64,000 nt of DNA from Bradymonas sediminis (GTDB lineage Bacteria > Myxococcota_A > Bradymonadia > Bradymonadales > Bradymonadaceae), in contig NZ_CP030032.1 in the NCBI RefSeq assembly GCF_003258315.1, positions 4,199,501-4,263,500 of the forward strand, read 5' to 3'. Under the pieces are notes generated by a model that ran no database searches, was not told the DNA's origin, and saw only the letters and a list, made by a program, of their open reading frames with translations. Position 1 is the stretch's first letter. The number at the start of each line of letters is the position of its first letter. Positions 1 through 64,000 of the stretch are shown here, piece by piece. Position numbers and translations under genes: made by a program.

Positions 1-243
1 GACGCGCTGGTCGCAGAATTCGAGGAAAAGCAGGGCGCCGTCGCCATTCGCGGCCCGCGCGTTGCCCAGGAAATCGCCATCCAAAAGGCTTCCGCAAGCC
101 CCAACGGCGCGATCGAGCTGGAGCCCTATTCGGGAAAAAGCGGCGTGACCCTCAAAGACGCCGAATATAACCTGGCCGAAGCCTCCAATATCAGCGACGA
201 TTCGAAGAAGCCCTCCAAGAAGAACGAGAAGGTTTCCACCTGA
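1..243 (+). CDS. C-terminal 80 residues of an unknown protein (5' truncated)
   Basis: Frame 1 is open from the first base of the window to a TGA at 241-243. It encodes 80 residues that begin DALVAEFEEKQGAV and end with a lysine- and serine-rich hydrophilic tail (KKPSKKNEKVST). I do not recognise a family from this fragment. Codon use (gcc, gac, atc, plus occasional tat/aat) matches the genes around it. It runs in the same direction as glmU, with a GC-rich hairpin right after its stop. The start and most of the protein lie outside the window, so no function is proposed. Confidence 0.55.
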   Translation, partial: DALVAEFEEKQGAVAIRGPRVAQEIAIQKASASPNGAIELEPYSGKSGVTLKDAEYNLAEASNISDDSKKPSKKNEKVST

Positions 244-254
244 ATCTGATCACC

Positions 255-282
255 CTCACCCGGAGCGACCGCTCCGGGTGAG
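255..282 (+). terminator. GC-rich hairpin after the truncated first gene
   Basis: A perfect 13-bp inverted repeat (CTCACCCGGAGCG at 255-267 and its complement at 270-282, nominal loop AC) starts 11 bases after the upstream stop codon. It is not followed by a T-tract, so it may be a transcript-end stabiliser or a Rho-assisted site and not a classic intrinsic terminator. Confidence 0.4.
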
Positions 283-327
283 CCACTCCCCAAAATATCT
301 ACAGCGTCGATTGGCAAGGAAGCTGAT

Positions 328-1779
328 TTGCAACATACCGACTCCAAGAGCAGCGATTCTCAAGGCACTGATTTTCAAGCGATTGTGATGGCGGCAGGCA
401 AAGGCACGCGCCTGCGCTCCAAATTGCCAAAGGTGCTCCACGAGGTCCTCGGCAAGGCCATGATCGCCTACGCCATCGACGCAAGCCTGGACGCCGGCGC
501 CAAGCGCGTGGTGGTGGTCCTGGGGCACGGGCGCGACGCGGTTCAGGCCTATCTGCGGGATTATTACCCCGCCGACATCCTGGCCGATCGCGTGCGATTT
601 ACCTTTCAAGAACAACAACTTGGCACCGCGCACGCGGTCTACGCTGCCAGCGAATATTTTGAGGACGCCCCCGAATTCAGCGTCATCGTCTCGGGCGACG
701 TGCCCAATATGGACGCCGAGAGCCTGGCTATTTTTGTGCGCGAAACCGCCGCCTCCGGGCACCCGCTCGGGCTGATGACCGCCAAGCTCGACGACCCTTC
801 GACCTACGGGCGCGTGCTGCGCGCGGCCGACGGACAGGTCAGCGGCATCGTCGAATATAAAGACGCCACCGACGCCCAGCGCCAGGTCAATGAGATCAAC
901 GCCGGGTTCTACGCGGTCAAAACCAACTTCCTCGCCGAGCATCTAACCAAAATCTGCACCGGCCCGGCCGACAACGCCCAGGGCGAATATTACCTGACCG
1001 ATTTGATCGCCATCGCCGCCGAACACGGCGGCGTTTACGGCTCGATCGTCTCCGAGGTCGGCGTCATCCAGGGCGTCAACACCCGCGCCAACCTCGCCAC
1101 CGCCTCGCGCTTCGCCCAGCGGCGCATCAACCAGAAATGGATGACCGAAGGCGTCACCTTTATCGACGCCGACAACACCTATATCGAGGCCTCGGTCCAG
1201 CTCGGCACCGACGTCCTGCTCTACCCCGGCGTGCACCTTCGCGGGCGCACCCGAGTCGGCGACGGCGCCATCATCGAGAACGGCTCGGTCATCTGCGACA
1301 CCGAACTCGGCGCCGACGTCCATATCAAGCCCTATTGCCACCTCGAGGACTCGCGCGTCGACGACGCCAGCGCCATCGGCCCCTTCGCACACCTTCGCCC
1401 GGGCGCCGACCTCGGCAAGGGCTGCAAGGTCGGCAACTTCGTCGAGATCAAAAAATCCCGCCTCGACGACGGCGTCAAGGCAGGACATCTCAGCTACCTG
1501 GGCGACGCCCACATCGGCGAAGAGACCAACGTCGGCGCCGGCACAATCACCTGCAATTACGACGGCAAAAATAAGAACCGCACCGAGATCGGCGCCGGCT
1601 CGTTTATCGGCTCGAACACCGCGCTGGTCGCGCCGGTTACGCTGGGCAAAAAAGCCTATATCGGCGCCGGCAGCGTCATCACCGACGCGGTGCCCGACGA
1701 GTCCCTGGCCATCGGGCGCGGGCGCCAGAAGAACTTCGATGGGTGGGTTCGCGAGAAGGAGAAGAGGGAGCGCGAATAA
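328..1779 (+). CDS. glmU: Bifunctional GlmU: GlcN-1-P acetyltransferase / GlcNAc-1-P uridylyltransferase
   Basis: This cytoplasmic enzyme acetylates glucosamine-1-phosphate and then couples it to UTP, giving UDP-GlcNAc for peptidoglycan and LPS. The N-terminal nucleotidyltransferase signature AAGKGTRL is near residue 23, with GDVPN near residue 122. From about residue 270 the sequence becomes a left-handed beta-helix of hexapeptide repeats. The acetyltransferase core GHLSYLGDA (catalytic His near 387) is followed by GAGTITCNYDG. Length is 483 residues against about 455 usual; the excess is a 15-20 residue N-terminal lead and a charged C-terminus. I chose the TTG at 328 because AAGGA at 316-320 is well spaced and the next in-frame start (GTG 388) would remove the first beta-strand. 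It stands alone and ends at a bidirectional terminator shared with the convergent adenosyltransferase gene. Confidence 0.97.
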   Translation: MQHTDSKSSDSQGTDFQAIVMAAGKGTRLRSKLPKVLHEVLGKAMIAYAIDASLDAGAKRVVVVLGHGRDAVQAYLRDYYPADILADRVRFTFQEQQLGTAHAVYAASEYFEDAPEFSVIVSGDVPNMDAESLAIFVRETAASGHPLGLMTAKLDDPSTYGRVLRAADGQVSGIVEYKDATDAQRQVNEINAGFYAVKTNFLAEHLTKICTGPADNAQGEYYLTDLIAIAAEHGGVYGSIVSEVGVIQGVNTRANLATASRFAQRRINQKWMTEGVTFIDADNTYIEASVQLGTDVLLYPGVHLRGRTRVGDGAIIENGSVICDTELGADVHIKPYCHLEDSRVDDASAIGPFAHLRPGADLGKGCKVGNFVEIKKSRLDDGVKAGHLSYLGDAHIGEETNVGAGTITCNYDGKNKNRTEIGAGSFIGSNTALVAPVTLGKKAYIGAGSVITDAVPDESLAIGRGRQKNFDGWVREKEKRERE

Positions 1780-1783
1780 CCCA

Positions 1784-1813
1784 CAAAAAAGGCAGCCAAT
1801 TGGCTGCCTTTTT
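1784..1813. terminator. Bidirectional intrinsic terminator
   Basis: An A-run (1784-1790), a palindrome GGCAGCCAATTGGCTGCC (1791-1808) and a T-run (1809-1813) lie between two convergent genes. The A-run acts as the T-tract on the minus strand, so both glmU and the minus-strand adenosyltransferase gene can end here. Confidence 0.9.
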
Positions 1814-1817
1814 CGTG

Positions 1818-2459
1818 TCAATCCTTCCCACTCGCCGACAAATTCGGGTCCCACAAAACCTCGGCCGCGTCGCTCGCCTTGAGCGACGCCCAGCGGCTCC
1901 ACACAAAGAACGCATCGCTCAGGCGGTTCAGGTAGGCGACCGCGACCGGGTCGACCTCGGTCTCGGCAGCCAGCGCCACGGCCAGGCGCTCGGCGCGCCG
2001 GCAGACTGTGCGGGCGAGGTGCAGTTCGACGTTCAGGCGAGAGCCGCCCGGCAGGATGAATGAGCGAAGCCCGGGGAGCTCCTTATTCATCGCGTCCATC
2101 ATCGTCTCTAGCGCGTCGATATCCGCTTGCTTCACCCGCGGCATGCGCTCGCCGACGTCTTCGGGCAAGGTCGCCAGGATGCTTCCTAGGTTGAAGAGCT
2201 CGTGCTGCACGCGCAGCAGCGTCGCCCCCAACGCGTCGAAGGCGGGGTTATCGGCGTATGCCTCCAACAGGGTCTGGCGACACGCGCCCACGATGGCGTT
2301 GAGCTCATCGACCGTGCCGTAGGTCTCGATGCGGATCGACGCTTTGGGCACGCGCTGCCCGCCGACCAGGCTGGTCTGACCGGCGTCGCCCTTTCGCGTG
2401 TAGACGCGGTTGATGGCCAGGTTCGGGTCTTCGAATTTTTTCGACGCTTCATCACTCAT
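1818..2459 (-). CDS. Cob(I)alamin adenosyltransferase, PduO type
   Basis: This predicted ATP:cob(I)alamin adenosyltransferase makes coenzyme B12 (adenosylcobalamin) in the cytoplasm. The 213 residues carry the family signatures in order: an N-terminal ATP-binding stretch YTRKGDAGQTSL near residues 20-31, YGTVDELNA, FILPGGS and RTVCRRAER near the C-terminal part. Length matches PduO/MMAB proteins (180-240). The ATG is followed by a short variable N-terminus. The gene lies 15 bp after the prolyl oligopeptidase gene on the same strand and may be co-transcribed with it. No B12-dependent enzyme is seen nearby, so its partner is unknown. Confidence 0.93.
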   Translation of the reverse strand: MSDEASKKFEDPNLAINRVYTRKGDAGQTSLVGGQRVPKASIRIETYGTVDELNAIVGACRQTLLEAYADNPAFDALGATLLRVQHELFNLGSILATLPEDVGERMPRVKQADIDALETMMDAMNKELPGLRSFILPGGSRLNVELHLARTVCRRAERLAVALAAETEVDPVAVAYLNRLSDAFFVWSRWASLKASDAAEVLWDPNLSASGKD

Positions 2460-2474
2460 TATTTATCCCTTTAT

Positions 2475-4778
2475 TTATTCGGATGCGTCGGCCTTGGCCG
2501 CCGCGTTGGAGGCTTCGCTGTCGGATAGCAGGGTCTTCTCGACGCCGGTCAGGCCCAGCTCTTTCATCAGGAATGCGTATTCGTCGGCGTATTTATTGAC
2601 GAATTTGCTGATCATATCGCCGCCGCCGTGGCCGGCGTTCGACTCAATGCGCAGCAGCGCCGGCTGGCCGGAAGTGCTGGCGTGCTGAATCGCGGCGGTG
2701 AATTTTCGCGCGTGCATCGGGTCCACGCGGTCGTCGCTGTCGGCCGTGAGCATCAGCATCGCCGGGTATTCGACGCCCTCTTTGACGTGGTGATACGGCG
2801 AATAGGCGTAGAGATATTTGAAATCATCCTCTTTATCCGGGTCGCCGTACTCGCTGATCCAGGTCTTTCCGCTGCCAAATTTATGGTAGCGAATCATATC
2901 CAAAAGCGGCACGCCGCAGACCACCGCGCCAAAGAGCTCCGGGCGCTGGGTCATCGCCGCGCCGACCAGCAATCCACCGTTGGAGCCGCCCGAGATGCCG
3001 AGCGTGTCCGCGCGGGTGTATTTCTGGTCGATCAAAAATTCGGCCGCCGCGATAAAGTCATCGAAGGTATTCTGCTTATTGGCGAGCATCCCGCCGCGAT
3101 GCCATTCCTCGCCGTATTCGCCGCCACCGCGCAGGTTCGGCACCGCGTACCCGCCGCCAGCGTCCAGCCAGGGGTAGATGCTCGAGCGGAAGGTCGGCTG
3201 CATATTCACGTTAAAGCCGCCGTAGCCGTAGAGCAAAAACGGCATCGTCGCGTCCATCTTATAATTTTTGCGATGCACCACGAACATCGAGATCTTGGTG
3301 CCGTCCTTGGAAGGATACCAGACTTGCTCAACCTTATAGGAGCTCGGGTCGACCGGCACGTTGGTCTTCTGCCACAGGGTGCTCTCGCCGCTTTTAATCG
3401 AGGTCTTATAGATCTCGAGCGGCGTGGTGAAGGACTGGTATGAATAATACGCCTCGTCGCGGTCGGGCTGGCCCTTCATGCCGCGGCTGGTGCCGAGGCC
3501 GGGCAGCGCGACTTCGCGCACCAGCTCGCCTGCCAGCGTGCGCACTTCGAGCAGGCTGTGGGCGTTGACCAGATAGGTGAGCACCAGGTGCCCGCCGATG
3601 ATCTCGGCGTTGTCGAGCACCCGCTCGTCGGACTCCGGTACCACGTCCACCCAGCGCTCCCGCGCGGGATCTTTGACCGGCACGCGCATCAATTTTGCGT
3701 TGGGCGCGTCTTCGTCGGTGAAGATATAAAAGTGGTCTTGCCAGGCCCAGACCGAGTATTTGGACTCGGTGCCGGTGATAAACGGCTTCCACGCATCCGC
3801 GCGCCCCAGCGCGTTGGAGCCGTCGGCCTTCGGGGCTTTGAGGTCCTGATAATAGACCTCGGTCTTGTTCCAGCCGTGGGCGATGGTCATCATCAACCAG
3901 CGACCGTCGCGCGACAGGCTCGGGCCCATAAAGGTGCGCGGGTCGCCGGTTCTGGCGCGAATCGTCGGGTCGGTTTTGGGGTCAGTGCCGAGCTTATGGA
4001 ACCGAATTTCGGCAAACCCGGGGCGGATATCAACCGGGATCTTCTCGCCGGCCTTGGCGTGGTCGGGACCGTAGGTTTCGGGCAAATAGGTATAATAGAA
4101 GCCCTTATTATCGGGGGTCCACTGCGGATAGGCGTATTTGGCCCCGTCGATCACGTCGACCTCGCTGACCGCGTCGGTGTCCACTGTCTTGACGTAAATC
4201 GTGGCTTCGTCGGCGTTATTTTCGCGCAATTTATACGCCACGGTCTTGCCATCCCAGGCGACATAGATCCCGCCGACCGAGGTGCTCCCGTCCTCGCTCA
4301 TGGTATTCGGGTCGAGCAGCACACGCTCTTCGCCGTCAGCGCCCTCCTTCCAATAATAGACCGTCTTCTCTTTGTCGGCGCTTCGACGCGCGTAGAAATA
4401 GCGATCGCCGTGCACCGCGGGGGCGTAGAGCATATCGACGTAGAAGAGCTCGCTAAATCGCTCGGCCAGGGCGTCGCGGGCGGGCAGGGCGTCGAGGCGC
4501 GCGCGGGCGAAATCATCCTGCGATTTCATCCATGCCTGAACGGCGTCAGCTTCGACGTTCTCGAGCCAGCGGTAGGGGTCCTGAACCGCCTGTCCAAAAA
4601 GGTTCTCGACGATATCTTCGCGCATGGTCTCGGGATATTGCAGTGTTTCGGACGGCGCCGTGTGTTCGACCGCGTCGTCATTGGTGGGCGTGCTGGCGCA
4701 ACCGGCCAGCATGCTACAGGCGAGCAGCCCGACGGCGAGCCGGCGAGCATAGGGGGCAAGGAGCGACGAATAACGCAT
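2475..4778 (-). CDS. Prolyl oligopeptidase family (S9A) serine peptidase, lipoprotein
   Basis: A predicted serine peptidase cleaving short peptides after proline, anchored by lipid to the envelope. The 767-residue protein begins with a signal peptide and lipobox LAGC around residues 25-28, followed by the S9A opening motif DPYRWLE. A beta-propeller occupies roughly residues 120-490. The alpha/beta-hydrolase domain has the nucleophile elbow GISGGSNGG (Ser near 597), the Asp in [10 protein letters not shown] (near 680) and the His in NAGHGGGD (near 713). The catalytic triad therefore looks complete. Close relatives are periplasmic, and the lipobox suggests membrane anchoring. It is followed by the adenosyltransferase gene on the same strand and is separated from the upstream gene by a terminator hairpin. 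Confidence 0.95.
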
Positions 4779-4851
4779 AATCAGGCCCGATAATGGGGGG
4801 GTAAGTTTTCGAATCAGGGCATCGTTTGCAATTCGGGGCTAAAACGCAAGC

Positions 4852-4873
4852 GGGCCCCGCATTTGCGGGGCCC
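4852..4873 (-). terminator. Terminator-like hairpin for the coiled-coil protein gene
   Basis: A 9-bp perfect GC stem (4852-4860 with 4865-4873, loop ATTT) lies 40 bases after the stop of the minus-strand gene at 4913. On the minus strand it is followed by GCTTGCGTTTTA, a weak T-tract. Confidence 0.6.
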
Positions 4874-4912
4874 ATACGCCTTGACCAGGCCGGTCACGGC
4901 GCCGGGGACACA

Positions 4913-6235
4913 TCAGCTCTTGAGGTTGGCCCAGGCGTCGTCAACGGTGGAGCCTTCATCCAATCCCTTGGACGCTTCCTCATCTTTTTTCTCTTCGTCG
5001 TCATCATCCTTTTTAGAGGCGACGGTCTCCGACAGCTTAAGCAGGTCTTGCTGACCATTGTCGTCGGCGTCAGCAGCAGCGGCGGCGGCGTCTTCGGCCG
5101 GCGCTTCTTCAGCGACCTCTTCTTTCTCGGCGACCACTTCTTCGGCGGCTTCTGCAACAGCATCCTCGGCCGGAGCGTCGTCGGGGACCGCGACGATCTC
5201 CTCGGCGACCGGCGCGACTTCTTCCTCGGCCGGGGCTTCGGATTGCTCCGCGGCCTCGATCTGGCTGACGCGCTGCGCTTCTTCGTCGGCGATCTCTTGT
5301 TCGAGCGGCGAGACTTCGGGGGCCGCGGCGGCTTCGGCTTCGACCTGCTCGGTCGCGCTGGCAAAGCCGGCTTTCTTCACCAGGCTTTCGAGGTATTCGA
5401 TGCGCTCGCGGGCCACGTCGAGCTGGCGCTGGGTGATCTTATAGGCCTTGTCGTTATTCTCGGCGCGACGGCGATGCTGGTCCGCGGTGCGGCCGGCCTT
5501 TTTGAGCTTATTCGAGGTCTCGCGCTCGAGCTGCTGGAGCTCTTTTTTCGCGGCGCGAAGCTGCTCATCTTTGCTCGATTTAAGCTCCGCCAGCTCGGCT
5601 TGCAACTCGCTGGCCTTCGCGTCGCCAGCGGCGGCGTCACGCGGCGCGCTCGATACCGGCGTGCTGATCATCGTCTTCTTCAAATCTGCGGCGGGCGTCT
5701 CCTCTGCAGCGGCGCTCTCGTCTTTGGAGGCGGCTTTGGCCTTGGAAGAACCTTTGTTCGCGCGCACATTGGCGAGCTCAGCTTTGACCTCGGCGAGCTC
5801 CTGGCGCAGGTCGAAGAGCACCTCCTGGGAGGGCGCGGCCGACTCACGGGTCGCCGACTCAAGCGCCTGGCGCGCCTCGTCGAGCTGCTGGCCGAGGTCG
5901 TAATTTTTCTGCTTCAGGCTTTTCAGCTCATCTTTACTCGAGGACAACTCCTCTTTGATCTCGCGAATCTCTTCGGCGTTCTGATTCGACTTCTCGGCGG
6001 CCTTCGGCGTGTCAGCGACCTTCTTGGCCTCTTTCTTCTCGGCCTTTTTCTTGGGCGCGCTCTTCTTGGTCGAGGATTTTTTGCCGCCGCTCAGAAGCTT
6101 CGCGCGCTCCTCTTCGAGGTTGGCCTTGGCCAGAAGATAGGCTTCTCGCTGTTTGCCCGCCGAGCTGAACGCGTAAAACCCGAAGGCGACGCCAGCGATG
6201 GCGATCAGCAAAAATGCAATGGATAATGGTTCCAT
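4913..6235 (-). CDS. Membrane-anchored coiled-coil protein of unknown function
   Basis: I do not recognise a family. The 440-residue protein has one N-terminal membrane segment (MEPLSIAFLLIAIAGVAF) followed by a Lys/Ala-rich linker. Long heptad-like charged stretches follow (about residues 40-290, rich in E, K, L, A), indicating an extended coiled coil. The C-terminal third is very acidic and Ala/Glu/Val-rich and looks disordered. I chose the ATG at 6235 because it places the hydrophobic segment at the N-terminus; an upstream extension to 6403 would add 56 residues with no clear purpose. The topology suggests a single-span protein with a cytoplasmic or periplasmic rod, perhaps a scaffold. Low-complexity composition makes distant homology hard to judge. 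Confidence 0.7.
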   Translation of the reverse strand: MEPLSIAFLLIAIAGVAFGFYAFSSAGKQREAYLLAKANLEEERAKLLSGGKKSSTKKSAPKKKAEKKEAKKVADTPKAAEKSNQNAEEIREIKEELSSSKDELKSLKQKNYDLGQQLDEARQALESATRESAAPSQEVLFDLRQELAEVKAELANVRANKGSSKAKAASKDESAAAEETPAADLKKTMISTPVSSAPRDAAAGDAKASELQAELAELKSSKDEQLRAAKKELQQLERETSNKLKKAGRTADQHRRRAENNDKAYKITQRQLDVARERIEYLESLVKKAGFASATEQVEAEAAAAPEVSPLEQEIADEEAQRVSQIEAAEQSEAPAEEEVAPVAEEIVAVPDDAPAEDAVAEAAEEVVAEKEEVAEEAPAEDAAAAAADADDNGQQDLLKLSETVASKKDDDDEEKKDEEASKGLDEGSTVDDAWANLKS

Positions 6236-6581
6236 AAGAAATAACCTGATGTGTCGTCGCTCGCCTGCCGGCGCGAAAAATGCGTCGGCTCGAGCGGTCG
6301 GTGAATGGATAAAAAGTGCGTCATTTAGATAAGTTATGAGCCGATTTATAGCCTCGCTATATAAGCTGCGGATAGCGATGCTACAAAAGAGGCGCGCCTT
6401 CAAGTGAAAAGGTCGCCACTGCTTAGCATCGGGCCTCGAAGAGCGTCAAGAACGGGCGGGCATAGAAGGCCGGCGAGGACTATGCTATTTCGGGACGGAT
6501 CCCCAGTGGAATAACCCGCCTATTCGCGTTATTATCACCACGCATTTTGCCCCCCCGAATTAAGCCCAGGAGAGCCGCCTT

Positions 6582-7760
6582 ATGGCCGATCTATTCAACC
6601 CGACCGACGAACACAAGCAACTACGTGAGATGGTACGCGCCTTTACAGAGCGCGAAGTCGATCCGCAGGCCGAAGCCTTCGACCGCAGCGAGGAGTTCAA
6701 TATCGAGCTTTTCCGCAAGCTCGGGGATCTGGGATTATTGGGAATCACGGCGCCGACCGAGTTCGGCGGCTCCGGCATGGACGCCAGCGCGGCGGTCATC
6801 GCCCACGAAGAACTCTCGGCGGCCGACCCCGGGTTCTGCCTGGCCTACCTGGCCCACTCGATGCTCTTCGTGAATAACCTGGCGGTCAACGGCGACGACG
6901 CCCAGCGCGCGCGCTTCTTGCCCGACGCCTGCAGCGGCAAGGCCATCGGCGGCATGTGCATGAGCGAGCCCGACGCCGGCACCGACGTGCTGGGGATGCG
7001 CACCACGGCGGTCAAAGAGGGCGACGAGTATATCCTCAACGGCCAGAAAATGTGGATCACCAACGGCGCCATCGCCGCCGGTGAGCTGGGCGACATCTTT
7101 TTGGTCTACGCCAAGACCGGCCCCAGCGACGGGCGTGAGGTCTCGCTCTTCGTGGTCGAAAAGGGCACGCCCGGGTTCTCGCTGGGCCAGAAAATCCACA
7201 ATAAGCTGGGCATGCGCGCCTCGACGACCGCCGAGCTGGTCTTCGACCATTGCCGCGTCCCCGCCGAGAACCTGGTCGGAACCCCCGGCAAGGCCCTCAA
7301 ATCCATGATGCGAAACCTGGCCATCGAGCGCCTCACCTTGGCCGCGATGAGCCTGGGCATCGCGCGGCGCTGCGTCGAGGTCATGAACCGCTACGCCACC
7401 GAGCGCACCTCCTTTGGCAAACCGCTCAACCGCTTCGGCCAGATCCAGCGCCATATCGCCGAATCCTACGCCGAGTATATGGCCGGTCGAAGCTACGTAT
7501 ATAACGTCGCCGGCCAGCTCGACCTCGGCGCCTTCGGCCACCGCATCGACTCCGACGGCGCCAAGCTCTACTGCTCCACGATGGCCAAGAACGTCTCCGA
7601 CCGCGCCATTCAGGTGCTCGGCGGCTACGGCTATGTCGGCGAATATCAGGTGGAGCGGCTGTGGCGAGACGCCAAATTGCTCGAGATTGGCGGCGGAACG
7701 ATCGAGGCGCACCAGAAGAATATGACCCGCGACCTGTCGCAATTGGGTCAAATCCTCTAA
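6582..7760 (+). CDS. Acyl-CoA dehydrogenase
   Basis: A predicted FAD-dependent flavoenzyme oxidising an acyl-CoA to the 2-enoyl-CoA and passing electrons to ETF, in fatty-acid or branched-chain amino-acid breakdown. The 392 residues match the family in length and order: an N-terminal helical domain, CMSEPDAGTD and MWITNGAIAAG (FAD/substrate signature) near residues 125-165, and a C-terminal domain with RDAKLLEIGGGTIEAHQ. The Glu of LEIGGGT (near 368) sits where the catalytic base of short-chain and butyryl-type enzymes lies. Substrate chain length cannot be read from the sequence. It appears monocistronic, with its neighbour convergent. Confidence 0.93.
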   Translation: MADLFNPTDEHKQLREMVRAFTEREVDPQAEAFDRSEEFNIELFRKLGDLGLLGITAPTEFGGSGMDASAAVIAHEELSAADPGFCLAYLAHSMLFVNNLAVNGDDAQRARFLPDACSGKAIGGMCMSEPDAGTDVLGMRTTAVKEGDEYILNGQKMWITNGAIAAGELGDIFLVYAKTGPSDGREVSLFVVEKGTPGFSLGQKIHNKLGMRASTTAELVFDHCRVPAENLVGTPGKALKSMMRNLAIERLTLAAMSLGIARRCVEVMNRYATERTSFGKPLNRFGQIQRHIAESYAEYMAGRSYVYNVAGQLDLGAFGHRIDSDGAKLYCSTMAKNVSDRAIQVLGGYGYVGEYQVERLWRDAKLLEIGGGTIEAHQKNMTRDLSQLGQIL

Positions 7761-7793
7761 GCGCGCCTCAGGGGTGCGTCACTCGCGGCTTCG

Positions 7794-8543
7794 TCAGGAA
7801 CGGGCGAAGTCGCGCACCCAGCGGATCGTCCACCAGATATTGAGCACGATAAAGATCCCGATGATCCCCGAGATCAACACATACCACCAATGACTCATGG
7901 GGGTCGTGCCGACCTCGACGATATAGGCGTCGACGCATTCCTCGCCGCTCTCGTCGAGGATGCGCTGCTCCTTTTCGCCCAACTGCATACCGCAGAAATA
8001 GGTATAATATTGGCCGAAATAATAGCCCCGAAGCCCCGCATAGCGCTCCGGCACCTCGCTGAGGCGAAGCGCGCGGCCTGAGCCCTCGAAGAATTGGCGG
8101 TCGATATCGCCCTTCTTATTGGCCTGGGCGGCGCGCTCAAGCTCGCTTAGGTCCGCGTCCTCGCGCGGCATCTCGACGTACACGTCGCTGCCGGCCAACT
8201 TAAAGAACATAAACCGCTCGCTCTGCGAGCGCCGCGACGGCACGCCGCTTAAGCTGACGTAGCGGTTATGCGGGATATCCGGTTTGAAATTCGGGTCCTG
8301 CGCGCTAAGCGTGGCGAACTCGAGGACGTTGCCGATCTCGACGGGCTCCGAGGAGCTGAAGAAATACGACAGCGGCACCTTCCAGTCGTGGATCAGCGAG
8401 GCGCCGAACCAGATGACGACCAGAAACAGAATCGGTCGTAGGATCGAGCCGCGCTGGCCCGAGGACGCCAGGCCCAGGAGCTCCGGGTCAATCTCTTCAT
8501 CGAACGCTGAGTCCGGCTTAGGTTTTTGGGACTCTTCGACCAT
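7794..8543 (-). CDS. Two-TM membrane protein, function unknown
   Basis: No family recognised. The 249 residues comprise an acidic, Pro-rich cytoplasmic N-terminus, a first membrane segment near residues 36-52 (ILFLVVIWFGASLI), a periplasmic region of about 150 residues, and a second membrane segment near 222-240 (WWYVLISGIIGIFIVLNIWW) ending in basic residues. The central region has YYFGQYYTYFCGMQ and a second Cys near the acidic stretch ESGEECVDAY, which could form a disulfide. It is convergent with the acyl-CoA dehydrogenase and divergent from the guanidine-modifying enzyme, so context gives no function. Confidence 0.75.
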   Translation of the reverse strand: MVEESQKPKPDSAFDEEIDPELLGLASSGQRGSILRPILFLVVIWFGASLIHDWKVPLSYFFSSSEPVEIGNVLEFATLSAQDPNFKPDIPHNRYVSLSGVPSRRSQSERFMFFKLAGSDVYVEMPREDADLSELERAAQANKKGDIDRQFFEGSGRALRLSEVPERYAGLRGYYFGQYYTYFCGMQLGEKEQRILDESGEECVDAYIVEVGTTPMSHWWYVLISGIIGIFIVLNIWWTIRWVRDFARS

Positions 8544-8719
8544 AATCTTTCACCGTGAGGAAGAACGTCTGAGGCACCAGGCGCGTATGCCACTGCGATC
8601 GTTTGCGTGCTGGTACTTATGCCAAGATGCGCCGATGATCAATCTATTCGCGCGCGCCGGGGATTCCGGCGGCGCGACCCATAATTAGAGAGACAACTCT
8701 TTTTGGCCAAGGTTTCGAC

Positions 8720-9706
8720 ATGTCAGAAATTGAAGACGCTGAGAGTCAACATAACATAGCCGAGCCCCAAACGCCGGTATTTTTAATGTCGCCGCCGCGC
8801 TCGGATTGGGCGCTCAAGGGAAAGGCGAATTTCCGCTCGCGCCAGGCCGCCCCGGCCGACGCCCAGCTCGCCCGCCAGGAGTGGAGCGCGCTGGCCGACG
8901 CGATCGTGGCGGCCGGCGGCGAGGTGCTGGTCTGCCCGCCGAACCCCGAGGCGGCGCTCACCGGCATGATCTACACCGCCGAGGCCGGCGAATTCTTCCG
9001 AAAGGACGGCGATGGCGCGTTTCTTTTGCCGAAGATGGCCTCGCCGCACCGGCGCGCCGAGGCCGCCTGGATCGGCCCCTGGGTCGCCAGCCTTGGCATC
9101 GAGGTCATCGCCCCGGACCCCGACGCCCCGCTGTGGGAGGCCCAGGGCGACGCCATCCGCGCCGCCGGCGCCGCCCAGATCGTGCACACTTACGGCGTCG
9201 GCCCGGACGCGCGCAGCGAGCGCGGCGCCTACGCGCGCGTCGCCGACCTGCTCAGCCCCGAGCATCTGCTCATCGAATTCGACGCCGACCCCTGGTTTCA
9301 CGGCAATACCTTCCTCAATATCTACCGCGCCCCGGCCGGCGACGCTCACCTGATGGTGGTGTGCCCCGAGGCGCTCACGGACGCCGAATACGCGCGGCTT
9401 CGCGCCTTTTTACCCGACGCGCGCGTCCACGAGATCACCCGCGCCGAGAGCATCGGCTACGACACCAACGCCCTGCAGGTCGGCCGCACCGTGCTGGCGC
9501 CGCCGTCGCTGTCGCCCGGCACCCAGACCGCGATGCAGGCGCTCGGCCTCGAGGTCAAGCATATCGAGCTGGCCGAGCTCTTCGTCAAAGGCGGCGGCGC
9601 CCCGGTCTGCCTGAGCAACCGGCTGTGGGGCCTGCAGGTCGACGAGCTCCCGGCCGAGGCGCGCTGGTCGCTCAACTCCACCATCGAGGCCCACGAGATA
9701 GGGTGA
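8720..9706 (+). CDS. Guanidine-modifying (DDAH / amidinotransferase-like) enzyme
   Basis: A predicted member of the dimethylarginine dimethylaminohydrolase/arginine deiminase/amidinotransferase fold, acting on arginine-like guanidino substrates. Visible signatures are an early MSPPRSDW, EAQGD near residue 140 (acidic substrate-binding pair), FHGNT with the catalytic His near 194, and GGGAPVCLSN with the nucleophilic Cys near 296. Length (328) is between DDAH (about 260-280) and amidinotransferases (about 350-380). The ATG at 8720 has AAGG at 8709-8712. The real substrate (dimethylarginine, arginine, agmatine or another guanidine) cannot be decided here. It is monocistronic, convergent with a large Cys-rich lipoprotein. 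Confidence 0.85.
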   Translation: MSEIEDAESQHNIAEPQTPVFLMSPPRSDWALKGKANFRSRQAAPADAQLARQEWSALADAIVAAGGEVLVCPPNPEAALTGMIYTAEAGEFFRKDGDGAFLLPKMASPHRRAEAAWIGPWVASLGIEVIAPDPDAPLWEAQGDAIRAAGAAQIVHTYGVGPDARSERGAYARVADLLSPEHLLIEFDADPWFHGNTFLNIYRAPAGDAHLMVVCPEALTDAEYARLRAFLPDARVHEITRAESIGYDTNALQVGRTVLAPPSLSPGTQTAMQALGLEVKHIELAELFVKGGGAPVCLSNRLWGLQVDELPAEARWSLNSTIEAHEIG

Positions 9707-9750
9707 CCTGCCCCCGCCCCCCCAACAACGGGGCTCGCCACCCAGGGTAC

Positions 9751-9829
9751 CTCACCCCCAAACCCCGCCGTTGGGCCCCGACCCACAGCCAACCTGTGTC
9801 AGAGCCCCCGGCGGTGAGGGTTGGGTGCG
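9751..9829. other. Imperfect inverted repeat between convergent genes
   Basis: The 124-bp gap between the stops at 9706 and 9831 holds C-rich and G-rich arms (about 9751-9770 and 9808-9829) that can pair imperfectly, plus a small inner stem CACAG/CTGTG near 9785-9800. No T-tract follows. It may be a Rho-independent-like or degenerate palindromic end region; evidence is weak. Confidence 0.25.
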
Positions 9830-9830
9830 C

Positions 9831-12395
9831 CTATTTGCGCCTGATCTGGTACGGCGTGCCCATGATCGGCGAGCCACCCGAGCAGCGCGGGTAGACCGCG
9901 AGGGCCCAGTTCATCTGGGACGTGCAGCCGGCGATCTCTGCGCCCTCGCTGGCGCTCGCGCAGCTCCCGTCGAAGGTCTTTGACGTCGTGCCGGCGGTGC
10001 CGCGGATGGAGTCGCAGAATTTATCGTCGCAGAATAATTCGATATCGAGATCGGCGTAGGGCTGCCCCTCCGGGTTAAGCCCGGTGGGGTGCGTTAGCTC
10101 GATGGTAAAGGGTTGCGTGGGGGAGCCCAACTTAAACCAATCGCGGTCAAAGCGTGGGCAGGAGGCGCAGGAATTCATGTCGCCGTACACCCCGGTGGTC
10201 GTCAGGTTATTGCCGCTGAGGCTGTCGTTATCGGGCTCGTGGGCGTCCTGAATGCATTGCGTGGCGCAGCCGGCCCCCTCGTCGACTTCGCCGTTGCAAT
10301 TGTCATCCTTATTATTGCAGATCTCGATGGCGCCCTCGTAGACGGTCGGGTCGTTATCGTCGCAGTCAGCGCCGAGCTCGCAGTTCTCGCCGCGGCCGTC
10401 CATGTCATTGTCGATGCACACCGCGCACGACTTGCCCTCCGGGCAGGTGCGGCTGAGCAGCATCCAGCCGCGGTCACCGACCTCGGTCAGCGGAGCCTCG
10501 CTGGTCCGGGTCACCTCGACAAAACCCCAGGCGGCGTTGGCGCCCTTATAGAGCACCTTGACCTTATCACCGGGGTAAATGAAGCGGTGGGCGTTGCCCT
10601 CCTGGGAGTAAAACAGCGGCGTGAGCACCTTGACGTCATGAATCTCCGCGGGGCTCACCGGCGCGCCGCCGCAATCGTATCGGGCGTCCTCGATGCGATT
10701 GGCGCTGGCGCAGTCGTTATAGTGCGGGCGAAGCGAGCCGTCCGGCAACTTCTCGACCGTGGTACACGGCATCGCCCGGCAATTGTCGTAGGGGTTCTGG
10801 CGGACCTGGAAGCTCGGTTTTTTCTGAATCCCGAGGCCGTCCAGGCACACCTCGTTGGCGACCTCGTAGCCGGCGAAGGTGAATTGACTCGGCTCAATCC
10901 ACCCATAGACGCCGAGGCTCGGCGAATAGCCAAAGACCAGCCCCACCGCGTTGGTATATTCACGCAGCGCCGGGTTGTCGGCGCAGCTCGGGTTTCGCTC
11001 GGATTGCACCGCGAAATAATCGCCGGCGCTCAATTTACCCAGGAGCATATCGGGGTCGCCGAGGCCGCTGCCTAAGCCCGAAATAACGTCGACATCGTTG
11101 ATGCCATCACGCACTTTATAGGGATAATAACCCACATTATCGGCCGTGGATTTCCACGCCTCCAGGATCCCATCGCAGGTATCGCCGCCGGTGTTGTCGG
11201 CGGTGCCGGCGCATATCTGGTTGGGCTGGCATTCGGGCAAGCCGACGTCGATCAGGCAGCCGGGAGAGTCGGCGCAATCGGTCGAACAGATATCGGTCGT
11301 CTCACCCGGCGAGCAGACGCCGTCGCCGCAAAAGGTCCCGGCGGAGCACTCGCCGCAGTCGGCCACGCAGGCGCAGGGAGCTTCTTCGGGCTGACAAATG
11401 CCGTCGCCGCAGCGCGGCATGCAGCTGCCACAATCCTGCGGGCAATCCTGGCAGGTTTCGCCGAAGCATTGCCCGTCGGGGCATGTCGCCGGGTCGGCGG
11501 CTTCGCAGTCGAGCGGGCAGCTCACCGCGTCCTCGGTGCCGTTGCACACCCCGTCGCCGCACGCCGGTCCGGGGCTACCGCAGTCGATCGGGCAATTTTG
11601 CGGGCTCTCGATCCCCTTGCATTCGCCGTCGCCGCAGCCGTCGGCCGGGCTCAGGCAGATGCCGCAATCGGGCTCACAGCTCTCGCAGGATTCGGACGCC
11701 CCGCACACCCGATCGCCACACCCCGTGCACGGGCCGCAGCCGGAGGGGCAATTCTGGCAATTCTCGCCGGCGCCGCATTGGCCGGGCTGGCAGGTCGGGC
11801 TGCACTCCCCGCAGTCCTGGGCGCAGCTCTCGCAATCTTCGGTGCCGTTGCACACATTATCGCCGCAGGCGGTGGTCGGGAATCCACAATCATAGGGGCA
11901 GTTCTGCGAGTTCTCATCGGGCTGACACACGCCGTCGCCGCAGGTGTCGGCGCACTCTCCACAGTCATCCACGCAGGTCGTGCAGGACTCGGTGCCCCAG
12001 CAAATCCCGTCGCCACATTGCACCTGACAGACCCCGCAATCCTCGGGGCAACTTCGGCAATCATCGCCGGAGGCAGGCGCGCAGACGCCGTCCCCGCAGG
12101 CCTCACTGCGGGCGCAGTCCTCGGGGCAATTCTGGCTATCCTCGATCCCAAGGCATACGCCATCTCCGCAGAATTGAGCGCCCGGCTCATGCGAGGTGCC
12201 GTCCCCCGGGCGAATATCATCGCCCAGCCCGTCGGCGCCCACCCCATCGCCACCACCGGTCGACACGCCCCCATTATTCTGCTTCTTGCCCGTGACCAGG
12301 CGAGAGTCCCCGCAATCGCCGCATGCGCCCAGGAAGAGGGATAAAATCGCAAAACAAATCACTCGACTAATCAGATACCGCCGTTCGCAAAACAT
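9831..12395 (-). CDS. Cys-rich lipoprotein: 12 CGDG-type repeats, MopE-like and PPC-like C-terminal domains
   Basis: A predicted surface lipoprotein of 854 residues. A signal peptide ends in LGAC with Cys25 as the lipidation site. About 12 consecutive repeats of the form CGDGxC-x4-E-x3-C-x2-DC follow (roughly residues 60-360), each with five or six cysteines likely forming disulfides. A middle region without such repeats carries an SH3-like stretch. Near 665-705 lies a MopE-like metal-binding motif (CELGADCDDNDPTVYEG, then CNNKDDNCNGEVDEG). The C-terminus has EPDNDS and a PPC-like beta domain. I chose ATG 12395 because it starts the signal peptide directly; a TTG at 12431 would add 12 residues. 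It is probably exported and calcium- or copper-binding, with binding or adhesion roles; no catalytic motif is seen. Confidence 0.85.
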   Translation of the reverse strand: MFCERRYLISRVICFAILSLFLGACGDCGDSRLVTGKKQNNGGVSTGGGDGVGADGLGDDIRPGDGTSHEPGAQFCGDGVCLGIEDSQNCPEDCARSEACGDGVCAPASGDDCRSCPEDCGVCQVQCGDGICWGTESCTTCVDDCGECADTCGDGVCQPDENSQNCPYDCGFPTTACGDNVCNGTEDCESCAQDCGECSPTCQPGQCGAGENCQNCPSGCGPCTGCGDRVCGASESCESCEPDCGICLSPADGCGDGECKGIESPQNCPIDCGSPGPACGDGVCNGTEDAVSCPLDCEAADPATCPDGQCFGETCQDCPQDCGSCMPRCGDGICQPEEAPCACVADCGECSAGTFCGDGVCSPGETTDICSTDCADSPGCLIDVGLPECQPNQICAGTADNTGGDTCDGILEAWKSTADNVGYYPYKVRDGINDVDVISGLGSGLGDPDMLLGKLSAGDYFAVQSERNPSCADNPALREYTNAVGLVFGYSPSLGVYGWIEPSQFTFAGYEVANEVCLDGLGIQKKPSFQVRQNPYDNCRAMPCTTVEKLPDGSLRPHYNDCASANRIEDARYDCGGAPVSPAEIHDVKVLTPLFYSQEGNAHRFIYPGDKVKVLYKGANAAWGFVEVTRTSEAPLTEVGDRGWMLLSRTCPEGKSCAVCIDNDMDGRGENCELGADCDDNDPTVYEGAIEICNNKDDNCNGEVDEGAGCATQCIQDAHEPDNDSLSGNNLTTTGVYGDMNSCASCPRFDRDWFKLGSPTQPFTIELTHPTGLNPEGQPYADLDIELFCDDKFCDSIRGTAGTTSKTFDGSCASASEGAEIAGCTSQMNWALAVYPRCSGGSPIMGTPYQIRRK

Positions 12396-12672
12396 AGGAG
12401 GAGCCTGGGGATGCGGAATATATAACGACAAGATTTAAATACTCTAACCTTTACAAGACATCATGACAAAGCTAGCACAAATCGAAAGCGTAGTACGGCA
12501 CGTGTTGGAATAATAGTTCTGACTGACTGGCGCTCATTATTCAATCCGTCCGGCGCCCAACGCCTGCGTGAGGCGGCCCAAGTTGTGAAGACCCTGTGAG
12601 CGTGGTAATTTCAGGGGTGCATCTGACGCGCCCGTGCAGCCTCAAAGAACTCTATCTTCGAGCCTCTATTGT

Positions 12673-14445
12673 ATGCGTGATAAAGCTCCAACATCGCTTC
12701 GGGACACCGAGATGCCTCGGGAAGGCGACGTGATCGATGGCCGCTACCTTGTCGATAAGGTGATCGGTCGCGGCGGGATGAGCTGTATCGTGCGCGCCCG
12801 CCAGCTCACGATGCAGCGCGATGTGGCGATTAAATTATTGCACCCGCATGTGGCCGAAGACGCGGCGACGCTGACGCGTTTTGAGCGCGAAGTGCACCTG
12901 GCCAAGAGCCTGGCCCACCCCAATATCATCCAATATTACGACTACGGCACGCTCGATAATGGCAGCATGTACCTGGTCATGGAGCTGCTCAACGGGTGCG
13001 ATTTACACGCGTTGATCCAGCAGGAAGGCACCCTCGGGCTGCACCGCGCGATCGACATCACGATTCAAATCCTCGACGGGCTCACCGAGGCCCACGCGAA
13101 GTCGGTGATCCACCGCGATCTCAAGCCGCGCAATATCTTTATGCTCGAGCTGAACCGGCGCGGCGATTATGTCAAAATCCTGGACTTTGGCATCGCCAAG
13201 TCCATGCGCGCCGGGGAGTCGGAGCTGACCAAGACGGGCGTGGTGTGCGGGACGCCGTCTTATCTGGCGCCCGAGCTCCTGATCACCCAGCAGGTCAGCC
13301 CGGGGTCGGACCTCTATTCGGTGGGGCTGGTCTTTTTGGAGATGCTCACCGGGCGCCGAGCGTTTAAGGCCGACACGATGGCGCGCACCTTTTTTATGCA
13401 GCTGCGCCACCCGGTGCCGATCCCGGCGGGGTATCGAGGCACGCCGCTTGAGAAATTCCTGCTGCATGCCCTGGCCAAACACCCCGACGACCGCTTCTTG
13501 AGCGCCCAGGAGATGATCGACGAGCTCGAGGTCTTGCGGCTGCAATTCCCCACCGATATTCGCCTGGATCCCGGCTCCATCGACAGCCTGGTGGACTCGG
13601 CGGCGTCGAAGGCCCCGGGGATGTCGGCGATTGATAATATGGGGCTTGAGATCCTGCGCGACCCCGCCTGGGCCATCACCCCCACGCCGATGCCCGTGCA
13701 CCTTGACCCGCCGGTCGGCGACGACGAGCCGACGACGCTGGCGGAGTGGAGCTCCCAAACCAAGCCGTCGCGCGCCGCGCTCGCCCAGTCCGCGGCGCAC
13801 GGCGACTCCAGCGCCGACCCGCAGGGATTCTCGGCGCCTCAGTCGCCGGCGCTTATCCCCGCCAAGCCGAGGCGCACCGCCCAACCTCTTCGCACCGAAG
13901 AGATGGCCCGCGTGGACCGGGCGGATGTCGAGGATGACACCCCGCGCTCGCGCGCCCTATTGTTCGGCGCCTTAGCCCTCGGCCTGGCCGCCGCCCTGGG
14001 CCTCACTCTCAGCGCAAATTTCATAAATAATTCAACCACATCTGAGGTGAGCACGGCGTCATCTGAGCCTCCATCTCCCGCCACCCCAGCTTCGAGCAAA
14101 CCCGGGCTCGCCCCCAAGCCGGACCCGGACTTCGCCTTTATCAACCGCCTCGACGAGCCGGCCGAACCTGTCATCGAACCCGCGCCTGCGGGGGAAAAGG
14201 ACTCGGATTCGAGCGCGCCCCAGAACGCCAAGCCAGACCCGGCGCCCCCCGAGTCCACGCCGGCGCCACCCACGCCCGCCGACACGGCGACTCCCCAAGC
14301 GCCGAGCGCGCCGGCGCCGGCAAAGGCGCCCAAAAAATCGACAAAGAAGACAGCGCCGAGGACGCGCCCGAGACCCGCGCCCAAGAAGCGCGCGCCGACC
14401 TCGGTCGACGACATCATGAATAATAACACCATTTTTGGAGACTGA
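12673..14445 (+). CDS. Hanks-type Ser/Thr protein kinase with TM and Pro-rich tail
   Basis: A eukaryotic-like protein kinase. Motifs in order: glycine loop GRGGMSCIV (near 31-39), VAIKLL with the ATP-binding Lys (near 53), HRDLKPRN catalytic loop (near 147), DFGIAK (near 172) and a SYLAPE activation-segment end. The RD arginine is present, suggesting activation-loop phosphorylation. After the kinase domain (to about residue 285) comes a linker, a single membrane span near 430-452 (ALGLAAALGLTL) and a Pro/Ala- then Lys/Arg-rich tail, presumably outside the membrane. No PASTA repeats. The start is uncertain: ATG 12673 is used; GTG 12634 or ATG 12712 are possible. The next gene begins 9 bp after the stop, so the two are probably co-transcribed. 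Confidence 0.92.
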   Translation: MRDKAPTSLRDTEMPREGDVIDGRYLVDKVIGRGGMSCIVRARQLTMQRDVAIKLLHPHVAEDAATLTRFEREVHLAKSLAHPNIIQYYDYGTLDNGSMYLVMELLNGCDLHALIQQEGTLGLHRAIDITIQILDGLTEAHAKSVIHRDLKPRNIFMLELNRRGDYVKILDFGIAKSMRAGESELTKTGVVCGTPSYLAPELLITQQVSPGSDLYSVGLVFLEMLTGRRAFKADTMARTFFMQLRHPVPIPAGYRGTPLEKFLLHALAKHPDDRFLSAQEMIDELEVLRLQFPTDIRLDPGSIDSLVDSAASKAPGMSAIDNMGLEILRDPAWAITPTPMPVHLDPPVGDDEPTTLAEWSSQTKPSRAALAQSAAHGDSSADPQGFSAPQSPALIPAKPRRTAQPLRTEEMARVDRADVEDDTPRSRALLFGALALGLAAALGLTLSANFINNSTTSEVSTASSEPPSPATPASSKPGLAPKPDPDFAFINRLDEPAEPVIEPAPAGEKDSDSSAPQNAKPDPAPPESTPAPPTPADTATPQAPSAPAPAKAPKKSTKKTAPRTRPRPAPKKRAPTSVDDIMNNNTIFGD

Positions 14446-14453
14446 TCGCGCCC

Positions 14454-15488
14454 ATGCGTCTTCCCGCCGACATATTGAACGCGCTCCGCTCGCCGGGTCT
14501 TCGGGTAGCCGCGATGCTTATGATTGCCCTGGCCGCCCTGCCCCTGGCCCCGCAGACGGCGCAGGCCCAGGCGAGCATCAGCGCCGAGGATCTTGCGCGC
14601 TTTAAGCTGCGCGTAAGCGACGGAAAGCGGCTTTTTGAGATGGGAAAATACCGCGCCTCGATCGAGCAATTCGAGGCCGCCCGCGACATCTACGACCACT
14701 CGCGCCTGCTCTTTAATATCGCCCAATCCTATAAAGCGATGAACGCCTGCGCCCAGGCGCGCGCCATGTTCGATCGCTACCTGGCGGTCCCCGATATCGA
14801 CCCGAAGATGCGCCAGCACGCGACCTCACTGCGCGAGGAGCTGGCCGACTCATGCGTCGAAGAAGGCACGCTGCAGGTTCACTGCACGCCCAAAAACGCA
14901 ACACTGACGCTGACACAGCTTACGCCCGACGGCGCCCGCGAGGCCGCCCAGCCGGCGAGCTGCCCCCTGGATTCGAAGCTGCGCGTCGGGCGCTACGAGC
15001 TCCGCGCGCAGGCGCCCGGGTTTGTCCCCAGCGCCCAGCAAATTGAGGTGCGCCGCGACGAAACCCAGAGTCTGCGGCTGACCCTGGAGGCCGAGCCGCG
15101 CTTGCTGGACCCGGAGCTCGAAGAGGTCCTTATCTACTCCACGATCGGCGTGGGCGCGGCGACCGTGGTGGCCGGATTCATCTCCGATTATACGGCGGTC
15201 TCGCGGCTCGACGAACTCCACCAAGCCCAGCGCGCGCAGGACGCCCGCGCGGTGGCCGAACTGCGCGATCAGGCCGACACCGCCTCGACGCGCAGCGCGA
15301 TCCTCTACGGGGTCGGCGGCGTGATTTTGGCCGGCGGCGTGACCTGGAAGATCATCCAGATGAGCGCGAACTCCGAAGGCGATACGCGAGCCCACGCCCG
15401 CCAAACCGGGGCGGATTCAGCCAAGGCCGGCGCGCAATTTTCGGTCGACATTGGCCTCAATAATATCTCAACGCGCCTTGATTGGTGA
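14454..15488 (+). CDS. Exported TPR/PEGA-like protein downstream of kinase
   Basis: A 344-residue predicted periplasmic protein. It has a signal peptide (hydrophobic stretch near 19-36, cleavage near AQAQA), then helix pairs resembling tetratricopeptide repeats (FEMGKYRASIEQFEAARDIY, LLFNIAQSYKAMNACAQAR). A PEGA-like beta domain follows (near 140-215: GTLQVHCTPKNATLTL and LRVGRYELRAQAPGF). Two further hydrophobic segments lie near 225-240 and 282-302. Proteins of this layout commonly sit beside Ser/Thr kinases in Myxococcota. The gene starts 9 bp after the kinase stop, so a role in the same signalling or envelope-sensing unit is inferred. No catalytic residues are recognised. Confidence 0.8.
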   Translation: MRLPADILNALRSPGLRVAAMLMIALAALPLAPQTAQAQASISAEDLARFKLRVSDGKRLFEMGKYRASIEQFEAARDIYDHSRLLFNIAQSYKAMNACAQARAMFDRYLAVPDIDPKMRQHATSLREELADSCVEEGTLQVHCTPKNATLTLTQLTPDGAREAAQPASCPLDSKLRVGRYELRAQAPGFVPSAQQIEVRRDETQSLRLTLEAEPRLLDPELEEVLIYSTIGVGAATVVAGFISDYTAVSRLDELHQAQRAQDARAVAELRDQADTASTRSAILYGVGGVILAGGVTWKIIQMSANSEGDTRAHARQTGADSAKAGAQFSVDIGLNNISTRLDW

Positions 15489-15532
15489 TTGATAATTTTT
15501 TCGATGATGAATTGGATAGGCTTGAACCACTG

Positions 15533-17056
15533 ATGACTCCTCAGAACCCACATATCCGCAGCAACCGACGCGGCGACTGGCGCCACGCGATCGCCATCGC
15601 CGCGATCGGGTGGGCGATCCTGGGCGCGAGCGGATGCCAGCCCGAGGCGTCGAATTGCAGCGCGGACACGGATTGCGAGGCGGGTTGGGAATGCGCGTCC
15701 GGCGGCGGACTCCTGGTGCGCGGCGGCGTGTGTGTGCTGCGCGACGAGGTCGCGCGCCCCGACGCCGGCCCGGGCGACGACGCGATGGACGCCGAAGATA
15801 TACAGACAGACGGCGGCGATGCCGGGGAGTGCATACCCCAGACCTGCGCAGACCTCGGGGCGACCTGCGGAGTGGTCGACGATGGATGCGGCGACGCGCT
15901 TTCGTGCGGCGGCGCCGAGTGCGTCGCGTCGTTGAGCGCGGGCGCGCAGCATAGCTGTGCGGTGCGCGGCGATGGCAGCATTTTTTGCTGGGGCGCCAAT
16001 CAGGGCGGGCAATTGGGCAGCGGTGATTTCGAGGACCAGCTCACCCCCACGCGTGTGCTGATGTCGAGCGTGGACTTCAAGGCCACCGCGGTCAGCACCG
16101 GCCAGCAGCACTCCTGCGCGCTCAACGAAAAAGGCCTTGCCTGGTGCTGGGGCTCCAACCAACTTGTCGGCTCCGGAGAATGCTTCGGCCAACTCGGCAC
16201 CGGCGATGATTGCGCGACGCTGCCGCGCACCAACCGTCCCGCCATCGCGGTCGACCGCGAGCAGGTAGACCCCAGGGTCGTCTCATTGCAGACCCGCGAG
16301 AACCTAAATTGCATGCGCAACCACGCCGGCCAGGCGTATTGCTGGGGAAGCGGCGCCCACGGCCAGGTCGGAAATGGCGACAGCCTCGCGGCCAACATCG
16401 CGCCGGCGAAGGTGCAGGGCTATGCGGGAGAATTTCTCGCGCTCGGGCTCTCCGAATGCTACGCGTGCGGGCTCAGCGCAGACGGGCTGGTCTGCTGGGG
16501 CGACTTCGCCGACGGATGCAGCGGCTCCGGCGAGCAAAACCAGGCCGTGGTGCACTTCGACGCGTTTCAGTTTGAGACCAGCGCCTGCGTCGCGCCGCAC
16601 GGCTGCATCGCCGGCGGCCGGGCCCACACCTGCTTTATCGACGCGCTCGGAAAGCTCTATTGCTTCAATGACAACGCATCTGGCCAGTTGGGCGTCGACC
16701 CCGCGACGCCGCAGAGCCCGACCCCGGTCGAGGTTAGCGGGTTGCCTGGCTTCGTGATTCAGGTGGTCGCGGGGGACCAATTTAGCTGCGCCCTGCAGAG
16801 CAATGGGGATGTCTATTGCTGGGGCGCCAATGGGTCCGGCCAGCTCGGCGACGCCAGCCAGACCGCCTCCTATACGCCGGTCAAGGTCGGGCTGAGCGCG
16901 CCCGCCGCGCGCATCAGCGCGGGCGATTCACACGCGTGTGCCGCGCTGGAGTCGGGGGAGATTCAATGCTGGGGCGACAATGGGAAGGGGCAATTGGGCA
17001 ATGGAACCTCGGGCAGCGGCGCACTCGCCGCATCGCCGGTCACGGTGCAATTTTGA
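15533..17056 (+). CDS. RCC1-repeat lipoprotein
   Basis: A predicted secreted, lipid-anchored beta-propeller. The signal peptide ends in GASGC. A Cys-rich linker (CSADTDCEAGWECASG, then CGVVDDGCGDALSCGG) leads to about six or seven RCC1-type blades, each with HSCA(V/L)...G...CWG.N..GQLG (for example near residues 140, 180, 265, 420 and 465). Each blade carries a pair of cysteines, typical of extracellular bacterial RCC1 proteins. I use ATG 15533 (507 residues); a TTG at 15482 overlapping the previous stop would add 17 residues. It follows the kinase and TPR/PEGA genes on the same strand and may belong to the same transcription unit. Function is unknown; propellers of this type bind proteins. 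Confidence 0.88.
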   Translation: MTPQNPHIRSNRRGDWRHAIAIAAIGWAILGASGCQPEASNCSADTDCEAGWECASGGGLLVRGGVCVLRDEVARPDAGPGDDAMDAEDIQTDGGDAGECIPQTCADLGATCGVVDDGCGDALSCGGAECVASLSAGAQHSCAVRGDGSIFCWGANQGGQLGSGDFEDQLTPTRVLMSSVDFKATAVSTGQQHSCALNEKGLAWCWGSNQLVGSGECFGQLGTGDDCATLPRTNRPAIAVDREQVDPRVVSLQTRENLNCMRNHAGQAYCWGSGAHGQVGNGDSLAANIAPAKVQGYAGEFLALGLSECYACGLSADGLVCWGDFADGCSGSGEQNQAVVHFDAFQFETSACVAPHGCIAGGRAHTCFIDALGKLYCFNDNASGQLGVDPATPQSPTPVEVSGLPGFVIQVVAGDQFSCALQSNGDVYCWGANGSGQLGDASQTASYTPVKVGLSAPAARISAGDSHACAALESGEIQCWGDNGKGQLGNGTSGSGALAASPVTVQF

Positions 17057-17435
17057 GAGTTTATCATTGCAACATCGCCCCGCAGCAGGGTGCACCAGCG
17101 TCGCCAAGGGAACTTCACTCCCCAGAACGCGCGGATTACGTGACAACTTGGCACGCCCCGCGCCGCCGACGCCCGATGTGCTTGAATTCCCTACACCTGC
17201 GCATAATGTGTGATAACCGCACCGCGCAGGCTCCCACGGGCACGTGGGCCCGCGATCTGCACAAATCAGATCGATTTTGGTATACTTAGTGCAAGTGTTT
17301 CTGAGCCAATTGGGCGCAGACAGAAGCTACTGACTCATTCGTTCAAACGACAATTTGTGATGCCCAGGCCGACGAAGAAGACAATATGGACGCCTGATTA
17401 ATCCGCTCGATTATTTTCTTAAGTAAGGTGCTGCG
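17057..17435. other. 379-bp noncoding gap upstream of the Tad-like operon
   Basis: No ORF with a plausible ribosome binding site is seen. The region contains a small CCCACG/CGTGGG stem (17233-17248) and a promoter-like pair just after it; the operon leader from about 17290 to 17435 is AT-richer than its surroundings. Confidence 0.5.
17258..17286 (+). promoter_or_regulatory. Sigma70-like promoter for the Tad-like operon
   Basis: TGCACA at 17258-17263 (4 of 6 to TTGACA) and TATACT at 17281-17286 (5 of 6 to TATAAT) are spaced by 17 bp, about 150 bp before the first gene of the operon. It is the best -10 match in the gap. Confidence 0.45.
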
Positions 17436-18470
17436 ATGCGCGAACTCCCCACAGCCGACTCGAAACGCGACCGTCTAGCGACGCGACCACGGGGAGTTTT
17501 GCCGGCTTTGGTAGTCGCCGGATTCCACGGCCTGGTGGTGTTGATCATGGGGGCGGCGACTGCGGCCCTCTTCAGCACGAGCATCACGGTCGACGCGCTT
17601 CGCTGGGCGTGGCAGCAGCAAGAAGGGCTGGCATCGATCGGGCTGGGAATCGCCGGCCACCTGGGCCTCTGCGCGTTGGTCTGGGCGACGCTATTCTTGA
17701 GCGCCACGCGCATGAGACAACTTTGGCGAGCCAACGCCGAACCCGTTAGATTGACGCCCAAACCGATCGGCAGCGTGCTCACCGAAACCCTGGTCGTATT
17801 GCCGGTGGCGCTGGTCCTCATCATGGGGATCGCGCAATTGGCCCTGGTCAATATCACCGGGACGCTGGCCGATTTGGCGGTGATTCAATCCGCGCGCAGC
17901 GCCTGGGTCTGGATGCCCGAGGCGACCGAAGGCCGCTTCAACGTCGACCGCAGCCTGGTCGCCGAGAAAGCGCGCGTTCAGGCCGCGGCGGTCCTGGCCC
18001 CCACCGCATCCTCCGAATTCGGCAACTTCCGCCTGGGCGCTCACCCGGACTATACCAAGACCTTTCAAAAGACGATGGGCGCCATCTTTGGCACCCAGAT
18101 CGAGGGCGGCGGCGGCAGCAATGTGGGCGCCTATGCCAGGGCGCGCGCCGAGCAAAAGCTGACCCCCGGGCTCAACACAACCCCCTCGGAATTCAGCTTC
18201 TTCCTGGCCTTCGACGCCTCGAAATTCGAAGATCGAACCGCACGTAAATTCTATAATGCATGGGCTCATACCGAGGTCGAATTAGCCGAAACCGGCGATC
18301 GAATCGGCGTAACAATGACCCATCACTATTTCGTCCTCATGCCACTGGTTGCTGGAATTTTCGGCGAGCATAAGCAAATAAATGGCAAACACGGCTATTT
18401 TTTGACGCTCGAACGAAAATACACGCTGCGCAAACAGGTGAAAGTCAATGCGAAGCTGCCGCTGCGCTAA
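17436..18470 (+). CDS. TadE-like pseudopilin-type membrane protein
   Basis: A 344-residue protein with two N-terminal hydrophobic segments (near 24-48 and 68-88). Near residue 110 comes a TadE-like motif: GSVLTETLVVLPVALVLIMG followed by amphipathic sequence (LADLAVIQSARSAWVW). TadE-family proteins are minor pseudopilins of Flp/Tad systems; the conserved Glu after the small residues is present (TE). The two extra N-terminal spans are unusual for the family. The ATG has AAGGTG 6 bp upstream. The next gene starts inside its last codons, so translation is coupled. The role is inferred to be in an envelope-spanning appendage or secretion apparatus. Confidence 0.75.
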   Translation: MRELPTADSKRDRLATRPRGVLPALVVAGFHGLVVLIMGAATAALFSTSITVDALRWAWQQQEGLASIGLGIAGHLGLCALVWATLFLSATRMRQLWRANAEPVRLTPKPIGSVLTETLVVLPVALVLIMGIAQLALVNITGTLADLAVIQSARSAWVWMPEATEGRFNVDRSLVAEKARVQAAAVLAPTASSEFGNFRLGAHPDYTKTFQKTMGAIFGTQIEGGGGSNVGAYARARAEQKLTPGLNTTPSEFSFFLAFDASKFEDRTARKFYNAWAHTEVELAETGDRIGVTMTHHYFVLMPLVAGIFGEHKQINGKHGYFLTLERKYTLRKQVKVNAKLPLR

Positions 18471-19863
18471 AAATAGATGGCTCACACGGGGGATGAGTGA
18501 CGGTCTGGCGCGCTTCAATCGCGACGACTCCGGCGCGATCTTGCTGCTGGGCCTGGCGGGCATCCTCATCCTGATGATGCTCGGCTGGGTTTTGTACGAC
18601 ACCGGCCAGGTCAGCCGCGACAAAATGGACGTGCAGACCGCCGCCGACACCGCCGCCTATAGCCAGGCCGCGGTGCGCGCCCGGGCGATGAATAACCTCG
18701 CCTACGCCAATATCGCCAAGCGCTCGGTGGTGGGGATTCACGCCCAATATTACTCCCTCTGGAAGGGCTATGAGAAATGGTACACCGACACCTGCCCGCC
18801 CGACCCCGAAGACGAAGCGGCGGTCACGCTCTGCGAAGAAAACGAGAAGATCTACGAGGCCGAGAAGGACGGGGATTATAAGATCTTTAAGGATAAAAAT
18901 ACCAAGGAGTATTACCTTCAGGATCTCATCGCCATCGACAATTATCAGCGCTACACCCACGCCTTTACCCCGTGGTGGGGTTGGGCCGAGGCGGTGCACC
19001 GCGCGGCCCGAAACGGCGCGACGATGGCCTCATCCTTCCCCTATCCGGCCAGCCAGGGCCCCCCGGGGCGCTATCCGCTGGTCAACGCCATCGGGGACCG
19101 CGTGCTCAACGAGGTCGGCTGGTCGCCGCTGGTTCGCCACACCAACCTGGTCGACACCCTGCCGGTGATGCTGGCAAGCCACGACATCAATTATGATGAC
19201 GGCTATCACTTTATGCTCGAGAACGGCATGGGCCCCGAGCACAGCTTCTATAAGGACGAGCGCAACTTCAATAATGACGCGCACAAAGCCGCCTCCGAGG
19301 GCATGGCGGGCAGCCAAGACGTCCTGGACCACGCCTTTCAGTTCTTTCCGGGCATCATCCGAACCGAATCCAAAGACGCGTTCGGCAAACACGGTGAACC
19401 CTGGACCCTCTTCAACCCGGCCGAGCCGGCGCGCTGGAGCCTGCTGACCTCGAACCTGGTCTTCACCTACCGCCACGAAAAAGAGCTCTTCGGGGATATG
19501 CGCAATAAATACGGCTATATGAAGAAAGACTATAGCCTCGAGGACGAAGAGAAATACCGCTCCAGCGGCTATTGGGGCATGGCGCGCGCGGAGATGTCAT
19601 TTCAGGGCGGCTTCCGCACCCCCGACCTGTGGCACCCGCGCTGGACCGCGCGCATGCGCCCGGTCGCGCTGCCTGGCGAGATGCAGAAGGTCGGCGTCGA
19701 GATGTCGAGCGTCTACCACGATATGCTCCCCTTCCTTGCGTTTAGCGGCATCCTCATCACCGGAAGCTCGTCGATCATCAACGAATCCTTTGATGACCTG
19801 GTCTTCATGGAACGCGCGACCCGCGCCCTCGGCCACTCAACCGTGGAGGGCATCACGAAATGA
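18448..19863 (+). CDS. TadG-like membrane protein
   Basis: The 471-residue protein has an N-terminal pseudopilin-like segment (DDSGAILLLGLAGILILMMLGWVL) preceded by basic residues. A region typical of TadG/TadE-associated proteins follows: DKMDVQTAADTAAYSQAAVRARAMNNLAYANIAK. The large remainder is hydrophilic and rich in aromatic and charged residues, with no von Willebrand A motif that I can see. I chose ATG 18448 because AGGTGA at 18436-18441 is well spaced; this overlaps the previous gene by 23 bp and implies translational coupling. It ends with an ATGA overlap with the next gene. Confidence 0.75.
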   Translation: MRSCRCAKNRWLTRGMSDGLARFNRDDSGAILLLGLAGILILMMLGWVLYDTGQVSRDKMDVQTAADTAAYSQAAVRARAMNNLAYANIAKRSVVGIHAQYYSLWKGYEKWYTDTCPPDPEDEAAVTLCEENEKIYEAEKDGDYKIFKDKNTKEYYLQDLIAIDNYQRYTHAFTPWWGWAEAVHRAARNGATMASSFPYPASQGPPGRYPLVNAIGDRVLNEVGWSPLVRHTNLVDTLPVMLASHDINYDDGYHFMLENGMGPEHSFYKDERNFNNDAHKAASEGMAGSQDVLDHAFQFFPGIIRTESKDAFGKHGEPWTLFNPAEPARWSLLTSNLVFTYRHEKELFGDMRNKYGYMKKDYSLEDEEKYRSSGYWGMARAEMSFQGGFRTPDLWHPRWTARMRPVALPGEMQKVGVEMSSVYHDMLPFLAFSGILITGSSSIINESFDDLVFMERATRALGHSTVEGITK

Positions 19864-20720
19864 AACGACTCCAGTCGCTCAAAACCAAGCTGACCCGCCC
19901 GATGCGCAGATTTCTGGCCGATGAAGGCGGCGCGACGCTGACCGAGTTCATCATCACCTTGCCGATCTTTATCCTGATTTTTGCGGGCATCGCCAACCTG
20001 TCGCGCCTGAACACCGCGGTGGTGCGCACCAGCGGGGTCGCCTACGCCACGATGTGGGATAACGCGCTGGAGGTCCAAAAAGACACCGCGGGCATTCACA
20101 CCTCGGTGGGCCACGCCGGCAGCGCCATCAAGGCGAATATGACCACCTACCGTGACAAACAAGAAGAGGACTACGTCCACCAGGTGGTGCGCCGTGAGAC
20201 CAACGCCCAGGGCTCGGGCCTGGCCTCGAAGGGAACGCTCGGGGAGTCGGAGGCGCGGGTACGATCGACGCATAAGGAGATCAAACTTCGCTGGATCCAC
20301 GCCGACGTGACCTCCAATATCCAGCCCATCGTGGGCGACTCGACCTACGGCAAACGCCTCTTCGACGATGGCTCATCAGCCCCGCGCGTCAGCTTTAACT
20401 CCAGCAACGGCTTCGGCACCGGCACCACCGGGCTCACCGGCTCCAAGCCCCGCCTGGCGCACGCGACCTCCGCGCATTACGGCGAAGAAATGGGCACCGA
20501 CACCCAGACCGTGACGATCGCCGGGCAGCAATTCCATATCTATCAATATTATAACACGCTGGTGTCGCCGCGCTGGCAGCGCGAAGACGCCGCAGGTGTC
20601 GTGGCGCGCGGCGCCCTCAAGGGCATCTCGGCCTACGATAACCTGCTCGGTATCGCCGAGACTCAGCGCCTGACCAAGCAGTCCCAGACGGTCAATAAGA
20701 TAAAGGGAGCGATGGAATGA
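19860..20720 (+). CDS. TadE-like pilus assembly protein
   Basis: A 286-residue protein with the most typical TadE motif in the cluster: DEGGATLTEFIITLPIFILI near residues 21-40 followed by FAGIANLSRLNTAVVRTSGVAYATM. The Gly-Ala and the Glu five residues later match the class III prepilin-like processing region of the family. The rest is a hydrophilic, probably periplasmic domain with no recognised fold. It overlaps both neighbours by 4 bp (ATGA), so the four genes 17436-21721 form one tightly coupled unit. Confidence 0.8.
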   Translation: MKRLQSLKTKLTRPMRRFLADEGGATLTEFIITLPIFILIFAGIANLSRLNTAVVRTSGVAYATMWDNALEVQKDTAGIHTSVGHAGSAIKANMTTYRDKQEEDYVHQVVRRETNAQGSGLASKGTLGESEARVRSTHKEIKLRWIHADVTSNIQPIVGDSTYGKRLFDDGSSAPRVSFNSSNGFGTGTTGLTGSKPRLAHATSAHYGEEMGTDTQTVTIAGQQFHIYQYYNTLVSPRWQREDAAGVVARGALKGISAYDNLLGIAETQRLTKQSQTVNKIKGAME

Positions 20721-21721
20721 CACAGCAACGCAGCGCCCCAAAAACGTCGCGCGCGCGCCGACTCCTCTCGCTCACCGCCCTGCTCTTCGCCGGCGCCGGC
20801 CTGGTGGTCGTCGGGCTGAGCGCAACCGTCTGGGCCCCCGGCGACGGCGTGTCGGTCTCCCAGGCCAATATCCTCGACCTCTTTAGCGCCGACGCTAACC
20901 CCCAGGCCGGGTTCCAGCGCGCCCTCAAACACCTGGGCCACGAACCCCCCCGCGCCTTCGATATCAACGGCAATACGATCTATTTCTCGGTCAACCATAT
21001 CGATAAAAAACCGATCGAGGTGCTCAAGCGCTACCAGGACGAATTCCATCACCAGAAGCTCAACTCCAAGAGCTATATTACCCTGGCCGACGCCGACACC
21101 CAGCAGGCCCGCCAGGATATGTTGACCGGCGGCATCATCCCCTCGCGCATCAGCGAGCAATATGTCGCCATGGGCGGCGGCCTGACCGGCAATCACGCCC
21201 GCACCCGCGAGGAACTCGCCGGGCTCGAAGCGCAATACCAGCGCGGCGATATCGCCAATAAGTTTAGCGCCTATCGCCACGTCGAGGCGTTCCAGAACCC
21301 CGGCGCCCGCTACACCACCGTAGTCGCGAGCTGGAGCGACGAGAAATTCGACTACCGCAAGATGCTCGCCGGCAGTCAGGTCCCGGGGCAAAACGTCGAC
21401 CCGCGCATTCCGATCTGCCCGGGTTGCACCCGCTTGCAGCGATTTACCGACCTTGATCCCGAGGCCAACCATAGCGACCATATCTTTATCGGCACCTCCA
21501 GCGTGGACAAGATCCTCAGCTTTTACGAGCGCTCCTTGAGCGCGCGCGGATGGCAATTGGAGCCGGTCGCCGAGCTCCTACAGGACGCACATCGCGACGA
21601 CCCCGCACTTTCCAACGCGCAAATGCTGCTCTATCGGCGCGAAGACGGCGCCCTGCGGCTCACGGTTTATCCCAACGGTCCACATAAGATCATCGCACAT
21701 TTAACCCTGTCTGATGGCTGA
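20717..21721 (+). CDS. TM-anchored protein of unknown function in the Tad-like operon
   Basis: Not recognised. The 334 residues have an N-terminal signal-anchor (LLSLTALLFAGAGLVVVGLS, near 16-35) and then an apparently duplicated layout. The first half has a block around NTIYFSVNHIDKKPIEVLKRYQ; the second half has a similar block around HIFIGTSSVDKILSFYERSL followed by ARGWQLEP. Both blocks read as beta-strand, turn, helix, suggesting two related alpha/beta domains. A CPGC motif near residue 235 could bind metal or form a disulfide. It is translationally coupled to the TadE-like gene upstream (ATGA) and is 33 bp from the peptidoglycan hydrolase gene, so it is probably part of the same envelope machine. 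Confidence 0.7.
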   Translation: MTQQRSAPKTSRARRLLSLTALLFAGAGLVVVGLSATVWAPGDGVSVSQANILDLFSADANPQAGFQRALKHLGHEPPRAFDINGNTIYFSVNHIDKKPIEVLKRYQDEFHHQKLNSKSYITLADADTQQARQDMLTGGIIPSRISEQYVAMGGGLTGNHARTREELAGLEAQYQRGDIANKFSAYRHVEAFQNPGARYTTVVASWSDEKFDYRKMLAGSQVPGQNVDPRIPICPGCTRLQRFTDLDPEANHSDHIFIGTSSVDKILSFYERSLSARGWQLEPVAELLQDAHRDDPALSNAQMLLYRREDGALRLTVYPNGPHKIIAHLTLSDG

Positions 21722-21754
21722 TTTAAGTCACCAAGTAGATACTCGAGGTTCAAA

Positions 21755-24700
21755 ATGAATAGCGCGCGAACACATCGCTTAGCCCGCCTCTTACTCGGGG
21801 CCGCCTGCCTGCTCGCCCTCGCCGGCTGCGGAATGACCGACGACGAACCCGCCGCGGTCATCCCGCAGACCTCGGATATCTATGTGACCCAGGGTCAGGA
21901 GGTAAAAACCAAGGACATCAGTGGTTTTTGCAAGGTCCAAACCGACCGGGGCGAGAAGGAACTCCAGGAATATCTGGCCAACGTGGTCAGCTGCGAGGCC
22001 GCCTATAGCGCCGATATCGAGGCGCTTAAGGCCCAGGCCATCGCCGCGCGCTCGTTCGCGATGTATATCAACCACGGCCTGAAGCGCCCGCTGCGCTCAA
22101 GCCAGGCCGACCAGCACTACGCCTGCGGGCGCCCCATCCGCGCCCTCGCCCGCCAGGCCGTCAAAGAGACCGCCGGGGTCGTCGGCCAATATAATGGCAC
22201 GCTGGTGCCGCTCTTCTACAAGGCCGGCTCCGAGCAACAGACCGCATCCTGCCGGGGCATCGGTGGCGGCGCCACCAACACCGAGCATTTTATCACCTAT
22301 AACGAGGGCAAGCGCGGCAGCGCCGTCCAGGGCGCCTATGGCCAGCCCAGCAGCAACGACAACCGCGGCGATATGAGCCAATGGGGCGCGGTTTGCCTGG
22401 AGCGAAAGGGCAAAAAAGCGCTGGATATCCTGCGCTTTTATTACGGCGCCGACATCGAGACCGTCCAACTTCAGGGCTCCTGCATCGCCAATACGGTCGA
22501 CGAAGCCGTGCTAACCGACGGCAGCGGCGCGGGCGCGCAAGAGTGTACCTCGACCACCGAGCGCCCCGATATCATCGAGCGCTCCGGCTGGGGCGCACGC
22601 CCGCCGCGCTCGCTGACCGGCAAGCACACGCCCAACCGCTTCGCCATTCACCACGCCGTGTCGCCCAATAACCTGTCGGTCTCGGGCGCCGAGCGCATCC
22701 GCGGCTTCCAGGACTACCATATGGACGGCCACGGCTGGCCCGATATCGGCTATCACTTCTTGATCGACCGTGACGGTAAAATCTACCGCGGCACCGCCGA
22801 AGACCGCATCGGTGCGCACGTCGGCGGGCAGAATACCGGCAACATCGGCATCAGCTTCCTGGGCCAATACCAGCCTCCCTCGGCGCTGGGAATCCCGGCC
22901 GCCGAGCCGACCGACGAGGCGCTTAAATCCGCCGGGAAGCTCATTCGCTACCTGGCCGACAAATATAATATCGACGTGAAGCGCTCGGTCGTGCAGGGTC
23001 ACCGCGAGAACCCGGGCCAATCCACCTCCTGCCCGGGCGATTTGCTGCTCAATCAGATCCCCAAGATCATCACCTACGCCGGCTCCGACGTCCTCTGCGG
23101 CCGCCCCGAGCGCCCGCATGACGAGGTTCGTGACACCCCGAAATTCAACCTGGAGGCCACGAATTATAAATATATCAAGATCAAGGCCACCGCCGACACC
23201 CCGGCCCCCTACCCGCGCAGCGTCGGCGGGTTCGAGGTCGACTCGGTCTTCTTCCAAACCGACCGCAGCGCCCCGGCCGTCTATGCGTCTTCGGTCGCCA
23301 GCAGCTCCGACGACGTGACCGGCGCCAGCGGGGCGACCGGCCCGCCCAATAACGATAGCTGCGGCTCGCGCACCAGCAACGCCGCGGTGCTCGGCGTCGG
23401 CGAAGAGATCGTCCTAGGCTTCCCAAGCACCTTCAAAAGCGGCGCGGTGATCTCGGTCGTCCAGAACGAATTCAGCAGCATGGCCGGGTGCAACTCCGGC
23501 TATAGCGCCGAGGTCTGGGCCTCGCCCGACAAAGAGAATTGGGTCAAGATCGCCAGCGACATCTCCGGCAATATCTCCGGCCTGAGCGCCCCCGCGTCCA
23601 GCGTCCACTTCCAGACACCGCGCGACGGCGCGAGCTACGCCAGCGGCAACCTCAACCTCACCGTGGACGCCTCACCCGACGTCCAACACGTCGAGTATTT
23701 CATCGGCGGCCGCTCCATTGGCACCGGCACCGACTGGGATAGCTCCTTCCGCCTGGCCCACCTGCTTGAGGGCGAAGGCACCTATAAAATCACCGCCCGC
23801 GCGGTCGGCAGCGACGGACAGACCGTGGCCACCGACACCGTCACCATCACGCTGAGCGACGCGTTCCGCTTCTCCAGCCCGCGCCCCGGCCCGGCCGGCA
23901 TGTCGGCCCTGGCCCCCAAGGACGCCACCTTCAAGGTGATCGGCGGGCCCTCCGAGATCGTCACCGTCATCTACGAGTCCGACGGCTATAACGTCGGCGA
24001 GTCCTCGCAGCGCTCAAGTGACTTCCGGGTCGCCTACTCCTTTGACAACCTCAGCGGCACCGACGGCTTCCGGCGCATCATCGCCTACGCCAAGAACGCA
24101 GCCGGTGAGATCATCGCGACCGCCGAACTCGACGTGTTGGTCTCCGCCCACATTCAGGACGGCCTGGAGTGGGTCCGACCGGCCTCTCGCGGCTGGTATA
24201 GCCCCAAGATCCGCATGCGCACGCGCCGCCTCAACCCCGAGATTATCTCGGTCGACTACGAGGTCGAGGACAAAGCGGTCTGCCGCTCCGACAACCCTGA
24301 CACTAACTTCGCCTGCACCCATAAATTCAGCCAACGCGGCTGGGTCGAGATCACGGCGGTCGGCTACGACACCAAAGAGCAACTGAGCGACCCGGCCGAG
24401 CGCGAAGCGCACACCATCGCCAAGGTCAAAATCAAGGTCTTCATCACCAACGAGGACGGCACGGTCCCCGGCTATGAGCTCGGCGATGACGATGAACCCC
24501 TGCCCGGCTCGGGCAGTGACGGCGGCGGCAGCGCGCCGGGCGGCGGCGGCGAAGCCGACTCCGCTATGGCCGAGAAGCTCGCGGTCCAGGGCGGCCAATG
24601 CTCCGGCGTGGGCAACGGCGGCATGGCCGCTCGCTGCAGCAACGGCCGAGGCGGCTATTCCACCGGACAATGCTGGGGCTTTGTAAAAGCCGCGGTCATT

Positions 24701-25036
24701 CGCTCCGGCCTGGCAACCCGCGCCGACATCGACCGCCTCGCCGCCAAGGTCGGCATGAGCGCCTATCAGGTCCAGGTCAGCGCCTCCGGCTTCACCCACG
24801 CCGCCGACCGCGCCAGCCCCGAGGCCCTGGCCTCGACTATGGGCCTTAAAAAGATCGACGTCCCGCCGTCCCAGGCCCCCCGCGGCGCCATCATCGGTTG
24901 GTTCGCCGGCTGCCGCGGCTACCACGCCACCTATGGCCATATCGAGGTCGCCATGGGCGACGGGTATGCCTGCTCGGACTTCTGCGGCCCCGTGGGCAAC
25001 GCGAGCTGCGGACGTGTCTTCGTGCCGATCAAATAG
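21755..25036 (+). CDS. Lipoprotein with SpoIID, PGRP/amidase and CHAP-like domains
   Basis: A 1093-residue predicted peptidoglycan-remodelling lipoprotein. Lipobox LAGC (residues 22-25). Domain 1 (about 55-240) is SpoIID/LytB-like: LQEYLANVVSCEAAYS with the candidate catalytic Glu, EALKAQAIAARSFAMY, and MSQWGA; family members are lytic transglycosylases acting on denuded glycans. Domain 2 (about 268-440) is PGRP/amidase_2: SGWGARPPR, AIHHAV (zinc His near 298), DIGYHFLIDRDGKIY, and GHREN...TSCPG (zinc His near 414 and Cys near 423). Beta-rich Ig-like repeats follow (about 450-930). Domain 3 (about 950-1093) is CHAP/NlpC-like, with GQCWGFVKAA (candidate Cys near 971) and YGHIEVAMGDGYACSD (candidate His near 1062). 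Three potentially catalytic domains in one chain is unusual. It sits 33 bp after the Tad-like genes. Confidence 0.88.
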   Translation: MNSARTHRLARLLLGAACLLALAGCGMTDDEPAAVIPQTSDIYVTQGQEVKTKDISGFCKVQTDRGEKELQEYLANVVSCEAAYSADIEALKAQAIAARSFAMYINHGLKRPLRSSQADQHYACGRPIRALARQAVKETAGVVGQYNGTLVPLFYKAGSEQQTASCRGIGGGATNTEHFITYNEGKRGSAVQGAYGQPSSNDNRGDMSQWGAVCLERKGKKALDILRFYYGADIETVQLQGSCIANTVDEAVLTDGSGAGAQECTSTTERPDIIERSGWGARPPRSLTGKHTPNRFAIHHAVSPNNLSVSGAERIRGFQDYHMDGHGWPDIGYHFLIDRDGKIYRGTAEDRIGAHVGGQNTGNIGISFLGQYQPPSALGIPAAEPTDEALKSAGKLIRYLADKYNIDVKRSVVQGHRENPGQSTSCPGDLLLNQIPKIITYAGSDVLCGRPERPHDEVRDTPKFNLEATNYKYIKIKATADTPAPYPRSVGGFEVDSVFFQTDRSAPAVYASSVASSSDDVTGASGATGPPNNDSCGSRTSNAAVLGVGEEIVLGFPSTFKSGAVISVVQNEFSSMAGCNSGYSAEVWASPDKENWVKIASDISGNISGLSAPASSVHFQTPRDGASYASGNLNLTVDASPDVQHVEYFIGGRSIGTGTDWDSSFRLAHLLEGEGTYKITARAVGSDGQTVATDTVTITLSDAFRFSSPRPGPAGMSALAPKDATFKVIGGPSEIVTVIYESDGYNVGESSQRSSDFRVAYSFDNLSGTDGFRRIIAYAKNAAGEIIATAELDVLVSAHIQDGLEWVRPASRGWYSPKIRMRTRRLNPEIISVDYEVEDKAVCRSDNPDTNFACTHKFSQRGWVEITAVGYDTKEQLSDPAEREAHTIAKVKIKVFITNEDGTVPGYELGDDDEPLPGSGSDGGGSAPGGGGEADSAMAEKLAVQGGQCSGVGNGGMAARCSNGRGGYSTGQCWGFVKAAVIRSGLATRADIDRLAAKVGMSAYQVQVSASGFTHAADRASPEALASTMGLKKIDVPPSQAPRGAIIGWFAGCRGYHATYGHIEVAMGDGYACSDFCGPVGNASCGRVFVPIK

Positions 25037-25116
25037 ACCCTAGACGAACCCACGGCGCCGGCTTGACCGCCGGCGCCGCTTCCAAATTGCTCATCAATCG
25101 CCGAGGAATTCAGGCC

Positions 25117-25764
25117 ATGAAAAATATATCCACCGACTTACGCACACTCCTTGCCCCCTCTAAATCAGGCATCTCGATCGCGCTGCTCGCCCTGGCCCTC
25201 GCCGGCTTTGGCTGCGAGGACTCGAAGGTCGTCGGCCAAACCACCGGCAAGAATAATGGCACACAAACTCAACGCGATGTCGGCGGCACCGGCGAGGTTG
25301 ACGACGCCGGCCACGGCCACGACGAAGATGTCACGCTCATCGCCCCCGGCTTCGTCAACGGCTCCTGGCGCGTCGGCGCCGCCGAGGACCAGTCCCTGAT
25401 CGTCAACCTTGACCTCATCCAGGAGGACGGCGCCACCGAAGTCGAGGGCTATTATACCATGAGCATGCTCGCCGAGAACGGCGCCGCCGACAAAGGCGGC
25501 GACATCATGAGCTCCTCCACCTTCGACGGCACCACGCTCACCGTCCAGTGGAACCCGACCCAAAACGAGAACGAAATCTATACCATCGAGGCGACCAAAC
25601 AGGACGAAAATAACTTCACCGGAACCCTGAGCGCCCTGGTCTTTACCGACGTTAATCAAGAGATTCGCATCAGCCGATACCCCGGCTCCCCGAGCACCGA
25701 CGGAGAAGGCGAGGAGACCGCCGGTGATATCGACGCCGGCCAGCAGGGCGGCGCCGGCGGCTGA
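25117..25764 (+). CDS. Small exported protein, probable lipoprotein
   Basis: A 215-residue protein with a signal sequence (IALLALALAGFGC) whose Cys is preceded by an imperfect lipobox, then a low-complexity Asn/Asp/His-rich linker (residues about 40-70). A beta-rich domain of about 110 residues follows (GSWRVGAAEDQSLIVNLDL, then TLTVQWNPTQNENEIYTIEA), with a Gly/Asp/Glu-rich C-terminal tail. I chose ATG 25117 because GAGGA at 25103-25107 is well placed; an extension upstream to 24898 would overlap the previous gene and bury the signal peptide. It is last in the Tad-like cluster and is followed by a strong terminator. Function unknown. Confidence 0.75.
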   Translation: MKNISTDLRTLLAPSKSGISIALLALALAGFGCEDSKVVGQTTGKNNGTQTQRDVGGTGEVDDAGHGHDEDVTLIAPGFVNGSWRVGAAEDQSLIVNLDLIQEDGATEVEGYYTMSMLAENGAADKGGDIMSSSTFDGTTLTVQWNPTQNENEIYTIEATKQDENNFTGTLSALVFTDVNQEIRISRYPGSPSTDGEGEETAGDIDAGQQGGAGG

Positions 25765-25793
25765 GGTCGCCCGAGCAAATATCCCCTGAGCAC

Positions 25794-25830
25794 AAGAGCG
25801 CCCGTCCACCAAATAGACGGGCGCTCTTTT
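25794..25830 (+). terminator. Strong intrinsic terminator closing the Tad-like operon
   Basis: A perfect 13-bp stem (AAGAGCGCCCGTC at 25794-25806 with its complement at 25816-25828, loop of 9) runs into TTTT, 30 bp after the last stop codon. Confidence 0.92.
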
Positions 25831-25895
25831 ATGCTCTAAGCTGAGCGCGCAACTCCGTGATTTCGCTTCACTTCTGCCAGCACGCCGATCCCCAA

Positions 25896-27593
25896 ATGAG
25901 CTCATCCTCCGAACAAAAAATCCTGCGCGTCGGCACCGTCATCGCAGGCAAATACCGCATCGACAAGGCCATCGCACGCGGCGGCTTCAGCGTCATTTAT
26001 CGCGCCACGCATATCGAAATGAAGCGCCCGGTGGGGCTCAAGATCCCCACCATCGCCGAGGATATCAAAGCCTCCTGGCTGGAGCGCTTCACCCGCGAGG
26101 CGCGCCTGGCCAGCCAACTGACTCACCCCAACACCGTCACGATTTACGACTACGGCCAGGACCCCCACGGCTTCCTCTATATCGCCATGGAGTGGGTTGA
26201 GGGCGTCTCCCTCTACCAATACCTCGACAAGCGCGGGGCGCTGCCGCCGCTGGCGGTAGCGCGACTCAGCGTCCAGATCCTGGCCAGCCTGCAAGAGGCC
26301 CATCAACTTCATTTTTTGCACCGCGATCTTAAGCCCTCAAATATCATGCTCACCCGTGATTTTCAGGGCCAGGATATGGTCAAGATCCTGGACTTCGGCA
26401 TCGCCAAAGACCTGAGCGAGAACGCCGAGAGCCTGGCGCGCATCACCCACCAGGGAACCTTCGTGGGCACCCCGCGCTACGCCTCTCCCGAGCAGCTCGA
26501 GCAGACCAAACAGCTCGGCCCCCCGTCGGATATCTACTCGCTGGGCCTGTTGATGTGGGAGGCGATGGTCGGCGACCCGGCGGTCCCCTCCACGATCTAC
26601 GGCGAGTGCGTCGAAAAGCACCTGGGCCCCGAGCCCTGGGTTCTCCCCCCGGCGGTGTCTTGCCCGCCCGGGTTAGAGCGCATCCTCTATAAAGCGCTGG
26701 CAAAGCCCACCGTTGATCGCTACCAAACATGCGCCGAAATGCGCCGGGAGTTGCTCGCCTGGCTCAACACCCCCGAGGCGCGCGCAGAAGATGCCGAAGA
26801 TGTCCCGTTTTCACGACGACGCTCCCCATCACCGCCGCCGCTTCGACAAAAAAATTCGCCGGTCGATCAGCTCTTGCAGGCCGCCAAACAGGCCCGGCCC
26901 AAACCGGCGCCCCGGGCCGAAGAAGATCTCCCTCCCCTGGAGTTGGACCTCGCCCGCATCGCCGACGACGGCAGGAATAATCGCGCCGGCCACCCCGCTC
27001 AAGCCCGCGCGCCCGGGGAGTATCGCCCCGCCGAGCCCCGCGCACCGCGCGCCAACCTCTGGCCGCGGATCGCCGCCGCCAGCGGCGCCGCTTTGCTCAT
27101 CGCCCTGCTCGGCTGGTGGGCTTTCTCGGACGACAACTCAGCCGACGCCCCGGCGCCCCCCGAGCCCAGCCAAGCCAGCGCGCTCGCCGAGCCCCACGAA
27201 AAACCCGCGCCCCCTCGCCCGGCACCCCGCGATCCGGCGGCCGCCAGCGTCTCGCCATCGCTCGTCTGGGCCGCCATCCAGGAGTCGGGGTGGAAGCGCA
27301 TCGGCAAGCTCAGCAGCTTTGACGCCGGCGGCCTCACCCAGGAGAACGGGCGCTTTCGCAAAAGCGGGCATACCGTCGCGGTCACCGTCTTTAGCGCCAA
27401 TGACCACGGTGAGATGCCCGACTATTCCGAGGTCGCCGAGCCCCCCGCCCAGGTGATCGACTTCGGCACTACCTTCGTCCAGGTCGCCCCGGGAACCCCG
27501 TCCACCACCGTCGAGGCCATCGACCACCTGGCCGGGAGCCTGCGAAAGCTCCAGGAGATCATCGAGGAGCAAAGAGAAGACGCCGCCCCCTGA
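25896..27593 (+). CDS. Hanks-type Ser/Thr protein kinase with TM and extracytoplasmic tail
   Basis: A 565-residue eukaryotic-like kinase. Glycine loop ARGGFSVIYRA (near 28-38), VGLKIP with the ATP-binding Lys (near 49; the usual VAIK is VGLK), HRDLKPSN (near 142), DFGIAK (near 167), GTPRYASPEQ. The kinase domain ends near residue 280. A Pro-rich linker leads to a membrane span near 390-410 (IAAASGAALLIALLGWWAF) and an extracytoplasmic part of about 150 residues with no recognised sensor fold (SGWKRIGKLSSFDAGG..., ending in charged residues). ATG 25896 is used; GTG 25857 has no RBS either. It is a separate unit from the Tad-like operon because a terminator precedes it, and it converges with the ferredoxin gene with a 1-bp gap. 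Confidence 0.92.
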   Translation: MSSSSEQKILRVGTVIAGKYRIDKAIARGGFSVIYRATHIEMKRPVGLKIPTIAEDIKASWLERFTREARLASQLTHPNTVTIYDYGQDPHGFLYIAMEWVEGVSLYQYLDKRGALPPLAVARLSVQILASLQEAHQLHFLHRDLKPSNIMLTRDFQGQDMVKILDFGIAKDLSENAESLARITHQGTFVGTPRYASPEQLEQTKQLGPPSDIYSLGLLMWEAMVGDPAVPSTIYGECVEKHLGPEPWVLPPAVSCPPGLERILYKALAKPTVDRYQTCAEMRRELLAWLNTPEARAEDAEDVPFSRRRSPSPPPLRQKNSPVDQLLQAAKQARPKPAPRAEEDLPPLELDLARIADDGRNNRAGHPAQARAPGEYRPAEPRAPRANLWPRIAAASGAALLIALLGWWAFSDDNSADAPAPPEPSQASALAEPHEKPAPPRPAPRDPAAASVSPSLVWAAIQESGWKRIGKLSSFDAGGLTQENGRFRKSGHTVAVTVFSANDHGEMPDYSEVAEPPAQVIDFGTTFVQVAPGTPSTTVEAIDHLAGSLRKLQEIIEEQREDAAP

Positions 27594-27594
27594 C

Positions 27595-27888
27595 TCAGGA
27601 CTCGAAGAACTTCGCGTTCAGCTCGATATATTCTTCCCACTCCTCGGGCACATCGAACTCCTCGAAGATCGCCTCGACCGGGCACTCCGGCTCACAGGCC
27701 CCGCAGTCGATGCAGATCTGCGGGTCGATGAACAACTGCATATTTGCGAGCCTCGCCTCATCGCCGTCGAGCTGGATCTGGCGAATCTCGTCGACCGGCA
27801 GCAACCCGTGAATGCAATCCACCGGGCACACCTCAACACACGAAGCATCCAGGCAGCCAAGACACGGCTGGGTAATTACAAAAGCCAT
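27595..27888 (-). CDS. 7Fe-type ferredoxin
   Basis: A 97-residue electron carrier. CLGCLDASCVEVCPVDCI near residues 9-26 matches the 3Fe-4S/4Fe-4S N-terminal half of FdxA-type ferredoxins. CIDCGACEPECPVEAI near 59-74 is a classical CxxCxxCxxxCP 4Fe-4S motif. The acidic C-terminus (EEFDVPEEWEEYIELN) is typical of this class. It lies 41 bp after the last gene of the cbb3-type operon on the same strand, so it may be co-transcribed and help supply electrons or assemble the oxidase; that link is inferred. Confidence 0.92.
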   Translation of the reverse strand: MAFVITQPCLGCLDASCVEVCPVDCIHGLLPVDEIRQIQLDGDEARLANMQLFIDPQICIDCGACEPECPVEAIFEEFDVPEEWEEYIELNAKFFES

Positions 27889-27929
27889 TTGCTCTCTCCC
27901 TTGCTAAAAACTCACCCCAATTTCGGCGA

Positions 27930-28418
27930 CTATTCCCCGGCGCGCGTCTGCCAGGTCGGCGCCTCGCGATAGTCCCCCGCGGGGCTCCAATAATGCAGCG
28001 AATAAAACATCGCCGCGGCAAAGATCAGGATAAACAGCACCCAGACCCAGGTCGGCACCGGCGTGGGTGCCTCGGCGCGCGACGGCTCCCAATCGTCGTT
28101 CCCCGAGCCGCTAAACGCGTGGATCATCACCGACATATCGCCGTCGACCACCTCGTTATCCTTGAGCCCGTGCACCTCAATCGCCGGGCCGTTTCGCACC
28201 CGAAAATCGATCTCACGCACGCCGATCGTGCCGTTGGCGCACATCGCCTCGACGCGCATCTTATGCGCCCCGTCGCGCATCTCGCGGGTGTCCAATTGCA
28301 CCCGCCCGGGCGGCTTGTAGCGCGCGACGGGTTCCACCTCATCGTCGATATAGACCGACACCCAGCACACCGACTGCTTCGACCCACACGCCGGGGCCAC
28401 GCTCTCACTGATAGTCAT
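27930..28418 (-). CDS. Oxidase-operon membrane protein with Ig-like domain and C-terminal TM
   Basis: A 162-residue protein not assigned to a named family. It starts with a short Cys-containing segment (ACGSKQSVCW) and a beta-rich, Ig-like domain (about 20-100: VARYKPPGRVQLDT, MRVEAMCANGTIGVREIDF, GLKDNEVVDGDMSVMIHAF). It ends with a Pro-rich linker and one membrane span (VPTWVWVLFILIFAAAMFYS). The tail after the span is short and hydrophilic. It overlaps the next upstream gene by 4 bp within the cbb3 operon, so an accessory subunit or assembly role (CcoH/FixH-like in position) is inferred; I see no sequence proof of that family. Confidence 0.65.
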   Translation of the reverse strand: MTISESVAPACGSKQSVCWVSVYIDDEVEPVARYKPPGRVQLDTREMRDGAHKMRVEAMCANGTIGVREIDFRVRNGPAIEVHGLKDNEVVDGDMSVMIHAFSGSGNDDWEPSRAEAPTPVPTWVWVLFILIFAAAMFYSLHYWSPAGDYREAPTWQTRAGE

Positions 28419-28672
28419 CGGGGGCCTCCGTCATGCAAAATACGGCGCTTGATATGGTTTGCGCCTTTCTCGCCGGGGCGAAATAGGTAGCGAAACGTCA
28501 TCGCCAGCGACACGATCAACACCACCCAGGCCACGCCCACGATCCCCAGCTCCACGCCATTGGGCTCGTAGGCCCCCGAATGCCCGTGCTCATCGACATG
28601 CAGCGACCAGGACCCGGGCTCCGCGCCCGAGTGCGCGGCCTCGCCATTCATCTTCTCCATCGGTTTGCTCAT
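28415..28672 (-). CDS. Small one-TM subunit of the cbb3-type oxidase operon (CcoQ-like by position)
   Basis: An 85-residue protein with a hydrophilic N-terminus containing several His and Glu residues, and one membrane span (GIVGVAWVVLIVSLAMTF). A tail beginning RYLFRPGEKG follows, which resembles the RPG motif after the span of CcoQ/FixQ. It lies between the ccoO-like gene (11 bp upstream) and the Ig-like membrane protein (4-bp overlap). A structural or stabilising role in the oxidase is likely; the exact family is uncertain. Confidence 0.65.
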   Translation of the reverse strand: MSKPMEKMNGEAAHSGAEPGSWSLHVDEHGHSGAYEPNGVELGIVGVAWVVLIVSLAMTFRYLFRPGEKGANHIKRRILHDGGPR

Positions 28673-28683
28673 CGTCTCACTCC

Positions 28684-29673
28684 TTATTTTTTGTCCAGGG
28701 TCGCGCGGATCTTTGCGACATCCGCCGGGGTCACCGTCGGGGCGTCATTTCCCCAGCTGGTGCGCTCGTGATTGACCACCGCGGCGATCTCCTTATCGTC
28801 AAGAATCGCGGCGAACGCGGTCATCGGCGAGGCGTAGGCGACGCCGTTGATCTCCTTGCCCTGCAGGCCTTCCAGGACGATGCGGATATGGTCGCTCGGG
28901 TCCTCATCAATCACCACCGGGTCACCGACCAGCGGCGGGAACACCCCGGGCATCCCCTGGCCTTTGTCCTGGTGGCAGCTCGCGCAACTTGTCGCGTAGA
29001 CCGACGCGCCGAGGTCACCGCCGCCCTTGTCATCCGCCTTCGCGCCGCCCTTCTTCGCCCCCATCGCGCTCCCTTCGGGAAGCGGATCTTGCTTAAGGCT
29101 GAGCAAATACGCGACCAACGCCTCGCTCTGCTCCGTGGTCACCACGGCCCTGCCGTTGGCCGGGCCAAACCCCTCGGGCAGCTGCACCACGGTCTGGCCG
29201 GGGCGCGGGGTGTCGACCTCCTTGAACAGCCAGGGGTGCGAGGGCATCACCGAGTCCGGCACCACCGTGCGCGGGTTATAGAGATGCATATTCTGCCAGA
29301 TCTCACTGGGCTGGCGCTTGCCGATATTGGTCAGGTCCGGCCCGGTGCGCTGCGAGCCGAGCAGAGACGGCGCCTGCACAAACGCATCCTTGGGCTTGAA
29401 CCGGGCAAAGTCAGCCGGCACCGCCGGGCGCCCGAAGACCTCGTCGGAGGGCACCGGGCGCACCTGCTGGGTATGACAGGCCACGCAACCCTCGCTGATA
29501 TAGATATGCTGGCCGAGCTGCTCCTGCTCGCTCAGCTCGCGCGACCCCGGCAGGGGCGCGTTATTCTCCTGGGCCCAATAGGCCGGGCCCACCGCCACGA
29601 TCAGGCTCAACAATAAAAAGACCGCAAACGAAGCCCCGTAGAGCGCGCGCGCATTCGTATGAAAATTAAGCAT
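28684..29673 (-). CDS. ccoO: CcoO-cytochrome c fusion, cbb3-type oxidase diheme subunit
   Basis: A membrane-anchored diheme cytochrome delivering electrons to CcoN. N-terminal signal-anchor (ALYGASFAVFLLLSLIVAVG), then the CcoO-specific heme site YISEGCVACHTQQVRP near residues 54-69. After a linker rich in Gly/Lys (about 200-220) comes a second class I cytochrome c domain with CASCHQDKGQGM near 228 and an axial-ligand-like SPMTAF. Ordinary CcoO has one heme, and CcoP is a separate diheme protein; here one monoheme domain is joined to CcoO and no other ccoP is present. I chose ATG 29673: GGAGG lies 7 bases before it within the end of ccoN, with an 8-bp overlap. The upstream ATG (29700) would add 9 residues. 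Confidence 0.9.
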   Translation of the reverse strand: MLNFHTNARALYGASFAVFLLLSLIVAVGPAYWAQENNAPLPGSRELSEQEQLGQHIYISEGCVACHTQQVRPVPSDEVFGRPAVPADFARFKPKDAFVQAPSLLGSQRTGPDLTNIGKRQPSEIWQNMHLYNPRTVVPDSVMPSHPWLFKEVDTPRPGQTVVQLPEGFGPANGRAVVTTEQSEALVAYLLSLKQDPLPEGSAMGAKKGGAKADDKGGGDLGASVYATSCASCHQDKGQGMPGVFPPLVGDPVVIDEDPSDHIRIVLEGLQGKEINGVAYASPMTAFAAILDDKEIAAVVNHERTSWGNDAPTVTPADVAKIRATLDKK

Positions 29674-31174
29674 TCGCCACCTCCACATTCGCCGCAGCAT
29701 CCATCACCTGCTCACATTCGCCAGTCTCGTCGGGCGCCGGCGCGGCCGCGTCTTCCCCCTGTTTTTTGGGCAGCATATGCCAGAAATTATAGGCAAAGAG
29801 CAGGTGCGACACGAACATCAGCGTCCCCCCCACCGCCCGCCACAGCCAGAACGGCGCCATCATGCGCACCGACTCCATAAACGCCTCGCCGGCGATCCAG
29901 CTCACCCCTTGCAGGTGCCCGCCGATCGACAGCGAAACCCCGTAGATGCCGATGCCCACGAAGGCCAACCAGAAGTGCACCCCGACCAGCAACTGCCGCG
30001 GGTTGCGCCCGGTCATATGCGGCACCATGCCGTAGATACCCCCCCAGATCATGAAGGTGATGAACCCGTACATCGAGAAATGCGAGTGCCCCACCGTGAA
30101 GTTCGTAAAATGCCAATACAGGTTGGCCGTGCGCAGCGCCTCAAGCGAGCCCTGCAGCGACACGAAGCAATAATAGAAGATCCCCGCGGCCAAAAACGGC
30201 AGGGCGTAGCTCTTGCGGATCATCGACCACTTGCCGCGCGCGGTCAGCGCGAAGTTCGCCGTCCCCGCCACCACCGGGATCACCATGCCGATGCTGAACA
30301 CAATCGCCACGGTCTGCAGCCACCAGGGCACCGGGCTGAAGATAAAATGATGGGTGCCGATCATCGTATAAAAGAGCAGCTGCGTGGAGAACGCCAGCGC
30401 CCCCAGCGAATACGAGTAGATCGGCGTGTTCAGCAGCTTGGGCACCAGATAATACGCCATCCCCAACACCATCGGCGTAAACCACATCCCCACACCCTGG
30501 TGCATATAATAGCCCTGGATAATCGTCTGCCCCATCCCCTCCTGATACCCCGGCAGGTACGCGATCGTCGCCAGCACCGTGGTCCAGATGATCGCCGAGA
30601 GGATCCACCAATTCGAGATATAGATCTCGTCGGTCTGGCGCGACTCGATGGTGCGGTAGAAATTGTAGCCGGTCAGCATCAACGCCAGCGCAAAGGGCAG
30701 CATCGCCGGCCAGATATACTCGCGGTACTCCTGCCCGCCGTTATTAACCCCGGCCAATAAAAACAGCGTCCCCACCACCACCGTCAGGTTGATCAGCCCC
30801 AGCGCCACCCAGGCCAGCGCGTAGGAGTGCAGGCGCACCCGGCTGGTCACGGTGACCACGTAGTGGCCCAGGCCGAGCATCCCCAGCGACGCCCACCCCC
30901 AGAAGACCATATTGGTGTGCACCGGGCGAAGCCTGCCAAACGACAACCACGACACCTGCGCCATCTCCGGCCACACCAGCGCAAACCCCATAAACTCGCC
31001 GATCAGCGTTCCTATTACGAGCCAGACGGTGGCGAAGGCCGCATAGGCCAGCACGATCCGGGTCATCCGCGGGTCCACGCCGGCCCCCTGGCTGACCGCC
31101 ACCTTGGCCACCGTTAACTGCCGATTCGCCGGCCCCACACGGCCCTTCGCCGTGATGATTCCTTCCGTTGTCAT
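29666..31174 (-). CDS. ccoN: cbb3-type cytochrome c oxidase subunit I
   Basis: The catalytic heme-copper subunit, reducing O2 at the b3-CuB site in the cytoplasmic membrane. 502 residues with about 12 hydrophobic segments. Ligands seen: LRPVHTNMVFWGW (low-spin heme His), YYMHQGVGMWFTP and GTHHFIFSPVPWW (CuB histidines), and FTNFTVGHSHFSMYGF (heme b3 and b histidines). These match cbb3/C-type oxidases and not A-type enzymes. It is first in the operon; the ccoO fusion overlaps its end. The divergent regulator and the inverted repeat upstream suggest control by redox or Fe-S status. Confidence 0.96.
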   Translation of the reverse strand: MTTEGIITAKGRVGPANRQLTVAKVAVSQGAGVDPRMTRIVLAYAAFATVWLVIGTLIGEFMGFALVWPEMAQVSWLSFGRLRPVHTNMVFWGWASLGMLGLGHYVVTVTSRVRLHSYALAWVALGLINLTVVVGTLFLLAGVNNGGQEYREYIWPAMLPFALALMLTGYNFYRTIESRQTDEIYISNWWILSAIIWTTVLATIAYLPGYQEGMGQTIIQGYYMHQGVGMWFTPMVLGMAYYLVPKLLNTPIYSYSLGALAFSTQLLFYTMIGTHHFIFSPVPWWLQTVAIVFSIGMVIPVVAGTANFALTARGKWSMIRKSYALPFLAAGIFYYCFVSLQGSLEALRTANLYWHFTNFTVGHSHFSMYGFITFMIWGGIYGMVPHMTGRNPRQLLVGVHFWLAFVGIGIYGVSLSIGGHLQGVSWIAGEAFMESVRMMAPFWLWRAVGGTLMFVSHLLFAYNFWHMLPKKQGEDAAAPAPDETGECEQVMDAAANVEVANA

Positions 31175-31320
31175 ACATTCTCCCGGACATAATTATGATT
31201 TTCCCATCGACTCAAAGCGCGGCCCAAGCGTGCGTTCAAACTGCGATACATATCGAAATCAGGCCTTAAAATCGTTCAACACCTCCCCTTCCTAACGGGA
31301 ATATCGCCGCGCCGTCAACT

Positions 31321-31344
31321 TAAACTCGCAAAATTACGAGTTTA
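31321..31344. promoter_or_regulatory. Operator-like inverted repeat between ccoN and the SufR-like gene
   Basis: TAAACTCG (31321-31328) and its exact complement CGAGTTTA (31337-31344) are separated by 8 bp of AT-rich sequence. The repeat sits in the divergent promoter region. On the minus strand a TTGACG box (31313-31318) lies 2 bp downstream of it, toward ccoN. It is the obvious candidate binding site for the adjacent winged-helix regulator; that pairing is inferred. Confidence 0.6.
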
Positions 31345-31478
31345 ATTAATTTTCGCGCCGTTACGATTTGCAGAACCCACCGCGACTGAGCTAGGTTGAA
31401 CCAGCAGACCGATGGTCGGTCACAGCATCCAGGCCACCAACCGTGGCCCTTCAGACCCCCTCACGCGCCAAAGAAGCT

Positions 31479-32180
31479 ATGCCGAATAACCTCCTCAACA
31501 TCCTCTCCGCCTCACGCACCGAGATCGTTTTATTTGTGCAGAGCCGCGGCGACGTCAGCGTCGAAGAGGCATCCAGCGCCCTGGGCCTGGCGAGCACCAC
31601 GATCCGCCAGCACTTCGACCGCCTCGAGGCGCAGGGCATCCTGGAGTTTGAGAGTGTACCGTCCGGGCGAGGCCGGCCGACCTCGCGCTACCGCCTGACC
31701 GCGAATGGGCGGCGGCTCTTCCCCAGCCAGGACGGCCGCCTGCTCGGCGCCGTCCTCGACTTCATGCTGCGCGAGGGCTACCCCGGGCTGGTCAACGACG
31801 TCTTCATCCACACCTGGGCGCAGCGAAAAGAGCGCCTCCTCGCCCTCTTTGCGGCCGCCGGCATCCGCGCCGAAGACGCCCTGACCGACGACCCATCCCC
31901 CGAGGTCATGGCCCAAAAACTCGCCGTCATCACCGACTTCCTCAGCCAGGAGGGCTTTATGTCCAAGGTCGAGCAGGACGGCGATTGCGTGCGCATCAAA
32001 CACCACAACTGCCCCTTCAGCGAGGCCGTGCGCGCCACCAAGCTCCCCTGCCGGCTCGAAGCCGAACTCTTCGAGCAAATCCTTGGCGGCACCGCCACCC
32101 GCCTCGACTATATGCCCGACGGCGACACCGCCTGCACCTACGAGTTCAGGTTCGGTGGCGACAAAACGCCGACCGATTAA
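31479..32180 (+). CDS. SufR-like winged-helix regulator with Fe-S cysteine motif
   Basis: A 233-residue DNA-binding protein of the COG2345/SufR type. The N-terminal winged helix (about 1-75) has VEEASSALGLASTTIRQHF as recognition region and a wing SGRGRPTSRYRL. The C-terminal part carries Cys170, Cys178, Cys191 and Cys219. Spacing from Cys178 is C-x12-C-x27-C, the same as the 4Fe-4S ligands I recall for SufR (Cys164, 177, 205), with HHNCPF just before. It is transcribed away from the cbb3 oxidase operon, with a perfect inverted repeat in the shared region, so regulating that operon (and itself) in response to Fe-S or oxygen status is inferred. The ATG has AAAGAAG close by; a GTG at 31443 would add 12 residues. 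Confidence 0.85.
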   Translation: MPNNLLNILSASRTEIVLFVQSRGDVSVEEASSALGLASTTIRQHFDRLEAQGILEFESVPSGRGRPTSRYRLTANGRRLFPSQDGRLLGAVLDFMLREGYPGLVNDVFIHTWAQRKERLLALFAAAGIRAEDALTDDPSPEVMAQKLAVITDFLSQEGFMSKVEQDGDCVRIKHHNCPFSEAVRATKLPCRLEAELFEQILGGTATRLDYMPDGDTACTYEFRFGGDKTPTD

Positions 32181-32234
32181 AACGCCTCTTTAACACACCG
32201 CAAACCCACCACGCTCCGCGGGGGCAACAGTAGT

Positions 32235-32289
32235 CCTCCGCCGCTAGTAGGGGGGAGGAGACGACGTAGCGAAGCGGAGTCGGCGGAGG
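32235..32289. repeat. Palindromic GC-rich element
   Basis: CCTCCGCCG (32235-32243) is the exact complement of CGGCGGAGG (32281-32289). Between them lie shorter complementary G-rich and C-rich blocks. It sits 55 bp after the stop of the regulator gene and 90 bp before the next gene. It resembles REP-type elements; a terminator role is possible but no T-tract follows. Confidence 0.4.
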
Positions 32290-32377
32290 GGTGAATCAGA
32301 CGGACCGCCAAAACATCTTTGTCGCCCCAAAAATATCGCGCTACCATACACTCAATATTACTTCTGCCTGGATAAAT

Positions 32378-33073
32378 ATGATGCACATCCTTCGCCCCAA
32401 CCATCGCCGCTCACTCATCGCGCTCGCCGCCCTCGCTACGCTCCTCGCCACTGGCTGCGCCACCACCGGCGAGGCATCCTCGGACGCCGCCGACGACGCG
32501 GCCACCGCCCAACAAACCGCCGACGACGCGGCCACCGCCCAACAAGCCGCCGACGACGCGCAAGCCGAGGCCCCCAAAGGGCCCTTGCGACCGACGCGCG
32601 CCCAGCTTGACAGCCTCGCAAAGGCTACCTTTGAGCAATTAGCGGCCACGGATTTGGCGCAAGGTTGGGACGAGGCAGCCGGCACCGACGAGGCCGCAGT
32701 GGTCCTGCTCGCTCCCTTTAAGACGACGCGCGCCGACCTCGCTATGAGCACCGAATCGATGAGCTCAAGAATTGAGACTAGCCTCGTCAATGATTCGGGC
32801 GCCGATGTGTTGGGCCCTCCGGGTGAGCAGCTCTACGAACTCTTCGATGGCACGGAGATCCCGCGGTCGACTCCGGAGCAACACCCCGACTTCGCGGAGC
32901 TCCTGGATCGCGCCTATATTATCCACGGGACCTTCTCCGAGGTCGAAACGGATGCGGACACCTCCGACTTCACGCTCACGCTGCGTGTCCTGAAGTCCGG
33001 CCATGACGGCCCGCTCGCTGAGAGCAGCGAAACGATCACCGTGACCCGCGAGGCTCCGCTCACCGGCGAATAA
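32378..33073 (+). CDS. LpoB-like lipoprotein with Ala/Asp repeat linker
   Basis: A 231-residue predicted lipoprotein. Signal peptide ends in LATGC. A low-complexity linker built from a 10-residue repeat ADDAATAQQ(T/A) follows, then an alpha/beta domain: VVLLAPFKTTRADLAM, helices with SSRIETSLV, and a final pair of strands YIIHGTFSEVETD and FTLTLRVLKSG. This order (conserved PF.T, then a helix, then G.. and .L.LRV) resembles LpoB/FlgO-type penicillin-binding protein activators, so a role in cell-wall synthesis is possible but unproven. ATG 32378 is followed by a second ATG. It stands alone between the palindromic element and the propeller genes. Confidence 0.7.
   Translation: MMHILRPNHRRSLIALAALATLLATGCATTGEASSDAADDAATAQQTADDAATAQQAADDAQAEAPKGPLRPTRAQLDSLAKATFEQLAATDLAQGWDEAAGTDEAAVVLLAPFKTTRADLAMSTESMSSRIETSLVNDSGADVLGPPGEQLYELFDGTEIPRSTPEQHPDFAELLDRAYIIHGTFSEVETDADTSDFTLTLRVLKSGHDGPLAESSETITVTREAPLTGE
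32491..32560 (+). repeat. 30-bp tandem repeat inside the LpoB-like gene
   Basis: Two consecutive 30-bp units (32491-32520, 32521-32550) differ at one base and are followed by 10 bases of a third. They encode the Ala/Asp/Gln linker and could vary in copy number by slippage. Confidence 0.85.
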
Positions 33074-33230
33074 CTGGCGTTTATGCTTCACGAGGGTCCG
33101 CGAAGCGCCCGACCGCCAGACTGACCGCCAGACTTGCATTCCAACCAAGCCCGGTGGTAATTCAGCCGACGAATGGATTTCGACCCGCTCGCCGAGCGCT
33201 GTCCGGCCGGAGACACCGACGCCAGGACCC

Positions 33231-34571
33231 ATGATGAAAATTGATATAATTGTTTGGAAAGCTTCGCTTATTTGCTCGCTCACCCTCGTCGCCGCCATGG
33301 GCGTGCTGACTGGGTGCGATTCCTCGATCGAGGGATCTTTGCCGCCGCGCGACCAACTTCATTATCCGGTGGGGCTGACCTTTCATCCCGACGGGCAATA
33401 TTTTTATGTGGTCAATAGCAATTTTGACGCGCGCTACCGGCCCAACGCCGGCGGCAGCGTCAGCGTGATCGACGCAAATACCCTTGAGATACGCGACGCT
33501 CATTCGCCCTATTTGCCCTCGTTCGGGTCAAATATCGTGCTCAACGACGACGCCACGCGCGCCTATGTGACCGCGCGGGCCCAGAACTCCGTGGTGGCCT
33601 TCAACGTGGCGAGCGACGGCAGCGCGCTGTATTGCAACGACAGCCAGGGGCAGGCGACCTCCAACCCGGCCGCCTGCATCATCAACCCGGCGCTTGAGAA
33701 GAACGCGAGCGCGACGGTCCCCGATGATCCCTTCGACCTGGCCGTCTTCAGCGTGGACCGCCCCGAGGTGGGCACCGTGGACGTCGTGAACCTGGCGCAT
33801 CTGGCCGGGACCCAGGTCTCCTCGATCGCCCTGCCGGGGCGCGACCTTTCGGGCGCCAATATCCAGAGCGCGCCGCTGCTGCGCGGGGCCAGCGCGATCA
33901 CCCAGCGCCCGGGCACCCGCGACCTCTATGTGGCCGGGCGTCGCACCAATCAAATCGCGATCTACCAGCCCTATATCAACGACCTGGGCAAGGTCGAAGC
34001 GCTGCTCGCCCGCGGCTCCTTCGCCCTCAATAATGAGGCCGAGATGATCGACGCGCGCGCCATCGTCTTCGAAGACGACGGCCAGCGCTTCTATGTGCTC
34101 AGCCGCAACCCGAACGCGCTTTATATCGTCGACGTGGTCCCCGCCGACCCGGCCACCGGCGCCGGCCGGGCGCACCGGATCGTCGGCTCGATCCCGCTGC
34201 GCAGCCAACCCGGCGGCATGGCCCTGCACACCACACCGCAAGGCCAGCGACTCGCCTATATTACCAGCGCACAGGACCGCTCCATCCAGGTGCTCGACCT
34301 GGAATCGCGCACCATCCTCGACGAGATTTTGCTCAGCGCCGAGCCCTACGATATCGTGATCGAGCCGCGCATCTCGGGCTGCGCCACCGCCGAGCAACGC
34401 TGCCGCGCGTTCGTGACGCTCTTTAGCGACACCCCCAAAAGCGACCAGAAATGCAGCGACGCCGGGGGCGGCTGCGGGTCGGTCGCGGTCATCGACATCA
34501 ACCCGCTGCACCGCGACACCGAATTGCCCGAATTATCGCGCTATCATTCGGTCATCAAGAAGATCTACTAA
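33231..34571 (+). CDS. Beta-propeller (YncE-like) lipoprotein
   Basis: A 446-residue predicted surface or periplasmic lipoprotein. The signal peptide ends in LTGC (residues 26-29). The rest reads as a propeller with repeated strand motifs: YPVGLTFHPDGQYFYVVNS, GGSVSVIDANTLEI, IVLNDDATRAYVTA, LAYITSAQDRSIQVLDLESR. These are the YVTN-type repeats. A Cys pair near residues 377-384 and another near 404-411 may be disulfides. It is 132 bp before a second propeller-type gene on the same strand, with a hairpin between. Function is unknown; such proteins are thought to bind partners or ligands. Confidence 0.85.
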   Translation: MMKIDIIVWKASLICSLTLVAAMGVLTGCDSSIEGSLPPRDQLHYPVGLTFHPDGQYFYVVNSNFDARYRPNAGGSVSVIDANTLEIRDAHSPYLPSFGSNIVLNDDATRAYVTARAQNSVVAFNVASDGSALYCNDSQGQATSNPAACIINPALEKNASATVPDDPFDLAVFSVDRPEVGTVDVVNLAHLAGTQVSSIALPGRDLSGANIQSAPLLRGASAITQRPGTRDLYVAGRRTNQIAIYQPYINDLGKVEALLARGSFALNNEAEMIDARAIVFEDDGQRFYVLSRNPNALYIVDVVPADPATGAGRAHRIVGSIPLRSQPGGMALHTTPQGQRLAYITSAQDRSIQVLDLESRTILDEILLSAEPYDIVIEPRISGCATAEQRCRAFVTLFSDTPKSDQKCSDAGGGCGSVAVIDINPLHRDTELPELSRYHSVIKKIY

Positions 34572-34597
34572 TCCGCGCCGCGAATAATTCGCGCGGA
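34572..34597 (+). terminator. Hairpin after the propeller lipoprotein gene
   Basis: CGCGAAT (34579-34585) pairs with ATTCGCG (34587-34593) in a tight stem, with outer TCCGCG/CGCGGA arms able to form an alternative stem. No T-tract follows, so termination is uncertain. It also covers the likely RBS position of an ATG at 34599, which argues against that start for the next gene. Confidence 0.35.
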
Positions 34598-34703
34598 AAT
34601 GATAGACAAAAAGGCGCCGGCGAGCACATTTGTGGCACGCCGCCCGCCGCAGCAAATATTGCAAGTCGCCGGGTTTATAAAAACCGGCGCTATTAAATTT
34701 GAG

Positions 34704-37535
34704 ATGGGTGTTTTACGCCAGGGACCGGATTTGTTTTTGCGTACATTATATAAATTAAATAAATTCAGCGCGCTCACCCTCGTCGTCGCCGGCCTCGTGC
34801 TCGCGGCGAGCAACGTCTCCTGCGGCGATGACACCGCGGCCCAGCCCGCAAGCCTGCAGGGACCGCGCGCCTTTGCCCTGGCTCAAGGCCCCGTTTGCCT
34901 GACCGGCCAAGCGTTTAGCGGCGGCGTCACCCGCCCCAACGTCGGCGCCTGCGCCGAGGGCGCGCGCGGGGCGATCGGCCTCATCGCCAACCAGAACGGC
35001 GACAGCGTTTCGGTCGTCAATATGAGCAAAACCGGCGCCACCGACGTGCCGGAGCTCATCAACGTCGACGCGACCATCCCGGGCGTCAGCGGCATCCCGG
35101 TGGGCAAGACCCCCACCGACGTCGCCGCCGGCAACGGCGCCACCGCCTTCGCCTTAAACCAGGCCGACGCCTCCGTCTCGGTCATCGACCTGTGGAATCT
35201 GCAGGCGTTGCCCAAGACCATCGACTTCGACGCGGCCCCCACGAAGATCGCATTGAGCACCTCCGCCGACGCCGCCACCCTGGCGGTCGCCCTGGGGCAT
35301 CCCGCGCGCCTCTGGCTCCACGAAGCCGTCGACTGCGCCTGCCCCAGCGGCTCGAGCAGTGAGTGCACCGCCGACGAAGTGATCTGCGACGCAGTGCCCA
35401 CCCAGGCCGACGGCCAAGAGCTCGCGCTGCCCGGAAACGTCGCCGATATGGCCACCATGCCCGGCGGCGAATTGCTCTATATCGTCTACACCGACCAGCC
35501 CTATGCGTCAGTCGTGGCGCTGGGCGACAGCGTCCCGGCCGACTTCGGCGCGGGCTGCTTAGACAGCGGCGCGGCGCCCTGCGAGGTCGCCCGCGTCGGC
35601 CTGACCTTCGAGTGCTCCAACGGCGTGGACGACAACGGCGACGGCCTCATCGACGCCGACGACCCCGCGTGCACCAGCCCGCGCGGCGCCGAGAACGCCG
35701 ACGGCATCGCCCGCAGCCCCCAGGGCCGCGCCGAGCCCGACGCGCGTCCGCTCGGCTTTAGCTCCGTGAGCGCCGACGCCTTCGGAAAATTCGTCTACGT
35801 GGTCGACCGCGCCAATAACCAGGTCATGGTCGTCGACGCGACGCGCCACCAACTTATCGACGCCTATAACGCCGGCGGCACCGACCGCACCGCGTTTGCA
35901 AGCCAGCTCGGCGTCGCCGTGCCGCCCGCCCCGATGGTGGTCGCCGGCCGCGTCGAGCGCACCCTCGTCTGGCAGGACCCGAACGCCGCGACCTGCGACC
36001 CCAAGGGCACCTGTGAGCACGCGATCGTGCGCTACCGCTACGGCGCCTCCGTGGCGACTGACTCCGGGGCGAGCTTCAACGTCCACGCGCTCACAACCTA
36101 TTGCGAAGTCAACGACGCGATCATCTCCTCCAGCGACTTCTTCGCGGGCTCCGAGGCCCTGGAAAACTCCGCCGAGATGAATTGCCTCAGCGTGCCCGAG
36201 TTCCCGCTGCAATACGACGAACAGGCTTGCAGCGCCCTCGAAATCTGCACCTCCTGCGACCCGGCCAACGCCTCCTGCGCGCTGCCCGACGGCCAAAGCT
36301 GCGACGACCTCGACGCCCTGCGCACCGCCTGCTTCGGCGATCGCCTCGCCGAGGAAAATAACGTGCGCCTGGCGTATAACCCGACCATGCAATTGCAGGA
36401 CGCCACCGGGCGCGAAAGCCGCGTGCGAAGCCTCGGCACCTGCACCACGCCCGATAGCTACGCCTCGGCGATTCGCCAGGCCTCGACCGGCCCGGCCGAC
36501 ACCAGCTGCACCTCGATCCTTCGCCCGCAGCCGGTGCACCCGCAGACCAGCGACGCCAAGATTCGCGCGGTCGAATTCTCCCGCGCCGACCTGCTCAAGC
36601 GCAGCACCCTGCTGCCGGCCGGCGGCGACCAGCTTAGCTCAACCCAGCGCACAAGCCTCGAAGCCGCGCTCGGCCCGATCGGCGACTCCGACGTGGTCGA
36701 CCTGAACCTGTTGACCACCGATGACCGCGCGATCGTCGCCGAGTCCTGGACGGTCACCTGGGAAGGCGTCATCCCGAACACTCGCCGCGACGACGGCCTG
36801 GTCGACGCCGACACCCCCGGCGAGATGCGCTCTGCCGGGCTCAACCTGTGCAATAACGGCGTCGAAGTCGGCGATCGCCTCACCATCTTAAGCGCCCCGG
36901 TCTCGGCCGACGGCTCCGGCGACGCCCTCCCCGAAGCCTGCCAGGTATTCGTGGACGAAGACACCCGCCGCGACTTCCGCACCTGGACCATCACCGACGT
37001 CAGCGCCCACGACTTCACCCTCGCCGTCATCGACGAAGACGGGCGCTACGCCGCCGAGCTGCCCTCGCGCGACTGCTTCGCCCAGGGCGTCGACTTCGAG
37101 ATCCGCGCCCACGACGAGTGGATCGTCGTCGGCGATCGCAGCGGCTTTCTGTCGCCCAATACCAGCGTGCAGGGCGTGTGCGAGCCGGTGTTTGGCGCCG
37201 ACAACCCGCGCGTCAGCGCGCGCGTGAAGACCGGCGAGCTCTTCGAGGGCCCCTATTTGACTTTTATGATGCACCCCGGCGAGGCGCTGGGCGAGGACGG
37301 CGAACCCATCACGCCCATCCGCGACGAAGACCGCGAGTTGTCCTACCGATTCGCCGTCGAGCGCAACTTCCGCGCCGACGAGCTGACCACGACCACGATG
37401 CTGCCGACCGATATCATGCTGGCCGAGGGACTGCCCACCGGCCCCTGGCTGATCATCGCCGACCCGACCAGTGACTTCGTCTTCTTCAGCAACTTGAGCC
37501 GCCCGCGCCGCGACGGTTCCTTTTTGATGCAATAA
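34704..37535 (+). CDS. Large exported protein with propeller and Ca-binding-like motif
   Basis: A 943-residue predicted secreted protein. N-terminus: a basic stretch, then hydrophobic FSALTLVVAGLVLAA ending in SNVSCGDD, an imperfect lipobox. The first half has YVTN-like strands (GLIANQNGDSVSVVNMSK, DASVSVIDLWNLQ, GKFVYVVDRANNQVMVVD). Near residue 310 is a Ca-binding-type motif NGVDDNGDGLIDADDP. The second half is Cys-rich and beta-rich without a recognised fold. The start is uncertain: ATG 34599 lies in a hairpin and would add 35 residues before the signal peptide. TTG 34731 has AGGGA 6 bp upstream. ATG 34704 is reported. It pairs with the preceding propeller lipoprotein and probably acts on the cell surface with it. 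Confidence 0.75.
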   Translation: MGVLRQGPDLFLRTLYKLNKFSALTLVVAGLVLAASNVSCGDDTAAQPASLQGPRAFALAQGPVCLTGQAFSGGVTRPNVGACAEGARGAIGLIANQNGDSVSVVNMSKTGATDVPELINVDATIPGVSGIPVGKTPTDVAAGNGATAFALNQADASVSVIDLWNLQALPKTIDFDAAPTKIALSTSADAATLAVALGHPARLWLHEAVDCACPSGSSSECTADEVICDAVPTQADGQELALPGNVADMATMPGGELLYIVYTDQPYASVVALGDSVPADFGAGCLDSGAAPCEVARVGLTFECSNGVDDNGDGLIDADDPACTSPRGAENADGIARSPQGRAEPDARPLGFSSVSADAFGKFVYVVDRANNQVMVVDATRHQLIDAYNAGGTDRTAFASQLGVAVPPAPMVVAGRVERTLVWQDPNAATCDPKGTCEHAIVRYRYGASVATDSGASFNVHALTTYCEVNDAIISSSDFFAGSEALENSAEMNCLSVPEFPLQYDEQACSALEICTSCDPANASCALPDGQSCDDLDALRTACFGDRLAEENNVRLAYNPTMQLQDATGRESRVRSLGTCTTPDSYASAIRQASTGPADTSCTSILRPQPVHPQTSDAKIRAVEFSRADLLKRSTLLPAGGDQLSSTQRTSLEAALGPIGDSDVVDLNLLTTDDRAIVAESWTVTWEGVIPNTRRDDGLVDADTPGEMRSAGLNLCNNGVEVGDRLTILSAPVSADGSGDALPEACQVFVDEDTRRDFRTWTITDVSAHDFTLAVIDEDGRYAAELPSRDCFAQGVDFEIRAHDEWIVVGDRSGFLSPNTSVQGVCEPVFGADNPRVSARVKTGELFEGPYLTFMMHPGEALGEDGEPITPIRDEDRELSYRFAVERNFRADELTTTTMLPTDIMLAEGLPTGPWLIIADPTSDFVFFSNLSRPRRDGSFLMQ

Positions 37536-37543
37536 ACTCGAGC

Positions 37544-37561
37544 GCCCCGCACCTGCGGGGC
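37544..37561 (+). terminator. GC hairpin after the large exported protein gene
   Basis: GCCCCGCA (37544-37551) pairs perfectly with TGCGGGGC (37554-37561). No T-tract follows. The same GC core is seen in the hairpin at 4852-4873. Confidence 0.45.
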
Positions 37562-37615
37562 CTCGTTCCCGATGAAACGCTTCCGCGGGAAGCACACCTA
37601 CGCCAGAGAATCCCG

Positions 37616-38299
37616 ATGGCTGACGCCCTGCATATCACTGAGATCGACCGCAGCCAGAACTCCCCGCGCCGCGCCGCCCAGAGCAACGATCCCCGCCGCT
37701 ATATCGCGGTCGCCGGCAGCATCGGCGCCGGCAAAAGCTCGATCGTCGAGTTTCTAAGCCAGCACTTCGACGTCCAGCCCTTCTTCGAGCCCAACGAGGA
37801 TAACCCCTATCTCGAGGATTTCTACGAGGATATGGAGCGCTGGAGTTTTCATAGCCAGCTCTATTTCCTGGGCGCCAAATTCAAGCTGCACAAAGAGCTC
37901 GACGCCTCGCCGCAGAACGTCATCCAGGACCGCACGATCTGGGAGGACGCCGAGATCTTCGCCCAGAACCTGTACCAGCAGGGGCAGATGAGCGCGCGCG
38001 ACTGGCAGACCTACCGCAACCTCTACGAGTCGGTGCAGGGCGAGATTCGCGCCCCCGATGTCATGATCTATCTGCGCTGCCCGGTCAAAACCGTGCGCCA
38101 GCGCATCGCCATGCGCGGGCGCGAGATGGAGCAAAATATCCCAACCGAATACCTCAACCGCCTGCACAAGCTCTACGAGAATTGGATCGACGCCTACGAT
38201 CTTTCGCCGCTGGTCATCTTGCCCACCGACAAGCTCGACTATGTGACCAACCTGGTCGACTACCACGAAATCGTCACTGTGATCGAAAAATACCTCTAA
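37616..38299 (+). CDS. Deoxynucleoside kinase
   Basis: A predicted cytoplasmic kinase phosphorylating deoxynucleosides (deoxyadenosine/deoxyguanosine type) for nucleotide salvage. The 227 residues have an N-terminal extension of about 28, then the P-loop AGSIGAGKSS near residues 33-42. FFEPNEDNPYLEDFY follows (the Glu-Pro pair seen near the substrate site), then IQDRTIWEDAEIFA (DRS-like catalytic motif). RIAMRGREME near 160-170 is the lid region. Length matches dGK/dAK (205-230). The ATG has AGAGAA upstream. It ends 7 bp before the ABC transporter gene and is likely co-transcribed with it, without an obvious functional link. Confidence 0.92.
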   Translation: MADALHITEIDRSQNSPRRAAQSNDPRRYIAVAGSIGAGKSSIVEFLSQHFDVQPFFEPNEDNPYLEDFYEDMERWSFHSQLYFLGAKFKLHKELDASPQNVIQDRTIWEDAEIFAQNLYQQGQMSARDWQTYRNLYESVQGEIRAPDVMIYLRCPVKTVRQRIAMRGREMEQNIPTEYLNRLHKLYENWIDAYDLSPLVILPTDKLDYVTNLVDYHEIVTVIEKYL

Positions 38300-38306
38300 G
38301 GAACCC

Positions 38307-39308
38307 ATGGGATCGACCTACCAAGCGCCCTCCTTACTCTCGGTTCAGAACGTCACGAAACGCTATGGGGAGCTCACCGCGGTCAACGATATGTCGCTCG
38401 ACATCGTGCCCGGCGAGATCTTCGCCCTGCTCGGGCCAAACGGGGCGGGAAAGACCACGCTTATCGGCTGCATCTGCGGCATGATCACGCGCTTTGACGG
38501 CAACATCACCGTCGCCGGCTTCGACGTGCGCGACGACTACCGCCTCACCCGCCGCCTCATCGGCCTGGTCCCCCAGGAGCTCAACTACGACTCCGCCTTC
38601 ACGGTGCGCGACGTCCTCGAGTACCAGGGCGGCTATTTCAGCGCGCCGCCCACCCCCGACAAGGTCAACGAGATGCTCGAGCGCTTCTCGCTGGCCGACA
38701 AGGCCGACCGCAACACGCGCGGGCTCTCCGGCGGCATGAAGCGGCGCCTGATGATCGCCAAGGCCCTGATGCACGACCCGGTGCTGCTCTTTTTGGACGA
38801 GCCCACCGCCGGGGTCGACGTCGAGCTGCGCGAGGAGTTGTGGGAGTTCGTGCGCGACCTGCGCGACCGCGGCACCACCATCGTGCTGACCACCCACTAT
38901 ATCGAGGAGGCCGAGGCCCTGGCGGACCGCGTGGGCATCGTGAACTTCGGCAACCTCCTGCGCGTCGCCCCGCGCGAGGTGCTGATGGAATCCCTCGGCC
39001 ACCGCAGCGTCGAGGTTCGCCTGCACGAGGCGATCCCGGCCGACTTCATCGCCCAGATGGACGCGCTCAACCTCGAAAAGGCCGGTCCCAAGACGCTTAT
39101 GCTCCATATCGACCGGCGCGAAGAAGACGCCCCGGGCCCCGGCCCCACCGACCGCCTGCTGCGCGCGCTCTTCGACGCCGGCCTGAGCATCGAGCGCGTC
39201 GACGGGCACCAGACCTCGCTGGAGAGCATCTTTCGCCAGATCATCGAGCAGGATAACTCAAAGACCCCAGACGCCCCTCAAATCCACCCTTCGCCGGAGG
39301 CCCCGTGA
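38307..39308 (+). CDS. ABC transporter ATP-binding protein
   Basis: The nucleotide-binding subunit of an ABC-2 type exporter. 333 residues: Walker A GPNGAGKTT (near 48), Q-loop VPQELNYDS, signature LSGGMKRR (near 140), Walker B LLFLDEPTAGVD (near 158), and H-loop TTHYIEEAEALADR. The C-terminal 100 residues resemble the extension of DrrA/NatA-like drug- or antibiotic-export ATPases. It overlaps the permease gene by 4 bp (GTGA), so the two are translated as a pair. Substrate unknown. Confidence 0.96.
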   Translation: MGSTYQAPSLLSVQNVTKRYGELTAVNDMSLDIVPGEIFALLGPNGAGKTTLIGCICGMITRFDGNITVAGFDVRDDYRLTRRLIGLVPQELNYDSAFTVRDVLEYQGGYFSAPPTPDKVNEMLERFSLADKADRNTRGLSGGMKRRLMIAKALMHDPVLLFLDEPTAGVDVELREELWEFVRDLRDRGTTIVLTTHYIEEAEALADRVGIVNFGNLLRVAPREVLMESLGHRSVEVRLHEAIPADFIAQMDALNLEKAGPKTLMLHIDRREEDAPGPGPTDRLLRALFDAGLSIERVDGHQTSLESIFRQIIEQDNSKTPDAPQIHPSPEAP

Positions 39309-40216
39309 GCCCCGCCCCCAAGCCCCAGGAAGACAGCCCTACTCGCCCCGTCGGCGCCCCACCGGCCGCCGCCGAGCGGGCCGCCCGCGCCCGCATCGCC
39401 GAGCTCACCGTGGTCGCCCAAAGCCAGGGCTGGTTCGGCGCGTGGACGCTCTTTCGAAAAGAAATCCACCGCTTCTGGAACGTCGCCAGCCAGACCATCG
39501 TGAGCCCGGTCGTCACGACGATGCTCTATTTCCTGGTCTTCGGCTATTCACTGGGCGGCCGGCTCAAAGAGGTCGAGGGCGTGCCCTATATCGACTTTTT
39601 GGTGCCCGGCCTGGTGATGCTCTCGCTGATCAACAACGCCTTCGTGAACTCGGCGTTCTCCTTCTTTATCAATAAGATCCACGGCACCATCGTCGACATC
39701 CTGGTGACCCCGCTCACCCACCTGCAGTTGATGGCGGGCTACACCGGCGCGTCCATCATGCGGGCGATGCTGGTCGGCTCGATTATCTGGGCGGTGGCGA
39801 TGCTCATGGGCGCAGACCAGGTGGTCGCGACCCTCACCGGCCCCAACGCGCTCCTGCACATCCTCATCACCCTGTCGTTTATGCTGCTCACCTCGCTGGC
39901 CTTCGCGCTGGTCGGGCTGACCACCGCGATCGTCGCCGAGGACTTCGACCATATCAACCTGCTGCCGACTTTTTTGCTCACGCCGCTGACCTTCTTGGGC
40001 GGCGTCTTCTACTCCATCACCATGCTCCCGGCGCCCTGGGATATGGTCTCTCGCTTCAACCCCATCCTCTATATGGTCAACGGGATTCGCTACGGGATGA
40101 CCGGCATCTCCGACGTCCCCTTATGGCAGGGCTATCTGGTGGTCATCGCGCTCGACCTCACCTTCGCCGCGATCGCCTGGTGGCTGCTCTCCAGCGGCAA
40201 GACGATCCGCGAATAA
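39305..40216 (+). CDS. ABC-2 type transporter permease
   Basis: The membrane partner of the preceding ATPase. 303 residues with a soluble N-terminus containing the amphipathic LFRKEIHRFWNVASQTIVSP and six predicted spans (near 62-82, 98-116, 150-170, 183-206, 215-238 and 272-294). The family motif FLLTPLTFLGGVFYSITMLP lies near 223-242. The GTG start overlaps the ATPase stop. A strong bidirectional terminator follows. Homologues export lipids, polysaccharides or drugs; the sequence alone does not say which. Confidence 0.94.
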   Translation: MSPAPKPQEDSPTRPVGAPPAAAERAARARIAELTVVAQSQGWFGAWTLFRKEIHRFWNVASQTIVSPVVTTMLYFLVFGYSLGGRLKEVEGVPYIDFLVPGLVMLSLINNAFVNSAFSFFINKIHGTIVDILVTPLTHLQLMAGYTGASIMRAMLVGSIIWAVAMLMGADQVVATLTGPNALLHILITLSFMLLTSLAFALVGLTTAIVAEDFDHINLLPTFLLTPLTFLGGVFYSITMLPAPWDMVSRFNPILYMVNGIRYGMTGISDVPLWQGYLVVIALDLTFAAIAWWLLSSGKTIRE

Positions 40217-40251
40217 GCGCGCGCGAATATCAGCCCAACAAGAATAGAAAA

Positions 40252-40285
40252 AAGCCGCGCAGTCCAAGGACTGTGCGGCTTCTTC
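40252..40285. terminator. Bidirectional terminator between the ABC genes and the tRNAs
   Basis: A 14-bp stem (40252-40265 with 40268-40281, one G-T wobble) is flanked by an A-run (about 40248-40253) and T-rich bases (40280-40284). It can end both the plus-strand transporter operon and the minus-strand tRNA transcript. Confidence 0.85.
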
Positions 40286-40297
40286 GTGCTGCGATAG

Positions 40298-40371
40298 TGG
40301 CGGGGGCAGGATTCGAACCTGCGGCCTTCGGGTTATGAGCCCGACGAGCTACCTGGCTGCTCCACCCCGCA
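40298..40371 (-). tRNA. tRNA-fMet (CAT), copy 1
   Basis: Reading the minus strand: acceptor GCGGGG/CCCCGC, D-stem GAGC/GCTC (A11-U24, an initiator trait), anticodon loop CTCATAA, T-arm GCAGG TTCGAAT CCTGC. The anticodon stem has three G-C pairs and position 1-72 is unpaired (T and C), both initiator hallmarks. CCA is not encoded. It is identical to copy 2, 45 bp away, and is followed by the bidirectional terminator. Confidence 0.95.
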
Positions 40372-40416
40372 ATAAGGGTGTTACTCTGTCCGGAAATCGT
40401 GAAGCAAAAAAAAAGA

Positions 40417-40490
40417 TGGCGGGGGCAGGATTCGAACCTGCGGCCTTCGGGTTATGAGCCCGACGAGCTACCTGGCTGCTCCACCCCGCA
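40417..40490 (-). tRNA. tRNA-fMet (CAT), copy 2
   Basis: Identical over 74 bases to copy 1, with the same initiator features (three G-C pairs in the anticodon stem, mismatched 1-72, A11-U24). It is the upstream copy on the minus strand, so both are probably processed from one transcript. The spacer between the two contains an A-rich stretch (40406-40414). Confidence 0.95.
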
Positions 40491-40522
40491 TCAAGGTCGC
40501 GTACTTACTTTCCGGTGCGACC

Positions 40523-40554
40523 GGGAGCAGGAACCTAGGGCAGGTTCCGCTCCC
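40523..40554. terminator. Strong hairpin between rluB and the tRNA pair
   Basis: GGGAGC (40523-40528) and GGAACCT (40530-40536) pair with AGGTTCC (40542-40548) and GCTCCC (40549-40554); one A bulges. This 13-bp stem lies 50 bp after the rluB stop and 32 bp before the first tRNA on the minus strand. There is no T-tract, so it may terminate rluB or shape the tRNA precursor. Confidence 0.5.
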
Positions 40555-40604
40555 TGTCAAGCGCTATTTATGTATTTGGCCAATTCGGGGCCAAATACTT
40601 TTCA

Positions 40605-41579
40605 TTAGCGCCCTTTCTTCGATGAACCACTGCGCGACTTGCGGCCCATACGCTCGCGACGCTTCGCCGCGTTGCCCTTGGCCGTATAATCTTTGCGCGA
40701 CGATTTGCTCTTCGAGGCGCGCCGCGCCTGCACCTTGGGGCTGGTGCGCACATCGAAACGCCCGTGACGCTTCTTGCGCTCCCGCTCACGCTTCTCGGCG
40801 CTGCGGCTCAGCTCCGCCTCTTTGGGCAGGTCCTGATTCACGGCCTCATGAAGCGCCGCGATCTCATCGGGGGTCAGCGGCCGGTACGAGCCCGACGGCA
40901 ACCCGTCGATCGTCAGATTCGCCATCGCGTAGCGGCGCAGCTTCATGACCGGATAGCCAATCGCCTCACACATGCGCCGAATCTGGCGGTTCTTACCCTC
41001 ACTGATGATGAAATCGAGCCAGGTATTATTGCCGTTATCGTTGACGACTTCGACAAAGGCCGGCCGCGTCATCACCCCATCCAGGCGGATACCCTCGCGC
41101 AACGGCTCAAGCTCGCGCGAGTTATTCTTGAGCATCCCGCGCACTTTGACGGCGTATTGCTTCGAGACCTTGCTGCCCGGGTGGGTCAACTTGTTGGTCA
41201 ACTCACCGTCGTTGGTCATCAGCAGCGCGCCGGACGAATCCCAGTCCAAGCGCCCCACCGGCCACACGCGCGGCATATTGGCGGGCAGAAGATCGGTCAC
41301 GATCATTCGGTTCTGCGGATCATCAAGCGTCGTGACGCAGTTCTCGGGTTTGTTCACCAGCAAATAAATATATTTATTCACCAGGTTCACGACCTCCCCG
41401 TTAACGCGAATCTCGTCGCGCTCCGGATCAATCTTGGTGCCCAACTCCCGACAAACCTTCCCGTTCACCTGAACACGCCCCTCCAACATCATCTCCTCGC
41501 CCTTGCGACGGCTGCATACGCCGGCACCGGACAGGAATTTTTGGACACGCATTTCTTCGGAATTTGGTTGCTTCGACAT
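40605..41579 (-). CDS. rluB: Large-subunit rRNA pseudouridine synthase, RluB type
   Basis: Predicted to convert a 23S rRNA uridine to pseudouridine. 324 residues: N-terminal S4 RNA-binding domain (RVQKFLSGAGVCSRRKGEEMM, about 10-65), then the catalytic domain with GRLDWDSSGALLMTNDGEL (catalytic Asp near 114) and ISEGKNRQIRRM. A C-terminal tail of about 80 basic residues (KKRHGRFDVR..., Ser/Lys/Arg-rich) likely binds RNA. I chose the ATG at 41579 because AGGA sits 6-7 bases upstream; an ATG at 41591 overlaps that RBS and would add 4 residues. It follows scpA-scpB on the same strand, a common arrangement. Confidence 0.93.
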   Translation of the reverse strand: MSKQPNSEEMRVQKFLSGAGVCSRRKGEEMMLEGRVQVNGKVCRELGTKIDPERDEIRVNGEVVNLVNKYIYLLVNKPENCVTTLDDPQNRMIVTDLLPANMPRVWPVGRLDWDSSGALLMTNDGELTNKLTHPGSKVSKQYAVKVRGMLKNNSRELEPLREGIRLDGVMTRPAFVEVVNDNGNNTWLDFIISEGKNRQIRRMCEAIGYPVMKLRRYAMANLTIDGLPSGSYRPLTPDEIAALHEAVNQDLPKEAELSRSAEKRERERKKRHGRFDVRTSPKVQARRASKSKSSRKDYTAKGNAAKRRERMGRKSRSGSSKKGR

Positions 41580-41591
41580 GATTTTCCTCAT

Positions 41592-41813
41592 TTATAGAGT
41601 TTCGGCGCCCTCACGGCGCGTGATTGTTAGTGCCTCTTTTGAACTATTTTTTTGGAAAGTCAAGCCAAGGCGGCGTGGGGTCCCCAAACCCACCACCTCG
41701 CCGATCCGCAACCGGCCCCCGGCCGCTGAACGCGGCCAGCCCCCAGGCTTCGCTCAGGGGCTTAGTTCATTGCCCCGGCAACGACCTCGCCGATCCGCAT
41801 CACCTCACTCACC
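41592..41813. other. Noncoding gap between scpB and rluB with small direct repeats
   Basis: No ORF with support. It contains a 16-bp direct repeat ACCTCGCCGATCCGCA at 41695-41710 and 41784-41799. A tandem CACCTCACT repeat at 41801-41818 runs into the end of scpB. The C-rich middle has only weak stems. Confidence 0.45.
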
Positions 41814-42524
41814 TCACTCACTACCACCCTCTTCCTCCCCGGCCATCTCATCGGCATAGAGCTCATCGAGCGCCTGCAGCTCATCGGCGCTCAGGTTGGG
41901 AAGATCCTCGAGGCTCGAAAGCCCGAAGAACTCCAAAAACCGCGGCGTGGTCCCCAAAATATGCGGGCGACCGATATCGTCGAGGCGCCCGACCGTCTGC
42001 ACGAGGTCATGCTCCTCAAGGGTGCGCAGCACGCCCGAGGAGTCGACGCCGCGGATCTCCTCGATATCGGCGCGGGTGAGCGGCTGGCGGTAGGCGACGA
42101 TGGCCAGGGTCTCCAGGGCGGCGCGCGATAATTTGCGCGGCGTGGCGGCGTACATCTGGCGCACCGAGTCGCGAAACGCAGGGTTGGTGCGCAGCTGAAA
42201 CCCGCCGGCGACCTCGACCAGGTGGATGCCGCGGTGGGCGCCGCTATATTCGAGCTTCAGGTTCTCGAGCGCGCCGTTGATCAGCGGGTGATCCTCTTCG
42301 GGCAGGCATTTTAAGAGCATCGCGCGGTCGAGCCGCTCGGTGCTGGCAAGCAGCAGTGCCTCAAGCGTCGCGCGCACCCGATTAAAATCGTCGAGCCCCG
42401 GCGCCGCGGCCGACGCGCCGCCCTCAGGCGCGCTGCTCGCCGCGACGGCGCGCGCCTCCCGATTCCCGTGCGCCTCGGGGGTCGGCGAGGAGCCGGCGCG
42501 GGTTTTTGGATCGCGTTCAGCCAT
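41814..42524 (-). CDS. scpB: SMC-ScpAB complex subunit ScpB
   Basis: A regulatory subunit of the bacterial condensin complex, acting in chromosome compaction and segregation in the nucleoid. 236 residues: a disordered Ala/Pro-rich N-terminus (about 1-45), then two winged-helix domains (first around EALLLASTERLDRAMLLK, second with the conserved SRAALETLAIVAYRQPLTR). Near the end is GRPHILGTTPRFLEFFGL, the family signature. The C-terminus is acidic (ADEMAGEEEGG). Its ATG overlaps the scpA stop by one base, so the two are coupled. Confidence 0.95.
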   Translation of the reverse strand: MAERDPKTRAGSSPTPEAHGNREARAVAASSAPEGGASAAAPGLDDFNRVRATLEALLLASTERLDRAMLLKCLPEEDHPLINGALENLKLEYSGAHRGIHLVEVAGGFQLRTNPAFRDSVRQMYAATPRKLSRAALETLAIVAYRQPLTRADIEEIRGVDSSGVLRTLEEHDLVQTVGRLDDIGRPHILGTTPRFLEFFGLSSLEDLPNLSADELQALDELYADEMAGEEEGGSE

Positions 42525-43387
42525 CAGCCTGCCACCACCGTGTCGGGAAGATCGAGGGTCTGACTGACCTCCACAATATTGATGACCGCGCGCTCAATAT
42601 AGAGCTGGTCGCCGTCGATACGCGACTGCATCAACTTCACGATCTTGCGCTTGGTCATCTCCAAAAGCGCCAAGAACACCGTCACCACCCGGTAGCGGCT
42701 GAAGTCCTGCATCTGGCCGTCCGGGCGCACAAAGAGCTCCTCAAACGTCACGCGCGGGCGCTCCTGCAAGAGCGTGGCGACGTCGACCATAACGCTGCGA
42801 AGCGTGAGCTTCTCGCGGGTCATCTCGACCACCCAATTGGCGTCCGTCCCCTGTTTTTTGGCCAGGCGTTTCAGCGCGTTCACCAGGCTCGAAATCCCAA
42901 CCTCTTGCAGCAAGGGCGGGCCCGTGTCGCGGTAGTCCTCGGGGTTCGCCCGGTGCAAAAACACATCGTGCTCAAGCTTCGGCAGCGCGTCGATCTTTGA
43001 GGCCAGGATCTTAAAGCGTTGATACTCGATAAGCCGGCGCACCAGCTCCGAGCGCGGGTCCGGGCCGTCTTCTTCCTCATCGCTCTCCTCGACCGGCAGG
43101 AGCATCTTTGACTTGATATAAATCAGGTCCGCCGCCATCTCCAACCACTCCCCGCCCAATTGCAGATCGAGCGATTCGAGGTGATTGATCACGCGCAAAT
43201 ACTCCTCGGTGATCAACGCGATGGGGATATCGAAGATGTCGACCTCGTGCTTTTTGATCAGCTCGAGCAGCAGGTCCATCGGCCCTTCGAAGGCGTCGAC
43301 GCGCACCGCCAGCGGCCCCGGGCTCGAGGCGTCCGGCGTCCCACCCTTCGGGGCAGCTTTTTTGGATTTTTTCGCGTCTCTGGCCAT
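42524..43387 (-). CDS. scpA: SMC-ScpAB complex subunit ScpA
   Basis: The kleisin subunit of condensin. 287 residues: a short Lys/Ala-rich lead, then the conserved N-terminal block VDAFEGPMDLLLELIKKHEVDIFDIPIA (positions about 30-57, shown split as VDAFEGPMDLLLELI and HEVDIFDIPIA) that binds the SMC neck. WLEMAADLIYIKSKMLLP follows, and a C-terminal winged helix (FLALLEMTKRKIVKLMQS) binds the SMC head. The ATG at 43387 has GAAGTGA just upstream; a TTG at 43405 is less likely. It is first in an scpA-scpB-rluB group. Confidence 0.95.
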   Translation of the reverse strand: MARDAKKSKKAAPKGGTPDASSPGPLAVRVDAFEGPMDLLLELIKKHEVDIFDIPIALITEEYLRVINHLESLDLQLGGEWLEMAADLIYIKSKMLLPVEESDEEEDGPDPRSELVRRLIEYQRFKILASKIDALPKLEHDVFLHRANPEDYRDTGPPLLQEVGISSLVNALKRLAKKQGTDANWVVEMTREKLTLRSVMVDVATLLQERPRVTFEELFVRPDGQMQDFSRYRVVTVFLALLEMTKRKIVKLMQSRIDGDQLYIERAVINIVEVSQTLDLPDTVVAG

Positions 43388-43539
43388 ATCACTTCGGCTC
43401 AACAAATGCGGATAAGCCCGCGTAGATCCCTGTGATTATATCGCCGAACCCGGGGGGAACGCAAAAATTTAGTCTCTGCGCCCAAGCTATGCTATTTCTG
43501 GGCGCAGAATCTCCGCGCCCAGATCAGATATAGGACGTC

Positions 43540-44235
43540 GTGACGCCCCCAAAACTTTCGCAAAACCTACTCGCCACGCTCCTCCTGGGAGCGTGTCTTC
43601 TCGGCACCACCGGCTGCACCATTGGCTACCGCTACCACCATATCGACGACGCCACGCTCAGCGAGCGCGGCACCCGCGGCGACATCAAGGGCGGCGGGCA
43701 TATGGTCGAGCTGGGGCTGGTCTTAGACGTGCGCTATCTGCGCCTGGTGATGCCCTATATGGGGGCGAGCTACGAGATGGAGTTGCAGGCGAGCGACGGG
43801 GCGCAGGTGGCGCAGAGCACCATGATCGAGAAGCGCGGCTTTCGCCTCGATGTGCCGGCCCTGAGCATCTGGAACGGCAAAACAGGATGGGGGCCCGGGT
43901 ACCCGGGCATCATGAAGCATCGCCAGAGCGTGGAGATATGGCTGAGCGCCACCGGGCGCGTGGACGACCCGCTGCTCGGCTTTGCCGACCTCGGCCTGGT
44001 CTATTATCACCACGACCTGGTCGCGGTGCGCGCTTTTGGCGGCTGGGGCGGCGCGCCATTCAAGCAAACCAGCAGCACCTACGGGCTCGAGAATCGACGC
44101 CCGGAGTTCTGGAAGACCAGCGCCACCGGCCCCACCGGCGGCGTCGAGCTCACCATCGGCGCCGGCGAGCAGGCCCTGGACTTTATTATGTACTTTCTGG
44201 GGACCCAGAAGAAGATCGAAGACAAGATGCGCTGA
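43540..44235 (+). CDS. Lipoprotein of unknown function
   Basis: A 231-residue predicted lipoprotein with a GTG start at 43540 and TAGGA 4-5 bases upstream. Signal segment LLATLLLGACLLGTTGC, with the lipidated Cys near residue 26. The mature part looks like a beta-barrel or beta-sandwich: strands MVELGLVLDVRYLRLVMPY, VPALSIWNGKTGWGPGYPG, VEIWLSATGR, LGLVYYHHDLVAVRAFGGW. An ending VELTIGAGEQALDFIMYF is typical of envelope proteins that assemble strands. No family recognised. It is convergent with the HD hydrolase gene, 14 bp away, and a TATGCTATTTC promoter-like box lies about 45 bp upstream. Confidence 0.75.
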   Translation: MTPPKLSQNLLATLLLGACLLGTTGCTIGYRYHHIDDATLSERGTRGDIKGGGHMVELGLVLDVRYLRLVMPYMGASYEMELQASDGAQVAQSTMIEKRGFRLDVPALSIWNGKTGWGPGYPGIMKHRQSVEIWLSATGRVDDPLLGFADLGLVYYHHDLVAVRAFGGWGGAPFKQTSSTYGLENRRPEFWKTSATGPTGGVELTIGAGEQALDFIMYFLGTQKKIEDKMR

Positions 44236-44249
44236 CCCACACGCGCACC

Positions 44250-45596
44250 TCAGCCGGCATACACCGGCTCCAGGACCAGGCGATCCCGCAGCTCCGCGGG
44301 CACACATAACCGCACAATCTTATAAGAATCTCGCCCGAGCAGATGCACCATATCGCTGCGCTGCTCGATGGGCGCCGCGCGCCCGTCCGGGTCGACGATC
44401 GGGATATGCGCCCCGATATCGCCGTGGCGCGGGTCATAGGGCTTATATGGGGTGTCATAGGCGTGGTCGGTGAGCACGAAATACTCCGGGTCTAAGCCCA
44501 TCTCACGGGCCAACTCCCCGGCGCGGTCCAAGATGCGCGCGATCCACACCGGGTCCGAAATCCCCAGGTCGATCGTCTTATAGAGCTCGCGGTCGAGCAG
44601 CCCCGCCGACAGGCGCGACAAGATCGGATCGGCGTCATTTCGCCACTGCTTCAACGCGATCCAGATATCGGTGTCATCCAGCGAAATAAACGCCTCGGTC
44701 CCCAGCCGCTCCCCCGCCAGCAAGCTCGCCAGGCCCGGGCTGAGCGCCGCGCTAAACGCATAGCCCTCGCGCAGCAACGCGGTCGCCCGCGCCACCACGG
44801 CCTCGAGCATCTTATCGGCCGCGCGCACCGCCTTATGCAGATAGACCTGCTTAAACATATGAAAGCGCGCCATCAAATACCCCTCGACCGCCTCGCGCGC
44901 CCGATAACTCACCGCCAGGCGCCGGCTCAACGGCGACGCACCCCCGTCGCTCTCATAGGTCTGGAGCATCGTCAGGATGCGCTCAAAATCGTAGAGCCCG
45001 ATCTTCACCCCGGTCGCCACGCCGTCGCGCTGGATATAATCAAGCCGGTCCGCGTCGAGCTGGCTCGACACGATATCCAGCAGCACATGCTTCTCGGGCG
45101 GAAACTCGCTGCGCGGCCCAAAATAACTGGCCACCGTCGCCGGCAAATCCGGGTCATACTCGGCCAGGATCGGATAGATATCGCCCGCCGGGTCACAGAC
45201 AAGCTGCGCGCTATAATTCTCGTGATGAATCAGCGTCACATTCTCAATCGCGTGGCTAAACGGCCCATGCCCCACATCGTGGAGCAGCGCGGCGCACAGA
45301 ACCTCCATGCGCTCCGCCTCCCCAAACCCGTGGTCAAGGGCGTCGAACATGCGCCGCGCCACATGCGCCACGCCAATGCTATGGCCAAAACGCGTGTGCT
45401 CCGCCCCGTGGTACACAAGATTCGCGAACCCAAGCTGGCGAATCCGGCGCAGGCGCTGAAAGGTGCGCGAGCGGATCAGACGAAAGAGCGTCGCCTCCAC
45501 CGGGTCATCGAGATCAAAGGCGATGATATTATGAACCGGGTCACGAAAAATCTTCGGCCGCGAGGGCGTCGATCGTTTTGTGTTGTTGTCGAGCAT
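44250..45596 (-). CDS. HD-domain phosphohydrolase (dGTPase/SAMHD1-like)
   Basis: A metal-dependent phosphohydrolase of the HD superfamily, related to dNTP triphosphohydrolases. 448 residues; motifs in order: RDPVHNIIAFD near the start, the HD motif EHTRFGHSIGVAHVARR, LCAALLHDVGHGPFSH (HD doublet near residue 105), LIHHENYSAQ, and QLDADRLDYIQRDG (distal Asp). This order matches the YwfO/SAMHD1 branch. The substrate (dNTP or another nucleotide) is not shown by sequence. ATG 45596 has GAAGAAAG upstream; a TTG at 45635 would add 13 residues. It is 53 bp from the methyltransferase gene on the same strand. Confidence 0.9.
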   Translation of the reverse strand: MLDNNTKRSTPSRPKIFRDPVHNIIAFDLDDPVEATLFRLIRSRTFQRLRRIRQLGFANLVYHGAEHTRFGHSIGVAHVARRMFDALDHGFGEAERMEVLCAALLHDVGHGPFSHAIENVTLIHHENYSAQLVCDPAGDIYPILAEYDPDLPATVASYFGPRSEFPPEKHVLLDIVSSQLDADRLDYIQRDGVATGVKIGLYDFERILTMLQTYESDGGASPLSRRLAVSYRAREAVEGYLMARFHMFKQVYLHKAVRAADKMLEAVVARATALLREGYAFSAALSPGLASLLAGERLGTEAFISLDDTDIWIALKQWRNDADPILSRLSAGLLDRELYKTIDLGISDPVWIARILDRAGELAREMGLDPEYFVLTDHAYDTPYKPYDPRHGDIGAHIPIVDPDGRAAPIEQRSDMVHLLGRDSYKIVRLCVPAELRDRLVLEPVYAG

Positions 45597-45648
45597 ATCT
45601 TTCTTCGTATCTTTCAAGCGCGTTCCACAGGGCAAAGTTATCGTGGGA

Positions 45649-47382
45649 TTAGCCCCCCTGGGGGACCTCTTCGAGGATCGCCCGCGGCAGGCGCATCATC
45701 GCAAGAAATTGGCCCGGCACGGGGGCGGACTTCCACTTTTGATCGACCTTCGCCCCCACGCAATGCAGGGCGAGGCGGTCGAGATAGGCGTGGCGCTCGG
45801 CCAGGTGATTGGCGTTGCGGTCGCCGAAGTCCGGGTCGCCGAGCACCGGGTGATTCCAGGCCCGAAAGCGCCGGCGAATTTGCGCGTCGTCGAGGGTCTC
45901 GGCGTGGATGCGCACCACCGAATTGCCCTGCACCTTGCGAAGTCGCTCGATCTTCACCTGCTCCTGGGTCGCGCCGTTCTTCTCGGCGGCGCGCGCCTTT
46001 TTGGAGCGGTCGAAGGGCAAAAAGCCCTGCCCCGGCACCGTGCCCGCGACGACCGCGATCCACACACTCTCATCGACCTTATCGGGCAGCGCCGACGGCC
46101 CCGAAACACCCGGCGAAAACCGGCGCCCCTTGAGCGACTGATAGGCGCGCTCATACGACGGCGTGGTCGCTTCACCCGTGCGTTTGAGGACGACCAGCGT
46201 CTCGACCTGGTCGGTCTGCGGCATAAAATCGAAGGCCTCGACGCGCTCGACCGCGAACCCCTGGTCTTGCAGGCGGTCCAGGTCGCGGGCGAGGGTCTCG
46301 GGCTCACAGGAGAGGTAGAAGACGACCTCTGCGCCCACCTCGGCCACCGACGCGACGGCCTGGGGCGACATGCCCGCGCGCGCCGGGTTGGTGATGATCG
46401 ACACCGCGGTGCCCTGCGGAAGCGCCGCGACGCGCTCCTGAATCCAGGCGACCGCGTCGTGGTCATCGGCGGCCAAAAACTGCCCGCGAAGCCCGGCCTT
46501 TTCGGCGTTCAGCTTGGCCTCTTCGATCGCGGATTCGGAGATATCGAAGCCAAGAATATCCGAGAATCCCGCGCCCTCAGCGGCCATCTCTGCCAGCGCG
46601 ATCGCGTGGGTGCCGACGCCGCAATAAAGGTCGACGAGCACGCCATTGTCGACCATCGCGGGGCGAATCGCAGGATAGACCGCCTCGAGCTGCTCGAGGT
46701 TCACCTGGAAGAACGCGGTCGGCGGCACGGCCAACTCGGCGATCTTCGCCTCGCCCTCGCCCGCGATCTTCAACCCAAAGCTCAAGCAGGCGTCGCCGCC
46801 AATTACGCGCTGCTCGCCGGACAAAACCGACTGATTTCGCTCCGCCGAAATATTGAGGTGCAGCGCCACGTTTAGCCCTTCCAATCGGGACTCAAGCTCG
46901 CCAAATAGTGCGAGCGCGGCCGCCTCGATGGACTTGATTTCATCGGCCTTAGACGCCGACCCGGCCAGCGTGATCATCACGGCCTCCGAGCCCCCTTTGG
47001 CCGGACGCCCGGCGGTGCAACGCACATCGACAAAGCGGGCAAACGCGCGCAGCCCTTCGTTGGCGAAGAGCAGCGGGCGCAGGGTCGCCAGCGCCGCCTC
47101 GATTTGAGGATGATGCGCAGCGCAGCTCTGAACGGCGACGACGTCGCGCCCCTGTTCTTCGTAAAACCCCAGCAGGGCCTGGGCGTGCGCGGCCGTTGAG
47201 TCGACCACCATGCGCGCACGATTTCGGTAGCCGCTTTGGCGCGCTGATGCTAGAACCGCTGCGACCTCCACGCCTTCGAGGCGAGGATGCGCGGCAAACG
47301 CCCGCTCGACTCGCTCTTTTTTGGCGACAAGTTGGGCATCATAAGGTGTGTCCTGAAGAGGGCAGCTGGGGCAATCCGACAT
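45649..47382 (-). CDS. TrmA-family rRNA (uracil-C5)-methyltransferase fused to an RluA-like C-terminal fragment
   Basis: A 577-residue fusion. Part 1 (about 1-400) is a TrmA/RlmC/RlmD-type enzyme: N-terminal CPSCPLQDTPYDAQLVAKK, SAM-binding DLYCGVGTHAIAL near 250, NPARAG near 330 (usually DPPR.G) and YLSCEPETLARDL near 355 with the nucleophilic Cys. Part 2 (about 430-577) resembles the C-terminal half of RluA pseudouridine synthases: WIAVVAGTVPGQGF, then DAQIRRRFRAWNHPVLGDPDFGD and LDRLALHCVGAKV. The RluA catalytic RLD motif is absent, so part 2 probably binds RNA and does not catalyse. ATG 47382 starts just before the Cys cluster. It may be a new fusion; the rRNA target is not known. Confidence 0.88.
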   Translation of the reverse strand: MSDCPSCPLQDTPYDAQLVAKKERVERAFAAHPRLEGVEVAAVLASARQSGYRNRARMVVDSTAAHAQALLGFYEEQGRDVVAVQSCAAHHPQIEAALATLRPLLFANEGLRAFARFVDVRCTAGRPAKGGSEAVMITLAGSASKADEIKSIEAAALALFGELESRLEGLNVALHLNISAERNQSVLSGEQRVIGGDACLSFGLKIAGEGEAKIAELAVPPTAFFQVNLEQLEAVYPAIRPAMVDNGVLVDLYCGVGTHAIALAEMAAEGAGFSDILGFDISESAIEEAKLNAEKAGLRGQFLAADDHDAVAWIQERVAALPQGTAVSIITNPARAGMSPQAVASVAEVGAEVVFYLSCEPETLARDLDRLQDQGFAVERVEAFDFMPQTDQVETLVVLKRTGEATTPSYERAYQSLKGRRFSPGVSGPSALPDKVDESVWIAVVAGTVPGQGFLPFDRSKKARAAEKNGATQEQVKIERLRKVQGNSVVRIHAETLDDAQIRRRFRAWNHPVLGDPDFGDRNANHLAERHAYLDRLALHCVGAKVDQKWKSAPVPGQFLAMMRLPRAILEEVPQGG

Positions 47383-47585
47383 TATATTTTGTCCGAGATG
47401 AAGTTGGGTATTAAGTAGCACTCGCAAGCGTGGCCAGAACGCACGGGGCGCTGAATTATTTCATTTCCTGCCTATCACACGGCACGAATCCGGCGCAGCA
47501 CCCCCGATTAGCCCGAATTAGCACAGTCTGCACGCATAGAATACGCGGCACACGCAAAAATGACGCAACGATAAGGAAGCAAACT

Positions 47586-47984
47586 ATGAGCAAATTGAGC
47601 CCAGAAGCCCTAAATAAGATCCGCGAAGACCTCCAAAAACGCCGCGATGAGCTGGTCGGCGAGAGCCTGTCGACCCAGAGCGATATTCGCGAGGCCGACG
47701 CCACCCGCGGCGGGCGCGACTCCCTCGACGAGTCCTCCACCGAGCAGGGAATCTCGGCGCAGATCCGCCTGGCCGACCGCGACCGCAAGCTCATCCGCAA
47801 GATCGACGACGCCCTGGAGCGCCTCGACAGCGAAGATTACGGCGAGTGCGAGGAATGCGAAGAGCCCATCAATGAGCGCCGCCTCATCGTTCGCCCCATG
47901 GCCACGCTCTGCATCGACTGCAAGGAAGAGCAGGAGCGCCAGGAGGCCCGCAATAAGATTCGCCCCGGACTTATCGACGAGTAA
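47586..47984 (+). CDS. DksA/TraR-type zinc-finger transcription factor
   Basis: A predicted RNA-polymerase secondary-channel regulator acting with ppGpp. 132 residues: a helical hairpin (about 1-80, LRDLQKRRDELVGE-like N-helix and QIRLADRDRKLIRKIDDALERL C-helix) with an acidic tip DSLDESSTEQ. A four-Cys zinc finger follows, CEECEEPIN near 87 and LCIDCKEEQE near 108. The tip has Asp residues where DksA places its catalytic-like D and A/S. The ATG has AAGGAAG 7 bases upstream. It is monocistronic in a 160-bp-spaced region before clpX. Confidence 0.9.
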   Translation: MSKLSPEALNKIREDLQKRRDELVGESLSTQSDIREADATRGGRDSLDESSTEQGISAQIRLADRDRKLIRKIDDALERLDSEDYGECEECEEPINERRLIVRPMATLCIDCKEEQERQEARNKIRPGLIDE

Positions 47985-48254
47985 TTCGTCACCGGGCTTG
48001 ATTCTTGGCGCTATTTCCATTCAACTTCGGACATCGAAATGAATCGATTCTGGAAGTCGCAAATTGGGATCGTTTTTCCCGACGCCCGATTCGTTGATGG
48101 TTGGAGTAAATAGACGCCCCCGTTGGTTTAGTATATGGATCGAGCCTTTCGAAGACGCACGGTTTCCGAGTAAACCGCGTTCTTTATAAACTAGAAAACT
48201 CCGGCTGATTCCAAAGCGATCAGCCAGTTTTAACTTTTCAAAATACGAGTCGAG
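47985..48254. other. 270-bp noncoding leader region upstream of clpX
   Basis: No ORF is supported. The region is AT-richer than average and contains one terminator-like hairpin (48202-48231) just before clpX. Confidence 0.55.
48202..48231 (+). terminator. Terminator-like hairpin in the clpX leader
   Basis: GGCTGAT (48202-48208) pairs with ATCAGCC (48219-48225) and is followed by AGTTTTAACTTTTC. It lies only 24 bp before the clpX start codon, so it could be a terminator for an upstream short transcript, an attenuator or an RNA element controlling clpX. Confidence 0.5.
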
Positions 48255-49526
<1,272 letters not shown>

Positions 49527-49532
49527 TTCACC

Positions 49533-49595
49533 AATTCACGCGTCAGACTCTTCGCGCCCCGCGGCGCTTTGGTCTGGCGCGTGAATTGTCTTTTG
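49533..49595 (+). terminator. Long stem-loop terminator after clpX
   Basis: A 16-bp stem (49533-49548 with 49572-49587, one wobble pair) encloses a second small hairpin (GCGCC/GGCGC) and runs into GTCTTTTG. It starts 7 bases after the clpX stop. Confidence 0.8.
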
Positions 49596-49749
49596 ACCGC
49601 GGCTCGTGATAATACGAACCCACGGATAGCGCTTCGAGCATCCTTTTAATTTTTTGGTGGGCATGCCGCCTCGAAATGCCGGTATTTTTCGACGTGATGC
49701 CATAAGTAATTGATATACTGCACAGTTTGGATCGCCCGTGAAGTCGACA

Positions 49750-50424
49750 ATGCATACAAAACTCAATAAAAATCGTCTCCGGATGCCTTTCAAACCCCAG
49801 AACGCCCGGCTGTTCTCAAGCACCTTGCTGATCGTGGGCCTGTCGGTCACCAGCCTCAGCGCCATCGGTTGCGGCGGGGACCAGGGCGACAAAGCGGCCC
49901 AGGACACCAAGACCAAAACCAACGCTCAACACCGCCCCGACGGGCCGGCCGGCGAGCGCCATCGCTTTAACTCCCTCAACAACACGGGCCTTCAGGTCGA
50001 GACCGCCGACCTCAACGAGGACGGAAAGCCCGACCAATTCACCTATCGAAACGCCAAGGGCATCGTGCGCGTCGAGCGCGATATGAACTTCGATGGCCAG
50101 ATCGATATCTGGCAATATTTCGACGCCACCGGCGAGCTTATCGAAGAAGAGATGGACCTCGACTACGATAATAAGATCGACCTGGTCGCTTATTATAAAG
50201 ACGGCATCGTCGCCAAGAAGTCGATGTCGGTGGGCTTCGACGGCGCGTTCACCATCGAGAAATTCTACGACAGCGAGGGCAACCTGCTGCGGGTTGAGCG
50301 CGACCAGGACAACGACGGCGTCACCGACCTGTGGGAGTATTACGACAAAGACGGCAAACGCGAACGAGTGGGCTGGGACACCGACGGAGACGGCACTCCC
50401 GACGAGTTTGACCAACTCCCCTAA
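49750..50424 (+). CDS. Exported protein with Ca-binding (thrombospondin-3-like) repeats
   Basis: A 224-residue predicted lipoprotein or secreted protein. The signal segment LLIVGLSVTSLSAIGC ends at a Cys near residue 41. The mature part has Asp-rich repeats: ADLNEDGKPDQF, RDMNFDGQIDIW, MDLDYDNKIDLV, DQDNDGVTDLWEYYD and DTDGDGTPDEFD, all of the DxDxDG type that binds calcium. Between them are EEEMDLDY and other beta-like strands. ATG 49750 is used; GTG 49738 or ATG 49783 are possible. Function unknown; it may be an envelope or adhesion component. Confidence 0.75.
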   Translation: MHTKLNKNRLRMPFKPQNARLFSSTLLIVGLSVTSLSAIGCGGDQGDKAAQDTKTKTNAQHRPDGPAGERHRFNSLNNTGLQVETADLNEDGKPDQFTYRNAKGIVRVERDMNFDGQIDIWQYFDATGELIEEEMDLDYDNKIDLVAYYKDGIVAKKSMSVGFDGAFTIEKFYDSEGNLLRVERDQDNDGVTDLWEYYDKDGKRERVGWDTDGDGTPDEFDQLP

Positions 50425-50526
50425 CCCGAATCACTGCCGGGACGCCGCGCCCTGCGCCGCGCCCTGGCGGCCTTTAAAAATCACACGCGCGTACACCACG
50501 ACGTATTACTTTGACGTATCAATCTC

Positions 50527-51504
50527 ATGTATAAAATTGAGCAGGTGTTGGTCCCGGTTGACTTCTCAGCCTTCAGTCGCGCTGCGTTGGCCTTCGCGCG
50601 AACCAGCGCCGACACCCCGCCGCGCATTCACCTCGCCCATATTTTGGAGCCCTGGCGCCCCTATCTTCGGCGCGCGTTTTTCCCCTACGCCGCCCTGGGC
50701 GAAGACGACGTTGAGTTCGAGCAAGAGCTGCTCGACGAGGCGCGCGACGCCCTGCTCGAACACCTCGACGTCGACCTCGACAAGCAGAAATACATCGCGA
50801 ACCTGACCCTTGAATACGGAAATATCAAGGACGACCTCAGCGCCCGCGTGCGCAGCGTTGGCCCCGACCTGGTGGTCATGGGCGCCTTCGGCGAGGGCGG
50901 GGTGCAGCCCTATATGCTCGGCTCGAGCGCCGAAAAACTGCTGCGCGCCGTGCAATGCCCGACGCTGCTGGTGCGCAATTTCGAGCTCGCCCCGCGCGTC
51001 AAACATATCGTGGTCGCCGTGGATTTGAGCCCCAATAGCGTCGATATCGTCGCCCACGCCCTGGGCTTCGCCCTCCACGTCGGCGCGACCCTCGAGCTGG
51101 TCTACGCCCTGCCTGACCCGCTCACCCACGACACCAATAAATTGCTCGCGCGCACCCTCGAATTTAACCCCAACAGAGTCCTGGAGCGCTCGCGCTCGCG
51201 CATCGAGGCGCTCTTCGACCGTATGGTCGACCAGGTCGAGGTTAACTTCCCGGATATCGAGCACGCACAGGAACTGCTGTCGGCGCGAAAGGTCGTCGTG
51301 GGCGACCCGGCCACCGCGCTGGTCAAGCACGCCGACGCGGTCAACGCCGACCTCATCGTCGTCGGCGCGCATAACACCGCCACCTCGACCAACCGCCAGC
51401 TCGGCCGCGTCGCCTGGACGGTCGCGCGCAGCGCGCCCACCCACGTCATGGTGGTCCCGCCCCAGCACGCGGTTTCGCTGTTAGATAGCGACGATAACTC
51501 CTAA
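50527..51504 (+). CDS. Tandem universal stress protein (two UspA domains)
   Basis: A 325-residue cytoplasmic protein made of two USP domains. Domain 1 (about 1-155): VLVPVDFSAFSRAALAFA and the ATP-binding motif GAFGEGGVQPYMLGSSAEKLLR (G-2x-G-9x-G-S form). Domain 2 (about 160-312): HIVVAVDLSPNSVDIVAHAL, then VVGAHNTATSTNRQLGRVAWTVAR near the end. Domain 1 keeps the ATP-binding spacing; domain 2 is looser. USPs bind ATP or other nucleotides and raise survival under stress. It is alone and converges with the pyroglutamyl peptidase gene. Confidence 0.93.
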   Translation: MYKIEQVLVPVDFSAFSRAALAFARTSADTPPRIHLAHILEPWRPYLRRAFFPYAALGEDDVEFEQELLDEARDALLEHLDVDLDKQKYIANLTLEYGNIKDDLSARVRSVGPDLVVMGAFGEGGVQPYMLGSSAEKLLRAVQCPTLLVRNFELAPRVKHIVVAVDLSPNSVDIVAHALGFALHVGATLELVYALPDPLTHDTNKLLARTLEFNPNRVLERSRSRIEALFDRMVDQVEVNFPDIEHAQELLSARKVVVGDPATALVKHADAVNADLIVVGAHNTATSTNRQLGRVAWTVARSAPTHVMVVPPQHAVSLLDSDDNS

Positions 51505-51511
51505 GCCGCCC

Positions 51512-52174
51512 TCAAACCCGGGCGTCGCCTTCTGCTAGATAGCGGCGAAAACACGCCGCGACCTCGGCGCCCAATCGCGAAGCCTCGACCGCCTCAAGCG
51601 CCGGCACATGCACAAAGAGCACCTGCGTCTGCACCCCGTGGGCGCGCGCCTGGGCAGCGGCGCGCAGCGAGTGATAATAGATCGCGTTGCACACATAATC
51701 CCCGGGGTCCTGACTCACACAGGCGTCCAGGCCACATACCGGCGCCCCGGACTCGGCGAAAAGCTCGGTCAATCGCGCGACGTCGACCCCCGTCTGATAA
51801 TTCTCGCGCCCCTCTTCGATAAGAATCCCATCCAGACTTTTGCGCACCCCGGCGTCCGCCGAATCCGACGTCTTCCCTCGCCGATTATACGCAAAACCCT
51901 CAAACTTCAGCGACTTAGAACTCGCAGCCAATCCGAAGTGTACGATCAGGTCGGGGGCCGAAACGCGGGCGTCGTCCGCGCGCGAAAAGACCCGCCGGGT
52001 AAATTCCCGCGCGATATCAAAGCTCACGTCGAGGCGCTCGGCGCGGCAGGCGAAGTCCTCGCCCAGCGCCCCGGCGAACGCCTTTGCGACCTCCCAGGAC
52101 GGGTTATCGGTGTGACTTAAAAAAGGGCCAAAGCCCGTGGCGAGCACCGAGATTTCGCACGCATCATCCGCCAT
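51512..52174 (-). CDS. Pyroglutamyl-peptidase I family cysteine peptidase
   Basis: A predicted C15 cysteine peptidase that removes N-terminal pyroglutamate from peptides in the cytoplasm. 220 residues: N-terminal TGFGPFLSHTDNPSWEV, then LIVHFGLA, KFEGFAYNRRGK (Glu near 90, the acid of the triad), QDPGDYVCNAIYYHSL (nucleophilic Cys near 160) and LFVHVPALEA (His near 184). The triad is complete and the length matches Pcp (200-225). ATG 52174 has GAGGGG 7 bases upstream; a TTG at 52180 is an alternative. It is the last of a minus-strand run with birA and nadC, about 20 bp from birA. Confidence 0.9.
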   Translation of the reverse strand: MADDACEISVLATGFGPFLSHTDNPSWEVAKAFAGALGEDFACRAERLDVSFDIAREFTRRVFSRADDARVSAPDLIVHFGLAASSKSLKFEGFAYNRRGKTSDSADAGVRKSLDGILIEEGRENYQTGVDVARLTELFAESGAPVCGLDACVSQDPGDYVCNAIYYHSLRAAAQARAHGVQTQVLFVHVPALEAVEASRLGAEVAACFRRYLAEGDARV

Positions 52175-52194
52175 GACCAACCCCTCAAAAAGAC

Positions 52195-52980
52195 TTATTT
52201 ATCAGCATCTTGCATCGAGAACCGAACCTCTCCCGCGTGCATATTCTGCGTCACTCCGTCGACCTCGACGAGCAACCCGCCGTCGTCCGAAATCCCGCGC
52301 GAAATCGCGTCCACCCACGCGCCATCTCGCAGCACCGAGACCACGCGCCCCTCGGTGCGATCATACGCCCGAAGCTCGTCGAGGATGCTCGCGTAGCCTC
52401 CGCGGGCGTAGCGCTCACTATACTCGAGCACGCGCCGACGAATGCCCTGCAACAAGCCCAGGCGGTCGAACTCACGCCCCGCCTCGATCCGCAGACTCGT
52501 CATGATCTCGCGCAACGCATCGGGGATCTGGTCGGCCTCCAGGTTCACGTTGATCCCAAGCCCGACCACCACAGACTCAAGCCCCTTTGGACCCGACACC
52601 GCCTCGCTCAAAATACCGCCGACCTTTCGCGTGCCAATCAGCAGGTCATTGGGCCATTTCACCCAAAGATCCACGCCGCATTGCTCGCGGATAAAGCCGC
52701 ACACCCCCGCCGCCGTCGCCAGCGTCAGCCCCGACGCTCGGCTCGCCTCGATCTCCGGGCGAAGAAGCACCGACATATAGAGATTCGCGCGCTGCGGCGA
52801 AAACCACACCCGCCGACCGCCGCCAACCTCGCGGCGCCCCCGGCCCTTGGTCTGATAATCCGCCGCCCAACACGCGCCATGCAACGCCTGCGCGGGGCCT
52901 GCGGCCAGCGCCAGATCGTTGGTCGACCCAACCTCGTCGAAGAGAAAGACCGGCGGCAACTTTTCGGACTCATTCGTCAT
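52195..52980 (-). CDS. birA: Biotin--[acetyl-CoA-carboxylase] ligase
   Basis: The enzyme that activates biotin with ATP and attaches it to the biotin carboxyl carrier protein. 261 residues: EVGSTNDLALAAG near 16-28, QTKGRGRREVGGGRR (biotin-binding loop; the usual GRGR is present), WVKWPNDLLIGTRKVGGILSE near 106-126 and GLGINVNL. There is no N-terminal DNA-binding domain, so it is a class I, enzyme-only form and not a repressor. Length fits class I (about 235-260). It starts 12 bp after nadC and belongs to the same minus-strand run. Confidence 0.94.
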   Translation of the reverse strand: MTNESEKLPPVFLFDEVGSTNDLALAAGPAQALHGACWAADYQTKGRGRREVGGGRRVWFSPQRANLYMSVLLRPEIEASRASGLTLATAAGVCGFIREQCGVDLWVKWPNDLLIGTRKVGGILSEAVSGPKGLESVVVGLGINVNLEADQIPDALREIMTSLRIEAGREFDRLGLLQGIRRRVLEYSERYARGGYASILDELRAYDRTEGRVVSVLRDGAWVDAISRGISDDGGLLVEVDGVTQNMHAGEVRFSMQDADK

Positions 52981-52992
52981 GTACGCGCTCTC

Positions 52993-53901
52993 TCAAAATT
53001 TCAGGGAAATATCGGCCGCTTCGACCGAATGGGTCAGCGCCCCCGAGGAGATATAATCCAGGCCGAGGTCGGCCAACTCCGGGAGTCGCTCCAGCGTGAT
53101 ATTCCCGCTGGCTTCGAGGGCGATATGGCGCCGAAGCCCGGCCGCCGAGACCGCGCCGGAGCGCTGATTTTTGCAAAATTCGTCGACGATCGACACGGCC
53201 TCGGCCATCATATTGGTGCTCATATTATCGAGCATAATGATGTCCGCCGAGGCATCCAGGGCGAGCTGAAGCTCGTCCAAATTACTGACCTCGACCTCGA
53301 TCTTCAGGGTCGGCGGCGCCTGCTCGCGCACCCGGCGCACCGCCTCGGCGATATCACCGCCGGCCGCGGCGAGGTGGTTATCCTTGAGCATCACCCCCGC
53401 CGACAGGCTAAAGCGGTGATTCATGCCGCCGCCGCAGCGCACCGCATATTTGTCGAGCTCGCGGTAGCCCGGGAGGGTCTTACGCGTGTCCAGAATCCGC
53501 GTCGTCGACTCGCCAAGGGCCGCGACATAGGTCGCGGTCTGAGTCGCGATGCCCGACATCCGCTGCAAGAAATTCAGGGCGATTCGCTCGGCCCGAAGGA
53601 TCGAAATCGCCCGCCCACGCGCCCGCCCGATGACCTCGCCGCGGCGAACCAACTCCCCGTCCGAGAAGTCGAATGTCCACTTCAGCGCGGGGTCCACGCG
53701 CTCGAAAACCGCGTCGACCATCGCCACGCCCGCCAACGTCAAATCCTGCTTTGCCACCAGGCGCGCATCGACCACTTCGGCCTGATTGACGCCGGCCGCC
53801 CCGCCCGAAAAGAACACCGCCGACGCGACGTCGAAGCCGACATCATCTTCCTCAATGGCCATATCAATGAGACGACGAATTCTGGGACTGATATAGAGCA
53901 T
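52993..53901 (-). CDS. nadC: Nicotinate-nucleotide pyrophosphorylase (carboxylating), NadC
   Basis: Converts quinolinate and PRPP to nicotinate mononucleotide in NAD synthesis. 302 residues: RIALNFLQRMSGIAT near 105, DTRKTLPGYRELDKYAVRCG near 140, GGMNHRFSLSAGVMLKDNH near 163, EVEVSNLDELQLAL, EASGNITLERLPE and DYISSGALTHS near the end. All phosphate and quinolinate contacts of the family appear. The ATG at 53901 has AGGA 8 bases before it; a TTG at 53922 would add 7 residues. It is 30 bp from the upstream reductase gene and 12 bp before birA. nadA and nadB are not in the window. Confidence 0.95.
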   Translation of the reverse strand: MLYISPRIRRLIDMAIEEDDVGFDVASAVFFSGGAAGVNQAEVVDARLVAKQDLTLAGVAMVDAVFERVDPALKWTFDFSDGELVRRGEVIGRARGRAISILRAERIALNFLQRMSGIATQTATYVAALGESTTRILDTRKTLPGYRELDKYAVRCGGGMNHRFSLSAGVMLKDNHLAAAGGDIAEAVRRVREQAPPTLKIEVEVSNLDELQLALDASADIIMLDNMSTNMMAEAVSIVDEFCKNQRSGAVSAAGLRRHIALEASGNITLERLPELADLGLDYISSGALTHSVEAADISLKF

Positions 53902-53931
53902 TTCCACATTCCTATCGGGCAAAGACCCGGC

Positions 53932-54747
53932 TTAGACATTGATATAAATTGAGTCCGACGAGACCCCCAAACGCAGCATCTTTTCGATTATAATTTCCAT
54001 CATAATCGGGGAACCGCTTACAAAAACCATCGCCCCTTTGAGGCTCGGCGCGTCGGCCTCAAACGCGTGCTGCACGTAGCGATGCCCCGGCGAAATCCAA
54101 TTGGGCGGCAGCGTCGCCGCCTGGGCCTCATCGAAATTTTCAACCGCCCGCTGCACCCGCACCCCACCCGCGCGCCACTTCGCGATCTCGCCGCCGTAGG
54201 CGAAGTCGCGCAAATCACTCTCGCCATAATAGAGGGCGACATTGGCCGGAGCGGCCTCGGGATGAGCGTGCCAATATTGCATCACGGGCCTCAAACTCGC
54301 GATCCCCGCGCCCGTGCAGAAAAGAAGCACCGAGCGCTGCGCGGCGCCCTCGGCCGGAAACCCCGCGCCCTCGGCCGGGCTCAGCAAAATCTTGCGCCCG
54401 ACTTTAAGCCCATTGACTTCGCTCAATTGCGCGCCCAGGCCCGAGTCTCGGTCGATCAAAAAGTCCCAGCAGGACTCCCCGACCCCCTCGATCTTCGGCG
54501 CGCTGGCGATCGCTAAAAAACGCGGCTTCATCTCCCCATATTGGAAGGTCGTATATTGGCCGGGGCGCACATGACTGGCCAGAAAATCACCGTCATCGAT
54601 CGCCACGCTCAGGCCGATATAGCGGGCGCCCTCGTCCCAAACACGCTCCACCCGGAACGGCTCACGAACACGCTTGGCGCCGATGCCGCGCGCCGGGCGC
54701 GTATAGGCCAGGCGATGGGCATAATCTGTCAGGGCATCTTGCTTCAC
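53932..54747 (-). CDS. FAD/NAD(P)-binding oxidoreductase (ferredoxin-NADP reductase-like)
   Basis: A predicted flavin reductase passing electrons between NAD(P)H and a carrier. 271 residues: a beta-barrel FAD domain with RPGQYTTFQYG (near 65-75) and FLAIASAPK, then an NAD domain with LLFCTGAGIASLRPVMQYW near 155 and VFVSGSPIMMEIIIEKML near the C-terminus. The usual R-x-Y/F-S FAD motif reads RFLAIAS here, so FAD binding is slightly atypical. I chose GTG 54747 because AAGGAAG lies 4-7 bases upstream; upstream ATGs have no RBS. It is first in a minus-strand run reductase-nadC-birA-pcp with short gaps. Confidence 0.82.
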   Translation of the reverse strand: MKQDALTDYAHRLAYTRPARGIGAKRVREPFRVERVWDEGARYIGLSVAIDDGDFLASHVRPGQYTTFQYGEMKPRFLAIASAPKIEGVGESCWDFLIDRDSGLGAQLSEVNGLKVGRKILLSPAEGAGFPAEGAAQRSVLLFCTGAGIASLRPVMQYWHAHPEAAPANVALYYGESDLRDFAYGGEIAKWRAGGVRVQRAVENFDEAQAATLPPNWISPGHRYVQHAFEADAPSLKGAMVFVSGSPIMMEIIIEKMLRLGVSSDSIYINV

Positions 54748-55010
54748 ACAACTTCCTTTGCGCCAACTTCCTCGGAGCGAATCTCGCCCGAATCCATAGC
54801 AGAAACTCATCACGCGGCAACCCCCCAACCCGCCAGACTCGCGGCTCAATACGCTTCTTTTCGCCGCTGCCTCTTGCAGTACCCACTAAAACCCCGATCC
54901 AATCCCTTGTCGACAAAGTGCCGCTCGGCTATGGTCGCCCCGAGGGTTATCGCAAAAAATTCTGCGTCGAAATTGTCGGCCGCGATAACCAACCATCGTG
55001 AAAATAAACC
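54748..55010. other. Divergent noncoding region with promoter-like sites
   Basis: No ORF with support. It separates the minus-strand reductase from the plus-strand gene at 55011. It holds a perfect 10-bp palindrome TTGTCGACAA (54907-54916) inside a promoter-like arrangement. Confidence 0.5.
54907..54935 (+). promoter_or_regulatory. Promoter-like site upstream of the unknown gene at 55011
   Basis: TTGTCG (54907-54912) and TATGGT (54930-54935), 17 bp apart, match the sigma70 boxes at 4 of 6 positions each. The first box is part of the palindrome TTGTCGACAA, so a dimeric regulator could control it. Confidence 0.4.
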
Positions 55011-55847
55011 ATGAGGCCCATCGTGCGCTCCACCTATTATCAACTGCTCGGCCATATCGTCGTCGCCGTCGAATCCTGTGAACAAAACTCAAGCCTGGCC
55101 TCGGCCCTGCAGAAAGCAGGCTTCGGCGAGGATAAGTTGTCGCTCGGCCGAAAGCTGGCCGAAAAGGGACAAGCGCTCATCTCGCGCAAGGCGCTGGAAG
55201 CCTTCGAAGACCGCATCTATGAGCATAATATCCACTATTCGGCCTCCGAGGTCGAAATGTGGCAGTCCACGGTGTCCTTTTTGCTCAAAAAGTCGGTCGA
55301 CGACCCGAACCTCATCGCCCGCACCATGGGCACCAGCGTGCACGCCACCGACCACACGATCACGGTCGTCGCTCAGACCCTGCGCATGATCGGCATGCTG
55401 CGCACCGATGAGCGCGTCTACGAATCACTCGGCGGCAAGCAAAAGGTCCACGACCTCTTGAACCGTGGCTACGCGATGCTCACTAAGATCTATCGAAACG
55501 GCGATATCGCCACCAGCCCGAGCTCGGCTGGCCTGGCGACCAACCCGATCTTCGCCGAGATCGAAGCCCACCGCGCCGCCATGGTCGCCTGGATTCGCGA
55601 ATTCGGCGCCGCCTGCGCCAAGCTCAGCGAAGCCCCCACGGTCCTTGGCGAGCTGGGCTATGTGCCCGATGGCGTCGGACTCCCGCTCGGCGGCAGCGCG
55701 TTCAACGTCCCGCTGCACGAGCGCGGCCAGCGCGCCGAATTGCCCAGCCTCGACAACCTCAAGCCCGACCCGGGTTGGTCCATCGGACGCCAGGGCCGCA
55801 ATCGCGAAAACCTCGGCGGCGGCTTCGTCGAGCCGACCTTTGAATAA
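55011..55847 (+). CDS. Protein of unknown function, helix-rich
   Basis: Not recognised. 278 residues without a signal peptide or membrane span, so probably cytoplasmic. The first 180 residues are predicted helical with charged and aliphatic blocks (ALISRKALEAFEDRIYEHN, EVEMWQSTVSFLLKKS, VVAQTLRMIGMLR). The C-terminal 60 are Gly/Pro-rich (VPDGVGLPLGGSAFNVPL, then GRQGRNRENLGGGF). A GTG at 55023 (preceded by GAGG) is an alternative start. It lies 38 bp before the small ORF that precedes larE, on the same strand, so it may be part of that unit. No domain or catalytic motif is evident. Confidence 0.65.
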   Translation: MRPIVRSTYYQLLGHIVVAVESCEQNSSLASALQKAGFGEDKLSLGRKLAEKGQALISRKALEAFEDRIYEHNIHYSASEVEMWQSTVSFLLKKSVDDPNLIARTMGTSVHATDHTITVVAQTLRMIGMLRTDERVYESLGGKQKVHDLLNRGYAMLTKIYRNGDIATSPSSAGLATNPIFAEIEAHRAAMVAWIREFGAACAKLSEAPTVLGELGYVPDGVGLPLGGSAFNVPLHERGQRAELPSLDNLKPDPGWSIGRQGRNRENLGGGFVEPTFE

Positions 55848-55885
55848 TCGTCTCACCCACCGCTGACCGAAGAATTGAGGCCCCG

Positions 55886-56137
55886 ATGAACGAAGAAGAA
55901 ATTCGAAGCCTATGCGCCGCCGAGGGCCTCAAGGTCGCTGAGATTCAGCAGATGGACGCAATCTTGGTGGTGGTGCCCGAGTCCCTCGAAGACCTCCCGG
56001 ACTTCGACACCCTCGCCGGCATCTCCGAGCATATTTGCGCCCACTCCGACTATAAATTCGTGACTCTGGGCATCGACGGCGTCGTCTTCGGCGACGCCGC
56101 CCTTAAGCCCCACCACGCGCAGGAAGCCCTCCCATGA
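55886..56137 (+). CDS. Small protein coupled to larE
   Basis: An 83-residue acidic protein (MNEEEIRSLCAAEGLK...), not recognised. It has one Cys near residue 10 and one near residue 52, a strand-like AILVVVPESLED and KFVTLGIDGVVFGD. The ATG has GAGG 7 bases upstream. Its stop overlaps the larE start by 4 bp (ATGA), so translation is coupled. This makes it a candidate partner in Ni-pincer cofactor synthesis, but that is only by position. Confidence 0.7.
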   Translation: MNEEEIRSLCAAEGLKVAEIQQMDAILVVVPESLEDLPDFDTLAGISEHICAHSDYKFVTLGIDGVVFGDAALKPHHAQEALP

Positions 56138-56984
56138 CCCCCGAATTACAGCAAAAAGTCGACGCGATCCTCGCCGAGATGAAAGACATGGGGCAAATCG
56201 TGGTGGGCTTTAGCGGCGGGGTCGACTCCTCGGTCGTCGCCGCGCTCGCCCTGCGCGCGTTGGGCGACGGCGCCACCGCCGTCACCGCCGTCAGCGAGAC
56301 CCTCGCCGGGCGCGAGCTCGACGAGGCCAAAGAGGTCGCCCGCGAGATCGGCATTCAACACGCATTCGTCGAGCTCAGCGAGCTCGACGACCCGCGCTTC
56401 CGCGCCAACACCTCGGCGCGCTGCTTCTTCTGCCAGTCGATGCGCTTTGAGCACCTGGGAAAAGTCGCCGAGCAGCTTGGCTGCGAGGTCCTGGCCTCCG
56501 GCACCAACTTCTCGGACCTGGGCGACCACCGCCCCGGCCTCAAGGCGATGGAAGAGCGCCGCGTCTACCAACCCCTGCTCGACCATAAGATCGACAAAGC
56601 CGGCGTGCGCGAGATCGCGCGGTGGCTCGAGATTTCGGTCTGGGACAAGCCCGCGATGGCCTGCCTATCGTCGCGCATCGCCCACGGCATTGAGGTCACC
56701 AACGACCGCCTGCGCCGCATCGAGCTGGCCGAAGAATGCCTGCATAAGTTGAACTTCGAGCAATTTCGCGTGCGCGACCACGACGGCCTTGCCCGCGTCG
56801 AAGTCGCCGCCGCCGAAATGCCGCGCCTCCTTGACGCTAAAATACTCAAACAAGTCGCCCGCGAGGTCCTCGCCTCCGGCTTCGACCGGGTCACCGTCGA
56901 GATGTCCGGATTCCGCTCCGGAAGCCTCAACCCGCGCCCCAATTCCGACAAAAATCCGGCCTCAGCGCCGCAAAAGGTTTCACC

Positions 56985-56988
<4 letters not shown>
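56134..56988 (+). CDS. larE: LarE, ATP-dependent sulfur transferase of Ni-pincer cofactor synthesis
   Basis: Sulfurates the LarB product, P2CMN (pyridinium-3,5-biscarboxylate mononucleotide), for the nickel-pincer nucleotide cofactor; in the best-known case it uses its own cysteine sulfur. 284 residues: PP-loop VVGFSGGVDSSVVAALAL near 23-40, RCFFCQS (RCxxC) near 89, LGDHRPGLKA, and PAMACLSSRIAHG near 173-185 with the Cys that aligns with the sacrificial Cys. Length fits LarE (270-285). Both ends overlap neighbours by 4 bp (ATGA), forming a small ORF-larE-larB unit. Confidence 0.93.
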
Positions 56989-57758
<770 letters not shown>

Positions 57759-57852
57759 GCACGCGCCGGTCGAAGGCGCGACTTCGCCTCAAACCTACCC
57801 CGGCCCTCACGGCATTATTTTTCGCTAAAGACACCTGATTTGCCCAGCAAAT

Positions 57853-57881
57853 TTGATGAATCTCCCGGCTTGTGCTAGGTT
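57853..57881 (+). promoter_or_regulatory. Promoter-like site for the Cys-rich lipoprotein
   Basis: TTGATG (57853-57858) and TAGGTT (57876-57881) are 17 bp apart, with TG one base before the second box (an extended -10 pattern). It lies 48 bp before the start codon. Confidence 0.35.
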
Positions 57882-57929
57882 TTCGGGTGTCTGAATTACG
57901 AAAAATAACCTGCTGCCTTTGAGGCCCAA

Positions 57930-60341
57930 ATGTCTCGTCATTCTATACGTTTATTCGTCTTTTTGCTCGCCCTCTGCGGGCAGCTCGTGCTCAGCGGTTG
58001 CGGGCGAACCGCGATGGGCGATCAATGCGTCACCAACGCGGACTGCGATCCGGGCTCGGAATGCGTCAACCAGCAATGCGAGCCGGCGGATTTCTGCTTC
58101 AACTCCTCGGAGTGCCCGGGCGACGAGATTTGCGTGGCGGGCGCCTGCCAGTTGCCCGAGACCACCTGCACCGACAACTCGCAATGCCCCGACGACACGC
58201 TCTGCAGCGATGGCTATTGCGTGCCCGGCTGTCGAACCGACAGTGATTGTGGCGATGACGAGCTCTGCATCGAAGGTGTCTGCGAGACCGGCTGCGCCTG
58301 CACCGGCGACGTGGACTGCGGCGAGGGCTTTGTCTGCAACGACTGCGCCTGCATCGAGCGGGTCGAGTGTGCGTCCCACGCGGATTGCCCCACCGGCTCG
58401 CGCTGCTCGGTCGACAATGTCTGCGAGCCTATTCCGCGCGAATGCGTGGAGAACTCCGACTGCCGCAACGGCATGAAATGCCTCAACGAGAGCTGCGTCG
58501 TGGGCTGCGACACCGACCAGGATTGCCCCATCGACACGGTATGTCGCGACGGAATGTGCGGCGCGGAGTGCTTCGACGATGGCGAGTGCCCCGACGGGCT
58601 CGCCTGCCACGATAATCAATGCGTCATCGTTGAGTGCCGAAGCGACGACGAGTGCGGCTTCGGCGGCGTCTGCGAAGACGGGCGCTGCGCCTATACGACC
58701 TGCGACTCCAACGCCGACTGCCCCGACTCCGAGTATTGCGATGCGGGCATTTGCGTCCCACGGCCGCCGGAGTGCACCCGCCCGTCGGACTGCGCGCCCG
58801 GTGAGACCTGCTCGAGCGACAATGTCTGCGTCCCCGACGACAACGCCTGCTTTAGCGACCTCAATTGCCCGCCCGGCGACGCCTGCATCGACGGTCGATG
58901 CGTGCCGGATGTCGAGTGTCGGGTCGACTCGGAGTGCGGCGACAATCAGATTTGCGTCGACGGCCACTGCGAGAATAACGGCGCCTGCGTCATCGACGCC
59001 GAGTGCGGCCCGGCCGAGCGCTGCCTGGGCGGCTCCTGCTTCTTCGTCGGCGACTGCCGCGCCGACATCGATTGCCGCGCCGATGAGTTCTGCAGCGACA
59101 GCTTCCGCTGCGAGCGCGCCCGCTCCTGCGATGACCTGAACTGCCCCGTCGGGACAGTCTGTGAGAACGCCCAATGCGTGACGCCGCAGGAATGCGCCGA
59201 CGACTCGATGTGCCCGGGCAACTCGATCTGCATCAACCAGCAGTGCATCCCGCAGCCCCCCGAGTGCACGTCCAGCGATCAGTGCGCGCCCGGAGAGCGC
59301 TGCGTCAACGAAGCATGTGTCTTCACCGGCGACTGCCGCTCCGATGCCGAATGCGGCCCGGATGAGATCTGCCAGAATAATTATTGCGTCCAGCCCGGCG
59401 GCTGCCGCCGCGACCAGGATTGCCCCAGCGGCCAGGAATGCGAGCCGATCTCGCGGGTCTGCCAGCCCAGCGTCGAGTGCACGTCGAATAGTGATTGCGC
59501 CGCCGGCTTGACCTGCATCTCAGACCGCTGCGTCGACGCCCGTGAATGTGTCAACGACAACGATTGCCCCACCGGCGCGGTCTGCAACGGCTTCTTCTGC
59601 CAGCCCGCCGCCGAGTGCCACGTCGACGATGATTGCGCCGCCGGCGAGCGATGCGACGTCAACAATTGCGTCGTGACCACGTGTACCGCGGCCTCCGACT
59701 GCCCGCCGGCATGGCAATGCATGGCCGACCGCTGCGTGCCGCCGCTTCTGTGCACCGACGACCAGAGCTGCCCGCTGCCGGGTATGCAATGCATCAATAA
59801 CACCTGCCAATCCCCCGGCGGATGCCAATCCGATGACGAATGCCCCGGCTCCCTATCCTGCATCGTCGGGCAGTGCCTGCCGATTCCGCCCTCGAATTGC
59901 GACGTCGACTCGGACTGCCCGGGCAACCGAATCTGTGAATTTGGCTTCTGCCTGGATAACCCCGGTCAGTGCCAGATCAACCAGGATTGCGGCCCGAATC
60001 AGCGCTGCCTGAACTACCAATGCCAGGATCTCCCCAACGTCGGCTGCACCAACAACGCCGAATGCGTCTCCGGTGAGATCTGCGACGTCGCCACCGAATC
60101 CTGCGTCCCCGGATGCGTCGACGATTCCGGCTGCAATAGCCCGGCAGAATATTGCGATTTGAACCTCAATATGTGCGCCCCGCGGGACCCGTCGGCCTGC
60201 CGTGTCAACGCTGACTGTGCGCAGGGCCAATTGTGCATCGACTCGGTCTGTCGCGCCGGAACCCAATGCATCGACCACGACGATTGCGGCCCGAACCAAT
60301 ATTGCGACAGCGGCCAATGCCTACAAATAGTCGAACCATAA
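57930..60341 (+). CDS. Cys-rich lipoprotein with about 33 tandem repeats
   Basis: An 803-residue predicted surface lipoprotein. Signal peptide ends in LSGC. The mature part is almost wholly built of about 33 repeats of about 23 residues, of the form C-x5-C-x2-G-x2-C-x4-x-C with variations (CVTNADCDPGSECVNQQC, CRTDSDCGDDELCIEGVC and so on). Each repeat has four cysteines, so over 100 in all, likely making two disulfides per repeat. This fold resembles EB/Dickkopf-like modules, seen also in myxobacterial surface proteins. No catalytic motif. It has its own promoter-like site and terminator. It may be an adhesion fibre or a protective surface layer; the function is not proven. Confidence 0.9.
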   Translation: MSRHSIRLFVFLLALCGQLVLSGCGRTAMGDQCVTNADCDPGSECVNQQCEPADFCFNSSECPGDEICVAGACQLPETTCTDNSQCPDDTLCSDGYCVPGCRTDSDCGDDELCIEGVCETGCACTGDVDCGEGFVCNDCACIERVECASHADCPTGSRCSVDNVCEPIPRECVENSDCRNGMKCLNESCVVGCDTDQDCPIDTVCRDGMCGAECFDDGECPDGLACHDNQCVIVECRSDDECGFGGVCEDGRCAYTTCDSNADCPDSEYCDAGICVPRPPECTRPSDCAPGETCSSDNVCVPDDNACFSDLNCPPGDACIDGRCVPDVECRVDSECGDNQICVDGHCENNGACVIDAECGPAERCLGGSCFFVGDCRADIDCRADEFCSDSFRCERARSCDDLNCPVGTVCENAQCVTPQECADDSMCPGNSICINQQCIPQPPECTSSDQCAPGERCVNEACVFTGDCRSDAECGPDEICQNNYCVQPGGCRRDQDCPSGQECEPISRVCQPSVECTSNSDCAAGLTCISDRCVDARECVNDNDCPTGAVCNGFFCQPAAECHVDDDCAAGERCDVNNCVVTTCTAASDCPPAWQCMADRCVPPLLCTDDQSCPLPGMQCINNTCQSPGGCQSDDECPGSLSCIVGQCLPIPPSNCDVDSDCPGNRICEFGFCLDNPGQCQINQDCGPNQRCLNYQCQDLPNVGCTNNAECVSGEICDVATESCVPGCVDDSGCNSPAEYCDLNLNMCAPRDPSACRVNADCAQGQLCIDSVCRAGTQCIDHDDCGPNQYCDSGQCLQIVEP

Positions 60342-60436
60342 GCCCAGGCGGGCTGAATCGGCTTGGATAAACCACCCATTTTCAGCCCCCCGATGCAGCT
60401 TCGGTTTGCGCGAAGCCGTGTCAATGAGATATGAGG

Positions 60437-60476
60437 AGCGCCCGCCCGGGAATTACCGGAGCGGGCGCTTCGTTTT
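60437..60476 (+). terminator. Terminator after the Cys-rich lipoprotein gene
   Basis: AGCGCCCGC (60437-60445) pairs with GCGGGCGCT (60461-60469), with inner CCGG arms, and is followed by TCGTTTTCT. It starts 96 bp after the stop codon. Confidence 0.85.
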
Positions 60477-60522
60477 CTCACTCGCTTGAGCGTGCGGCAC
60501 CGATGTACCCCCAGGAAATCCC

Positions 60523-61164
60523 ATGACAGAAACCACTCAGCTGCGTTTAACCGAAATTTTCTATAGCATTCAGGGCGAATCGGCCGCGGCCGGGCGCCCC
60601 TGCGTGTTCGTGCGCCTGTCGCGCTGCAACCTGCGTTGCACCTGGTGCGACACCACCTACTCCTTCAAGGGCGGTGACCAGAGCAGCTTCGACGCGGTCC
60701 TCGAAGAGATCGCCGGCTACGGGTGCAACCTGGTCGAGATCACCGGCGGTGAGCCGCTGCTCCAGGAGGCCGTGCTCCCCTTCATGACCCGCCTGTGTGA
60801 CGAGGGCTATGAGGTGTTGATCGAGACCTCCGGGTCGCTGGACATCTCCCCGATCGACGATCGCGTCTGCGTGATCATGGACTTCAAGGCCCCCGGCAGC
60901 GGCATGGTCGACAAGAACCTCTGGTCCAACGTCGACGCCCTCCAGAGCAAAGATGAGCTTAAATTCGTGCTCCTGGACCGCGCCGACTTCGACTGGGCCG
61001 TCGAAACCTGCCGCGAGCGTGAGCTCTTTGGTCGCGTAAAAGACGTTCATTTCTCGCCGGTACACGGCGTGCTCGACCCGAGCCTGCTCGCCGAGTGGAT
61101 CCTCGAGGAGAAATTGCCCGTGCGCCTGAACCTTCAGGTTCATAAATTCCTGGGCGTTGAATAA
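60523..61164 (+). CDS. queE: 7-carboxy-7-deazaguanine synthase QueE (radical SAM)
   Basis: Converts 6-carboxy-tetrahydropterin to CDG in queuosine and deazapurine synthesis, using a 4Fe-4S cluster and SAM. 213 residues: EIFYSIQGESAAAGRPCVFV near the start, the cluster motif CNLRCTWCDTTYSF near 35-48 (CxxxCxxC), EITGGEPLLQ near 74 (SAM contact) and DFKAPGSGM near 123. Length matches QueE (210-230). Other queuosine genes (queC, queD, queF) are not in the window. A minus-strand terminator lies just after the stop. Confidence 0.95.
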   Translation: MTETTQLRLTEIFYSIQGESAAAGRPCVFVRLSRCNLRCTWCDTTYSFKGGDQSSFDAVLEEIAGYGCNLVEITGGEPLLQEAVLPFMTRLCDEGYEVLIETSGSLDISPIDDRVCVIMDFKAPGSGMVDKNLWSNVDALQSKDELKFVLLDRADFDWAVETCRERELFGRVKDVHFSPVHGVLDPSLLAEWILEEKLPVRLNLQVHKFLGVE

Positions 61165-61193
61165 AAAAAGGCCGGTGGGCATCTCGCCCACCG
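61164..61193 (-). terminator. Minus-strand terminator before queE's end
   Basis: CGGTGGGC (61173-61180) pairs with GCCCACCG (61186-61193); on the minus strand it runs into CTTTTTTTAT. It serves the HU/IHF gene transcript reading toward queE, as a second terminator. Confidence 0.75.
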
Positions 61194-61220
61194 ACCAACG
61201 CCCAACAAAAATCTTGAACG

Positions 61221-61274
61221 ACTAAGCCCGCCTTCTAAGAACCGACACCTCGTGCCGGCTCAGGCGGGCTTAGT
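61221..61274 (-). terminator. Terminator stem overlapping the HU/IHF stop codon
   Basis: A perfect 12-bp stem (ACTAAGCCCGCC at 61221-61232 with its complement at 61263-61274) encloses a 30-base loop with smaller stems. On the minus strand it is followed by CGTTCAAGATTTTTG. The stop codon (61270-61272) lies in the upstream arm. Confidence 0.75.
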
Positions 61275-61560
61275 TATAATTATTGAGCACGTCTACGCGC
61301 TCGCGCAATTCTTTGCCGACCTTAAAATGCACCGACTTCTTGGAGTCGACCTTCACCTTCTCGCCGGTCTTCGGATTGCGCCCATGCCGCGATTCATACT
61401 CGCGAATCGAGAAGCTGCCGAAGCCGCGCAGCTCGATACGCTCTTCCTCGATCAGCGCGTCTTTCATCGCGTCAAAGACCGCATTGACGACCTCATAAGC
61501 CTGACTCTTCGGGATGTTAATCCGCTCGGCAACAATTTCAATAAACTCAGATTTGGTCAT
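61270..61560 (-). CDS. HU/IHF-family DNA-binding protein
   Basis: A small dimeric nucleoid protein that bends DNA. 96 residues: helical N-terminus MTKSEFIEIVAERIN, then ALIEEERIELRGFGSFSIRE (family signature GFGSF), and the DNA-binding arm RHGRNPKTGEKVKV near 58-71 with the Pro at its tip. The C-terminal helix is FKVGKELRERVDVLN. The arm sequence and length are closer to IHF-alpha than HU. It is monocistronic, with two terminators after it. It may also act in local gene control, which is not shown here. Confidence 0.93.
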   Translation of the reverse strand: MTKSEFIEIVAERINIPKSQAYEVVNAVFDAMKDALIEEERIELRGFGSFSIREYESRHGRNPKTGEKVKVDSKKSVHFKVGKELRERVDVLNNYN

Positions 61561-61717
61561 CTTGGAACTCGCAGCTAATCTCTAAGATCACATCGACGAT
61601 TTTAAAAAACCATCGCATTTCTATTAGGTTACCCCCACAAGGTGGGCGGGCGGACGGTAGTGAGCAGGCGGTCAATTTGTCAACTAAGGACTGTGAAAAC
61701 TGACCGACTGCGGTGCA

Positions 61718-62986
61718 TTATCCCTGGCCGATGTGCACGCGGAAGAGCTGTTGGCCCATAAAGATATAGTCGCCGCGGCGCAGCGCCGTTCGCTCCCAAA
61801 TCTTGCTCCAGGTGCCGTTGGAGGAGTTCAGGTCGACCAGATAGGTCTGTCCGTCCTCGCCGGTATAGATCTGGGCGTGGCGGCTGGACATAAATTTATC
61901 GTTCGGGAAAATGATATCTCCCTTCTCACGGCCCAGGACCGCGCCGGCCTCGGGCAGGCAATAAATATTCTGCACCACATTTCCGATCCCGATCTGCAGC
62001 ACCTTAAAATTGCCGCCCGGCGCGGGACTTCCCATATAACGGGTGCCATCGGCGGACTTGGTTTTTGAGGTAATCGACTGCTCGAAGCGCTCAAAACGCA
62101 GGACCTGGCGCCCCATCAAAAAGGAGTCGCCCGGGCTCAAGCGGATCTCTTTGCTCAACTTCAAGAAGGTGCCGTTGAGACTGTCGAGGTCCTCGATAAA
62201 TAATTTACCCTGCTCGATATAAAGACGTGCGTGCTGCGGGCTCAGGAAGGCGTCGGTGGGAAACCGCGTGTCGCCGTCGCCGCCCAGGGTGGTCTCGAGA
62301 AATTGCAGAGGAATTGAGATCCCGTCGGAACCATCCTCGTTGATCGAGATAAGATGGACATCCCAGGGATTCGGCTGCTTGGCAGCGGCGCTCGGAGGAC
62401 GCGGCTGGCGTCGGGTGACCGGCTGCGCAACGGTCGCGCTAGGGGCCTTGGCGCCGAGGCTTCCACCGCATTGCACGCAAAAGCGCATGCCCGAAGGGTT
62501 CGAAACCCCACAGGAATCGCAGACAACCCCGTCGGCCCCCGGGCTTGTCCCCGGCTGCGGAGTCAGCGGAACGTCGACCATTCGACCGGTCGGCTCACCG
62601 GGCAGCCGGCTCGCGTCCTCGGCCTCGACCTCGCTGGCGTTATCGAACTCCACCAACTCGTACTCGTCTTCGTGCTTATCGGCCTCATCGAGCGCGTCGA
62701 GCAAAAAGCCCTGGAGTTCGTCGTTGGATATTTGGGAACTGTCCCCCGACTGGCGATCGAGGCTCGGCTCGTCGCTCGGAGTGGCGAAGCTCACACCCGG
62801 GCCGCGAAAACGTTTGGCCATCTGCGAGATGGCCGCTTCGTCTTCATTCAGGTTCGCGCCCAGGTCGAGTCGCTCTGCCATCGGGCTCTCCAATCGCCCA
62901 ATCGTTGCTCCGCCCTTTAAGCCGGCGCCCGATTGAGCCTCACTCTGGCCCGATAGTGCTTGTGAAGCCAGTTTTCCCTCGTCCAC
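61718..62986 (-). CDS. Double FHA-domain protein with zinc ribbon
   Basis: A 422-residue cytoplasmic protein likely binding phosphothreonine on kinase targets. N-terminal 140 residues are acidic and disordered. A zinc ribbon CDSCGVSNPSGMRFCVQCG lies near 155-173 (CxxC...CxxC). FHA1 (about 215-300) has LSPQHARLYI and DSLNGTFLKL but GG where GR is usual, so its phospho-binding Arg may be missing. FHA2 (about 335-420) is complete: VLGREKGD, SSRHAQIY, NSSNGTWSKI. I chose GTG 62986 because GGAGG lies 7 bases before it; a TTG at 63013 would add 9 residues. It is 240 bp from the sigma factor gene on the same strand and could link kinase signals to it; that is inferred. Confidence 0.88.
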   Translation of the reverse strand: MDEGKLASQALSGQSEAQSGAGLKGGATIGRLESPMAERLDLGANLNEDEAAISQMAKRFRGPGVSFATPSDEPSLDRQSGDSSQISNDELQGFLLDALDEADKHEDEYELVEFDNASEVEAEDASRLPGEPTGRMVDVPLTPQPGTSPGADGVVCDSCGVSNPSGMRFCVQCGGSLGAKAPSATVAQPVTRRQPRPPSAAAKQPNPWDVHLISINEDGSDGISIPLQFLETTLGGDGDTRFPTDAFLSPQHARLYIEQGKLFIEDLDSLNGTFLKLSKEIRLSPGDSFLMGRQVLRFERFEQSITSKTKSADGTRYMGSPAPGGNFKVLQIGIGNVVQNIYCLPEAGAVLGREKGDIIFPNDKFMSSRHAQIYTGEDGQTYLVDLNSSNGTWSKIWERTALRRGDYIFMGQQLFRVHIGQG

Positions 62987-63227
62987 GTTGCTGCCTCCAT
63001 CCACGGTCTTCAAGTCAAGTTCGGCGCGGTCATTTTACGAAAAACAATCTAGCGCAGCCCCGGTGGGGATGCAAGAAGATCATCGCGTTAATGCGCGATG
63101 CTTGGGCCAAATTCGGCATATATGGCAAGAAGTTAAGCGGGGCGAGTGCCACCCGCTACCCCACTATGCAAGCACCAGCTTAAGGGGTGTTTGAAGCGGG
63201 CGCCAGGCATTTAAATCCCGCATGACC
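62987..63227. other. Noncoding gap between the FHA gene and the sigma factor gene
   Basis: About 240 bp, with no supported ORF or hairpin. It contains an AT-rich stretch around 63115-63125 that could hold a minus-strand promoter for the FHA gene. Confidence 0.4.
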
Positions 63228-63992
63228 TCAAGGGCGAATCATATACGATTCCCATTCTGCATCTTGCTCGTAGAGGATCTTGCGGAGCGTGGCGATCGCG
63301 TTGGCGTTGATGCGCGAGACCCACGACGTCGACACCCCCATCGCCTTGCCGATCGAGGCCATCGACTCCTCTTTTAGGTGATAGCGCACCACGACCTCGC
63401 GCTCGGCGTCCGACAGCCGTTGAACCGCCGCGTTCAGCGCGCTCTTAAGCTCACTCTTCTGGATGTCTTGGGTTTGCTCGGCGGGAATCGCCGACGACAC
63501 ACGCTCGAGCTCCGCGGTATGCAGCAGGCAGATGGTGACGCAGTCACCGATGGTATTTGAGACACGCTCAATCTGGTCGGCGAAGGTCTCTGCTCGGCGC
63601 GCGCCGGCATTCGCCATCGCGCGTGACTCAAGATGCTCATTGATCGCGACCGAGTCACAGATCTGAATCGCGGTGCCTCGCATCGCCCAGCCCGTCTTGC
63701 GCAGCCCGTCATACATCGCCCCGCGAATCCGGTAGTATGCGAAGCTCGAAAAGGTCACCTCAGCGGTCGGATTAAACCGACTATGCGCCTCCAACAATCC
63801 CTGAAATCCCCAGGCCACCAGATCATCAAAATCGATCGGGCTCTGCATCTGGCGCGCCAGCTCTCGCCCCGTCGAGTTCACCAACCCGGCGTATTTCTCG
63901 ACGACTTCATTCGACGTTAATTTACGGCTGCGAGACGCCAGGCGCGCGCTCTCAACAGTCATCGAGGCATCTGAAGAAGATTGTCTTGCCAT
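63228..63992 (-). CDS. FliA/SigF-like RNA polymerase sigma factor
   Basis: A group 3 sigma factor of 254 residues. Region 2: DFDDLVAWGFQGLLEAHSRF near 54-73 and FSSFAYYRIRGAMYDGLRK near 81-99 (FliA-like RIRGAM..LR). The middle region is short and Ser/Ala-rich. Region 4: LSDAEREVVVRYHLKEESM and GKAMGVSTSWVSRINANAIA near 205-240 (helix-turn-helix). Length and motifs fit FliA/WhiG/SigF-type factors that control motility, development or stress. The ATG at 63992 is 8 bases from the window edge, and the RBS is outside or at the edge. An anti-sigma gene is not seen in the window. Confidence 0.9.
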   Translation of the reverse strand: MARQSSSDASMTVESARLASRSRKLTSNEVVEKYAGLVNSTGRELARQMQSPIDFDDLVAWGFQGLLEAHSRFNPTAEVTFSSFAYYRIRGAMYDGLRKTGWAMRGTAIQICDSVAINEHLESRAMANAGARRAETFADQIERVSNTIGDCVTICLLHTAELERVSSAIPAEQTQDIQKSELKSALNAAVQRLSDAEREVVVRYHLKEESMASIGKAMGVSTSWVSRINANAIATLRKILYEQDAEWESYMIRP

Positions 63993-64000
63993 GATCGTGC

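Follow-up and report, generated by a model that had tools for sequence, protein, structure and literature searches.

Within the 64,000-nucleotide stretch of Bradymonas sediminis DNA analyzed here (the window), the forward-strand ORF 21755..25036 encodes a lipoprotein of 1093 aa, whose identity as a peptidoglycan hydrolase is well supported by HMM and structure matches and by predicted catalytic residues, and which is preceded by an operon of Tad-type minor pilins and followed by the gene of a second lipoprotein. The earlier note on this DNA drew attention to the union of three wall-acting domains in a single lipidated chain; in our opinion, the second lipoprotein and the pilin operon, both of which it missed, matter more than the fusion. 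Each of the domains is already known, and so is the successive action of an amidase and SpoIID, which comes from separate proteins; the new elements are the family-wide occurrence of the three domains on one lipoprotein chain, the strict partner lipoprotein, and the attachment to a Kil-type tip cluster. We tentatively propose, giving it somewhat less than an even chance, that the exported, lipid-anchored multi-domain hydrolase acts with its dedicated partner, is produced, in the window copy, along with tip pilins belonging to a Kil-type Tad system, and is used on prey.

The ORF is intact, free of stops and coding-like in its codon usage, and it opens with a signal peptide and lipobox (LALAGC, 21755..21829) leading to Cys25, in agreement with the single lipidated chain of 1093 residues originally described; Cys25 is aligned in 13 of the 14 hydrolase homologues, and the remaining row is truncated at a contig edge. 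The profile searches that the note had suggested place SpoIID, Amidase_2 and an Ig-like Big_7 domain above the curated cut-offs, and a C-terminal CHAP match below it. The compact SpoIID/LytB domain spans aa 50-245 (21902..22489), the PGRP/Amidase_2 domain aa 270-445 (22562..23089), and the CHAP-like cysteine hydrolase domain aa 929-1093 (24539..25033), all on the forward strand. Between the latter two lie an unassigned, likely beta-rich domain (aa 465-610, 23147..23584, forward strand; homologues 25-34% identical) and the Ig-like spacers (23585..24529, forward strand), correctly anticipated by the note, which include Big_7 at aa 616-681 (Pfam, E 2.2e-6) and vary in copy number among the paralogues. 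The identity to homologues amounts to 41-47% in SpoIID, 36-57% in the amidase and 45-67% in the C-terminal domain, and to 18-44% in the beta-rich and Ig-like parts, counted only where enough columns align. The predicted catalytic residues (E81; H299, Y333, H416, C426; C973, H1062, D1075) are retained in 13 of the 14 full-length homologues, in a count where one row, cut by a contig end, begins only downstream of E81. The copy of genome G009 (L041 / L055) deviates: the second His and the Cys of its amidase are gone, with the SpoIID Glu and the CHAP-like residues intact. Since the enzymatic domains are far better kept than the spacers and preserve these residues, three separate domains are under constraint, and the chain likely has two or three activities, the full set of three being a prediction from sequence. 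It is very improbable, in our view, that the PGRP, SpoIID and CHAP-like domains instead constitute a wall-binding sensor or adhesin that recognizes prey peptidoglycan for the pilus tip: the loss of amidase Zn ligands in the G009 copy, the half-missing SpoIID signature and the far CHAP-domain relatives devoid of the Cys (both described below) would agree with such a role, but the retention of all predicted catalytic residues in nearly all full-length homologues argues against it.

The SpoIID domain is recognized by Pfam (PF08486) at aa 69-146 with E 6.9e-13 (49.5 bits vs cut-off 23) and by the NCBIfam model SpoIID_LytB (TIGR02669) with E 7.4e-24 (85.1 bits vs cut-off 83.3). Glu81, found in all 13 homologues that cover the position, is aligned to the Glu in SpoIID chains of solved structure, which places it at the catalytic position, as the note had supposed; the catalytic Glu of B. 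subtilis SpoIID is E88 (PMC6635528). The domain comprises ~195 aa vs the canonical ~270-290, with about 100 central residues absent; its match corresponds to positions 7-108 of the 270-position model and a short C-terminal piece. At the site of the canonical GHGVGMSQ it reads NRGDMSQWGA, the GHGVG half being absent, and the hydrolase thus lacks the full-length, ~270-residue form with GHGVGMSQ. Given the internal truncation and the loss of half of the signature, this SpoIID may bind rather than cut glycan, and glycan cleavage, as judged from the sequence, is plausible but not secure; the three-activity fusion claimed previously therefore stands insofar as amidase, CHAP-like and SpoIID-like domains do share one chain, but its SpoIID component is a compact one. 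The same compact form occurs in other Bradymonadia without the amidase. The B. sediminis genome contains five SpoIID ORFs, and the canonical SpoIID encoded elsewhere in it (L086:7017-8687) is of full length and keeps GHGVGMCQ.

With respect to its enzymology, the protein resembles the pairing of SpoIID with the amidase SpoIIP or AmiA, in which the amidase denudes the glycan that SpoIID then cleaves, and the position of Glu81 extends this likeness. It differs in that SpoIID and a PGRP-type amidase reside in one lipidated chain, with a CHAP-like domain added, and in that SpoIID is compact and devoid of GHGVG. It thus presents a natural single-chain arrangement of two enzymes known, as separate proteins, to act in succession; our literature search for a SpoIID-Amidase_2 fusion yielded only a paper on a Bacillus hydrolase. 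SpoIID homologues of non-sporulating bacteria act at division septa, on denuded glycan (PMC6635528), and this precedent favors an explanation by self-wall remodeling, in which the hydrolase opens or trims the peptidoglycan of its own cell for the Tad/Kil basal body or for daughter separation and the partner localizes or regulates it. The lipid anchor, suited to action at the envelope of the producer, and the two further copies away from pilin genes point in the same direction. We nonetheless consider this explanation doubtful, if quite possible, because a canonical SpoIID is encoded elsewhere, the number of hydrolase copies per genome ranges from 1 to 3, and the hydrolase is missing from 8 of the 21 genomes of the family, several of which have pilin clusters. 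The wall remodeling envisaged in the note is therefore one option; the minor-pilin operon, the Kil-type core and the strict partner, taken together, make an attack on the prey wall at least as likely.

The PGRP/Amidase_2 domain is matched by Pfam at aa 292-429 (E 2.9e-20, 73.4 bits vs cut-off 26) and by PGRP structures at aa 247-443 (E down to 1.2e-23). The Zn ligands H, H and C, which had been read from the sequence, are H299, H416 and C426, accompanied by Y333, and a Zn-dependent amidase function is predicted from them. These four residues and the strong PGRP match are shared with the bacterial and phage N-acetylmuramoyl-L-alanine amidases of the PGRP/Amidase_2 type; the difference is that here the domain is fused between the SpoIID and Ig-like parts of a lipoprotein.

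We regard the C-terminal domain as CHAP-like, albeit remote. Taken alone, its 165 aa give a sub-threshold CHAP match (E 0.05, 14.3-14.5 bits vs cut-off 26); CHAP is matched by 11 of the 14 family members (9 of 11 in an earlier set), with E 4.9e-7 at best, and a CHAP-type lysin heads the list in a profile search of PDB sequences (E 0.006). In the AlphaFold model, calculated from 14 sequences (pLDDT 84), Cys973 is predicted to open a helix and His1062 a strand, with Asp1075 between the following strands, which would correspond to the papain-like order; all three residues are invariant in the 14 full-length homologues. The best PDB matches of the model in Foldseek are CHAP and NlpC/P60 enzymes, all of them weak (E at least 0.13), and the best match among viral structures is a long phage membrane protein (E 6.5e-4). 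The CHAP/NlpC assignment is supported by the order of Cys and His and by the matches of the homologues; the domain's own score lies below the cut-off, and the fold similarity is weak. In comparison with the CHAP endolysins LysK, LysGH15 and LysIME-EF1, the likeness extends to the Cys-His(-Asp) order, the CHAP family of Pfam and a resemblance of fold, whereas the domain discussed here is very remote, carries a Cys-rich C-terminal motif, ACSDxCG, and belongs to a cellular lipoprotein. A PHROGs search with the C-terminal domain returned chance-level matches only, and DUF4951, matched by one family member with E 0.18, was disregarded. Two distant CHAP-like relatives are encoded elsewhere: that at L058:6001-6498 has no Cys at the nucleophile position and keeps GHVE and ACSDYCG, and in that at L059:5518-5793 the match begins past the Cys site, with no equivalent Cys upstream.

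The full architecture is present in three copies in the B. sediminis genome, i.e. the window ORF and the loci at C1:1313-1317 kb and C1:1572-1575 kb. Homologous C-terminal domains are present in 13 of the 21 genomes of one Bradymonadia family, mostly as part of the full fusion and in a few cases cut at contig ends; among 284 Myxococcota genomes, the full fusion was not found outside that family, and in the genomes outside it the C-terminal domain appears only in shorter or differently built proteins. A scan of GTDB contigs detected relatives in Lujinxingia vulgaris, in Lujinxingiaceae and in MAGs labeled 'Myxococcales', as well as a partial one in Plesiocystis pacifica. The architecture is therefore unusual, as had been stated, but it is not unique, being family-wide and present three times in this genome. 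Two genomes, G006 and G011, show short C-terminal ORFs; these were considered as a separate, standalone gene and rejected, the G006 ORF being cut by the contig end. The genomes of family f1 also encode many more PGRP/Amidase_2 proteins, about 500-1100 aa in length, a number of which end in tails resembling MYXO-CTERM sorting signals; they may represent an expansion linked to predation.

The gene that adjoins every hydrolase copy, in the window at 25117..25764 on the forward strand, encodes the partner lipoprotein, in which an acidic linker is followed by a predicted 8-strand beta barrel (AlphaFold model, pLDDT 79). The structural matches of the model are weak and generic, of the lipocalin- or FHbp-like type; a known inhibitor fold was sought and discarded, with only generic barrels among the matches listed. 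Wherever the flanks of a hydrolase locus are intact, a homologue of the partner lies 3' of the hydrolase; this holds for both B. sediminis paralogues and for the copies of G009 and G010 that are unlinked to pilin genes. In a profile search of 237 genomes, the distribution of the partner coincided fully with that of the hydrolase: it was present in the 13 family genomes that have the hydrolase and absent from the other 8 and from all genomes outside the family. The probability of such a perfect 13-vs-8 agreement would be near 5e-6 for independent lineages, a condition that does not hold here. The obligate adjacent partner characteristic of an effector-immunity pair is thus found here in all copies examined. 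One orphan copy of the partner, without the hydrolase, is located at L108:7232-7849 (C1:4913.2-4913.8 kb of the B. sediminis genome), between genes that in G010 lie on either side of the hydrolase locus, and this syntenic placement suggests a loss of the hydrolase at this site, with the lipoprotein retained. Together, the orphan and the strict co-occurrence would fit the role of an inhibitor or immunity protein.

Upstream lie four genes of the same strand, each of which, up to the hydrolase, either overlaps the next or is separated from it by no more than 80 bp. The first (17436..18470, start at 17436 or 17508) encodes a TadE-like minor pilin that has a membrane segment at its N-terminus, a weak Pfam TadE match (E 0.009) and a prepilin-like site, GSVLTET; homologues are found at the corresponding position of the three further B. 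sediminis clusters and in relatives. The second (18493..19863) encodes a large TadG-like minor pilin (Pfam Tad PF13400, E 5.7e-8), and the third (19860..20720), which overlaps the preceding stop, a TadE/TadF-like minor pilin with the prepilin site GATLTEF and a TadE match just below the cut-off (E 2.9e-4, 21.3 bits); two of the three pilins of this TadE/TadG/TadF-type trio score under the TadE cut-off. The fourth gene (20717..21721) encodes a protein with one predicted membrane segment and no Pfam match, and its homologues stand behind the trio in the three remaining clusters of the genome and in G010. There are four TadG-type clusters in the genome, each with the same four genes, and only that in the window adjoins the hydrolase; the other three (L077, L078, L079) have no adjoining wall hydrolase.

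The Tad core itself is encoded at L080:9346-19241 and consists of RcpC, a secretin, an FHA-CpaF fusion ATPase, two T2SSF proteins, an FHA protein, a TPR protein and a small pilin-like protein. An ATPase fused to FHA is described as peculiar to the Kil system (PMC8460266), and it is found here along with CpaB, the secretin and two platform proteins, as expected of a Kil-type Tad. Kil-like systems have been reported in Bradymonadales, and a Tip-like complex has been proposed in Bradymonas sediminis. The Myxococcus Kil system uses four minor-pilin Tips on one pilus (PMC12075869), and the combination of one Tad core possessing an FHA-fused ATPase with four separate TadE/TadG/TadF clusters is similar to that of M. 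xanthus, with its Tips 1-4. A difference is that the tip1-4 profiles in the literature hardly extend beyond Myxococcales. As to orthology of the window trio with M. xanthus KilL/M/N, the matches obtained in other Myxococcota are weak and confined to the N-terminal part. A further difference is that a wall hydrolase and lipoprotein at a tip cluster are not mentioned in the Kil papers (PMC8460266, PMC12075869); likewise, we found no mention of the three-domain lipoprotein in the Kil or bradymonad literature, supplements aside, or in targeted searches.

The neighborhood of trio and hydrolase recurs in five genera (g1, g3, g9, g12 and g13) at about 40% protein identity. In four of them (g3, g9, g12, g13) an epimerase-like gene stands between the pilins and the hydrolase, so that co-transcription is supported, by gene spacing alone, for the window arrangement only. 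The hydrolases of G009 and G010 and the two B. sediminis paralogues show no pilin linkage, and G004, G005 and G007 possess pilin clusters and lack the hydrolase; in the tree, the window copy groups with the unlinked G010 and B. sediminis copies, on a long branch. Most simply, an ancestor linked to a tip cluster would have undergone duplication and losses. The unlinked copies, as well as the wealth of other PGRP-domain proteins in the family, would also be expected of a general secreted wall digester, used for prey debris or competition and having the pilin genes merely as inherited neighbors; we find this unlikely, as the linkage has been retained over five genera at that level of identity and the window genes overlap or almost touch.

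According to the prey-attack scenario that we prefer, the hydrolase would be exported by Sec and lipidated at Cys25, as predicted from its N-terminus. Upon contact with the prey, the pilus tip would bring the enzyme to the prey wall or orient it there, as the operon and the Kil precedent suggest. The amidase would remove stem peptides from the glycan and the CHAP-like domain would cut stems or cross-links, judging by their conserved catalytic residues, and the compact SpoIID would bind, and perhaps cleave, the denuded strands left by the amidase, as SpoIID does after amidases elsewhere. The partner, in keeping with its strict co-occurrence and the one orphan, may restrain the enzyme or shield the wall of the producer. 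Contact killing by the Myxococcus Kil system involves a spreading loss of prey peptidoglycan, put down to hydrolases left unnamed (PMC8460266), the four Kil Tips have been proposed to deliver Tip-specific toxic effectors (PMC12075869), and bradymonad predation is contact-dependent, with prey walls broken (PMC11509652); the likelihood that we assign to a role in prey attack is based on these three precedents. However, an injected effector would not be expected to carry a lipid anchor, the linkage to tips is not universal (one of the four B. sediminis clusters has the hydrolase, and some tip-bearing genomes have none), and SpoIID is atypical. The predatory role is thus inferred, and the more specific proposal, that the hydrolase is the payload of a Kil-type tip that degrades the prey wall and the barrel lipoprotein its immunity protein, the module being carried on a Tad pilus, is rather unlikely. 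If true, it would supply the missing prey-wall-degrading activity of contact-dependent predation, as the Kil papers describe the loss of prey peptidoglycan and propose tip-specific effectors, yet name no hydrolase. With its constant partner and frequent tip-pilus genes, the hydrolase is in any case a testable candidate for a prey-wall-breaking enzyme, and the locus offers a concrete gene, a partner and matched control genomes for the question of prey-wall breakdown.

Promoter and terminator scans of the region gave results near chance, and a PADLOC search for anti-phage defence returned no match. The region is flanked by Ser/Thr protein kinases at 12712-14445 and 25857-27593, which possibly pair with FHA proteins in the Kil core, but neither kinase is conserved beside the hydrolase; for this reason that at 25857-27593, considered as a part of the system, was set aside after comparison with relatives. 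Just upstream of the pilin operon, at 15533-17056, lies the gene of an RCC1-repeat protein with an N-terminal lipoprotein-like segment.
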